From: Pseudomonadota bacterium
GTDB lineage: Bacteria; Pseudomonadota; Gammaproteobacteria; Burkholderiales; REEB80
NCBI GenBank assembly: GCA_028873515.1
Contig: JAGWIG010000016.1
Span: forward strand, 1 to 45,534
Length of the DNA stretch: 45,534 nucleotides
Direction of reading: 5' to 3'
This document shows positions 1 through 45,534 of the stretch, piece by piece. Positions within the stretch are counted from its first letter, which is position 1. Each line of letters starts with the position of its first letter. Position numbers and translations under genes: made by a program. The notes beneath the pieces were generated by a model, which had not been told where the DNA came from, did no database searches, and was given only the letters and a program-made list of their open reading frames with translations.

Positions 1-148
1 TGCCGCCAAAGCACTTCACGCAACTCGGGCTGGTCTCGCTGGTGGCAATCCACCAGCAACTCCAGCGTTCTACTTGAACCGCCGTATGCGGAACCGCACG
101 TACGGTGGTGTGAGAGGGCTGAGGGGGTAACCCCTCACCCTACTCGAT
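1..148 (+). mobile_element. 3' end of a group II intron (domains V and VI)
   Basis: Positions 78–109 fold as a domain V hairpin. ACC and GCCGTA (78–86) pair with TACGGT and GGT (101–109), a two-base CG bulge sits at 99–100, and TGCG (87–90) pairs with CGCA (95–98) around a four-base loop. A second hairpin at about 114–141 fits domain VI, with the G-rich arm near 122–128 and its complement near 131–137 around a GTAA loop. An unpaired A at 142 lies six bases before position 148, which suits the branch-point A, and the element then ends in CGAT, matching the usual AY 3' end. Only the last part of the intron is in the window. The fold was done by eye, but the domain V shape is distinctive. Confidence 0.8.
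3..77 (+). CDS. C-terminal tail of intron-encoded reverse transcriptase/maturase (partial)
   Basis: One open frame enters from the left edge and stops with TGA at 75–77, one base before the domain V hairpin. Its 24 residues end in HQQLQRST after a FTQLGLVSL stretch. The place, just 5' of domain V, is where the intron-encoded protein ends when it sits in domain IV. No catalytic motif is visible because only the tail is present, so the call rests on position and a remembered resemblance to maturase ends. The other two frames are open here too, so the frame is not proven. Confidence 0.45.
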   Translation, partial: PPKHFTQLGLVSLVAIHQQLQRST

Positions 149-690
149 TACCAGAGTGACAATAGGTTCATGCTCAGCAAGCATCTCCCAGCTGGAACCC
201 GTGTCGATGAGGTGAGTAGGTCAGCGAAATGAAAGAAAGGAAATTGTGAAGAACATAGTCGCAATGTCAACTTAATCTGCAGGTTGAACAAAACCATTCA
301 TTTGTAGAGAAAGTCTGAATTACTTAGATAATGGGAATGTAGGTGGGATAGGTCGTTCTTATTCAGTAAACTGCTGAGTAATGTAAATGGCAGGGATAGG
401 TGCTAAGCGGTATCAAACCTGTTTCACTCAATAAGGGGTAGCTGGCTAAAGCCAGGTTTCACCTAATACGTCGATTAACTTGGGCAAAGTCATTAAACAC
501 TGGATAGGCCGTGTTAGGATGTGAGAGAGTGCATTAAGAATAATGTAGAATGAATACGGCCCTCCGGGAGAGGTCTCGTGACCCATCGCATGAATCAGCA
601 GGAGCCCCTTCCATTTCCATAATCTGGGAGGAAAGAATGATAACGATAAGCCCGTTCCCAATCGGACCGGATAGAGGCATAATTTTCAGC
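149..690 (+). mobile_element. Possible 5' domain I remnant of a second group II intron; no gene seen
   Basis: No convincing reading frame is present on either strand. The DNA is rich in short hairpins, for example CTGGC-TAAA-GCCAG at 442–455. The stretch AGTCGCAATGTCAAC at 257–271 resembles, from memory, the GAGTCGCAATGTTAAT segment of domain I in the Lactococcus Ll.LtrB intron. The purine-rich run near 210–240 also looks like domain I. The simplest reading is that the intron ending at 148 lies inside an older, now truncated intron, or beside one. The boundaries are uncertain, and the right limit is set only by the approach of glnE. Confidence 0.35.
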
Positions 691-712
691 TGGCCTCATT
701 TTTTTAATTCCC

Positions 713-3385
713 ATGCTTCCTGAAACTATTTTTAATTATGCCTGCGAACATAGCCGTTATTTTGCAAGGCTTGTTCATCGGGCTGATTTTCGTCTTGATC
801 TCTTATCTGATTTTGAACGACAGGTTGGATCTGAATCCTTGCTGAACTGGTTTAGCAATGTAGAAAAAAATGATGAAGATGCAGTGCTTCGCGCCTTGCG
901 CCAAATGCGTCAAAAGGTTCTTGGACGTATTATTCTGCGTGATTTGTCTGGGTTGGCTGATTTGGATGAAGTAATGCGTACGATGACACTGTTTGCTGAG
1001 ACAGCAATCATGATGGCAGTAAATTGTGCTACTGCACAGTTAACTGCTCGTTATGGGAACCCAATCGGTAAGGAGAGTGGGCTAATTCAACAACTCATCG
1101 TTATCGGAATGGGAAAACTGGGTGGGGAAGAGTTGAATGTTTCGTCTGATATTGACTTAATTTTTGCTTATCCAGAAGAAGGTGAAACCATTGGTCCTGC
1201 GATTATTAGCTGTATGGAATTTTTTAACCATGTTTCACGAAAAGTTATCAGGTTGCTTGCAGAGGTTACTGAAGATGGTTTTGCATTCCGGGTTGATATG
1301 CGCCTTCGTCCTTATGGTGAGTCTGGCGCACTGTGCTCGAGCTTTGCTTCCCTGGAAAACTATTACCAGTCTCAAGGACGTGAATGGGAACGTTATGCCT
1401 TGATAAAGGCCAGGGTTGTCTTTGGTGAGAGATCCGAAGAGCTGATGCAGTTGTTGAGACCGTTTGTTTTTCGAAAATATCTGGATTTTGGGGCATTTGC
1501 CTCTATGCGCGGGCTATATGAACAAATTCGGCGGGATGTATTACGCCGGGATCGAATGGGCAATATTAAAACCGGATTTGGAGGGATACGTGAAATTGAG
1601 TTTTGTGCCCAGGTATTTCAGCTGGTGCGAGGGGGCCGTGAGCCATCATTACGCAAGCGCCCAACCCTGGAGGTGCTGGAGGAAGTTGCCCATTTGGGTT
1701 TTTTACCGGTCTCAATAGTGAATAACCTGATGTCAGCCTATGTTTTTTTAAGACGTCTTGAGCATCGGTTGCAATATCTTGACGATTCCCAGACGCATAC
1801 TTTGCCTTCTGAAGAAGGTGATTGCCTGCTGATAGCACAGAGCATGGGCTACAAGGGAGTAACAGAGTTCATGAAGGCACTTGATATGGTTCGCCTGTCG
1901 GTCAATCATGATTTTCAGGCCTTGTTTGTCCGGCAACAGGTGTCGATACATCCTTTGGCTTCATTATGGATGAATCGTGCAGATTCAGCAGAAATGCAGG
2001 ACAAGTTTCATCAACTTGGTTTTGTTGATGGAGTTGAGTGGGTAAACCGTTTGTACCATATGCGTGAAAGCAGCCGATACCGGAATTTGTCGGAGTCGGC
2101 TCAAATGAGGCTGGATGGTTTAATCCCGCATGTAATTGAAGCTGCGGCCAGATGCCCAAATAAAGATGAAACACTTGGCCGAATGTTGAGCTTGATTGAT
2201 AGCCTTGAAAGACGAGAAGCCTATTTTGCTCTCCTTGATGAATATCCAGCAAGTCTTAATCAGGTAGCTAAAATTTGTTCAGCATCAAGCTGGGCAGCGG
2301 AATTTTTGGCTCAACATCCCATCTTGCTGGATGAGCTTCTTGACGAAAGGTTTCTGGCTGAATTGCCTGGAATCCCAGAACTTCGCAAATCTTTAAGGTC
2401 AAAAATCCAGGAAGCAGGCCAGGATGTTGAAGCCCAGTTTGATGCATTTTCTGAAATCAAGAATGGACATATTTTCCATCTGCTTTCCCAGGATCTTGCT
2501 GGGATACTTACCGTTGAGCAGCTAAGTGATCATCTAAGTGATCTGGCAGATCTTGTTCTAGATGAAATGCTTGATTTCTGTTGGCGAAATCTTTTGAGAA
2601 AACCTTGGCCAGATAAACATTTTGCTGTAATTGCCTATGGCAGGCTGGGGGGGCGTGAACTGGGATATACAAGTGATCTGGATTTGGTTTTTTTGTATGA
2701 AGATGACCGGGAAGATGCACCCCAGATCTACGCCAGGTTTGCCCAGCATGTGAATTCACGCCTGAATGGCATAGGCCGTGAAGGTAGCCTATATGAGATA
2801 GATCTGAGGTTGCGTCCTAATGGTTCTAGTGGATTGCTTGTAAGTTCGTTTTTAGCTTATGAACATTATCTTTGTCATGATGCCTGGGTCTGGGAGCTTC
2901 AGGCATTGACCCGAGCACGTTTTGTAACAGGAGAGGCAACAATTGGCAGGAATTTTGAAATCTTGCGTCGGCATGTCCTTTCCATGTCGAGGGATTTAAA
3001 TCATCTCAAGGCTGAAATCATTTCCATGCGGAATAAGATGTCTGCAAGTCATCCCAACCCTGAATCCTCTTTTGATATCAAACATGATCGTGGTGGAATG
3101 ATAGACATTGAATTTATGGTGCAATTTCTTGTTTTAGGTTATGCCCGTGATTTTTCCATGTTGCTTGACAATGTGGGTAACATTGCCCTTCTTGAAAGGG
3201 CGGCTCAGGTTAAGCTTATTTCTATGGAAAAGGCGAGGGCAGTATGTAATGTTTATCGGGAATACCGGGGCCGCCAGCATGCTTTAAAGCTTAATGGAAG
3301 TCGTTATTCTCGTGAAAGTGATGAAAAATGGAGTGCCCCACGGCGACTTGCAGTGATGGCGCTCTGGAAGGAGGTTTTCGATTGA
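713..3385 (+). CDS. glnE: Bifunctional glutamine synthetase adenylyltransferase/adenylyl-removing enzyme
   Basis: GlnE adds AMP to glutamine synthetase when nitrogen is plentiful and removes it when nitrogen is scarce, under PII control. Both nucleotidyltransferase domains are present. The N-terminal one has GMGKLGG at 132–138 and D146/D148 in SSDIDLIF. The C-terminal one has YGRLGG at 642–647 and D655/D657 in TSDLDLVF. The product is 890 residues. Compared with the E. coli enzyme, about 25 residues seem to be missing before the first conserved helices, while both catalytic domains are whole. The frame is closed by a TAA at 680–682, so ATG 713 is the first normal start, and no clear Shine-Dalgarno precedes it. 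Intron-like DNA lies directly upstream, so the native 5' end and promoter may have been lost or moved. It begins the usual glnE–ilvE–waaF order. Confidence 0.95.
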   Translation: MLPETIFNYACEHSRYFARLVHRADFRLDLLSDFERQVGSESLLNWFSNVEKNDEDAVLRALRQMRQKVLGRIILRDLSGLADLDEVMRTMTLFAETAIMMAVNCATAQLTARYGNPIGKESGLIQQLIVIGMGKLGGEELNVSSDIDLIFAYPEEGETIGPAIISCMEFFNHVSRKVIRLLAEVTEDGFAFRVDMRLRPYGESGALCSSFASLENYYQSQGREWERYALIKARVVFGERSEELMQLLRPFVFRKYLDFGAFASMRGLYEQIRRDVLRRDRMGNIKTGFGGIREIEFCAQVFQLVRGGREPSLRKRPTLEVLEEVAHLGFLPVSIVNNLMSAYVFLRRLEHRLQYLDDSQTHTLPSEEGDCLLIAQSMGYKGVTEFMKALDMVRLSVNHDFQALFVRQQVSIHPLASLWMNRADSAEMQDKFHQLGFVDGVEWVNRLYHMRESSRYRNLSESAQMRLDGLIPHVIEAAARCPNKDETLGRMLSLIDSLERREAYFALLDEYPASLNQVAKICSASSWAAEFLAQHPILLDELLDERFLAELPGIPELRKSLRSKIQEAGQDVEAQFDAFSEIKNGHIFHLLSQDLAGILTVEQLSDHLSDLADLVLDEMLDFCWRNLLRKPWPDKHFAVIAYGRLGGRELGYTSDLDLVFLYEDDREDAPQIYARFAQHVNSRLNGIGREGSLYEIDLRLRPNGSSGLLVSSFLAYEHYLCHDAWVWELQALTRARFVTGEATIGRNFEILRRHVLSMSRDLNHLKAEIISMRNKMSASHPNPESSFDIKHDRGGMIDIEFMVQFLVLGYARDFSMLLDNVGNIALLERAAQVKLISMEKARAVCNVYREYRGRQHALKLNGSRYSRESDEKWSAPRRLAVMALWKEVFD

Positions 3386-3426
3386 ATCTGGGTAGTATCA
3401 GCCTATTATATTGGGGCAGAAAACGA

Positions 3427-3432
3427 TATAAT
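3427..3432 (+). promoter_or_regulatory. -10 box upstream of ilvE
   Basis: A perfect TATAAT lies 31 bases before the ilvE start in the 78-base gap after glnE. The -35 position, 17 bases upstream, reads TATTAT, a poor match. It suggests that ilvE can be transcribed apart from glnE, but only the -10 supports this. Confidence 0.4.
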
Positions 3433-3463
3433 CTAGTCTTTTTGGTATCCGGAGAGTTGACAA

Positions 3464-4390
3464 ATGTCGATGGCTGATCGTGATGGCCTGATATGGTATG
3501 ACGGTAAGATGGTTCCTTGGCGCGAAGCCACAACGCATGTACTCACTCATACTCTCCATTACGGCATGGGCATTTTTGAAGGGGTTCGTGCTTATGAAAC
3601 ACAGCATGGTACGGCTATATTTAGATTGGATGCCCATACTGAAAGATTTTTTCGCTCGGCTCATATCCTGGGTATGAAATTACCCTTTGATCCAGAGACC
3701 ATCTCAATGGCGCAGATAGCAGCAGTTAGAGAGAATCATCTTGCTTCTGGTTATATTCGGCCGATGGCTTTCTACGGGCCGGAAGCAATGGGGATATCGG
3801 CGCATACCCTTTCCGTTCATGTTATTGTAGCAGCCTGGAGTTGGGGGGCGTATCTGGGGAAGGAAGCATTGGAGCATGGCATACGTGTAAAAACCTCTTC
3901 TTTTTCACGCCATCATGTCAATATCAGCATGTGCAAAGCCAAGGCTACCGGTAACTATATGAATTCTATTCTTGCACATCAGGAAGCTGCAGCCGATGGT
4001 TATGATGAAGCATTACTTCTTGATGTTGACGGGTTTGTTGCTGAAGGTTCGGGAGAGAATGTTTTTATAGTTCGCAGGGGGATAATTTATACTCCTGATT
4101 TAACTTCAGCGCTTGAAGGAATAACCAGGGATACCATTGTGACCCTTGCGAAGGAAAGCGGTTACAGCATCGTAGAAAAGCGTATTACACGGGATGAAGT
4201 CTACTCCGCTGATGAGGCGTTTTTTACCGGCACCGCAGCGGAAGTTACTCCGATTCGTGAGCTGGATAATCGTAAGATAGGGAATGGCGATCGAGGTCCT
4301 GTCACAGCCGGGCTGCAAAAAAGGTATTTCGATTGCGTGGAAGGACGGGATCCCGTTCACGCTGAATGGCTGACTTTCATCGAGGATTGA
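3464..4390 (+). CDS. ilvE: Branched-chain amino acid aminotransferase
   Basis: This PLP fold-type IV aminotransferase moves the amino group between glutamate and the 2-oxo acids of leucine, isoleucine and valine. The product is 308 residues, the usual size. K160 in the KATGNY motif matches the PLP-binding lysine of the E. coli KAGGNY motif. The following motifs EGSGENVF, the PDLTSALEGITRD stretch and FFTGTAAEVTPIRE are the standard phosphate-binding and C-terminal signatures. GGAGAG at 3451–3456 is a good ribosome site for ATG 3464; a second in-frame ATG lies two codons later. The gene follows glnE and is one base from the zinc-finger gene, so it is probably co-transcribed with it and waaF. 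Confidence 0.96.
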   Translation: MSMADRDGLIWYDGKMVPWREATTHVLTHTLHYGMGIFEGVRAYETQHGTAIFRLDAHTERFFRSAHILGMKLPFDPETISMAQIAAVRENHLASGYIRPMAFYGPEAMGISAHTLSVHVIVAAWSWGAYLGKEALEHGIRVKTSSFSRHHVNISMCKAKATGNYMNSILAHQEAAADGYDEALLLDVDGFVAEGSGENVFIVRRGIIYTPDLTSALEGITRDTIVTLAKESGYSIVEKRITRDEVYSADEAFFTGTAAEVTPIRELDNRKIGNGDRGPVTAGLQKRYFDCVEGRDPVHAEWLTFIED

Positions 4391-4391
4391 A

Positions 4392-4595
4392 ATGAGCGTT
4401 GATCAGAAGGACAATACTGAACGAGTCATCACCGTAACAGCCAAGGATTTGCCCCTGCACTGCCCGATGCCTAACCAGCGTCTCTGGAATTCGCATCCGA
4501 GGGTTTTTTTACCGATTGAGCAGACTGGTCAGGCATTATGTCCTTATTGTGGAACATCCTACAAGCTATCCGGTCCAATCCCGGCAGGACATTAG
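4392..4595 (+). CDS. Zinc-finger domain protein (zf-CHCC type)
   Basis: This 67-residue protein has C24, H35 and a CPYC motif at 50–53, the ligand pattern of the zf-CHCC domain (related to the small NDUFS6-like zinc proteins). Its role in bacteria is not settled. It starts one base after the ilvE stop. Its stop at 4593–4595 lies seven bases before the preferred waaF start, so the three genes look translationally coupled. The ilvE–zf-CHCC–waaF order recurs in betaproteobacteria, which supports this as a real gene despite its size. Confidence 0.85.
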   Translation: MSVDQKDNTERVITVTAKDLPLHCPMPNQRLWNSHPRVFLPIEQTGQALCPYCGTSYKLSGPIPAGH

Positions 4596-4602
4596 GGACC
4601 TT

Positions 4603-5619
4603 GTGTCTGACTCCATCCTGGTAGTGGCTCCAGGCTGGGTGGGTGACACCATCATGATGCAGCCTATGCTGACCCGCCTTGCTGAAATGCATCCAGGTGT
4701 CTGCATTGATGTACTGGTGGCACCGGAAATGGCTGAACTGGTGTTGCGTATGCCTGAAGTCCATGCCACAGTCATTATGCCAGTGGGCCATGGAAAGATG
4801 GATTTAAGGTCTCGGTTCAGGTTGGGACGCAGTCTGGTTAATAAGTATGACTGGGCTATCGTGCTTCCCAATTCCCTTAAATCTGCGTTTATACCCTGGT
4901 TTGCAGGAATACCGCGGCGCACTGGTTATAAAGGCGAAATGCGCTGGGGCTTTCTGAATGACATGCGCAATCTTGATCCGCTTCTATTGCCCCGTATGGT
5001 CGATCGTTTTCTATTTCTGGCTGACAAAGTTGAAGCTGGTCAACCCCCTCAGTACGGGTTTCCTGAACTGAAAGTCAGTACTGAGCAACAGAGAAAGGTT
5101 AGAGAGCAGTTTAACCTGTCTTCTGTCAGTGCTGCTTTATGCATTGGGGCAGAATATGGCCCGGCCAAGCGGTGGCCTGTTTCAAGGTTTGCTGAGCTTG
5201 CACAAAAACTTGCGGGGAGAGGTTATGAAATCTTTCTTATGGGTTCAGCGAAAGATCAGCAGATCGCCTCAGATATTCTTCGTAAATCACCCTTTTGCAA
5301 GGATTTGACTGGCCATACTACATTGGGACAGGCCGTTGATATTCTGTCAATATGTGCAGTTGCTGTCTGTAATGATTCAGGTTTAATGCATGTTGCAGCC
5401 GCATTGGGTCTTCCTCTGGTTGCATTATATGGATCCTCCTCTCCTGGGTTTACACCCCCGCTCTCTAAGCGAGCACGAATCATATCTTTGAATCTTGACT
5501 GCAGCCCCTGTTTTAAGCGCGATTGTCCGTTTGGGCATTTGAACTGTCTTAATGGTATTACTGCTGCAATGGTAGAGGGTGAGATTGACGGATTATTGGG
5601 TAGTTATATTGAGGATTAA
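4603..5619 (+). CDS. waaF: ADP-heptose:LPS heptosyltransferase II
   Basis: WaaF adds the second heptose to the LPS inner core in the cytoplasm. It belongs to glycosyltransferase family 9. The N-terminal VAPGWVGDTIM, the AGIPRRTGYKGEMR segment, GAEYGPAKRWP in the donor site and NDSGLMHVAAAL near the C-terminus are all family signatures. An ATG at 4516 gives a longer frame (367 residues), but its first 29 residues overlap the zinc-finger gene and match nothing in the family. GTG 4603 puts the glycine-rich motif ten residues from the start, as in E. coli, and has AGGGA five bases upstream, so I use it (338 residues). It ends the glnE–ilvE transcription group. Confidence 0.93.
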   Translation: MSDSILVVAPGWVGDTIMMQPMLTRLAEMHPGVCIDVLVAPEMAELVLRMPEVHATVIMPVGHGKMDLRSRFRLGRSLVNKYDWAIVLPNSLKSAFIPWFAGIPRRTGYKGEMRWGFLNDMRNLDPLLLPRMVDRFLFLADKVEAGQPPQYGFPELKVSTEQQRKVREQFNLSSVSAALCIGAEYGPAKRWPVSRFAELAQKLAGRGYEIFLMGSAKDQQIASDILRKSPFCKDLTGHTTLGQAVDILSICAVAVCNDSGLMHVAAALGLPLVALYGSSSPGFTPPLSKRARIISLNLDCSPCFKRDCPFGHLNCLNGITAAMVEGEIDGLLGSYIED

Positions 5620-5849
5620 TGTTGTGAGCCCAGTGCGCGGCAAGCCTCGCCGTTCAGGGCGGAGAAAGCCCAATGTTCCAAGGGCGGGGCACGCCCGATT
5701 GGCCTGTGAAGTGGACGGTGCGGTAATGCCGTCAGCAGCAGGACCCCACCGAAGCGGCTCATGGGCAGCTTGTTGCCGCGCGCCTGAGCGCAATAGGAGT
5801 TCGGGCCTTATGGCTGGGCAATATGTCAAATAAACCCTTTTAAGGTTTC
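5620..5849 (+). mobile_element. GC-rich mobile-element scar, possibly an IS200/IS605 (tnpB) right end
   Basis: About 210 bases from 5625 to 5830 are much richer in G and C than the neighbouring genes. The stretch at 5641–5664 (CAAGCCTCGCC, then GTTCA, then GGGCGGAG) resembles the GCCCCGCC-GTTCA-GGGCGGGG hairpin often found at the tnpB/right end of IS200/IS605 elements, with a few changes. The frame running in from waaF is open to 5833 but its arginine- and proline-rich product matches no family I know. No transposase motif is left. The call rests on composition and the one hairpin. Confidence 0.3.
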
Positions 5850-5879
5850 TTGCAAAATTTACCTTGTTCCGGGCACAAT
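5850..5879 (+). promoter_or_regulatory. Possible sigma-70 promoter of acs
   Basis: TTGCAA at 5850–5855 and CACAAT at 5874–5879 are separated by 18 bases and lie about 80 bases before the acs start. The -35 matches four of six consensus bases and the -10 also four. It is the best candidate between the GC-rich scar and acs. Confidence 0.35.
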
Positions 5880-5956
5880 AGAGGACTGTAAATGGTTTTG
5901 GCGCGGTTTGCACAGCCTGCTGAATTTAAAATAACTCTCCTTCCAAGGAGTCATGC

Positions 5957-7933
5957 ATGCAGAAGATAGATTCAATTCTGATCGAGAACCGGATATTCGA
6001 ACCAGACGAGACATTTAGATTAAAAGCGAATATTTCATTTGCAGATTATGAAGAAATGTGTGAACAGGCCCAAAATGATTATGAGGGTTTCTGGGGGAAT
6101 CTGGCCCGTATGCATTTAGACTGGGACCAACCCTTTACACGAGTTTTAAATGAGGACAAGGCGCCTTTCTATCGCTGGTTTGAAGATGGAAAGATTAATG
6201 TATCTTTTAATTGCCTGGATCGCCATCTCCACGAGCTGTCTGATAAACCTGCTATTATTTTTGAGTCTGATGAGGGCACTGTAACTTCTGTAACCTATGC
6301 TGAATTACATAGACAGGTCTGTATTTTTGCAAATGGCCTCAAGTCACTCGGCCTTGTTTCCAGTGATCGGGTAATTATTTACATGCCGATGAGCATTGAG
6401 GTGATAGTTGCTATGCAGGCCTGTGCGCGGATTGGATTGATACATTCTGTGGTTTTTGGAGGTTTTTCTGCAAAGAGTCTGAGTGAGCGGATAGCTGACG
6501 CCAGGGCAAAACTTGTTATTACAGCTGATGAAGGTATGCGGGGAGGAAGAGCGATACCGCTCAAGTCTACATGTGACGAAGCGCTTACTCACGCCGAAGT
6601 GGAATCTGTTGAGCGTGTCATTGTTTACCGTCGTACAGGTGGGAACTGTCAGTTCAATGCTCCCCGCGATATCTGGTGGGATGATGTCATTGCATCACAG
6701 TCTCCAGTTTGTGAAGCTATTGCATTGGATGCTGAACATCCACTTTATATACTTTATACATCGGGTTCAACCGGCAAACCGAAAGGTGTGCAGCATAGTA
6801 GCGCAGGTTATTTGCTGGGTGCAATCCTGAGCATGCAATGGACATTTGATTATAAACCTGACGATGTATTCTGGTGTACGGCTGATGTCGGCTGGGTTAC
6901 AGGACACACTTATGTTGCTTATGGTCCTCTTGCCGTAGGCGCGACCCAGGTTATGTTTGAAGGGACGCCAACATGGCCACATTCCGGACGATTTTGGGAA
7001 ATGATTTCCCGACACAGGGTTACGGTTTTTTACACGGCACCAACGGCTATCCGATCTCTTATCAAGTTAGGACCGGATTTGCCGTTAACTTATGATTTGA
7101 AAAGCTTGCGGCTCATTGGTACCGTGGGTGAGCCGATTAATCCTGAAGCCTGGATGTGGTATTACAACAAGGTTGGAGGCGGGCGTTGCCCAGTTGTGGA
7201 TACCTGGTGGCAGACTGAAACGGGATCCCACATGATTGCCCCCTTGCCAGGCGCCATTTCTACTAAACCGGGATCGTGTACGCGCCCTTTGCCAGGCATT
7301 ATGGCAGATGTTGTCAATGAGAAAGGGCAAAGTGTCGAAGATGGTAGTGGAGGAATGCTGGTTATCAAACGCCCATTCCCTTCACAACTTCGAACCTTGT
7401 GGAATGACCCTGAGCGTTTTTGTCATGTTTATTTCCCGAAAAATTTTGGAGGCCGGTGGTATTTGGCAGGGGACTCTGCACATCGTGATTCAGATGGCTA
7501 TTTCTGGATTATGGGTCGTATTGATGATGTACTTAATGTTTCTGGTCACAGGTTGGGTACCATGGAAATCGAATCTGCTTTGGTGGCCCATCCGTTTGTT
7601 GCTGAAGCTGCCGTGGTAGGACGGGAGCATGAAATCAAGGGGGAAAGTATCGTTGCTTTTGTTGTGCTGAAGGGAAAAATGCCGGATGAGGCAGAAGCAG
7701 ATAAGATGGCTATTGAACTTTCATGCTGGGTTACCGAGCAGATTGGCAGCATTGCCAGACCAGATGAAATCCGATTTGGAGAAAATCTGCCTAAGACCCG
7801 TTCAGGAAAAATCATGCGCAGACTTTTACGATCGATTGCACGAAGAGAGGATATCCAGTCGGACATCTCTACCCTGGAAAACCCGCAGATCCTGGCACAG
7901 CTTAGCCGTGCAAGCGGCAACACGATCGTCTAA
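5957..7933 (+). CDS. acs: Acetate--CoA ligase (AMP-forming)
   Basis: Acs activates acetate with ATP to acetyl-AMP and then to acetyl-CoA. The product is 658 residues, close to the family norm of about 650. Visible motifs are the adenylation P-loop [14 protein letters not shown], the substrate-pocket motif DTWWQTETG, the hinge [15 protein letters not shown] and the C-terminal [12 protein letters not shown]618 in that last motif matches the lysine acetylated by Pat-type regulators. The WWQTETG form is typical of acetate enzymes; propionate ligases usually differ there, so acs is preferred over prpE. AAGGAG at 5945–5950 is a strong ribosome site. The gene stands alone after the GC-rich scar. Confidence 0.93.
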
Positions 7934-7960
7934 GGATTTTTCAGTCTTTGGATTTCATAA

Positions 7961-10900
7961 TTGAGGCTTATCCGATTGCAGCATAGCAAGCTCTGGGTGC
8001 GGGGATGGAAAATTGTACGGATGGGTTTAATCACATTCGTGCTGATTGCTGTGACTCTTATTCTTTCAGTCCAGTTTTATTTCATTCCTAATGCAAATAC
8101 CTGGAAGCAAGATATCGCAAGCCAGCTTACACAGCGAATTGGTCACACGGTAACAATTGGAAATATTAATGCCGGATGGCATGCAATGCATCCTCATTTG
8201 CACATTTCTGATCTGATCTTATTTGATTCGGCTGGAAACCCTTCTTTGCAGCTGGGCTCAGTCAATGCGGATATTGCTTGGTCAAGCCTGCTTTTAAGAG
8301 AGCTTTATTTATTTGATTTACGGATTGACGCACCTACTATTGTTATCCATCGGAATGTTCATGGAAATCTCTTTGTTGCCGGAATAGAGATTGGTAATAA
8401 CAATAAGTTTCCAGGGAGCTCTTTTGGTGATTGGTTAATCCATCAGAGGCATTTACATATAACTCAGGCAAGGATTCTGTGGCAGGATGATTATCGCCAT
8501 GCTTCGCCCTTGATTCTTAGTCATGCCAGTCTGACCGTTAACAATTTTTCAGTTCGTCATTCCTTTGTCTTTAGTGCTACCCCCCCCGCTAGGCTCGCTC
8601 AACCGTTTCAGCTGAATGGTGTTTTTTATGGGCGGTCACTGGAGTCGCTAAGTAGTTGGCATGGCAGGCTGGGCATGAATTTCCCAAGCCTGGATCTGTC
8701 TTCGCTTAAAACTTATGTCAATTATCCATTTGTTCTGAAAAGTGGTGTCCTCGGTGGAACTTTGCACGCGCAGCTTGCAAACCGGCGTTTAACAGAATTA
8801 AGGGGTAAGGTTTATATCAATAATCTTGTGGCTCAAAATGATACAGCTCACCCTTTGTTGAAAATAGATCATCTTTCAACAGGACTTGAATACGAAGCCC
8901 GTGAAAATGCCTATAGCTTGAAGCTTGATAAGCTTACCCTGGCATTGCCTGGGAATAGTTCACAAAATAATCCTGTGTCAGTTCCAATGAATTTCTTTCT
9001 CGATATTGCCCATCAAAAGGGGAGCTTGCTGAAAGTCAATGCTCAAGCAGATCATTTTGATCTGGATAAAATGCGTAAAATTGCAGCATCTTTACCTCTA
9101 CCTGACAATATTGCGGGTTGGCTTGCCCAATACCGTCCCCAAGGGAAAATGACCAACCTGAAACTTGGTCTTGAAGGGCCAAAAAAGGAGTTGAAATTAA
9201 CCCGGTTTGAAACCCTGTTTCATAATTTTGGAATTGAAGCTGTAGGGAAGCGCCCCGGATTTACAGATTTGTCGGGAGAACTGAAAATGCAGCCGGATTC
9301 AGGTATTTTATCTGTTGATAGCCGAAAGGCATCAGTCATCTGGCCTTCTCAGTGGCGAGCCCCTATCTTGTTCGACACGATAGTGGGAAGTCTTTCATGG
9401 GCACGGCAGGGAAATTATTGGCGAGTGACGACGGATGGAATTCATTTAACAAATGCTAATCTGATTGGGAGCGTTGCGGGTAGCTATGTCACTAATCTGC
9501 ATGATCCTGGTTATCTTGATCTTGCCGGAAATATCCAGCACTGTGAGGCTAGGTACATACCGTCTTATCTCCCGCTTGGTATTGGTGCGCCAGTAATTGA
9601 CTGGTTAAGTAAGGCCATTGTGGCGGGTCAGGCTAAGGATGCGAAGGTTATTGTAAGGGGTAATTTAATGGATTTCCCCTTTATTAAGCCTTCTAGCGGG
9701 AAGTTTAGTGTCGAGGCCCATATTACCGGGGGCCGGCTTGATTATGCCAGTGGATGGCCTGCCTTGAATAACTTGGTACTTGATATCGGTATCAATAATT
9801 CTGGACTGAGGATTGACGGGCATTCCGGAAATGTTTATAGGGGTGAGTTAAGTCAGGTCAAGGCGTTTATACCGAATTTGTTTCAGCCTGATGCTGTTCT
9901 CACTGTAACTGGGCAAGCAAAGGCCCCTACAAAGGATTTGTTGGGATTCATTCAGCATAGCCCCGTCAATAAGATGCTGGGTGACATTAGCAATGGAGTC
10001 CAGGCCCAAGGCGATGGCAAACTAAGTTTGACACTCCAAATCCCATTGGCCAATGTTGCGGCAACCCATACGACAGGGACGTATCAGTTTATTAATAACC
10101 GTATCCAGTTCAGTTCTCGGTTTCCAGCACTTGGTGATGTTAGCGGGGCACTTAATTTTACTGGAACGAAAGCCAAGATCCGACATCTGCATGTCAGGCT
10201 GTTTGGCGAACCTGCACGAATTGATCTGGATGCAGATACTTCAAATACCAAGGTTAAGGTATCTGGGCAGGCAAAGGTAGAACAAGTGTTGCAATTTGCT
10301 GATCTTCCTTTTAAAGATAAATTTTCAGGTGTGACAGATTACCAGGCGCAACTTGATTTGGCTTCAGATGGCCATAGAAGTTTGACTCTTCAGTCAGATC
10401 TGGACGGGTTAAGCAGCAGTTTACCTTCTCCTCTGGACAAGCCTGCAAGGGTAAAACTACCCTTAACTATTAAAATCAATTCGGTTGATGGACGTTATAC
10501 CCGTACTAGAGCCAAATTTTCTGGTGGCTTGATGAATCTTGTTTTTGAAACTCGCCCAGGCAAGTCTACAAGAGGGCGAGTCGCCTTTAATAAAAAAGCC
10601 GTAACATTACCCCAGACAGGAATTGAATTGACGGGGTATCTGAAACAGCTTGATGTTGATGCCTGGCGAAGCTTGATCTTGGACCAGAAAGGAAAGAGTG
10701 CAGTCGCTTTTCCTTTGTCTGACATTAAACTGTCGGTAGATACCTTGAGGGTCGCAAGCCATGAGCTTCATCATGTAAAATTTGATTTGGTTCCCAGCGG
10801 GAAAGCCTGGTCTGCACAGATAAAAAGCGATGAGATGGATGGGAGGGTAAGTTATGACCCCAAGGGAAATGGCACGCTTCATGCCATTTTGACTCGCCTG

Positions 10901-11803
10901 GATATTTCACATACCGGGTTTGATGAAGGCAGGAATAATGATCAGCCGGCTAAAGCTTCATTCCAGACCTTGCCAGTTCTTGATGTTACTGCAGATGATT
11001 TGATCCTGAACAATCACCATTATGGGAAGATGCGGTTTTTGGCCCATCCTGAAGGCAATAACTGGGCGATTAACAATCTGACACTTGAAAATACTGACAG
11101 CAGTCTACAATTAAGTGGTGTATGGGATGATACTCCATTACATTCGCATTCCCAGGCAGATTTTACCCTGAATGTGCGTGATATTGGTCATTACCTGTCC
11201 CGAATCGGACATCCTGATCTGGTTAAAGGAGGTAAGGCAAAACTTACGGGTCACTTATCATGGGCAGGGCCATTGATGAAACTCGATTTTTCCACGTTGA
11301 CAGGTAAAATGGTCCTAAGTGCAGAAAAAGGACAATTTCTTCAAGTCGATCCAGGAATTGGAAAGTTATTGGGTATCCTGAGTCTTCAGTCTTTGCCAAG
11401 TCGATTTGCTCTTGATTTTCATGATATTTTTAGTCATGGGTTTGCTTTTGATACGATCCAGTCTAATCTTGATGTAGTGCAGGGTGTAATACATAGTGAT
11501 GATTTTAGAATGTACGGACCCTCTGCTCTGGTCTTGATGAATGGACAAACTGATCTGGATCATGAAACTCAGCAGATTGATGTGCATGTAATCCCGAATG
11601 TTGGAAATAGTATTTCAATCGGGGCTGCTTTTTTGGGTGGGCCTGTAGTCGGTTTAACATCGCTTCTTTTGCAAAAATTATTGCAAGATCCATTGGGTCG
11701 AATTGTCTCCTACCATTATCTGATTACCGGAAATTGGGATAAGCCGATAGTAGAAAAGGTTAGTGCAGCTAAGGCTAGCCGTGCTTCTGGAGAAATGCAT
11801 TGA
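7961..11803 (+). CDS. yhdP: YhdP-family AsmA-like envelope protein
   Basis: This 1280-residue protein starts with a basic segment and one membrane helix at about residues 21–42, followed by a very long periplasmic part of beta-strand repeats. That is the layout of YhdP, an AsmA/TamB-like protein that bridges the envelope and helps move phospholipid to the outer membrane in E. coli. The start of the periplasmic part (IGNINAGWHAMHPHLHISDL) and the C-terminal region with GPVVGLTSLLLQKL and the SYHYLITGNWDKP stretch are typical of the family. The start codon is TTG with no strong ribosome site, so the exact start is uncertain. The stop overlaps the nitrilase start by four bases, and the yhdP–nitrilase–tldD order is classic. 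Confidence 0.9.
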   Translation: MRLIRLQHSKLWVRGWKIVRMGLITFVLIAVTLILSVQFYFIPNANTWKQDIASQLTQRIGHTVTIGNINAGWHAMHPHLHISDLILFDSAGNPSLQLGSVNADIAWSSLLLRELYLFDLRIDAPTIVIHRNVHGNLFVAGIEIGNNNKFPGSSFGDWLIHQRHLHITQARILWQDDYRHASPLILSHASLTVNNFSVRHSFVFSATPPARLAQPFQLNGVFYGRSLESLSSWHGRLGMNFPSLDLSSLKTYVNYPFVLKSGVLGGTLHAQLANRRLTELRGKVYINNLVAQNDTAHPLLKIDHLSTGLEYEARENAYSLKLDKLTLALPGNSSQNNPVSVPMNFFLDIAHQKGSLLKVNAQADHFDLDKMRKIAASLPLPDNIAGWLAQYRPQGKMTNLKLGLEGPKKELKLTRFETLFHNFGIEAVGKRPGFTDLSGELKMQPDSGILSVDSRKASVIWPSQWRAPILFDTIVGSLSWARQGNYWRVTTDGIHLTNANLIGSVAGSYVTNLHDPGYLDLAGNIQHCEARYIPSYLPLGIGAPVIDWLSKAIVAGQAKDAKVIVRGNLMDFPFIKPSSGKFSVEAHITGGRLDYASGWPALNNLVLDIGINNSGLRIDGHSGNVYRGELSQVKAFIPNLFQPDAVLTVTGQAKAPTKDLLGFIQHSPVNKMLGDISNGVQAQGDGKLSLTLQIPLANVAATHTTGTYQFINNRIQFSSRFPALGDVSGALNFTGTKAKIRHLHVRLFGEPARIDLDADTSNTKVKVSGQAKVEQVLQFADLPFKDKFSGVTDYQAQLDLASDGHRSLTLQSDLDGLSSSLPSPLDKPARVKLPLTIKINSVDGRYTRTRAKFSGGLMNLVFETRPGKSTRGRVAFNKKAVTLPQTGIELTGYLKQLDVDAWRSLILDQKGKSAVAFPLSDIKLSVDTLRVASHELHHVKFDLVPSGKAWSAQIKSDEMDGRVSYDPKGNGTLHAILTRLDISHTGFDEGRNNDQPAKASFQTLPVLDVTADDLILNNHHYGKMRFLAHPEGNNWAINNLTLENTDSSLQLSGVWDDTPLHSHSQADFTLNVRDIGHYLSRIGHPDLVKGGKAKLTGHLSWAGPLMKLDFSTLTGKMVLSAEKGQFLQVDPGIGKLLGILSLQSLPSRFALDFHDIFSHGFAFDTIQSNLDVVQGVIHSDDFRMYGPSALVLMNGQTDLDHETQQIDVHVIPNVGNSISIGAAFLGGPVVGLTSLLLQKLLQDPLGRIVSYHYLITGNWDKPIVEKVSAAKASRASGEMH

Positions 11804-12630
11804 TCAGTTTTACGGGAGAAAAAGACGGAGTCCGGGTTGCTGCTGTCCAAATGGTATCAGGCCCGGATGTCATGGCTAATATTGAGACGGCCAGAACACT
11901 TGTAGTCCAGGCAAAAAACCTGGGGGCAAGACTGGTTGTCTTGCCTGAGTATTTTCCTGTTATGGGTATGAAAGATACTGATAAGTTATTGGCCAGTGAG
12001 TCATTTGGTACTGGACCCATACAGGATTTTCTAAGCCAGACAGCCAGGAGTTCGCAGTTATGGATTGTTGGGGGAACCCTTCCCATCAAAGCTGCAACTC
12101 CTGATCGGGTGAGGAATTCTTGTCTGGTTTTTGATGACCAGGGAGTACTTCGTGCCCGTTATGATAAAATTCATCTATTTGGAATGGATTTTGGTGGTGA
12201 ATGTTATCGTGAGTCCGATACGATTGAATCAGGTAGGGATATAGTGGCATTGGACTCTCCGTTTGGTCGTATCGGGTTATCAATTTGCTATGATCTCAGG
12301 TTTCCGGAATTGTACAGGCAGATGGGGGAAGTGGATATACTGTGCATTCCCTCCGCATTTACAGAACTCACTGGCCAGGCGCATTGGGAAGTATTGCTGC
12401 GCGCTCGTGCCATTGAGAACCTGGCCTATGTCATTGCATCCGGTCAGGGCGGTATCCATCCTGGTGGCCGAGAGACATATGGAAACAGTATGATTGTTGA
12501 TCCTTGGGGTGTAGTTGTTAAACGTTTAGGGAAAGGGCCAGGATTGGTTCTGGCGGATTTAAGTGCAGAACGGCGTCAGAGATTACGTGAGGGACTGCCG
12601 GCATTGAAACATAAGATACTATTAATGTGA
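11800..12630 (+). CDS. Carbon-nitrogen hydrolase, Nit1/YbeM type
   Basis: This 276-residue nitrilase-superfamily amidase has the full catalytic triad: E50 in LPEYF, K123 in YDKIHLF and C163 in [10 protein letters not shown]. The [13 protein letters not shown] stretch and [13 protein letters not shown] are typical of the Nit1/Nit2 branch. Nit1 members repair deaminated glutathione, and that is the likely role here, but omega-amidase activity cannot be excluded from sequence. The TTG start overlaps the yhdP stop (TTGA), with GGAG at 11789–11792 suitably placed. It lies between yhdP and tldD, as in many proteobacteria, so it is probably co-transcribed with both. Confidence 0.9.
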
Positions 12631-12640
12631 AGGAAATTTA

Positions 12641-14083
12641 GTGGAAGTTAAAGAGAATCTGAAACTTGCGTCCAATTTGTTGCTTGTCCCATATGGGCTG
12701 GATGAGCTTGACCTGTCAAAAGCATTTGGTCTCATGATGACCCATCAGGTAGATTATGCAGATCTTTATTTTCAGTTCAGTCGATCTGAGAGTTGGTCTC
12801 TTGAGGAGGGCACCGTCAAATCAGGCAGTTTTGCCATTGATCAAGGAGTTGGAGTTCGCGCAGTAAGTGGAGAGCGTACGGCTTTTGCTTATTCTGATGA
12901 CATTAGTTTTGTTGCGCTGGAACAGACAGTGAGGGCCACTCGAGCTATTGCTCGACAAGGAGGAGAAAGTGTCCGTCCGATTGTTGCTGCATCGGGGGGG
13001 CATGTTCTTTATCCCGCCATGGATCCGCTTGCTGATTTTGATTCGGAATCGCGGATAGCGATTTTGCATCGTGTTGAAGCTTTGGCACGTGCAAAAGATC
13101 CCCGTGTAACACAGGTTATTGCAGGATTGGCCGGGGAATATGAAGTAATTCTTGTTGCTCGCCATGATGGGCATTTGGCTGCAGATGTAAGACCTTTGGT
13201 ACGGCTTTCTGTGCAGATTATTGTTGAATCGAACGGTCATCGCGAACAAGGATATGCAGGAGGAGGTGGGCGTTTTGGTTATGAATGGTTTAATGAGACC
13301 CGTATTGCTGGATTTGTTGATGATGCCGTGCACCAGGCTTTGGTCAATCTTGATGCTGAGCCCGCACCTGCTGGCCCGATGACAGTCGTGTTGGGAGCAG
13401 GCTGGCCAGGTATTTTGTTACATGAGGCAATTGGTCATGGGCTTGAAGGAGATTTTAACCGGAAGGGGAGTTCGGCCTTTTCCAATAGGATAGGAGAGAA
13501 AGTGGCGTCATCTGGGGTAACAGTCGTTGATAACGGTACATTGGAAGGACGCCGAGGCTCTCTTAATATTGATGACGAGGGTAATCCTACTTCGTGTACC
13601 ACGCTTATCGAAAATGGGATTTTGCGTAATTATTTGCAGGATAGTCTTAATGCCAGGCTTATGCGGATGCCCGTAACTGGAAATGCACGCAGAGAATCGT
13701 ACGCCCATATCCCTATGCCACGAATGACCAATACTTATATGCTGAATGGTGATATGGCACCAGAAGAAATTATGGCGTCAGTGAAATCGGGTCTTTATGC
13801 TGTCAATTTTGGTGGGGGTCAGGTTGACATAACTAGCGGGAAATTTGTTTTTTCGACTGCTGAAGCCTACCTCATCAAGAATGGACAGATTACACGTCCG
13901 GTAAAAGGGGCAACACTCATTGGTAATGGCCCTGATGTTTTAACGAGAGTATCCATGATTGGTAATGACATGCGTCTTGATTCAGGTATTGGAACTTGTG
14001 GGAAAGAAGGTCAGAGCGTGCCTGTAGGAGTAGGTCAGCCTACTCTTCGGATTGATGGTTTGACTGTTGGAGGTACTGCCTGA
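12641..14083 (+). CDS. tldD: Metalloprotease TldD
   Basis: TldD forms a heterodimeric zinc protease with TldE (PmbA) that trims unfolded peptides and takes part in maturing some ribosomal peptides. The 480-residue product has the zinc motif HEAIGH at 261–266, followed by GLEGDF, and the C-terminal [14 protein letters not shown] stretch. TldD carries the active site. The partner TldE is not in this window and is often encoded elsewhere. The start is GTG with AGGAAA at 12631–12636. The gene closes the yhdP–nitrilase–tldD run. Confidence 0.95.
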
Positions 14084-14183
14084 ATGTCTTCTGATTTCAT
14101 ATTATCAAAAAGATAGGAGTATGAGGGCGAGAAATTTTAAACAAAAAGAAAGACCATGAGGAATTGGCTTTTCAACAGACGAA

Positions 14184-14189
14184 TATAAT
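14184..14189 (+). promoter_or_regulatory. -10 box upstream of rsgA
   Basis: A perfect TATAAT lies 21 bases before the TTG start of rsgA. TTGGCT at 14164–14169 could be a -35 but the spacing is only 14 bases. Evidence is limited to the -10. Confidence 0.33.
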
Positions 14190-14209
14190 TTTATGTTTTT
14201 GGAAATATA

Positions 14210-15094
14210 TTGAAAAGACTTATACCAAATCATATGGTTGGGTGTGTAATTTCATCACATGGACGCAATTATATTGTTGAGGATCCTGTTAAGAATCATA
14301 TAAGCTGTGTGGCGAAGGGTCATAAGCAGAATATCGTAATCAATGATCGGGTCCACTATCAAATGACTTCGGTCAATCAAGGCCTTATTACAGGCATTGA
14401 ATCGAGGACTTCTCTTTTATACCGATCTGATGCCTATCACCAGAAAATGCTCGTTGCCAACATCGATCAGGTGGTAGCCGTAACGGCTGTCTGGCCCCCC
14501 CTGTATGAGTCCTTATTATCAAGAATCCTGCTTGCAGCAGAAGCTGCGAGAGTTTCAGCGCTGATTGTCCTGAACAAAACGGATCTTCCCGAGAGCAAAG
14601 AGGCCATGCCATTGATGCAGTACTATGAATCCTTGGGGTACAGGCTGATAAAGTATTCAATGAATGAACCCATCTCTTGCCTGCTGAATGCATTATCAGG
14701 TCATACCAACTTTCTGATAGGCCAGTCAGGTGTTGGTAAATCAACACTTCTGAATCGGCTTTTGCCTAATGCAAATGCGCGCACCAAGGAAGTGTCCGAA
14801 ACTTTACGCTCCGGACGCCATACGACTACCCATTCCACGTTGCATCATCTTGATGCAATAACCGATCTGATTGATTCGCCTGGGCTACAGGAATTTGGGC
14901 TTGCACATGTGCCTCTTGATGAGCTTGTGTATGCGTTTATAGAATTTAGACCATATATTGGCCAGTGCCGGTTTAGTAACTGTCTTCATCTGATTGAGCC
15001 TGGCTGCGCAGTTATTGAAGCAGTTAATAACGGTAAGATTCGCAGGAGCAGACATGAATTACATGTCAGGCTTTTGACTGAATCTGGCAGCTGA
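14210..15094 (+). CDS. rsgA: Small ribosomal subunit biogenesis GTPase RsgA
   Basis: RsgA is a circularly permuted GTPase that checks late 30S maturation. The motifs appear in permuted order: G4 NKTD, then G1 GQSGVGKST, then G3 DSPG. An OB-fold precedes them, and a zinc finger with C, C, H and C ligands (QCRFSNCLHLIEPGC) follows. The product is 294 residues. I use TTG 14210, which has GGAAA eight bases upstream nearby; ATG 14234, eight codons in, also gives a family-like start (MVGCVISSHGRNY) but lacks a ribosome site. The gene is convergent with the M48 protease gene across a 471-base gap. Confidence 0.93.
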   Translation: MKRLIPNHMVGCVISSHGRNYIVEDPVKNHISCVAKGHKQNIVINDRVHYQMTSVNQGLITGIESRTSLLYRSDAYHQKMLVANIDQVVAVTAVWPPLYESLLSRILLAAEAARVSALIVLNKTDLPESKEAMPLMQYYESLGYRLIKYSMNEPISCLLNALSGHTNFLIGQSGVGKSTLLNRLLPNANARTKEVSETLRSGRHTTTHSTLHHLDAITDLIDSPGLQEFGLAHVPLDELVYAFIEFRPYIGQCRFSNCLHLIEPGCAVIEAVNNGKIRRSRHELHVRLLTESGS

Positions 15095-15565
15095 TCATCC
15101 TTATATTAATTTTCGGTCTTAAAGAATTTGTGCCATTAAATTTCTTTCTTTGGGCCGGTTTAATGCCAACCATGTTGCATAAGGACCAAAAGAATATCGT
15201 GATTCTAGATTTTCACTGGCTTTATGTAAGTATTCCTATATTAACCAAGACAAGCCTTATCTTAAGCGTTGTCAATGAAACAGACTCTATCCTGCCTGAC
15301 AACGTATAAAACGGCTTGTAGAAGTAAATGAATGTTAATAGCCATTAGAACCAGTTTGGATCTGTTACCTAAATTGCACGAATACAATTGTGGAGTTGCA
15401 AATATCAGCAATGCTTACTTTATTACTATGTTTGGTTTCACACTTTATCTTCAGGTTCTCTGAACCAGAGAATATTTTGGCTAATTTGAGAGCAATAACT
15501 TTGCATAGAAATTAACGGAATTGATTTGTTTAAAATAAAAATTTTTTCTTCCTGTGATTTAGTAT
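15095..15565. other. AT-rich gap between convergent rsgA and M48 gene
   Basis: No recognisable gene is seen. A 49-codon frame starts near 15163 (MPTMLHKDQKN...) but has no ribosome site and no family features. The one notable structure is a pair of overlapping inverted repeats: GGTTC-TCT-GAACC at 15454–15466 and TTCTCT-GAACC-AGAGAA at 15456–15472. These cannot form at the same time. Neither is followed by a long T run on the + strand. Confidence 0.5.
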
Positions 15566-16813
15566 TTATGTGTTTGATTCCGCTTCTCGAAGCCTGCTGA
15601 TCCTTGCTTGAGCTCCAGGATGTGAATCATAGAATAATGAAAAAAGTGGATCCGGGGTTAAAGTGGAAGCATTGTCTTTGAAAAGCTTTACAAGTGAGTT
15701 AACCAGTTTGTCTGGCTTAATTTGTCTTGTAGCATAAGCATCTGCATCGTATTCATGACGACGTGAATACCAACTGCCAATTGGCGTAAAGGGAAAGAGG
15801 AAAATAGGTCCGGCAATCAAGAACAGGATTAAGGCTTCCGCGTTTCCAGGAACCGGCAGATATAGCCCTGTAAAAAACCAGGTGTGGGTCATCAGTTTGG
15901 CAAGTAGCCAGAGACCGAGAAAACTTACTATAAACATTAGTGCAATACGTTTATGCACATGGTGAAGTTTGTAATGACCTAATTCGTGAGCCAGCACAGC
16001 TAGGACTTCATCAGGCTCAAGCTGTTTGAAAAGCGTGTCAAAGAATACGATACGGCGGGATTTTCCCAACCCGGTGAAATAGGCGTTACCATGACTTGAA
16101 CGTGTAGAGCCATCCATTACGAACAGGCCATTTACCTTAAATCCACATTTCTCAAGAAGAGCGTTAATACGGTTTTTTAGTGAATCGTCAGAAAGAGGCT
16201 GGAAATGGTTAAATAAAGGTGCAATGAATGTTGGATAAAGGGCGAGTACAATAAGATTGAATCCAATGAATACCAGCCATGCGGCTATCCACCAGTGGTT
16301 AGGGTAGGTTTGCATGATCCAGAGTATAGTCATGAGCAAGGGGAGTCCGAGTGCCAAACCCACCAAGGCATGCAATAGTGTGTCGCGAACGAACAGGCCA
16401 GGGGTCATGTGATTGAACCCGAATTTCTTTTCTATGCCAAATATACGATAGACTTCAAAAGGTAAGTCGAGCATGGCAAGTAGTAAAAAAACACATAGAA
16501 TAAAAGCAGTGCTTCCTGTTAAATCTTTTAGAAGAACATGAACATGTTCATCTATCCAGAGTAGACCGCCCCCGAAAGTTAGGAATACGAGTATCAGGCC
16601 GTCGTATAAATGCTGGACGAGATTGAGTCGGGTCTTGGCAATGGCATAATCTGCAGCCTTCTGATGACTTTGAAGGTCAATGGCCTGCTGGAAGGCTGAG
16701 GGCACTTTGCTACGGTGATGACCAACGTAGCTGATTTGCCGTAGGTCCAGGAAAACTTTAAGGCCGGTTGAAAGAAAAAGCATCAGGGCAAAAAGGGTGG
16801 TAAAAACGGGCAT
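15566..16813 (-). CDS. M48 family (Ste24-type) membrane metallopeptidase
   Basis: This 415-residue protein has the zinc motif HELGH at 276–280 with E354 in [10 protein letters not shown] as the probable third ligand. Several hydrophobic membrane segments lie on both sides. The N-terminal half ([17 protein letters not shown]) matches the Ste24/CAAX protease layout and not the shorter HtpX form. In bacteria the family is linked to quality control at the inner membrane; its substrates are not known here. AGGA nine bases upstream on the minus strand supports the ATG at 16813. It is divergent from orn with a 66-base gap. Confidence 0.92.
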
Positions 16814-16879
16814 AGCACATCCTGCATGACATCCATATTTATATTATGCCACAATTATTCCTTTTACGAAGGGAACCCT

Positions 16880-17425
16880 ATGCCTCAGGATGCTAACCGT
16901 CTTATCTGGATTGATATGGAAATGAGTGGACTTTCACCTGAAAATGACCGGATTCTTGAAGTGGCTCTGGTGATAACGGATAGCGATCTTGTTATTGTTG
17001 CTGAAGCACCTGTATGGGTTGTACATCAGGCAGAAGCCGTACTTAATGGGATGGATGACTGGAACAAGGGTACTCACAAAAAAAGTGGCTTGATTGAAAA
17101 AGTAATGAAATCAACTTTTAGCGAAATTGAAGTAGAATCATGTGCATTGGATTTTCTTGCAGAGCATCTTCCTGCGAATGTTTCTCCCATGTGTGGGAAT
17201 TCTATCTGCCAGGATAGACGGTTTCTTGCTCATTATATGCCGAAACTTGAACACTATTTTCACTACCGTAACTTGGATGTAAGCTCCTTGAAGGAATTGG
17301 CAAGACGGTGGAAACCCGATGTGTATAAAGGGTTTAAAAAGACAGGAAAACATGAGGCACTTGCTGATATTTATGAGTCTATCGAAGAGCTTAAATATTA
17401 TAGAGAATCCTTCATCCGGTTATAG
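16880..17425 (+). CDS. orn: Oligoribonuclease
   Basis: Orn is the DEDDh 3'-5' exonuclease that degrades two-to-five-base RNAs, including pGpG from cyclic di-GMP turnover. D12 and E14 in IDMEMSGL, the CQDRRFL motif and the histidine in [10 protein letters not shown] give the catalytic set. A longer frame starts at 16826, but its first 18 residues fit nothing. ATG 16880 has GGGAA just upstream and gives 181 residues, exactly the E. coli length, so I use it. Its last 28 bases overlap the end of convergent glgA. Confidence 0.95.
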
Positions 17426-18861
17426 ATTTCAATATACTGCTGGGCGCTGTTTCGCCAGGAAAAATCTCGTTTCATGCCATTGCGCATGATACGGTGCCAT
17501 ATTCTTGGACGTTTATAACATTCAAGCGCTTGCCTGATCGATGTCAGAAGAGCCTGGGCCGTGGGTTCGTAAAAGATGAATCCTGAAGCTTTGGATGGCT
17601 CCTCGTTATAGTCGGTAACGGTGTCGATGAGACCGCCAGTGGCATTGACTATTGGAGGGGTGCCATAATGCTGGCTATACATCTGGTTCAGACCACAAGG
17701 CTCGTAACGGGAGGGCATAACGAACATATCAGCACCCGCAGTGATTCGGTGAGCCAGTGCTTCATCAAAACCAATATTGAGTCCGACTCTTCCGGGAAAA
17801 CGTGTAGCAAGATCACGGAAGCCTTTTTCCAGTGGGGCTTCGCCATTACCTAGTACGGAGAATTGAACTCCGGCAGCAATCAGCAGGGGAGCAATTTCCA
17901 GTAGCAGGTCAAGCCCTTTTTGATAGGTCATGCGGCTGACTACTCCTATGAGTGGGGAGTCCTGGTTGTCAAGTCCCAATTCTTTTTTCAAGGTTTTTTT
18001 GCACCCGTGTTTACCCGCAGGCTGTTTCAGGGAATAGGGTTGAGGAAGATAAACATCAGTTGATGTATCCCACTCTTTTTCATGGATACCATTGACTATA
18101 CCTGTAAGGACATTCCGTCGTTCATGCAGTAATCCATTAAAACCGAAGCCCAGCGCCTCGGTCTGAATTTCCTTTGCATAGCTTGGGCTGACAGTTGTTA
18201 TGGCATCAGCGTATTGCAGTCCCGCTTTCATAAAAGATAAGTGGCCATAAAACTCTACCCCTTGAAGGTTATAGGCTTCCCAAGGTAAATCCAGTCGGGG
18301 TAGGACAAGGGGGGGGAAATTTCCTTGGAATGCGAGATTATGAATGGTCATGAGACTTTTAGCGTGGGCTTTGTTGGAGCTAAAATGTAGATATGCAGGA
18401 GCAAGCCCGGTCTGCCAGTCATTACAGTGCAGGATTTGTGGCATGAACCCGATTTTTGTCTCATAGCTTCCAATTGCAGCAGCAGCTTCACCCAGCAATC
18501 CGAATCTCCAGACATTATCAATCCAGTCTTCACCATCAGCATTCTGGTAGGGGCCACCCTGTCTATTAAAATAAGGTGGGTAATTGAGAAGATAAATGGG
18601 AGTTTGAGTATCTGGATGTCGGGTTTCGATGAGTTCAGCACCCTTGCCAATCGAGGAGAGAAAGAGTTCCTTGCGGGGAGTTTTTTGAGGAAGTTTCTCA
18701 AGCAATGGTGGGTAGGCGGGTGTCAGGATACGTACATCAACCCCAGTTTCTTGAAGTGCTGCTGGAAGTGAGGCTGATACATCAGCCAGTCCCCCGGTCT
18801 TGATGAACGGGTACAGTTCTGAGGTTGCGAACAAAACGGTAGTTTGGGCGGGCTTTAGCAT
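17398..18861 (-). CDS. glgA: Glycogen synthase (ADP-glucose type)
   Basis: GlgA is a GT5 enzyme that extends alpha-1,4-glucan from ADP-glucose. The 487-residue product has the KTGGLAD motif at 21–27, which binds ADP-glucose, and the C-terminal [14 protein letters not shown] followed by a TGGL motif. No clear Shine-Dalgarno is visible ahead of the ATG at 18861. The gene points away from gnd–zwf–pgl, and a palindrome lies in the shared upstream region. Its 3' end overlaps orn by 28 bases. It is separate from glgB and glgC, which are about 5–9 kb away in the same block. Confidence 0.96.
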
Positions 18862-18941
18862 GTATAAATGTAGGAATCTTTGATAGATGCGGATTTGGGT
18901 CGTTTGATTAAAGTTGTTATGATGATGTTAACACAACCCCT

Positions 18942-18956
18942 CATGCAATTTGCATG
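18942..18956. promoter_or_regulatory. Perfect palindrome between glgA and gnd (possible operator)
   Basis: CATGCAA-T-TTGCATG is a perfect 7-base inverted repeat with a one-base centre. It lies 81 bases before the glgA start on one side and 54 bases before the gnd start on the other. TTGATT at 18904–18909 could be a -35 for gnd. The symmetry and place suit an operator for a dimeric regulator; the regulator is not known. Confidence 0.45.
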
Positions 18957-19009
18957 TCTGCAGCCTAATTATAGGTTTTGCAGTAATTTTTTTGATGGAG
19001 GAATCGAGC

Positions 19010-19921
19010 ATGATCATCGGATTTGCAGGTTTGGGTCGAATGGGGGCTAATATGGTCAGGAGACTGCGGCGGGCTAATGTTGATGTTGTTGCATGGAACC
19101 GTCATTTTGAAGTCACCCAGAATCTTGCAGCTGAAACAGGTGCAATCGCTAAAAAGGATCTTGAAAGTCTTGTTGCTGCATTGACTGAACCTCGAATAGT
19201 CTGGCTTATGTTACCTGCAGGTGAAGCGACGGAATCGGCCGTATCCAATTTTCAGCAACTCCTGTCTCCAGGGGACATACTGGTAAATGGGGCTAACGAA
19301 AATTTCCACGCTGATCTGGATTATGCAAGCCGACTTGCAACCAGGAATATAGATTTTATCGATGCTGGAGTTTCAGGAGGAATCTGGGGGCTAGAGAATG
19401 GTTACGCAATGATGCTTGGAGGAGACAAAGCCTCGATTTCCCGTCTTGAGCCCTTAATACGTATCCTTGCTCCTGGGCCTGATAAGGGTTGGGTTCATTG
19501 TGGACCAGTGGGATCGGGGCATTATGCAAAGATGGTGCATAATGGTATCGAATACGGCATGATGCAATCGATAGCAGAGGGGTTATCTCTGCTGAAGTCG
19601 AAGGAATCTTTTAATTATGATCTGGCTGCCATAACAGAATCCTGGAGGTATGGCAGTGTGATTCGTTCATGGCTGATGGATTTGACAGCGGAATTCCTTG
19701 CCTCAGATTCTGACCTGGCTGACATTGAACCTTTCGTTTCAGATTCAGGAGAAGGGCGCTGGACAGCCATTGAGGCTATTCAGCAGGGAGTGCCGACGCC
19801 TGTCATGAGTCTGGCGTTAATGATGCGATTTACTACCCAGGGCAATAATGATTATGCTGCGAGACTTCTGGCCATGATGCGCAAAGGATTCGGTGGTCAC
19901 GCAGTCAAAGAGGAATCCTGA
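19010..19921 (+). CDS. gnd: 6-phosphogluconate dehydrogenase, decarboxylating (short form)
   Basis: The enzyme oxidises and decarboxylates 6-phosphogluconate to ribulose 5-phosphate. The product is 303 residues, the short GntZ/YqeC-type form and not the 470-residue E. coli type. The nucleotide-binding motif GFAGLGRMGANM is at residues 4–15. GVSGGIWGLENGY and GSGHYAKMVHNGIEYG are the substrate and lysine motifs. A longer frame from 18950 was rejected: GGAGG at 18997–19001 sets ATG 19010, which starts directly with the Rossmann strand. The second strand ends in N30-R31, where NAD-preferring short forms usually have an Asp. It is three bases from zwf. Confidence 0.95.
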   Translation: MIIGFAGLGRMGANMVRRLRRANVDVVAWNRHFEVTQNLAAETGAIAKKDLESLVAALTEPRIVWLMLPAGEATESAVSNFQQLLSPGDILVNGANENFHADLDYASRLATRNIDFIDAGVSGGIWGLENGYAMMLGGDKASISRLEPLIRILAPGPDKGWVHCGPVGSGHYAKMVHNGIEYGMMQSIAEGLSLLKSKESFNYDLAAITESWRYGSVIRSWLMDLTAEFLASDSDLADIEPFVSDSGEGRWTAIEAIQQGVPTPVMSLALMMRFTTQGNNDYAARLLAMMRKGFGGHAVKEES

Positions 19922-19924
19922 AAT

Positions 19925-21412
19925 ATGGCAAAGGATCTGAACTTTCTTTCCCCATGTAGTTTTGTAATTTTTGGAGCAACGGGTAACCTGGCCACCATAA
20001 AACTTTTACCCGCACTCTATAATCTTGAGGTAGCTAATCGTTTGCCGACTGCCCTTCATTTTATTGCGATTGCCAGAAAGCAATGGAATCAGGGTGACTG
20101 GGTCACTCATGTTCATGATGTGCTCAAGGGTAAACTGGGTGACATTTTTTCCGAAGAGGTGTTTGAGCGTTTTGTAGCACGTTTTAGTTATATGGAAGGC
20201 GATCTTGATAAACGTCAGTGTTATACCAATCTTATTCAAGAGCTTGGTAAGCCACGAGAAGGGGCTTGTTCAAATATTATCTTCTACCTTGCCCTGAAAC
20301 CTGAGCAGTACATGCCAGTTGTACAGCACCTGGATGACGCTGGGCTTAATCGCCCTCAAGGCCTTCACAGGATCGTTGTAGAAAAACCATTTGGTACGGA
20401 TCTCGAATCTGCAAAAATACTGAATCAGCGATTGCACCAGTCTTTTGATGAGGAAAATATTTATCGCATTGATCATTATCTGGGTAAGGAAACGGTTCAG
20501 AACATGTTGGTTTTCAGGTTTGCCAATACACTTATTGAACCCGTCTGGAACCGTAATTATATTGATCATGTGCAGATAACCGTATCTGAAGACATTGGAA
20601 TTGGCAGTAGGGCGGATTACTATGATCAAGCCGGGGCTTTGCGGGACATGCTGCAGAACCATCTTATGCAGCTTTTGACTGTCGTGGCCATGGAGCCGCC
20701 CCCTTCTTTGGATGCAGATGCTGTAAGGGATGAAAAAGTAAAGGTTCTACGTTCAATCAGACCAGTCCCCCGTCGTGCCATTCAGGCAAGAGCAATCAGG
20801 GCGCAGTATGCGGAAGGAAGTATTGGGGGGGAGTCCGTCGCAGGTTATCAGGAGGAACCCGGGGTTGAGAAGAATTCTGCAACTGAGACTTTTGTTGCTG
20901 CCAAATTCTATATTGATAACTGGAGATGGAAAGGTGTGCCATTCTATATGCGCACCGGTAAGCGTCTGGCTAAATCCATGACGCTTATTGCAATTCGTTT
21001 TCATGACACTCCACAGCAGCTTTTTCGAGAAACCCCGTTGCAGATTATTACTCCAAACTGGATATTGCTTTCGATTCATCCGGTGGAAAGTATGCAGATG
21101 GAAATCCATGTCAAACAGCCTGGCCTGGCTATGGATACCAGGGTTACCAAGCTGGCAGCCTCTTATCGGATGGATAATGAGGCTCCACTTGATGCTTACG
21201 AGACATTACTCCTCGATGTCATCGAAGGAGACAGAACTTTGTTTATCCGCTTTGATGAAGTTGAAATGGCCTGGCAGGTGGTAGATCCGATTGTAAAACA
21301 ATGGTCACAAGACCAGATCTATATCCCGAGTTATCCTGCTGGAAGCTGGGGCCCAGAAGAGGCAAACAGATTGTTTGATGATGATGACCAGTTCTGGCGA
21401 AATGAACTCTAA
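19925..21412 (+). CDS. zwf: Glucose-6-phosphate 1-dehydrogenase
   Basis: Zwf makes 6-phosphoglucono-lactone and a reduced nicotinamide cofactor from glucose 6-phosphate. The 495-residue product has the N-terminal nucleotide motif GATGNLA, a VEKPFGTD segment and the active-site motif RIDHYLGKE. It starts three bases after the gnd stop with GAGGAA upstream and overlaps pgl by 11 bases, so gnd–zwf–pgl is one operon for the whole oxidative pentose phosphate branch. Confidence 0.97.
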   Translation: MAKDLNFLSPCSFVIFGATGNLATIKLLPALYNLEVANRLPTALHFIAIARKQWNQGDWVTHVHDVLKGKLGDIFSEEVFERFVARFSYMEGDLDKRQCYTNLIQELGKPREGACSNIIFYLALKPEQYMPVVQHLDDAGLNRPQGLHRIVVEKPFGTDLESAKILNQRLHQSFDEENIYRIDHYLGKETVQNMLVFRFANTLIEPVWNRNYIDHVQITVSEDIGIGSRADYYDQAGALRDMLQNHLMQLLTVVAMEPPPSLDADAVRDEKVKVLRSIRPVPRRAIQARAIRAQYAEGSIGGESVAGYQEEPGVEKNSATETFVAAKFYIDNWRWKGVPFYMRTGKRLAKSMTLIAIRFHDTPQQLFRETPLQIITPNWILLSIHPVESMQMEIHVKQPGLAMDTRVTKLAASYRMDNEAPLDAYETLLLDVIEGDRTLFIRFDEVEMAWQVVDPIVKQWSQDQIYIPSYPAGSWGPEEANRLFDDDDQFWRNEL

Positions 21413-22106
21413 TTCTCAGATTAGAAGGTTACATATCTATTCTTCTGCAGAAGCGATGATGCAGCGCTTATGCCAGGCGATAAGACGTATCGCTAAAGAA
21501 GCCATTACCTCGCGAGGAGGCTTTCATATGGTTCTGAGTGGAGGCAGCACGCCTCGGGAACTTTATGCTTTATTAACAGATATTGAGGCGGATTGGGGAA
21601 ATTGGCACATATGGTTTGGCGATGAACGCTGTCTGTTACCAGAGGATCCTGAACGAAACAGTTATATGGCTGCGAAGATATGGCTGGATAAGGTGGCTAT
21701 CCCGGATCTTAATCGTCATATCATTCCTGCTGAAATGGGCTTACGGGGAGCCAAGATTTATGCGCGGTTATTATCGGGCATGCGTCAGTTTGATTTGACT
21801 CTTTTAGGATTGGGAGAAGATGGACATACTGCAAGCCTGTTTCCGGGACATGTATGGGAACAATCCAATGCTGATAATCCAGTTCTATTTGTTGAGAGTG
21901 CCCCTAAACCTCCCTCACAGCGTATTACTCTGAGTGCCCGGCGTCTGTCGGAATCGAGACAGGTGATATTTCTTGTTTCAGGTTTGGCAAAAAGAAAGGC
22001 TCTGGCATCCTGGCTTGCGGGTGAACATTTGCCTGCTTCAGCCATTATTCCTGTCAGCGGGGTGGATATTGCTGTAAGCATGGACGCATGGCATACAGGC
22101 GCCTAG
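21402..22106 (+). CDS. pgl: 6-phosphogluconolactonase
   Basis: Pgl hydrolyses the lactone made by Zwf to 6-phosphogluconate. The product has the SGGSTPRELY motif near the start, WFGDERCLLPEDPERN and GLGEDGHTASLFPG, all signatures of the DevB/NagB-like family. A longer frame from 21375 begins with four methionines inside zwf; ATG 21402, 11 bases before the zwf end, gives 234 residues and a normal N-terminus, so I prefer it. It is translationally coupled to zwf. Confidence 0.95.
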   Translation: MNSNSQIRRLHIYSSAEAMMQRLCQAIRRIAKEAITSRGGFHMVLSGGSTPRELYALLTDIEADWGNWHIWFGDERCLLPEDPERNSYMAAKIWLDKVAIPDLNRHIIPAEMGLRGAKIYARLLSGMRQFDLTLLGLGEDGHTASLFPGHVWEQSNADNPVLFVESAPKPPSQRITLSARRLSESRQVIFLVSGLAKRKALASWLAGEHLPASAIIPVSGVDIAVSMDAWHTGA

Positions 22107-22147
22107 AATAGGGTTGCTGAACTGCATTAAAACAACAGGAGAATAAA

Positions 22148-22486
22148 ATGCGTCGCAGCGCTTTGGCATGTATGATGATTTCTTTTATTCTATGTGGTTG
22201 CGCTACGATGGCTAGCCCGGATCATCTGGCATCCGGATCTAATGCAGGGGTTATTGTGGGGATTACCCGTACCGTTGAGGGGAGTAATCTGAGTTATGGC
22301 ACGGTAAGTGGCTTGCCAGGGATAAGTTGGTCGCCTTCACATTCCTCTTCACAAAATGGTACTATTTATACGATAACAGTCAGGTTGGCAAATGGCTCAA
22401 CTACCACAGTCATTATGGATAGTCCAGGTGATTATAAGGTCGGAGATCGGGTTATTCTTGAGGATAATGGTATCCGGCGACCTTAA
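22148..22486 (+). CDS. Small predicted lipoprotein
   Basis: I do not recognise a family with certainty. The 112-residue product starts MRRSALACMM and has a hydrophobic stretch that ends in LCGC, so C18 could be lipidated (the lipobox is acceptable but not ideal, with Cys at -2). The mature part is rich in Gly, Ser and Thr. Its C-terminal half (TVRLANGSTTTVIMDSPGD...KVGDRV) recalls the short beta domain of SlyB-like outer membrane lipoproteins. AGGAG lies just before the start at 22137–22141. It follows pgl by 41 bases and overlaps the end of convergent pgi by four. Confidence 0.75.
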   Translation: MRRSALACMMISFILCGCATMASPDHLASGSNAGVIVGITRTVEGSNLSYGTVSGLPGISWSPSHSSSQNGTIYTITVRLANGSTTTVIMDSPGDYKVGDRVILEDNGIRRP

Positions 22487-24120
22487 TTTCGCAGCTTTAA
22501 ATAGCGCGAAATAAGGCTGGAAGTTGAAGGGTCATGGTTTTTTGTATTTTGGCTACTGATGTCAGAGAGGATTTGTCCAGCAAGCTTTTTGCCCAGTTCT
22601 ACTCCCCATTGGTCAAATGAATTGATTCCCCAGATGATGCCCTGTACAAATACTTTATGCTCGTAAGTCGCAATGAGCTCTCCCAGGATTTCGGGGGTTA
22701 GCTCAGGAAGAAAGAGTGTATTGGTTGGATGATTGCCCGGGAAAGTGCGATGAGGTGCAAGACGTTCTGCTTCTTTTGGATCCAGACCTTCCTTTAGCAT
22801 CAAGGTTTGTGCTTCTTGAAGGGTTCGGCCACGCATGAGTGCTTCGGTTTGAGCGATTCCATTGGCGACCAGCATATCCTGATGTTTTTCTAGCGTATGG
22901 GGGGCGCGTGCAACCAGGATAAAATCTGCGGGGGTAAAGCGGGTTCCTTGATGTATCAACTGGTAGAAAGCATGCTGACCATTGGTGCCAGCTTGCCCCC
23001 ATATTATTGGACAGGTGTTGTAGTTGACATATTCCCCTGTCTGTTTTGTACGTTTCCCGTTTGATTCCATTTCCAGTTGTTGCAGATATGCGGGTAGGTG
23101 TGAAAGGTGTTCTGAGTAGGGCAGTACGGCAATGTTCTCTGCTCCGAGAAAATTGCAGTTCCAGATGCCGACAAGAGCCAGAATGACGGGTAAATTGGAT
23201 TCAAGCGAAGCAGTACGAAAGTGTACATCCAGGTTATGCGCACCTTTAAGCATTGCACGGAAATTTGACATTCCAACAGCAAGCGCTATCGATAGCCCGA
23301 TGGCTGACCAGAGTGAATAACGCCCTCCTACCCAATCCCAGAATTCGAACATGTTATCCGTATTTATGCCGAAAGCTGAAACTGCCTCAGCGTTGGTTGA
23401 GACGGCTACAAAATGCTGGGCGATATTTTTTTTGTTTCCGGTTTTGAGAAACCAGTCGCGTGCGCTATGGGCATTGGCAAGCGTTTCCTGAGTTGTAAAT
23501 GTTTTTGAGGCAATGATGAAGAGTGTTTTGCTTGGATCAAGATTTGACAGGATATCAAGGAGTTGGCAAGCATCAACATTTGAAACAAAGTGAGAACGGA
23601 TCTTGGTTGAATGATATGGCTTCAAAGCCTCGACTGCCATGACTGGACCAAGATCTGAACCTCCTATCCCAATATTTACGATATCAGTAATTCTTTCTCC
23701 CGTGAATCCGGTCCAATGGCCGGTTTCAATGGAATTTACAAAATGTTCCATCTTATGCAATACATGATGAACATCATCTATAATATTATGACCCTCAGCT
23801 TGTATAGTCTCATTCGATGGAGCACGTAGTGCTATGTGAAGAGCGGGTCGGTTTTCGGTGAAGTTGATTTTTTGACCTGTAAACATGGCGGAAATGTTTT
23901 GGGGTACCTGACATGTTCTGGCAAGGTTGACCAACTCAGCCATAATTGCGGAATCCAGCAGATTCTTGGAATAATCGAGAAATATATTTCCTGCTTCAAG
24001 GCAAAGGTATTTTATCCGACCCGGATCTTCATCAAACATGTTGCAAATTGAGTTCCCACGGACTCTTTCATGATGGGATTCAAGTTTTTTCCATTCCGGT
24101 AGTTGGGTCAAGTCATTCAT
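22483..24120 (-). CDS. pgi: Glucose-6-phosphate isomerase
   Basis: Pgi interconverts glucose 6-phosphate and fructose 6-phosphate, joining glycolysis to the pentose phosphate and glycogen branches in this block. The 545-residue product has NIGIGGSDLGPVM, the signature DWVGGRYSLWSAIG and the C-terminal INSFDQWGVELGKKL. The conserved GxxGTNGQH segment reads GQAGTNGQHAFYQ, whereas E. coli and animal enzymes, as I recall, have GEPGTNGQH. The start lies nine bases after the glgB stop with AAGGAAA ahead, so glgB–pgi is an operon on the minus strand. Confidence 0.96.
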   Translation of the reverse strand: MNDLTQLPEWKKLESHHERVRGNSICNMFDEDPGRIKYLCLEAGNIFLDYSKNLLDSAIMAELVNLARTCQVPQNISAMFTGQKINFTENRPALHIALRAPSNETIQAEGHNIIDDVHHVLHKMEHFVNSIETGHWTGFTGERITDIVNIGIGGSDLGPVMAVEALKPYHSTKIRSHFVSNVDACQLLDILSNLDPSKTLFIIASKTFTTQETLANAHSARDWFLKTGNKKNIAQHFVAVSTNAEAVSAFGINTDNMFEFWDWVGGRYSLWSAIGLSIALAVGMSNFRAMLKGAHNLDVHFRTASLESNLPVILALVGIWNCNFLGAENIAVLPYSEHLSHLPAYLQQLEMESNGKRTKQTGEYVNYNTCPIIWGQAGTNGQHAFYQLIHQGTRFTPADFILVARAPHTLEKHQDMLVANGIAQTEALMRGRTLQEAQTLMLKEGLDPKEAERLAPHRTFPGNHPTNTLFLPELTPEILGELIATYEHKVFVQGIIWGINSFDQWGVELGKKLAGQILSDISSQNTKNHDPSTSSLISRYLKLRN

Positions 24121-24129
24121 GGCATTTCC

Positions 24130-26286
24130 TTAAGCTTTCTGGAGTTTAAGTACCATACCGGCAAGCGGTGGCAGGGTGAGTGTGATGCATGCGGTAAATC
24201 CCATCGAATTTTTGTCCAGTGCATGAGTGATTTCCTCTGGACCTGCATTGCTACCCCCATAATAAACCGAATCACTGTTGAAAATGGTTTGCCATGGCCC
24301 AGAACCAGGTACTCCAAGTTCATAGTTGTAGCGAACGACTGGAGTAAAATTCATGATGATAAGCAAAGAATTGCCACTATCATCATATCGTAGCCAACTC
24401 AGGATGGACTGGTCAGTATCATGGCAGTTAATCCATGAAAACCCTTTTTGTTCAAAATCATGGAAATAAAGAGCGGGCTCTCGTGAATAGAGGCGATTGA
24501 GATCGCGTACCATGAGCTTTATGCCATGATGTGGGGAAAGTTTTAAAGTATTCCAGTCAAGAGAGCCGGTTGCACGCCATTCATCTTTCTGCCCGAATTC
24601 ATTACCCATGAAACTCAGTTTTTTTCCCGGGAAAGTCATCATGAATACAAATAGCAAGCGGAGGTTGGCAAACTGTTGCCATTCATCGCCAGGCATTTTG
24701 CTCAGAAGCGAACCTTTCCCATGAACGACTTCATCATGTGATAAGGGTAAAACGAAATTTTCCGTGTAGGCATAAAGTTGACTGAAAGTCAGTTTTTCAT
24801 GGTGATAGCGTCGGAAAATGGGATCTTCATGCATATAGGAAAGAGTGTCATTCATCCAGCCCATATTCCATTTCATTGAAAATCCAAGTCCTCCGGTATA
24901 AACGGGGCGAGATACACCGGGCCAGGCAGTCGACTCTTCGGCTATGGTAAAGGTGCCGGGAAAATCAGCATGGACCATGCTATTGAATTCTCTAATGAAA
25001 TCTATAGCCTCTAGGTTTTCTCGCCCACCATGGCGGTTAGGAAGCCATTGATTTTCCTTGCGTGAATAATCAAGGTAAAGCATTGATGCCACAGCATCAA
25101 CACGTAAACCATCAAAATGAAATTCTTTCAGCCAGTATTTTGCACTGCTTAACAGAAAGCTTCTGACTTCGTTACGACCATAGTTAAAAATGAGTGTCCC
25201 CCAGTCTGGGTGGAATCCAAGCCTGGGATCGTCATGTTCATAAAGTGCAGTGCCATCAAAATGGGATAGGGCAAAGTCGTCAGCAGGAAAGTGCGCCGGA
25301 ACCCAATCAAGCAGAACCCCGATGCCGGCATGATGGCAGGCATTGATAAAATGCCTGAGATCATCTGGGGTACCAAATCTTGAGGTTGGGGCAAAATAGC
25401 CAGTGCTTTGATAGCCCCATGATTCATCAAGAGGATGTTCGGTAATAGGCATAAGTTCTAGATGGGTGTAACCCATATCACAAAGATAGGGTATAAGGTT
25501 ATTTTCAAGTTCTTTCCAGCCAAGATAGCGGTCATTTTTACGTTGCCAGGAACCAGCATGCACTTCATAGATGTTCATGGGTTCATGGAGCCAGTCCCGT
25601 TTTGTACGGGCATCCATCCAGGCAGAATCAGAAAAATTGAAAGCTGGGGCTGGAATGATCTGGCCCGCAGTACCAGGTCGATGCTCAAAGGCCCTTGCGT
25701 AAGGATCGCTCTTGATATGTCGATGCCCATTTCGATCGATGATGGCGTATTTGTATAGACCGTTCTGTATGTTAGGTAAAAAGAGTGACCAAACTCCGCT
25801 GCTTCCTATGGTACGCATCGGATGGCGAGTTTCATGCCAGCCGTTGAAATCACCCATGATACTGATCCCTGCGGCATTGGGTGCCCAGACTGCAAACTGG
25901 GTTCCCTTTATTCCGGAATACTCCTTAGGGTTTGCCCCCAGCATGTGCCATCCTTCTGTAAGCTTTCCCTCATTAAACAGGTAAAGCTCGTCAGGTTGGA
26001 TGTAAGGCTCAAATTGATAGGGATCGATATATGCCTTGCCGTCCAGTAATATTTGGTATGGGCAAACAGGTGGTTTTTCTAGTAATGCAACAAAGAGCCC
26101 AGATTCTGAATCCGGTATAAGGTGTTGTTCGTTAATAACAATTTCCTTAGTTCCCGGTGCATAGACAATTAGTCGCCAGAATTTACCTGATTGATGTATG
26201 CCCAACAGACGGAAAGGGTCGCCATGACGGCCATTTACGAGTGCTTTTATTTCCGTGTTGACTTTGCTGTCAAGGTCGTGTTTCAT
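24130..26286 (-). CDS. glgB: 1,4-alpha-glucan branching enzyme
   Basis: GlgB forms the alpha-1,6 branches of glycogen. The 718-residue product has an N-terminal carbohydrate-binding module pair (about residues 20–230) followed by a GH13 barrel. The catalytic nucleophile is D397 in FDGLRVDAVASM, the acid is E450 in TIAEES, and LPLSHDEVVHGKGS holds the transition-state Asp. It is divergent from glgC with a 101-base shared upstream region and is followed closely by pgi. Confidence 0.97.
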   Translation of the reverse strand: MKHDLDSKVNTEIKALVNGRHGDPFRLLGIHQSGKFWRLIVYAPGTKEIVINEQHLIPDSESGLFVALLEKPPVCPYQILLDGKAYIDPYQFEPYIQPDELYLFNEGKLTEGWHMLGANPKEYSGIKGTQFAVWAPNAAGISIMGDFNGWHETRHPMRTIGSSGVWSLFLPNIQNGLYKYAIIDRNGHRHIKSDPYARAFEHRPGTAGQIIPAPAFNFSDSAWMDARTKRDWLHEPMNIYEVHAGSWQRKNDRYLGWKELENNLIPYLCDMGYTHLELMPITEHPLDESWGYQSTGYFAPTSRFGTPDDLRHFINACHHAGIGVLLDWVPAHFPADDFALSHFDGTALYEHDDPRLGFHPDWGTLIFNYGRNEVRSFLLSSAKYWLKEFHFDGLRVDAVASMLYLDYSRKENQWLPNRHGGRENLEAIDFIREFNSMVHADFPGTFTIAEESTAWPGVSRPVYTGGLGFSMKWNMGWMNDTLSYMHEDPIFRRYHHEKLTFSQLYAYTENFVLPLSHDEVVHGKGSLLSKMPGDEWQQFANLRLLFVFMMTFPGKKLSFMGNEFGQKDEWRATGSLDWNTLKLSPHHGIKLMVRDLNRLYSREPALYFHDFEQKGFSWINCHDTDQSILSWLRYDDSGNSLLIIMNFTPVVRYNYELGVPGSGPWQTIFNSDSVYYGGSNAGPEEITHALDKNSMGFTACITLTLPPLAGMVLKLQKA

Positions 26287-26307
26287 GGGTTTACCTGTCT
26301 AATCTCT

Positions 26308-26337
26308 TTGCCATTTAAACACATCGTCAGGTTAAAT
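26308..26337 (+). promoter_or_regulatory. Possible sigma-70 promoter of glgC
   Basis: TTGCCA at 26308–26313 and TTAAAT at 26332–26337, separated by 18 bases, lie in the divergent glgB/glgC gap. Start would be near 26344, leaving a leader of about 40 bases with AGGAG ahead of the TTG codon. Confidence 0.35.
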
Positions 26338-26387
26338 AGGAAATATCCTTCCTGATCTGAACAGGCGGCCCTGAAGAGGAGAGTGCT

Positions 26388-27662
26388 TTGCGAACGTCTT
26401 CACCTCGTTTTATCAGTCTTTTGACGAAAGGAACCTTGGCACTTATCCTGGCTGGAGGGCGGGGTACTCGGCTCAAGGGTTTGACTGATTGGCGTGCAAA
26501 ACCTGCAGTACCTTTTGGGGGTAAATTGCGAATTATTGATTTTCCCCTTTCAAATTGTCTTAATTCGGGTATCCGCCGTATAAGCGTACTGACTCAATAT
26601 AAGGCACATAGTCTGATTCAGCATTTGCAGCGAGGTTGGGGTTTCATGCGCGGTGAATTTAATGAATTCGTCGATATTCTACCTGCCCAGCAAAGGATTG
26701 AAGAGGCATGGTATCAGGGAACAGCTGATGCAGTTTATCAGAATCTTGATATTATTCGCCATGTTGAACCTGAACTGGTACTGGTTCTTGCCGGAGATCA
26801 CATTTACAAGATGGACTATGGGGAAATGCTTGCGGAACATGCTGCTTGTGGTGCCGACATGTCGATCGCATGCCTCGACGTTCCCATTGAACAGGCAGGG
26901 GCATTTGGTGTGATGCAGGTTGATGCAAGTCAGCGCATTATAGGTTTTGAGGAAAAACCCGCTTTCCCTGTCCCTTCGCCTGGTAAGCCAAATTATGCGC
27001 TTGCGAGCATGGGAGTGTATGTTTTCAATGCAACATTTTTATATGAACAGTTATTGCGTGATGCTGATGATTCACGTTCTAGCCATGATTTTGGTAAGGA
27101 TATCATCCCCCATGTAATCCGTCATTATCGTGTATTTGCCCACCGTTTTGCCGATAGCCATGTCGGCTCACCGGGGTCCAAGCCTTACTGGAGAGATGTC
27201 GGTACGGTTGACGCCTATTGGGAAGCGAATATTGATCTTACCCGTGTAGAACCAGATTTGAACCTTTATGATGAGGAGTGGCCAATCTGGACATACCAGT
27301 CACAGCTCCCCCCTGCCAAGTTTGTCTTTGATGATGATGGGAGGCGTGGGATGGCTGTGGATTCAATTGTTTCAGGTGGCTGTATCGTATCTGGAACACG
27401 GGTTTGCCGTTCGATTCTCTTTACCAATGTTCATGCACATAGTTATGCTGAAATAACGGATTCGGTTATTCTTCCTGATGTGAGTATTGGTCGTTATGTC
27501 AGACTTAACAAGGCCATAGTTGACAAAGGTTGTGTGCTGCCTGAGGGTCTAGAGGTAGGATTTGATCCTGAAGTGGATGCAAGACGATTTTATTTAACTG
27601 AATCTGGTATCGCCCTGATTACGCCGCAGATGCTTGGGCAGGATACCCATTTTTTTCGCTAA
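26388..27662 (+). CDS. glgC: Glucose-1-phosphate adenylyltransferase
   Basis: GlgC makes ADP-glucose from glucose 1-phosphate and ATP, the controlled step of glycogen synthesis. The 424-residue product has [49 protein letters not shown] and [12 protein letters not shown], the standard nucleotide, sugar and activator motifs. A left-handed beta-helix C-terminus ([16 protein letters not shown]...) completes it. The start codon is TTG, with AGGAG eight bases upstream; no closer ATG fits. A hairpin with a T run follows the gene. Confidence 0.97.
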
Positions 27663-27685
27663 TTCATGACGTGGTAGAGAGAAAT

Positions 27686-27712
27686 AAGTCTTCAGCAAGA
27701 CTTGAAGTTTTT
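27686..27712 (+). terminator. Possible intrinsic terminator after glgC
   Basis: AAGTCTT (27686–27692) and AAGACTT (27697–27703) form a 7-base stem with loop CAGC. Four bases later comes a TTTTT run (27708–27712). The stem is AT-rich and the T run a little distant, so strength is doubtful. Confidence 0.45.
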
Positions 27713-27769
27713 GAACCGACTTTGTTAAACGTCAATTGCAACGGCATGAGGATACAATAGAATCCTGAT

Positions 27770-29443
27770 ATGGCAACAACCTCTTTGAAACTGGTGCTTT
27801 GCTGGCATATGCATCAACCGGATTATCGAAATTATCTGGATGATACCTATGTTTTGCCATGGACCTACCTCCATGCTATTAAGGATTACTCTGATATGGC
27901 ATGGCATCTTGAACAGCATCCGGATATGCGTTGTGTTGTTAATTTCGCTCCCGTGCTTCTTGATCAGCTTGAAGATTATGTGTTTCAGTTCGATATAGGA
28001 CCGCTTCGCGATCCCCTGCTGGCTCTTCTCGGCAAGCCTGACGAAGCCCTGATTGAAGAAGAGGCTGTGGAGCGGATTCTACAATTCTGTTTTCGCAATA
28101 ATCATGCGCATATGCTAGAACCTTTCCCGGCTTATCGCAGGCTTTACGAGCTTTACCGACTGGTACAGGAAGATGGGGCTGGATTTGGTTATTTTGGTCC
28201 TCATTTTTATGCTGACCTTGTTACTTGGTATCATTTATCCTGGACTGGGGAAAGCTTGAGAAGAACAGTTCCGCTGATATCCAAACTGATGGAGAAGGCT
28301 TCAGGATATACAGAAGCTGATAGAAATGCCTTGTTGATGTGTATTGGTGATACCATTCGAGGCTTGATAGGTCGTTATCGTAAATTGGCGGAACGGGGCC
28401 AGATTGAACTTTCTGCCAATCCACAGCAACACCCTATTCTCCCTCTTCTTATTGACTTCAAGGTTGCGCGTGAAAATACACCCGATATGCTTTTGCCCAA
28501 TGCAGAAAGCTATCCAGGTGGGGAAGCCAGGGCCGTTTGGCATGTCAAGGAAGCAATAGAAAAACATAAGTGCCGCTTTGGTAAAAAACCTAATGGGATG
28601 TGGCCTTCTGAAGGTGGGGTATCCATGGCTGTTCTTGATCTTTTTGAAAACCAGGAATTGCAGTGGACAGCAAGTAGCGAGGCTGTGCTTGCCGCTAGTA
28701 TCCACCTTAAGGGTGAATCTCTTGAGAACAAGGCTGTCTGGCTTTATCGACCTTACAGGTTTTCTACCCCGCAAGAGCGTATCTGCTGTTTTTTCCGGGA
28801 TGAGAGATTATCTGATTTGATAGGTTTTGAATACGCACAATGGTTTGCTCGTGATGCGGTACAGCATTTTTTGCATCAGCTTGAGCAAATTGCCGGGGCA
28901 GTAGATGAAGGGGGTGTGGTTAGTGTAATACTTGATGGCGAAAACGCATGGGAAACCTATCCCTATAATGGGTATTACTTTCTGAGCCAGTTATATGATG
29001 CCCTTGATACCAGTGAACGCATCACGACGTCCATTTTTTCAGAGTGTCTCGAAAGTGCAGGTAAACTTGAGAAACTGGTAGCTGGGAGTTGGGTTTATGG
29101 AACTTTTTCAACCTGGATGGGTTCAGCTGAAAAGAATCTAGCTTGGGACCTTTTATGTGCGGCTAAACTAGCCCTGGATGAAACCCTTGCTTCAAAACGG
29201 TTGGACGCTATACAGGTTGCAGCACTGATGCGTCAACTTGCAAATTGTGAAGGCTCTGACTGGTTCTGGTGGTTTGGCGATTACAATAATCCGGAAAGCG
29301 TTAGACTTTTTGACAGGGTTTTTCGGGATAACTTAATTCGGCTTTATGAAATTATGGATGTGCTTCCTCCCGCACGTCTGAATGTGCCGCTTTGTTCTGG
29401 GGGTCAGTCGGAAGGTTCGGGAACTATGCGTCGTGTGACCTGA
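27770..29443 (+). CDS. Glycoside hydrolase family 57 protein (alpha-glucan acting)
   Basis: This 557-residue protein starts with the GH57 strand motif CWHMHQPDYR. E281 in MWPSEGG matches the GH57 nucleophile region and D389 in ILDGENAWE the acid. GH57 enzymes act on alpha-glucans as amylases, transferases, amylopullulanases or branching enzymes; the length and WPSEGG form suggest an amylase or amylopullulanase type. It sits between glgC and a second GH57 gene, so glycogen or malto-oligosaccharide turnover is the likely role. No Shine-Dalgarno is evident; a TACAAT at 27753–27758 is only 11 bases ahead of the ATG. Confidence 0.9.
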   Translation: MATTSLKLVLCWHMHQPDYRNYLDDTYVLPWTYLHAIKDYSDMAWHLEQHPDMRCVVNFAPVLLDQLEDYVFQFDIGPLRDPLLALLGKPDEALIEEEAVERILQFCFRNNHAHMLEPFPAYRRLYELYRLVQEDGAGFGYFGPHFYADLVTWYHLSWTGESLRRTVPLISKLMEKASGYTEADRNALLMCIGDTIRGLIGRYRKLAERGQIELSANPQQHPILPLLIDFKVARENTPDMLLPNAESYPGGEARAVWHVKEAIEKHKCRFGKKPNGMWPSEGGVSMAVLDLFENQELQWTASSEAVLAASIHLKGESLENKAVWLYRPYRFSTPQERICCFFRDERLSDLIGFEYAQWFARDAVQHFLHQLEQIAGAVDEGGVVSVILDGENAWETYPYNGYYFLSQLYDALDTSERITTSIFSECLESAGKLEKLVAGSWVYGTFSTWMGSAEKNLAWDLLCAAKLALDETLASKRLDAIQVAALMRQLANCEGSDWFWWFGDYNNPESVRLFDRVFRDNLIRLYEIMDVLPPARLNVPLCSGGQSEGSGTMRRVT

Positions 29444-29452
29444 GGATCAAGA

Positions 29453-31453
29453 ATGTCAGAGCCAGTCCATCTATTGTTCGGCGTACATATGCATCAACCG
29501 GCAGGAAATTTTGCGGAAGTCATGCATCATGCACATGAACGCTGTTACCGGCCTTTTTTTGAAACGCTATGGAATTATCCTGAATTCAGGTTTGCTCTGC
29601 ATGTTTCTGGCTGGCTGCTCGACTGGCTGGCCCAGCAATATCCTGAGGATGTGCAGCGTATCAGGCAAATGGTCGAGCGCGGCCAGATTGAACTCTTCGG
29701 TGGCGGAGATTGTGAGCCAGTACTGGCTGTAATTCCTTATAGGGATCGGTTAAGCCAGCTTGGAACTTTATCTGATCGCCTTGAGAAGACCCTTGGTGCA
29801 AGGCCGGTTGGAGCTTGGCTGACTGAGCGGGTGTGGGAGGCTACGGTTGTTCCTGCATTGAGTGAATCGGGGATTTTTTACACGGCAGTGGATGATTATC
29901 ATTTTCTTTGTTCAGGTCTGGATTTGCAGAAGCTGGATGGATATTATACGACTGAGGAAGATGGGCATGTTCTGAATCTTTTTCCGATTTCTCAGGAGCT
30001 ACGTTACAAGATTCCTTTTTCCCAGCCAGAGTTGGCCATTTCTGCTGTATCGAAACTCGCTCAAGAACATGTGGCAGCGGCAGTTTATTTTGATGACATT
30101 GAAAAATTTGGAATTTGGCCGCAGACTTGGCAGTGGGTGTATGGCGAAAAATGGTTAAATCGCTTTATTGAGGGAATATTAGCCCATCCGAATATCCGGG
30201 TATCGCATTATTTTGATTATATCAGGCAGGATTCATCCCGGGGTATCGTTTACCTTCCAACTACTTCCTATATTGAAATGAACGAATGGACCTTGTCAAA
30301 GGAACATGCAGATCGTTTCAATGATCTTGTTGAGGCACTTCGTAAATCTGGTATTTATGATATAGACAAACCCTTTGTAAGGGGGGGTATCTGGAAAAAT
30401 TTTTTTTCCAGATACCCGGAGTCTAACTGGATGCATAAACGGATGCTCGGTTTGTCCGAACGTGTCGAGAAATCATCTTTAAGAAAAACAAATCCGGAAC
30501 TTACCCTGCTTTTGCACCTTTCCCAGACAAATGATGCATATTGGCATGGATTGTTTGGGGGGCTTTATCTACCGCATCTTAGGCGTCTGGTTTTCAGTTC
30601 CCTGATTGCTTTGGAAAAAAAACTTGAAACATTAAAACCTGCTCCTAATATCGAACAGAATGATTGGGATCTGGATGGTTATGTTGAAACCCGTTTTCAT
30701 AATCCTAAGTTATCCATCTGGATTCGGGAAGATGGAGCGGCAAGTATTCATGAACTTGATGTTTATGAATTGGGGCATAATCTTGCTGATACATTAAGGC
30801 GACAACCTGAGCATTATTACCGAAAAATGGAGCAGCAAGGCGAAAGTGGATCTCATGAAGGTATTGCATCGCCTCATGACAGGGTGAGCTTTAAACAGTT
30901 GATCACCTCGGCAGATATGATAGCCGATCCTTTTCCCAGGACCTCTTTTCGTGATAGTTTATCCTTTTCTGACAAGTCGGTTCAGCCCGTAATGTATCTC
31001 CCAGTTGAGTTTTCGAGACAGGGACTTGAGTATAGAGCTGAAAGTTTACGCAAGTATTATCATGTATCCGACAATGTACTGACTGTTCGATATGAGTTTT
31101 CCCCAATTCAGGTAGAGTTCAATACGGTTCTTAATCTTTCTATGCCTTCATGTGATGGCCCAGGGGGACGTGTGATTGTTCACAACGAGATTCTTGGAGG
31201 TTTTGGATTACCTCACAATCTTAGTCTGTGCAAGGGGTTAATTCTTGAGGACGAAGTGCTGGGCGGACGAATTGCGCTTCGATTTTCAAGGCCATTAAGC
31301 GTTTCGCTTACTCCCTTTCATACCGTATCCCAGTCAGAGGCAGGTTTTGAAAAAATCATGCAGGCGCTGACAGTTTCGCTTAAGACTGAAGTGCATGACA
31401 AAGAATGGGTTGAAATTCAGCTTGTTTTTGAAAAGAAAAGCCTTGGTTATTGA
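29453..31453 (+). CDS. GH57 4-alpha-glucanotransferase or alpha-amylase with C-terminal glucan domains
   Basis: This 666-residue protein has the Thermococcus-type GH57 layout. VHMHQPAGNF lies near the start, nucleophile E125 in AWLTERVWE, and the acid D214 or D215 in YFDDIEKFG. A helical and beta-sandwich C-terminal region (DUF1925/DUF1926 type) follows, from about residue 300. The archaeal homologues move maltodextrin units between glucan chains. It starts nine bases after the first GH57 gene and is surely co-transcribed with it. Inside the gene, at 30385–30417, lies a 15-base perfect inverted repeat within the codons for the conserved GIWKNFFSRYPESN segment. Confidence 0.9.
   Translation: MSEPVHLLFGVHMHQPAGNFAEVMHHAHERCYRPFFETLWNYPEFRFALHVSGWLLDWLAQQYPEDVQRIRQMVERGQIELFGGGDCEPVLAVIPYRDRLSQLGTLSDRLEKTLGARPVGAWLTERVWEATVVPALSESGIFYTAVDDYHFLCSGLDLQKLDGYYTTEEDGHVLNLFPISQELRYKIPFSQPELAISAVSKLAQEHVAAAVYFDDIEKFGIWPQTWQWVYGEKWLNRFIEGILAHPNIRVSHYFDYIRQDSSRGIVYLPTTSYIEMNEWTLSKEHADRFNDLVEALRKSGIYDIDKPFVRGGIWKNFFSRYPESNWMHKRMLGLSERVEKSSLRKTNPELTLLLHLSQTNDAYWHGLFGGLYLPHLRRLVFSSLIALEKKLETLKPAPNIEQNDWDLDGYVETRFHNPKLSIWIREDGAASIHELDVYELGHNLADTLRRQPEHYYRKMEQQGESGSHEGIASPHDRVSFKQLITSADMIADPFPRTSFRDSLSFSDKSVQPVMYLPVEFSRQGLEYRAESLRKYYHVSDNVLTVRYEFSPIQVEFNTVLNLSMPSCDGPGGRVIVHNEILGGFGLPHNLSLCKGLILEDEVLGGRIALRFSRPLSVSLTPFHTVSQSEAGFEKIMQALTVSLKTEVHDKEWVEIQLVFEKKSLGY
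30385..30417. repeat. 15-bp perfect inverted repeat inside GH57 gene
   Basis: GGGTATCTGGAAAAA (30385–30399) is the exact reverse complement of TTTTTCCAGATACCC (30403–30417), with a three-base TTT spacer. It lies within a coding region whose protein motif is conserved in GH57 enzymes, so the symmetry arises from codon choice. Confidence 0.9.
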
Positions 31454-31530
31454 TTCAGCAGTGAAATTGATTATACTGAAAATGTTGGCAAGACGTTCGG
31501 GTGTCTTTTCTATCCAAAAGGAGTGAGACC

Positions 31531-31647
31531 ATGATTTCCGAAATGTTCTATAAGCTTATTATTATCGCTATTCCTATTATTGGTGTTTTATTCGGGTTGT
31601 GGTTTTCCAATCATTATCCATTAGATAATGCTCCTCATGATCACTAG
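31531..31647 (+). CDS. Very small membrane protein (38 residues)
   Basis: I do not recognise a family. AAAGGAG (31517–31523) lies seven bases before ATG 31531, a near-ideal ribosome site. The product has a short N-terminal MISEMFYK, one hydrophobic helix of about 18 residues (LIIIAIPIIGVLFGLWF) and a polar tail NHYPLDNAPHDH with three histidines and three acidic residues. Single-helix peptides of this size are often small subunits of membrane complexes. It stands alone between the second GH57 gene and the end of convergent queG, so context gives no partner. Confidence 0.72.
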   Translation: MISEMFYKLIIIAIPIIGVLFGLWFSNHYPLDNAPHDH

Positions 31648-31654
31648 TAATATT

Positions 31655-32782
31655 TTATCCGTCTTTTTTTAAAGTTTGGTGATGGTTCGGTCTGTGCCTG
31701 TGCGCCTCTTTATTGTCACGTAGATGACGGTTGAGCGCCCATTCAACATGCTCGCGAACAAGAGGGGAAAAATGGTCGCAACGTGTTTTCAGGGAGTTAA
31801 CTATGGGAGTGGACGAGGGTGCATTACCAAGTGCGACTGCAAGATTGCGCAACCATTGGGTATGCCCAATGCGATAAATGGCCGTTCCGGCCATGTTTTT
31901 CATGAAAGTTGCCTCATCCCAGGCGAAAAGTTCGATTAAAGAAGCCGTATCCAATCCGTGACGTACCTGGAAATCCGGAAGAACGGCTTTTTTTGCAAAG
32001 CGGTTCCATGGGCAAATGAGTTGGCAGTCGTCGCACCCATAGATACGGTTTCCGAGGAGGGGCCTAAGGGGTTCCGGAATTGATCCTCGGTGCTCGATTG
32101 TTAGATAAGAAATACATTTTCTAGCATCAAGCCGGTATGGAGCAATGATTGCTTTGGTTGGACAAATATCAAGGCATGCCGAACAGTTGCCGCAGTGTTC
32201 ATCTGCGGGAAGATCAGACGGGAGAGGTAAATTTGTGACAAGCTCACCAAGAAAGAAAAGAGAGCCCGCTTCACGGGACAAAAGCAGGGTGTGTTTGCCA
32301 CGCCAGCCGAGTCCTGTTTTACGAGCTAATGCCACTTCCATGACTGGCGCACTATCTGTAAATACCCGAAAATTATAATCCCCAATGGCTTCATGAATTT
32401 TATCAGCGAGTTTTCCAAGTTTTTGGCGCATGACCTTGTGATAGTCGCGTCCGAGTGCGTAGCGGGAAATATAGGCAGTTTCCGGTTCACGAAGCACACT
32501 CTCGGCATCTCTGGACTCTGGCCAGTAATTTATGCGGCAGGTAATTACCGAAAGAGCACCAGGAAGGAGATCTGCAGGTTTTGTTCGAAGTGACCCATGT
32601 TTTGCCATATAATTCATTTCACCGTGGAAGCCAGAATCGAGCCAAGACATGAGACCAGCTTCTTCGTTACTCAGGTTGGTGTCAGTAATTCCAACCTGAG
32701 AAAAACCAAGGTTCTTTCCCCAGGCCCGTATGTTTTGAGCCAAGTGGATGAAATCTAAATCGGGGCCAGTTTTTTGCTGCAT
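31655..32782 (-). CDS. queG: Epoxyqueuosine reductase
   Basis: QueG reduces epoxyqueuosine to queuosine in tRNA using cobalamin and two [4Fe-4S] clusters. The 375-residue product has the cluster motifs CGNCSACLDICP and CDDCQLICPW, and FTDSAPVMEVALARKTGLGW, which contains the catalytic Asp region. PYRLDARKCISYLTIEHRG is typical too. It is divergent from tsaE, and its ATG at 32782 is only six bases from the likely tsaE start. In E. coli an nnr gene sits between queG and tsaE; here it is absent. Confidence 0.96.
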   Translation of the reverse strand: MQQKTGPDLDFIHLAQNIRAWGKNLGFSQVGITDTNLSNEEAGLMSWLDSGFHGEMNYMAKHGSLRTKPADLLPGALSVITCRINYWPESRDAESVLREPETAYISRYALGRDYHKVMRQKLGKLADKIHEAIGDYNFRVFTDSAPVMEVALARKTGLGWRGKHTLLLSREAGSLFFLGELVTNLPLPSDLPADEHCGNCSACLDICPTKAIIAPYRLDARKCISYLTIEHRGSIPEPLRPLLGNRIYGCDDCQLICPWNRFAKKAVLPDFQVRHGLDTASLIELFAWDEATFMKNMAGTAIYRIGHTQWLRNLAVALGNAPSSTPIVNSLKTRCDHFSPLVREHVEWALNRHLRDNKEAHRHRPNHHQTLKKDG

Positions 32783-32788
32783 TGGATT

Positions 32789-33256
32789 ATGAGTTCCATG
32801 GAAACATTTACCATCATACGCGAGATTTCCGGTGAGTTAGAAATGCAGCAACTGGGTTCGCGCATCGCCCGGATTTTGCATTCTGGACAGGTCATTGCAC
32901 TTAAAGGGCCTTTGGGAGTGGGAAAAACCACTCTTGTCAGAGCGATTTTGCGATCGCTTGGGGTCACAGGCGCAGTACGCAGCCCAACCTATAATTTGGT
33001 TGAAAGCTATACTGAATGCGGGTTAAACTTACACCATTTTGATTTTTATCGCTTTAGTGATCCGGTTGAGCTTGAGGAAGCGGGTTTTCGAGAACTGTTT
33101 TCTTCAGATGCAGTGTGTATCGTGGAATGGCCTGAAAATGCTGCTGAATTTATGCCAAATCCGGATTTAACAATTGAAATCCATTATGTTGGCGTTGGGC
33201 GGCAGGTTCGAATAAGTACTGATCGGGTAAACCAGGATTTGCTTGATTATATCTAA
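32789..33256 (+). CDS. tsaE: tRNA threonylcarbamoyladenosine biosynthesis ATPase
   Basis: TsaE is the ATPase that supports TsaB–TsaD in making the t6A base of ANN-decoding tRNAs. The 155-residue product has P-loop GPLGVGKTT at 40–48, then SPTYNLVESY, HHFDFYRF and IVEWPENA, the usual set. The reading frame is open to a TTG at 32774, and ATG 32789 and ATG 32798 are both possible. I prefer 32789, although no strong ribosome site is present for any of them. It leads the tsaE–amiC–mutL–miaA order shared with E. coli. Confidence 0.93.
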   Translation: MSSMETFTIIREISGELEMQQLGSRIARILHSGQVIALKGPLGVGKTTLVRAILRSLGVTGAVRSPTYNLVESYTECGLNLHHFDFYRFSDPVELEEAGFRELFSSDAVCIVEWPENAAEFMPNPDLTIEIHYVGVGRQVRISTDRVNQDLLDYI

Positions 33257-33277
33257 CTATCCTGCAGGAGTGAGCTT

Positions 33278-34495
33278 GTGCTGGGAAGAAGATGGGTTCT
33301 GCTTGTCGGTTTTTTGATTTTCATGCCTCTTTCCCATGCTGATCAACTGATTAAGGCTGTTCGTATATGGCCTTCTCCTGTTTATACCCGGATCGTCATC
33401 GAGTCACCGGCCCCTATCGTACATCATCTGTTTACGCTTCAGAGCCCCTTGCGGATAGTACTGGATTTACACGATGTGAGGCTGCAAGGACCTCTTGAAA
33501 GACTTCCTGAGGCTATTCATGCCGATAATCCAGATATTGCAGTGATACGTGTTGCCCGTTTTAATCCTGATACTGTTCGTGTTGTGATGGTTCTTAAACA
33601 TCCGGTAGAACCTGTTCTGGCCAATTTGGCTCCAGTTTCTGATTATGGCTACAGATTGATACTGGATATTTATCCTAAACTGCCTATAGATGCGATAGCA
33701 CGTTTTGCATTACCACAGACTTCCAAACGTCGTTTTCAGACTCACCTAAACTCACCTGTGAGCCATAAAACCCTTTTGTCTCATGAAATCATTGTCGCTG
33801 TTGATCCAGGCCATGGTGGAGAGGACCCCGGTGCGCATGGCGTGAATGGAACCCTGGAGAAAAATGTAACACTGGCGATTGGCCGCAAACTTCAGAGAGC
33901 TATTGATGCCATACCCGGCATGCACGCAGAGCTGACACGCACAGGTGATTATTATGTCCCACTTCAGATGCGGGTTCTTGAGGCTCATGAAATGCACGCG
34001 GATCTGTTTGTATCCATTCACGCTGATTCGCAGCCCGGTGGGCATAATGTCCAGGGTTCGACGGTATATGCTCTTTCAGAACATGGTGCAACCAGTGTCG
34101 CCGCACGACTTCTTGCAAAAAGTGAAAATGAGTCTGATCAGATTGGTGGTGTGACCCTGCCAGTGCAGGATCCGGTTTTGGCGCGAACCCTTCTTGATCT
34201 GTCTCAGACAGCCACCATCAATGATAGTCTTGAGATGGGGGCTGATGTGCTGTCTGAGCTTGATAGATTCCATTCTTTACATAATGCAAGGGTTGAACAA
34301 GCCGGTTTTGCTGTTTTGAAATCACCTGATATTCCTTCCATTCTCGTTGAAACAGCCTATATCAGCAATCCAATTGAAGAAGCGAGGCTTAACAACCCAG
34401 CGTTTCAGGAACAGGTTGCTGAAGCTATTGCCCATGGGCTGTACGATTATGTCCATTCAAATCCTTCATTTGATCGAATCTTGGCAGGTAGATAA
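33278..34495 (+). CDS. amiC: N-acetylmuramoyl-L-alanine amidase, AMIN + Amidase_3
   Basis: The enzyme cuts the peptide from glycan in peptidoglycan during daughter-cell separation. The 405-residue product starts with a signal peptide that probably ends after SHA (residue 21). An AMIN domain (about 25–130) targets the septal wall, and a C-terminal Amidase_3 domain begins near 170. Zinc ligands are seen as the His in DPGHGGEDPGA, Glu in LEKNV and His in SIHAD, with the catalytic Glu in VETAYISN. The start is GTG with AGGAG at 33266–33270. AmiB or AmiC cannot be told apart by sequence alone; amiC fits the AMIN layout. Confidence 0.92.
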   Translation: MLGRRWVLLVGFLIFMPLSHADQLIKAVRIWPSPVYTRIVIESPAPIVHHLFTLQSPLRIVLDLHDVRLQGPLERLPEAIHADNPDIAVIRVARFNPDTVRVVMVLKHPVEPVLANLAPVSDYGYRLILDIYPKLPIDAIARFALPQTSKRRFQTHLNSPVSHKTLLSHEIIVAVDPGHGGEDPGAHGVNGTLEKNVTLAIGRKLQRAIDAIPGMHAELTRTGDYYVPLQMRVLEAHEMHADLFVSIHADSQPGGHNVQGSTVYALSEHGATSVAARLLAKSENESDQIGGVTLPVQDPVLARTLLDLSQTATINDSLEMGADVLSELDRFHSLHNARVEQAGFAVLKSPDIPSILVETAYISNPIEEARLNNPAFQEQVAEAIAHGLYDYVHSNPSFDRILAGR

Positions 34496-34553
34496 AGTGC
34501 AAGGAGAAAAACTTCGCTATACTTATGGAGATTAGCTCACGGTTGATTGAATC

Positions 34554-36296
34554 ATGGCAATAATTCGTGTTCTACCTGATGTACTAATCAATCAGATTGC
34601 AGCAGGTGAAGTGGTTGATAGACCTGCGTCAGCTTTGAAGGAGCTTGTTGAAAACAGCCTCGATGCCAGTGCAACACAGATTAGTGTTGCACTTCAGGGT
34701 GGGGGTATTCAACAGCTTTGTGTTCAGGACAACGGATGTGGAATGGAGCCAAATGATCTGCTCATGGCATTATCACGTCATGCAACCAGTAAAATTGCCT
34801 CATTTGAGGATTTGGAAGGTGTTGTCAGTTTGGGGTTCCGTGGAGAAGCTCTCGCTTCAATTGCGTCTGTTTCCCGCTTAAGGCTGACAAGCCGTTCTGC
34901 AGTGGCTGCTCATGCATCGGTTATTGAGGCTGTAGGTGGTCAAATCGGGACATTGAAGCCTGCAGCGCTTGAATGTGGAACATGCGTTGATATTACTGAT
35001 ATTTATTATAATACCCCTGCTCGCCGTAAATTTCTGCGTAGTGCCAGTACCGAATATGGTCATAGTCTGGAAGTGTTTCAGCGGTTGGCCCTTTCACGAC
35101 CGGATGTGTTCTTTATACTAAGCCATAACCAGAAAATGGTGCATCGATATGCGGCATGTAGTGATGTTCCTGCAGTTCGTGCACGTGATGTGCTAGGACA
35201 GGAATTTTTCGAGTCCTCTCTGGAGGTGGATGAAAATTCTGGTATTCTAAGACTTTTTGGTTATATCTCAAAACCGTCCTATTCACACGGTGGACGGGAT
35301 GAGCAGTATATTTATGTCAATGGTCGTTTTGTCCGCGATAAACTGATAACGCATGCCATACGACAGGCCTATTCGGATGTTCTTCATCATGAACGTCATC
35401 CAGCCTATGTTCTTTATTTGACCGTTCCTCATAATGCTGTTGATGTTAATGTGCATCCTGCCAAGAACGAGGTACGATTTCGGGATTCACATGTTGTACA
35501 CCAGTTTGTATTTCATGTATTAGACAAGGTTTTGTCAGCATCATCCTTTGAGAAGTCGGGGCAGGAAAGCACAGCGATCCCTTCTTATTCAGAACCAGAT
35601 GATTTTCGTCAGCGTACGATGGAGCTTTCTTTTCCTCAGGGTGATTATCATGCCCACCAGTTTCAGGTCAAGGAGGCGTTGAAAATATCAGACTCTATCG
35701 AGAATGGAGAAGAATTTCCGCTTGGTGGCGCCATTGCCCAGCTACATGGGATTTACATTCTGTCTAGAAACGCCAGAGGATTGGTCATCGTTGATATGCA
35801 TGCTGCACATGAGCGAGTTGTATATGAACGCTTGAAGCATGCAATGGACACCAGAGAAGTGCTTATGCAGTCATTATTGTTGCCCTTGCCTTTTGTGGCC
35901 ACACCTCAGGAAGTAATTACGGCTGAAACTCATTCTGAATTGCTGTCTGCAATCGGATTCGAGTTGGCCATCCTTTCACCTGCAACACTGGCAGTTCGTG
36001 CTGTTCCTGCATTACTAGCCGATTCAGATGCCATTTCTCTCGCAAGGGATGTTTTGTCAGAAATTGAAAATTTTGGTGCTTCACATGTAGTTGATGAACA
36101 GCGTAACAAGTTGTTAGCGACAATGGCCTGTCATGGATCAATTCGGGCTAATCGTGAACTGGCGGTTAGTGAAATGAATGCCCTGTTAAGGGATATGGAG
36201 GAAACTGAGCGTTCAGGACAATGTAACCATGGCCGGCCGACTTGGCATGAGTTTACGATTTCAATGTTAGACAGGCTGTTCATGAGGGGGGAATGA
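34554..36296 (+). CDS. mutL: DNA mismatch repair protein MutL
   Basis: MutL links MutS recognition to strand incision in mismatch repair. The 580-residue product has the GHKL ATPase motifs ENSLDA, DNGCGM, TSKI and GFRGEAL in the first 110 residues. The C-terminal domain has the endonuclease-type motif set: DMHAAHERVVYE in place of the usual DQHA-x2-E-x4-E, ACHGSIRA, and CNHGRPT. So it is probably a nicking MutL of the kind used where MutH is absent. Its stop overlaps the miaA start (ATGA). Confidence 0.96.
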   Translation: MAIIRVLPDVLINQIAAGEVVDRPASALKELVENSLDASATQISVALQGGGIQQLCVQDNGCGMEPNDLLMALSRHATSKIASFEDLEGVVSLGFRGEALASIASVSRLRLTSRSAVAAHASVIEAVGGQIGTLKPAALECGTCVDITDIYYNTPARRKFLRSASTEYGHSLEVFQRLALSRPDVFFILSHNQKMVHRYAACSDVPAVRARDVLGQEFFESSLEVDENSGILRLFGYISKPSYSHGGRDEQYIYVNGRFVRDKLITHAIRQAYSDVLHHERHPAYVLYLTVPHNAVDVNVHPAKNEVRFRDSHVVHQFVFHVLDKVLSASSFEKSGQESTAIPSYSEPDDFRQRTMELSFPQGDYHAHQFQVKEALKISDSIENGEEFPLGGAIAQLHGIYILSRNARGLVIVDMHAAHERVVYERLKHAMDTREVLMQSLLLPLPFVATPQEVITAETHSELLSAIGFELAILSPATLAVRAVPALLADSDAISLARDVLSEIENFGASHVVDEQRNKLLATMACHGSIRANRELAVSEMNALLRDMEETERSGQCNHGRPTWHEFTISMLDRLFMRGE

Positions 36297-37231
36297 TGTC
36301 CCTTCCAGTTGTCATGCTTATGGGGCCTACCGCAGTCGGGAAGACTGAAGTAGCCCTTCATATTGCTGAGACATTTCCAGTTGAGATTGTTAGCGTGGAT
36401 TCAGCCAACGTCTATCTGGGTATGGATATTGGTACAGCGAAGCCAGATGTGATTATGCGCCAAAGTATCAGACATCATCTGATCGATTGCATTGACCCAA
36501 CAGAATCTTACTCTGCTGCACGTTTTCGTCATGATGCTTTGGAAATTATTGATGCTATCAGGTCGAGGGGAAAAATCCCGCTTCTAGTAGGGGGTACATT
36601 TCTTTATTTTAAAGTGCTTCAGGAAGGGATTCATACTTTGCCTGATTCTGATAGAGAAGTAAGGATGATGATTGAGAATGAGGCAAAGCTGTTAGGCTGG
36701 CCGGCAATGCATGCGCGGTTGCAATCAATTGATCCAGTTACTGCTGCCAGACTGAATGTACATGATGGACAACGTATCGGAAGGGCATTGGAAATTTATG
36801 TACAAAGTGGGCAGTCTATGAGTGTTTGGTTAGCCAAACCGAAATTTGTGGTACCGGATTTTCCGGTTTTACGGATTGCGCTTGAACCCTCAGATCGAGG
36901 CCATCTTCATGATCGAATAGCGAATCGTTTCAGAAAGATGCTCGCTTCAGGTCTTGTCAATGAAGTTGAACGGCTGAGGCAAACTTACGTTTTGAAGGAA
37001 TCTATGCCGAGCATGCGCTGTGTCGGTTACAGACAGGTCTGGAAATATCTTGAAGGATTTATTGGGAAAAATGAGCTGGAAGAATCCGGTATCGCAGCAA
37101 CACGGCAGCTCGCCAGGCGGCAGTTAACTTGGCTTCGATCAATGGATCAGGTTAACCGGGTTAACTGTTTTGCTGAGGATTTGGGTAAGGATGTTTGTAA
37201 GCTTGTACAAAAGGCGGTTGAGAATGCATAG
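36293..37231 (+). CDS. miaA: tRNA dimethylallyltransferase
   Basis: MiaA adds the dimethylallyl group to A37 of tRNAs that read UNN codons. The 312-residue product has P-loop GPTAVGKT at about 11–18, DSANVYLGMDIGTAKP and LLVGGTFLYFK, then the SMRCVGYRQVW segment and the RRQLTWLRS tail. It overlaps mutL by four bases, so the two are coupled. No hfq follows, unlike in E. coli; an AT-rich gap does. Confidence 0.96.
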   Translation: MMSLPVVMLMGPTAVGKTEVALHIAETFPVEIVSVDSANVYLGMDIGTAKPDVIMRQSIRHHLIDCIDPTESYSAARFRHDALEIIDAIRSRGKIPLLVGGTFLYFKVLQEGIHTLPDSDREVRMMIENEAKLLGWPAMHARLQSIDPVTAARLNVHDGQRIGRALEIYVQSGQSMSVWLAKPKFVVPDFPVLRIALEPSDRGHLHDRIANRFRKMLASGLVNEVERLRQTYVLKESMPSMRCVGYRQVWKYLEGFIGKNELEESGIAATRQLARRQLTWLRSMDQVNRVNCFAEDLGKDVCKLVQKAVENA

Positions 37232-37268
37232 AAATTGTAAACGAATTGAAGCCGAAATTTCGAGTTAG

Positions 37269-37277
37269 TTATCCACA
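37269..37277 (+). promoter_or_regulatory. Perfect DnaA box
   Basis: TTATCCACA matches the strong E. coli R1/R4 DnaA box exactly. It is 38 bases after the miaA stop. Confidence 0.6.
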
Positions 37278-37458
37278 GAATCCCTAAGCGATATCAGATA
37301 CAAAAAACCCCTCACTGAGAGGCGTGAACAATAAAATCAAGTATTTTTATTTTACTATAAATTACCGATAGTTAAATTATAAAAAAAGGTAATTATCCTG
37401 AGGAGTTCTCCCAGTGGTTTTGGAGCTAGAATTCAAATGAAATCAGAAATGTGCAATT

Positions 37459-37479
37459 CTATGCACAGCGTTATCCACA
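37459..37479 (+). promoter_or_regulatory. Paired DnaA boxes (one mismatch and one perfect)
   Basis: CTATGCACA (37459–37467) and TTATCCACA (37471–37479) start 12 bases apart in the same direction, a spacing near one helical turn that suits side-by-side DnaA binding. The AT-rich block begins just after. Confidence 0.55.
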
Positions 37480-37799
37480 ACTTGTAATAGTAAATAGAAT
37501 TAAGGAACTTTTTTATAATATTTTTTAATTTTTAGTGATGCCGTAAGAATGGAGTAAGGTTAACATAAATTTCTTGACTAGATCCAGTATTTTTTTAAAA
37601 AAAATAATACTTTTTAACTTATTGATTTTTAATAATGTTATTTGAAAGTGAAAGATGATTTTTTTTGGTCTCGTTTTAAATATCTTTAAAAGGGGGATAG
37701 GTTTTTTTTATAGATGGAACAGGTTAAGGTATACAGTCTTGCCTTATCTTGCCTGGGCGTCTAAAGTTCGGCTATTGTGAAACTTAAGGAGATTGGAAA

Positions 37800-38405
37800 T
37801 TGTTGTCGATCATCGCGGCTGCAGGCTGGCCAATTTGGCCACTTATCTTTGCTTCTGTAATTGCGCTTGCGATCATAGGTGAGAGGCTGTGGTCCCTTAA
37901 ACCAGGAGAAATCGCTCCTCTAGGCCTTTTTAGAGAAATTGAGGAGGCAGTAGATAAAGGCAAGGTTAATGATGAGATGCTGGATGCTCTAACCAGACAC
38001 TCGCCCCTGGGAAGAGTATTGGCAGCGGGCCTTCGTAATATCAGTGCGTCTCGTGAGGTGATGAAGGATGCAATTGAGGATGCCGGTAGGGTTGAAGCTT
38101 ATCTTTTGGAGCGTTATCTCCCAACACTTGGCACTATTGCCTCCGTTAGCCCATTGCTTGGATTGCTAGGAACGGTGATTGGCATGGTTGATATTTTTGG
38201 TGCATTAACACCACAGGGCTCTAGTCCGGCTGTTCTTGCACAGGGAATTTCAGTGGCATTGTACAACACGGCAATGGGGCTTATCGTTGCTATACCAAGT
38301 CTTATATTTTATCGGCATTTTCGTCAAAAGGTATCAGGGATTGTTTTGGATATGGAGACGCAGGCTGTGCGTCTTGTGGAAGTTGTGGACAAAAAACGGA
38401 ATTAA
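37800..38405 (+). CDS. exbB: MotA/TolQ/ExbB proton channel family protein
   Basis: ExbB-type proteins form, with ExbD, the proton channel that powers TonB or Tol-like work across the envelope. The 201-residue product has three membrane segments at about 10–28, 105–130 and 145–170, with SPLLGLLGTVIGM and the SVALYNTAMGLIVAIP stretch typical of the family. The start is TTG with AAGGAGA 37786–37792 ahead. TonB is not adjacent, so the partner (TonB or another) is unknown. It leads a tight run through lpxK, Trm112, kdsB, adk and the acyltransferase gene. Confidence 0.92.
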   Translation: MLSIIAAAGWPIWPLIFASVIALAIIGERLWSLKPGEIAPLGLFREIEEAVDKGKVNDEMLDALTRHSPLGRVLAAGLRNISASREVMKDAIEDAGRVEAYLLERYLPTLGTIASVSPLLGLLGTVIGMVDIFGALTPQGSSPAVLAQGISVALYNTAMGLIVAIPSLIFYRHFRQKVSGIVLDMETQAVRLVEVVDKKRN

Positions 38406-38407
38406 TT

Positions 38408-38812
38408 ATGCATTTTCAGCGTATGAGAGTCAGGGAAGAACCCGAAGTAAATTTGATTCCGATGATTGATGTTTTGCTCGTTATTCTTCTGTTTTTGATG
38501 GTTACCACCACTTTTAGTAAATTGGGTGAGCTTTCAGTTGTATTGCCAAAAGCATCCATGGCGCAAACCCGGAAGCTTCAATCCATAAATATAGTGATTG
38601 AGCGAAGCGGGAGAATCCTGGTTAATGGCCAACCTCCACTTGGCCAATTGTCTGAGGCTTTAGGCAAAATTGCAGATGGGAATACCGGTATGCTCGTCGT
38701 TATTGATGCGGATGCCATGTCAACGCAGCAATCGCTCATTACCGTTATGGAGGCTGCCCGGGAGGCCGGACTGGATCACATTGCTTTCGCAACCCGCATG
38801 TCAAAGTCATAG
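38408..38812 (+). CDS. exbD: ExbD/TolR family protein
   Basis: This 134-residue partner of ExbB has the short cytoplasmic start EEPEVNLIPMIDVLLVILLFLMV, shown here in part (NLIPMIDVLLVILLF), in which the Asp of MIDVLL is the proton-path residue. A periplasmic domain follows. It starts two bases after the exbB stop and six bases before lpxK. In betaproteobacteria this exbBD pair is commonly linked to lpxK–kdsB, perhaps serving envelope transport. Confidence 0.93.
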   Translation: MHFQRMRVREEPEVNLIPMIDVLLVILLFLMVTTTFSKLGELSVVLPKASMAQTRKLQSINIVIERSGRILVNGQPPLGQLSEALGKIADGNTGMLVVIDADAMSTQQSLITVMEAAREAGLDHIAFATRMSKS

Positions 38813-38818
38813 CTGTCA

Positions 38819-39844
38819 ATGCCAAACTATCTGTCAAGGATTGAATCATGGTTTACAAGGTTCTGGCATGAAAGTAGCATGCGTGTTCTTTTACTTTCTC
38901 CTCTGGCACTGCTATTTCTTGTTATTGTAACGCTTAGACGCAAAGCTTATGATTTAAACCTGATTAAGGTAATTCATTTACCAGTTCCGGTTATAGTAAT
39001 TGGGAATATTACTGTAGGGGGTACAGGAAAAACACCGCTTATCCTGTGGCTAGTCACTTTCTTAGCCAAAAAAGGAATACATGTTGGAGTGGTCAGTCGT
39101 GGTTATGGTCGTCGTTCACACGGATTGATTTCGGTTAATTCTGAGATGTCTGCGGAAAATTGTGGGGATGAGCCATGGCTGATTCATCAGAATACAGGTT
39201 GCCCAGTTGTAGTTGGAGCAAATCGGGTCGCTGCAGCGAACAGATTGCTTGAGCTTGATCCAGATGTTCAGGTTATTCTGAGTGACGATGGGTTGCAACA
39301 CTATCGACTAGGTCGTGACGTCGAGGTTCTTGTGGTTGATGGCGAAAGACGCTTTGGGAATAACCTGCTATTGCCTGCAGGCCCGTTGCGTGAACCTGCA
39401 TCCAGAATCTCTTCGGTGGATGCGGTTGTTGTGAATGGCAAGAAGGCATATTTGTTGCACGAACAAACCTATTGCATGCAGCTTGAAGGAGATTTGTTCT
39501 ATAATCTTTTGCTTCCAGAACATAAGGTGAATGTGCTGGGTTTTAAAGGGAAATCCTTGCATGCAGTAGCGGGCATCGGTAATCCCCAGCGATTTTTCCG
39601 AACCCTGACTGAGAAGGGTTTGTGTGTGATACCCCATGCTTTTCCAGATCATTATGACTATAAAGTTGAGGATTTTGAACAGTTTGAGGGTGAGATTATC
39701 ATGACTGAAAAGGATGCAGTAAAATGCCGGGGATTTGCAGATGAACGTTATTGGGTGTTTCCGGTTCAGGCGAGAATCAGTACAGCATTTGGCCAGTTTA
39801 TCTTGAATAAAATTAAGGTGCCTCATGGATCCAAAACTCATTGA
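38819..39844 (+). CDS. lpxK: Tetraacyldisaccharide 4'-kinase
   Basis: LpxK puts the 4'-phosphate on the lipid A precursor at the inner membrane. The 341-residue product has an N-terminal hydrophobic anchor at about 22–38, Walker [13 protein letters not shown] at 62–73, and [20 protein letters not shown] and GIGNPQRFF motifs of the family. Its last 20 bases overlap the Trm112 gene. Confidence 0.95.
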
Positions 39845-39994
39845 AATTCTTGTTTGCCCTGTATGCAAGGGACCGCTTGATTATCGTCGCGGTGCAACTG
39901 AAATGATTTGCAAGGGTTGTAGGCTGGCTTATCCAGTACACGATGATATTCCTGTGCTTATCGAACAGGAGGCGCGTGAATTGGGTCCAGAAGA

Positions 39995-39998
<4 letters not shown>
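39825..39998 (+). CDS. Trm112 family zinc protein (YcaR-like)
   Basis: This 57-residue protein is short enough to be missed by many gene callers. It starts with [18 protein letters not shown] and has C11, C14, C29 and C32, the four zinc ligands of the bacterial Trm112 fold, then the [12 protein letters not shown] segment shared by YcaR proteins. ATG 39825 lies 20 bases inside the end of lpxK, and the TGA overlaps the kdsB ATG (ATGA). The lpxK–Trm112–kdsB order is conserved. In bacteria its role is unclear; eukaryotic Trm112 activates methyltransferases. Confidence 0.93.
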
Positions 39999-41423
<1,425 letters not shown>

Positions 41424-41424
<1 letters not shown>

Positions 41425-42326
41425 TGGATAGGGTGGCAATTTTTATCTTCTGGATGCTCCACTGGTTGCCCCAGCCTGTATTGGCTATGCTGGGTCGAAG
41501 CTTTGGAAAATTGGCATTTTTTTTGGCACGGGAAAGAAGGGATGTTGCGTTAGTCAATCTAAAATCCTGTATGCCAGAATTGGATGAAGATGAGGTCTAT
41601 AAACTTGCCCAGCGTCATTTTATGGCTCTGGGTAGAATGGCAACAGAATGGACAGTTCTTTGGTGGGGTTCTGAAAAAAGACTGCGCCGTATGGTTCGTA
41701 TAGTCAATCTGGATCGTCTCCTTGCATATAAAGGGGTTCCGGTAATTCTTCTTGCACCACATTTTGTTGGTCTTGACATGTGTGGAGTCCGGTTATCTAT
41801 GGAAATGACTTTGTGTACCATGTATACGCAACAGAAAAACCGCCGTTTTACCGAATTATTTCTTAAGGGACGCATGCGGTTTAATTCTGCTAACCGGCCA
41901 TTTTCTCGTCAGGAAGGGATAAGGCCTCTGTTGAGGGCTCTTAAGGAAAATATCCCGGCCTATTTCCTGCCTGATCAGGATGCCGGTAGAGAAGGGGCTG
42001 TTTTTGTACCTTTTTTTGGCCAGGCCGCAGCCACACTGACTAGCCTTCCACGGCTTGCCAAAGCTGCAAATGCGGTTGTCATTCCAGCGATTCCAAGACA
42101 GGTTGAAAATGGGTATGTACTTGAAATTGGTGAGCCTTGGAAGAATTATCCTGGTGAGGATATTAAGGAGGATACGTTTCGCATGAATCTTTATATTGAA
42201 TCAGTCGTTCGCACTATGCCAGAGCAATATTTTTGGGTTCATAAGCGATTCAAGACCCAAACTGACCCTTCACGTCAATTTTATGAAGAAGCAATCGTAG
42301 CACTCAGGGCTGAAAAACAATCCTGA
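41424..42326 (+). CDS. lpxL: Lysophospholipid/lipid A acyltransferase, LpxL (HtrB) type
   Basis: This 300-residue inner-membrane enzyme probably adds a secondary acyl chain to lipid A. H113 and D118 form the HX4D catalytic motif in APHFVGLD. The later PDQDAGREGAVFVPFFG and WVHKRFKT are typical of the LpxL/LpxM group. Whether it acts as LpxL or as a more general acyltransferase cannot be told. It shares a base with the adk stop, and with lpxK and kdsB nearby the lipid A role is well supported. Confidence 0.85.
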
Positions 42327-42424
42327 ACTATTGTGTTGTGTACCTGACTTGTTGAATTCATAACATGATGCGTTTAATGCGCGAGACGGAGTTTAAAGTT
42401 TTTATTTTCAGACAAGGATGAATT

Positions 42425-42958
42425 ATGGGTGTAGAAAAGGTAGAGGCCGGAACCGCCGTGCCAGATGATGTGAATGTCATTATTGAAATTCCAATGAATG
42501 GACCACCTATCAAATATGAAGTTGATAAGGATTCAGGTATGTTATGGGTAGATAGGTTCATGTCCACTGCCATGCATTATCCCTGTAATTATGGGTATAT
42601 CCCCCAGACACTTTCAGGTGACGGAGATCCTGTGGATGTGCTGGTTGTGACGCCGATCCCGCTTCAACATGGTGTAGTCATACGGGTACGTCCTGTCGGT
42701 ATGCTAAGGATGACAGATGAGGCTGGTGAAGATACTAAATTATTGGCCGTACCTGTAAGCAAACTGACCCAGATTTATGATAATGTTCATTCCCCGGATG
42801 ATTTGCCACCTATCCTTTTAGATCAGATTAAGCATTTCTTTGAACATTACAAGGACTTGGAAAAAGGGAAATGGGTCAGGGTTGAAGGTTGGGTTAATAG
42901 GGAAGCGGCCTGGTCTGAAATTATTAGTGGCATTAAAAATTACAAACTAAAAAAGTAA
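42425..42958 (+). CDS. ppa: Inorganic pyrophosphatase
   Basis: Ppa hydrolyses pyrophosphate and pulls forward biosynthetic reactions. The 177-residue family I enzyme has [15 protein letters not shown] and the metal motif [10 protein letters not shown] with D66, D68 and D71. AAGGA at 42414–42418 precedes ATG 42425. It stands apart from the acyltransferase gene by 98 bases and is followed by a strong hairpin terminator. Confidence 0.97.
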
Positions 42959-42969
42959 AAACGTTTCGG

Positions 42970-43000
42970 CACATGCGCACTGTTATGGCGCATGTGTTTT
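42970..43000 (+). terminator. Intrinsic terminator after ppa
   Basis: CACATGCGC (42970–42978) and GCGCATGTG (42988–42996) form a perfect 9-base stem with a 9-base loop, followed directly by TTTT. It separates ppa from amt. Confidence 0.8.
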
Positions 43001-43004
43001 CAAA

Positions 43005-43021
43005 TTCACCATATCGGTGCA
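43005..43021 (+). promoter_or_regulatory. NtrC-like binding site upstream of amt
   Basis: TTCACC-ATATC-GGTGCA matches the NtrC consensus TGCACC-N5-GGTGCA at 11 of 12 fixed positions. It lies 53 bases ahead of the sigma-54 promoter of amt. Confidence 0.65.
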
Positions 43022-43073
43022 TCGTTTGCTCTCCAGGTTGATCCAAAATCGTGCGTTATCATGCACTTTTATC

Positions 43074-43089
43074 TGGCATATCTTTTGCA
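43074..43089 (+). promoter_or_regulatory. Sigma-54 promoter of amt
   Basis: TGGCA (43074–43078) and TTGCA (43085–43089) place the invariant GG and GC exactly 10 bases apart, as sigma-54 promoters require. Expected transcription start is near 43100, about 23 bases before the amt ATG. Confidence 0.75.
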
Positions 43090-43122
43090 TACGATTCTGG
43101 AGATTACTTATAAGGAGGAATT

Positions 43123-44298
43123 ATGAGTCAGGATGTACTGTTTATATTGATTGGTGCCATATTGGTGCTTTCCATGCATGCCGGTTTTGCATTTCTTGAA
43201 TTGGGAACCGTTAGACAAAAAAATCAGGTCAATGCCTTGGTCAAGATATTGTGTGATTTTTCAGTATCAACCATAGCTTATTTTTTTATTGGCTATGGAA
43301 TTTCTTATGGGATTCATTTTTTTTCAAATGCTCAAATACTTAGCGTTGATCATGGGTATCAGTTGGTACGTTTCTTCTTTCTCTTGACTTTTGCCGCTGC
43401 AATTCCTGCGATCATTTCAGGCGGAATTGCCGAGCGTGCAAAGTTTCTGCCACAACTCGCGGCAACATTTTTTCTGGTTGGCTTTGTTTACCCGTTATTC
43501 GAAGGAATTGCCTGGAACAATGAGTTTGGCTTACAAGGCTGGCTTGCGCATCAGTTTGGTGCATCGTTTCATGATTTTGCAGGTTCAGTTGTAGTGCATG
43601 CGTTTGGTGGATGGATTGCTCTACCCGCAGTGATTTTACTGGGAGCAAGGCGTGGTCGTTATCACCCTGGAGGTGCTGTTGCTGCGCATCCGCCATCAAA
43701 TATCCCTTTTCTTGCTCTTGGAGCCTGGATTCTGCTAGTCGGTTGGTTTGGTTTTAATGTGATGTCAGCTCAGAGACTGGATGCCATATCCGGTCTTGTT
43801 GCTATCAATTCACTGATGGCGCTGGCTGGAGGAACATTGGGAGCGCTGGTTATGGGTCGTAATGACCCGGGGTTTGTTCATAATGGGCCTCTAGCAGGGC
43901 TGGTTGCTGTTTGTGCCGGATCAGATGTAATGCACCCTATTGGTGCGTTGGTGACAGGAGTAATTGCAAGCATGATATTTGTATACATGTTTTCATATGT
44001 ACAAAACCGCTGGAAAATTGATGACGTTCTGGGAGTATGGCCATTACATGGCCTATGTGGAACATGGGGTGGTATTGCTTGCGGAATATTTGGCCAAAAG
44101 TCTTTAGGTGGACTTGGAGGCGTGAGCTTAGTGAGTCAGTTTATCGGTACTGCTTTAGGTATAGCAATAGCCCTTGCAGGGGGATTCATCGTTTATGGCC
44201 TGCTTAAAATAACGGTTGGAATTCGTCTGGAAGCTGAAGCTGAATTTGATGGTGCAGATTTAAGTATTCATAAAATCAGTGCAACCACAGAACGATAA
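43123..44298 (+). CDS. amt: Ammonium transporter
   Basis: Amt is a trimeric membrane channel that brings in ammonium. The 391-residue product has many hydrophobic helices and the twin pore histidines H159 (DFAGSVVVH) and H309 (WPLHGLCGTWG). FEGIAWN and the NGPLAGLVAVCAGSDVMHP segment are family motifs, the latter in a less common form than E. coli AmtB. AAGGAGG precedes the ATG. No glnK is adjacent. The sigma-54 promoter and NtrC-like site show that it is probably switched on by nitrogen shortage. Confidence 0.95.
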   Translation: MSQDVLFILIGAILVLSMHAGFAFLELGTVRQKNQVNALVKILCDFSVSTIAYFFIGYGISYGIHFFSNAQILSVDHGYQLVRFFFLLTFAAAIPAIISGGIAERAKFLPQLAATFFLVGFVYPLFEGIAWNNEFGLQGWLAHQFGASFHDFAGSVVVHAFGGWIALPAVILLGARRGRYHPGGAVAAHPPSNIPFLALGAWILLVGWFGFNVMSAQRLDAISGLVAINSLMALAGGTLGALVMGRNDPGFVHNGPLAGLVAVCAGSDVMHPIGALVTGVIASMIFVYMFSYVQNRWKIDDVLGVWPLHGLCGTWGGIACGIFGQKSLGGLGGVSLVSQFIGTALGIAIALAGGFIVYGLLKITVGIRLEAEAEFDGADLSIHKISATTER

Positions 44299-44384
44299 GC
44301 CTGGTGCGCACTGTAACATAAGATATGCCGCAGGCCGGAATGTTTTAGATTGAATCATTATCTACAGGCGATACCTAATCGAGG

Positions 44385-45278
44385 TTACTCCTGGAGAATT
44401 GCAGTTAGATGCTTCATGTTATAAGCGCTGATTAAAGTTAATGCTCCAAGTATGGCAAAAATACCTGTAAGATTAATTGAATTCGGGATTTCATTCAGTT
44501 CCAAAGCAGCACTCAACACGCCAAAAACCGGAGCAAGCAGTATCCCAAGGCTTGCTGTTCCAGCTTTCATCTTACGAAGAAGATAAAGCCATGTTAGCCA
44601 ACCTAGCGCAGTTGAAGGCCCGACATTATATGCCAATGCAAACCAGAAATAAGGCGAAGTGTGTATAGGGCTTTCATGTACAAATGGAAGGACTAGTGTG
44701 AGCATTATTCCTCCAAACAGCATTTGCCACGCAGTAAGGGATAAAACATTGGTATGGCCATCAGACTGCATATGTTTGCCAAGAATGACTGATATTGACC
44801 AGGAAATTCCTGAAGACAGGGCGAGAATTTTGCTGACAAGCGTATCCGATCCGGATGATGGAAAAAAAAAGCATATCAGTCCGATCATTGCAAGAGTTAT
44901 GGAAGCGGCCTGGATTACGCCAATCTTTTCATTTAATAGGGGCCAAGCAAGTAACATGACCCAAAATGGCATGGTATAAACTAGTACAGCGACATTACCT
45001 GCACCTCCTGCAACCAGTGCCCACATGGATAAACCAGTGAAGATAGCAGTCTGAAAGAAGCCAAGTAGGATGGTTTGGATTGGATTCCTGAGGGATATGG
45101 GTTGTTTTTTTATATACATGACAATAAAAAGTGCAAACGATCCCAGAAGCATCCTTAGGGATGCAAAAGTGAATGGACCAACCCAAACAAGTACTTTTTT
45201 CATGACGACCCAGTTGTATCCCCAGATTAGGGCTAAAATGACAAGCAGGAAAGGGGAGTGCCAGGATTTCTCTTGCAT
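44385..45278 (-). CDS. EamA/DMT family transporter
   Basis: This 297-residue protein has about ten hydrophobic segments in two repeats, the EamA (DMT superfamily) layout. LIWGYNWVVMKK near the start and AYNVGPSTALGWLTW in the second half are typical. Such proteins export amino acids or other small metabolites; the substrate cannot be told here. It is convergent with amt across an 86-base gap. Confidence 0.88.
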   Translation of the reverse strand: MQEKSWHSPFLLVILALIWGYNWVVMKKVLVWVGPFTFASLRMLLGSFALFIVMYIKKQPISLRNPIQTILLGFFQTAIFTGLSMWALVAGGAGNVAVLVYTMPFWVMLLAWPLLNEKIGVIQAASITLAMIGLICFFFPSSGSDTLVSKILALSSGISWSISVILGKHMQSDGHTNVLSLTAWQMLFGGIMLTLVLPFVHESPIHTSPYFWFALAYNVGPSTALGWLTWLYLLRKMKAGTASLGILLAPVFGVLSAALELNEIPNSINLTGIFAILGALTLISAYNMKHLTAILQE

Positions 45279-45301
45279 TTAAAAAATTCCGAAAGAGCAT
45301 G

Positions 45302-45307
45302 ATTATA
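45302..45307 (-). promoter_or_regulatory. -10 box of the EamA gene
   Basis: On the minus strand the sequence reads TATAAT, about 23 bases before the EamA start. The -35 position is weak (TCGATA), so only the -10 supports the call. Confidence 0.33.
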
Positions 45308-45407
45308 TTTGTTTACAGGTTTTATATCGAGAATAGTATATTCAGGTCAGAAAACCATGATGTAAAACTTATTTAAATATGCTTATTTTAATCCACGGAT
45401 TCAAGCA

Positions 45408-45534
45408 TGAAGTGCAATTTTGAATAATGCTGATCAGGGGGGCAGGATGCGGTAGCATTTGTGCTTTTTTGACCAGCCAGTCGAAATTGCATCCATGAAC
45501 TACACACACCTTACCCAGGAAGAAAGATACCAGA
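45408..45534 (+). mobile_element. Left end of an IS30-family insertion sequence (partial)
   Basis: The window ends inside a transposase gene whose start matches IS30 enzymes. The TGAAGTGCAATTTTGAA stretch at about 45408–45424 may be part of the terminal inverted repeat, recalled from other IS30 members; the exact tip cannot be fixed without the other end. Confidence 0.5.
45495..45534 (+). CDS. IS30-family transposase, N-terminal fragment at window edge
   Basis: ATG 45495 opens a frame reading MNYTHLTQEERYQ before the window ends. This is the typical first segment of IS30-family transposases, the start of the N-terminal helix-turn-helix. Thirteen codons are visible, so the state of the rest is unknown. 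No clear ribosome site is seen. Confidence 0.75.
   Translation, partial: MNYTHLTQEERYQ

Follow-up and report, generated by a model that had tools for sequence, protein, structure and literature searches.

The window analysed here is a stretch of 45,534 nucleotides, contig C237 among the 275 contigs of a 3.42-Mb assembly (G000). The site of interest within it is the 568-base intergenic region between miaA (36293-37231), its left neighbour, and an exbB/tolQ-like gene on the plus strand (37800-38405, TTG start), the first gene of the series exbB-exbD-lpxK-kdsB-adk. Judged by its genes, the window probably comes from a betaproteobacterium. The miaA-exbB region has a GC content of 29.8% and contains three DnaA boxes, all on the plus strand: box D (TTATCCACA, 37269..37277) and box B (TTATCCACA, 37471..37479) are exact, and box A (CTATGCACA, 37459..37467) is a near-match. 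Box D lies 190 bp upstream of box A, start to start, and box A stands 3 bp before box B. The original prediction of two perfect boxes and a near-match (at 37269, 37471 and 37459), two of them 12 bases apart, was thus borne out, as was that of a long AT-rich block beside them, which spans 37501..37720 and is 77.7% AT.

The AT-rich block includes a perfect IHF consensus on the minus strand (37615-37627) that is not found in G001, the single genome of the same genus that was compared (1.9 Mb). Alignment of the two genomes showed a common block at 37543..37609 (GTAAGG-TTAACATA ... TAGATCCAGT, with a T-run), the words of which occurred in none of the 88 other exbB upstream regions among the 90 compared. 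A possible exbB promoter, TTGCCT-17-TAAAGT (37739..37767, plus strand), was read by eye and is kept in G001; a promoter scan, which returned 3 weak matches against 2.5 expected, did not list it. Of the 90 upstream regions, 18 have the word CTAAAGTT no more than 105 bp from exbB. A terminator scan gave 4 matches where 0.3 were expected, an Rfam search found no RNA element at the miaA-exbB site, and a repeat search at the site recovered only the two boxes and AT-rich pairs. At the far left of the window, positions 77-148 matched a group II intron RNA (48.1 bits versus a gathering score of 40).

Single DnaA boxes were not enriched in the window, which contained 4 matches to TTWTNCACA (5.0 expected) and 11 matches to TTATCCACA with at most one mismatch (12.7 expected). 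The exact sequence TTATCCACA occurred twice in the whole window, both times on the plus strand, and two exact boxes inside 568 bases were found in none of 300 shuffles of the window, indicating that the cluster is unusual. Stronger evidence that the observation is real came from G001, where the syntenic intergenic region, with the same neighbours, contained TTATCCACA, TTATGCACA and TTATCCACA in the same order and orientation as in the window. The last two of these were again 12 bp apart; box A was TTATGCACA and box D was located at -185 relative to box A. Much of the interval between the boxes had diverged between the two genomes.

These boxes had been read as either a replication origin or a strong DnaA-controlled site. 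The first part of this reading failed because the GC skew keeps its sign across the site, whereas the second was upheld by the comparisons below, at the level of sites and their arrangement. Skew of the plus strand was positive in all 45 of the 1-kb bins of the window. At third codon positions it was +0.226 in plus-strand genes and +0.232 in minus-strand genes to the left of the site, and +0.268 in plus-strand genes to the right, where the single minus-strand gene gave 0.017; since the values were alike in genes of both orientations, the skew follows the replication strand, with no switch at the site. A hand count of 87 G and 65 C in the M48 gene, made with the original prediction, was exact and the gene is M48, and the caution drawn from it, that the direction of the forks did not favour an origin at 37.5 kb, was right. 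All 28 of the 5-kb bins of the 139-kb contig around the syntenic site in G001 were also positive, two of them at +0.003 and +0.004.

Cumulative GC skew, which had been proposed as a check, placed the minimum elsewhere, beside lgt in both genomes. On the dnaA contig of G000 (C157) it fell near 105 kb, approximately 68 kb to the right of dnaA and just after a dip in GC content at 103.5-104 kb, and on the dnaA contig of G001 (C22, of which 138 kb were read) near 256-258 kb (L134). Three DnaA boxes were located at 256949-257048 of the G001 contig, approximately 64 kb to the right of dnaA, between lgt and a 131-aa frame that is followed by a flagellar rod gene, with ilvD beyond lgt; the matching spot in G000 contained only TTATGCACA and CTATACACA. 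In both genomes of the genus this local minimum lies beside lgt, some 64-68 kb from dnaA, which suggests that the origin has shifted away from that gene. A richer cluster of boxes had been expected next to dnaA and was found in neither: G000 had no TTWTNCACA box upstream of dnaA (among the boxes of L034), and G001 had one TTATCCACA approximately 120 bp upstream, by position. An origin or second origin at the miaA-exbB site would fit the box cluster adjoining an AT-rich block and the lack of a strict box upstream of dnaA in G000, but the skew did not change at the site or at its syntenic place in G001, and the minima were found next to lgt, where G001 also has three boxes. This candidate was rejected as highly improbable.

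The region upstream of exbB (at most 900 bp) was then compared in 90 genomes of the window's order, including the window and G001. These were selected by ExbB similarity only, as the best 30 loci of a 60-genome search and the next 60 by rank of a 180-genome search, and short upstream regions were kept in the counts (L195, 99 bp; L106, 450 bp; L108, 477 bp). A core of three boxes was scored as the number of mismatches to TTATNCACA-N3-TTATCCACA-N5-TGTGGATAA. Sixty-four of the 90 regions had a core with six or fewer mismatches, and 270 shuffles never gave fewer than nine. When the call was widened to accept box A with at most two mismatches together with box B with at most one, the element was present in 68 of the 90 regions, representing 28 of the 34 families, and there was no element in the other 22. 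Box B was exact in 61 of the 88 regions from outside the genus; among these 61, box A was at a gap of 3 bp in 53 (the next most frequent gap occurred in 7 regions) and box C at a gap of 5 bp in 53 (the next most frequent in 2). A 19-base core pattern, searched for in whole genomes with at most two mismatches, matched 164 of 180 genomes, compared to 1 of 180 for the reversed control. At two mismatches it had no match in G000 and one in G001, where at three mismatches the control also matched once.

In the full layout, box D stands about 166 bp before box A, box B follows A after 3 bp, and an inverted box C follows B after 5 bp. Neither box D nor the IHF and Fis sites had been used to select the upstream regions, and all three were found at preferred distances from box A. 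Box D (at most one mismatch) was located at -160..-170 in 38 of the 68 elements, and at -175..-181 in 6 more. The IHF consensus (at most one mismatch, one strand) was present at -70..-110 in 44 of the 68 elements, compared to 2.65 on average and 7 at most in shuffles, with 41 matches at -95..-98. An exact Fis consensus occurred at -64..-67 in 32 of the 68, for which shuffles gave 0.72 on average and 3 at most. An ACTTA word approximately 22 bp before box A, possibly the site of a further factor, was seen in 36 of the 68 elements and once in a control interval.

Association of the element with miaA was considered and rejected: 24 of 28 miaA loci from outside the genus had no box and the other four had a single relaxed box, which indicates that the element follows exbB. 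It has one orientation toward exbB, and box A is mostly 120-250 bp upstream of the gene. These features could suggest a DnaA-dependent promoter switch, in which DnaA on boxes A-B and D would repress or activate exbB-exbD-lpxK-kdsB-adk and so tie envelope synthesis to the replication cycle, the geometry of the boxes being only the way DnaA sits. However, the full range of distances to exbB, -78 to -581, is wide for such a role. A fixed position on the chromosome was not found: in the 7 genomes (of 20) for which it was computed, the distance between exbB and dnaA ranged over 0.41-0.98 of an arm.

The core of this element resembles one described in E. coli, in which the DnaA-reactivating sites DARS1 and DARS2 share boxes I-III with equal spacing, box I being opposite to II and III (PMC5742627), and in which the head-to-head pair that includes inverted box I is reported to be essential (PMC10380432). 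The window copy keeps boxes D, A and B. Its boxes A and B (CTATGCACA-GCG-TTATCCACA) are head-to-tail with 3 bp between them, as DARS boxes III and II are, and occupy the places of these two boxes, box B being identical in G001. The place of the inverted box C, which corresponds to box I (37485..37493, minus strand), holds TAATAGTAA, with 5 mismatches of 9, and box C of G001 likewise has 5 of 9, so that this box is lost in both. The place of the relatives' IHF site (37358..37374, minus strand) is degenerate in the window copy, differing from the consensus at 2-3 positions, so that no match with one mismatch or fewer was found there; this place is lost in G001 as well. There was no Fis consensus in the window copy, and the only Fis match in G001 sits at -7, away from the relatives' place. 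Alone, the window copy scores 6 on the core scale.

Box C was also lost in all four sampled genomes of family f32 and in one of f18 (G108), and was weak in another genome (G027). Across all loci, each f32 genome has between 2 and 7 core sites. In G108 no other core was found at two mismatches, and therefore the loss of box C cannot in every case be attributed to a backup copy. The window copy lacks inverted box I, a defining feature of DARS, and should not be classified as a DARS; it is the same-place counterpart of the DARS-like elements of its relatives. That D, A and B are kept in both genomes while their surroundings diverge speaks against plain decay.

Core sites are not confined to exbB. 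Twenty sites away from exbB were picked, by core, from the whole-genome matches listed, and 10 of these lie between hemE and priA (for example L143, L145 and L158), the genes being named by Pfam in L143 and by protein similarity to L143 in the other nine. In all 10, box D is TTATGCACA, located at -168..-179, and an IHF consensus is present at -97..-99; 7 also have a Fis consensus at -65 or -66. The occurrence of the same layout between these two genes argues against a switch specific to the exbB promoter. Among the other 10 picked sites, three have an IHF consensus near -97 (L153, L155 and L160) and seven do not (L147-L152 and L154; families f18, f23 and f29). Both genomes of the window's genus have a second core-like site, between genes for SHMT and an M24 peptidase, at G001:C15:119864 (L163, score 3) and G000:C13:106847 (L164, score 4). 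The two genes were named in G001, and G000 has frames of similar size. An IHF consensus is located at -99 in both genomes, with no strict Fis consensus at the site.

We consider it probable (roughly 0.7) that the boxes of the window are all that this genus has retained, at this place, of a DnaA-regulatory element of DARS2 type, which the order keeps upstream of exbB. The architecture of this element, its conservation, its losses and its second copy can be read from the sequences directly, and the core in 64 of the 90 regions, the sharp gaps of 3 and 5 bp and the recurrence of IHF, Fis and box D sites at preferred distances were counted in favour of this interpretation, as were the same core geometry in DARS1 and DARS2, the repeats between hemE and priA, and the SHMT-M24 site kept in both genomes. 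Counted against it were the 22 upstream regions without the element, the lack of a fixed distance between exbB and dnaA, and the loss of box C in G108 without another core.

Binding of DnaA, IHF and Fis, and each reaction step that would follow, is predicted from matches to consensus sites. On the full element, DnaA would occupy box A (III), box B (II) and inverted box C (I). The DNA would be bent by IHF at approximately -97 and by a Fis-like protein at approximately -66, and box D, at approximately -166, would become part of the complex. If events follow the E. coli pattern, ADP would then be released by the two DnaA molecules bound head-to-head on boxes II and I, and the ADP-free DnaA would rebind ATP for the next initiation. 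The window copy would be a DARS2-type element in reduced form, still able to bind DnaA but probably unable to reactivate it, a prediction drawn from the absence of box C and of the IHF and Fis sites together with the retention of D, A and B. With its head-to-tail double box and distant box, this copy may hold DnaA or tune transcription of exbB-exbD-lpxK rather than reactivate DnaA, and reactivation in this genus would then fall to the second copy between SHMT and M24.

More tentatively, and with well under even confidence, we propose that in a whole order outside the close relatives of E. coli DnaA is reactivated at conserved loci of DARS2 type, located upstream of exbB-lpxK and, in many of the genomes, also in the hemE-priA interval. 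In certain lineages that have additional core copies, namely the window's genus and f32, the exbB copy would have shed box I to become a plain DnaA switch on an envelope operon. The case of G108, with box C lost and no other core found, argues against a simple rule of loss with backup. The DARS2 plan, with boxes I-III, IHF and Fis at fixed distances, is found beside one gene in 28 of the 34 sampled families of another order. If the element works as proposed, DnaA reactivation could be tested outside E. coli on spacing variants that occur in nature, and genomes that have lost box I at this place, as in the window, would separate DnaA binding from DnaA reactivation.

DARS-like sequences beyond E. 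coli are not new as such. The DARS2 core was described in 2014 as conserved in γ-proteobacteria related to E. coli (PMC4245941), and a 2023 review states that many proteobacteria have sequences resembling DARS1 and DARS2 (PMC10380432). A literature search, mostly without subscription papers, found no description of a DARS at exbB or between hemE and priA, and the novelty claimed here concerns where the element lies, the complete arrangement of its boxes with IHF and Fis sites, and the reduced copy.

For comparison with characterized systems, DnaA-bound loci of E. coli (tabulated in PMC11317965) were read from MG1655 and scored on the same core scale, rne and rpoH being left out. DARS1 scored 2, DARS2 4, polA 6, datA 7, nrdA and purH 8 each, and nrdD, oriC/mioC and the dnaA region (dnaA/dnaN) 10. 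Box C had 5-7 mismatches in datA, polA, nrdA, purH, nrdD, oriC/mioC and dnaA. The score of 6 for the double box at the polA promoter equals that of the window copy, which counts against the DARS2-type interpretation and in favour of a promoter switch. The polA, nrdA and purH promoters all have two tandem boxes 3 bp apart, as do A and B in the window, and DnaA in E. coli is reported to prefer double boxes 2-3 bp apart, several of them at promoters (PMC11317965). Unlike these promoters, the relatives of the window also have an inverted box, together with IHF, Fis and D sites at fixed places; the double boxes compared at E. coli promoters lack box C and do not need C, IHF and Fis at fixed positions. 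On this evidence we regard a promoter switch as rather unlikely.

Features are also shared with datA, including same-direction boxes, IHF, a 3-bp double box and the neighbouring gene cluster. In E. coli, the 3-bp double box of datA is accompanied by an IHF site and, 162 bp away, by a further box. At a datA-like site, head-to-tail DnaA would hydrolyse ATP with IHF, or DnaA would be titrated, and the three boxes of the window are head-to-tail and all point one way, as the essential datA boxes are described to do. However, the relatives carry an inverted box C, which datA lacks at the DARS spacing, and the double box precedes the IHF site in datA, whereas box D precedes it in the order's element. 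No good IHF site was found between boxes D and A of the window; a perfect IHF consensus, at 37615, lies outside that interval and is absent from G001. A datA-like role appears very unlikely, even though E. coli datA flanks the opposite end of the cluster that runs from queG to miaA. That cluster (queG ... amidase, mutL, miaA) spans 31655-37231 in the window and, with datA, NC_000913.3 4392360-4400202 in E. coli (L227); the correspondence is perhaps a coincidence.

DARS1, which is upstream of uvrB, has the same core spacing and orientation as the order's element, but no IHF-like site was found within the scanned flanks of DARS1. The closer comparison is with DARS2, which is reported to need IHF at IBS1-2 and Fis at FBS2-3, IBS1 and IBS2 being 3 bp apart (PMC4245941). 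This published gap identified the match at L142 3136 (score 4) as the DARS2 core, with a pair of IHF-like 13-mers (-87 and -71) that lie on the side of box III and are separated by 3 bp, and a Fis consensus at -125; a second match at L142 3452 (score 6, IHF-like site at -97) was rejected since the 3-bp gap fits 3136. Several differences are evident. DARS2 is upstream of mutH rather than at exbB or between hemE and priA, and the distance of DARS from oriC is reported to be kept among E. coli strains (PMC4585315), unlike that of the exbB element from dnaA. The Fis site lies between IHF and the core in the order and beyond IHF in E. coli, and this opposite order, together with the lack of a strict Fis site at SHMT-M24, counts against a DARS2-type element. 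The order's element adds a same-direction box D near -166, and the window copy lacks box I and the IHF and Fis sites. The likeness lies in the arrangement of the core, III-3-II-5-I with box I inverted, and in its flank: IHF is on the box III side and on the same strand, at -87 in E. coli and approximately -97 in the order, one helical turn apart, and a Fis consensus is also present. The order's element has IHF and Fis sites, as consensus matches, at fixed distances from the three boxes.
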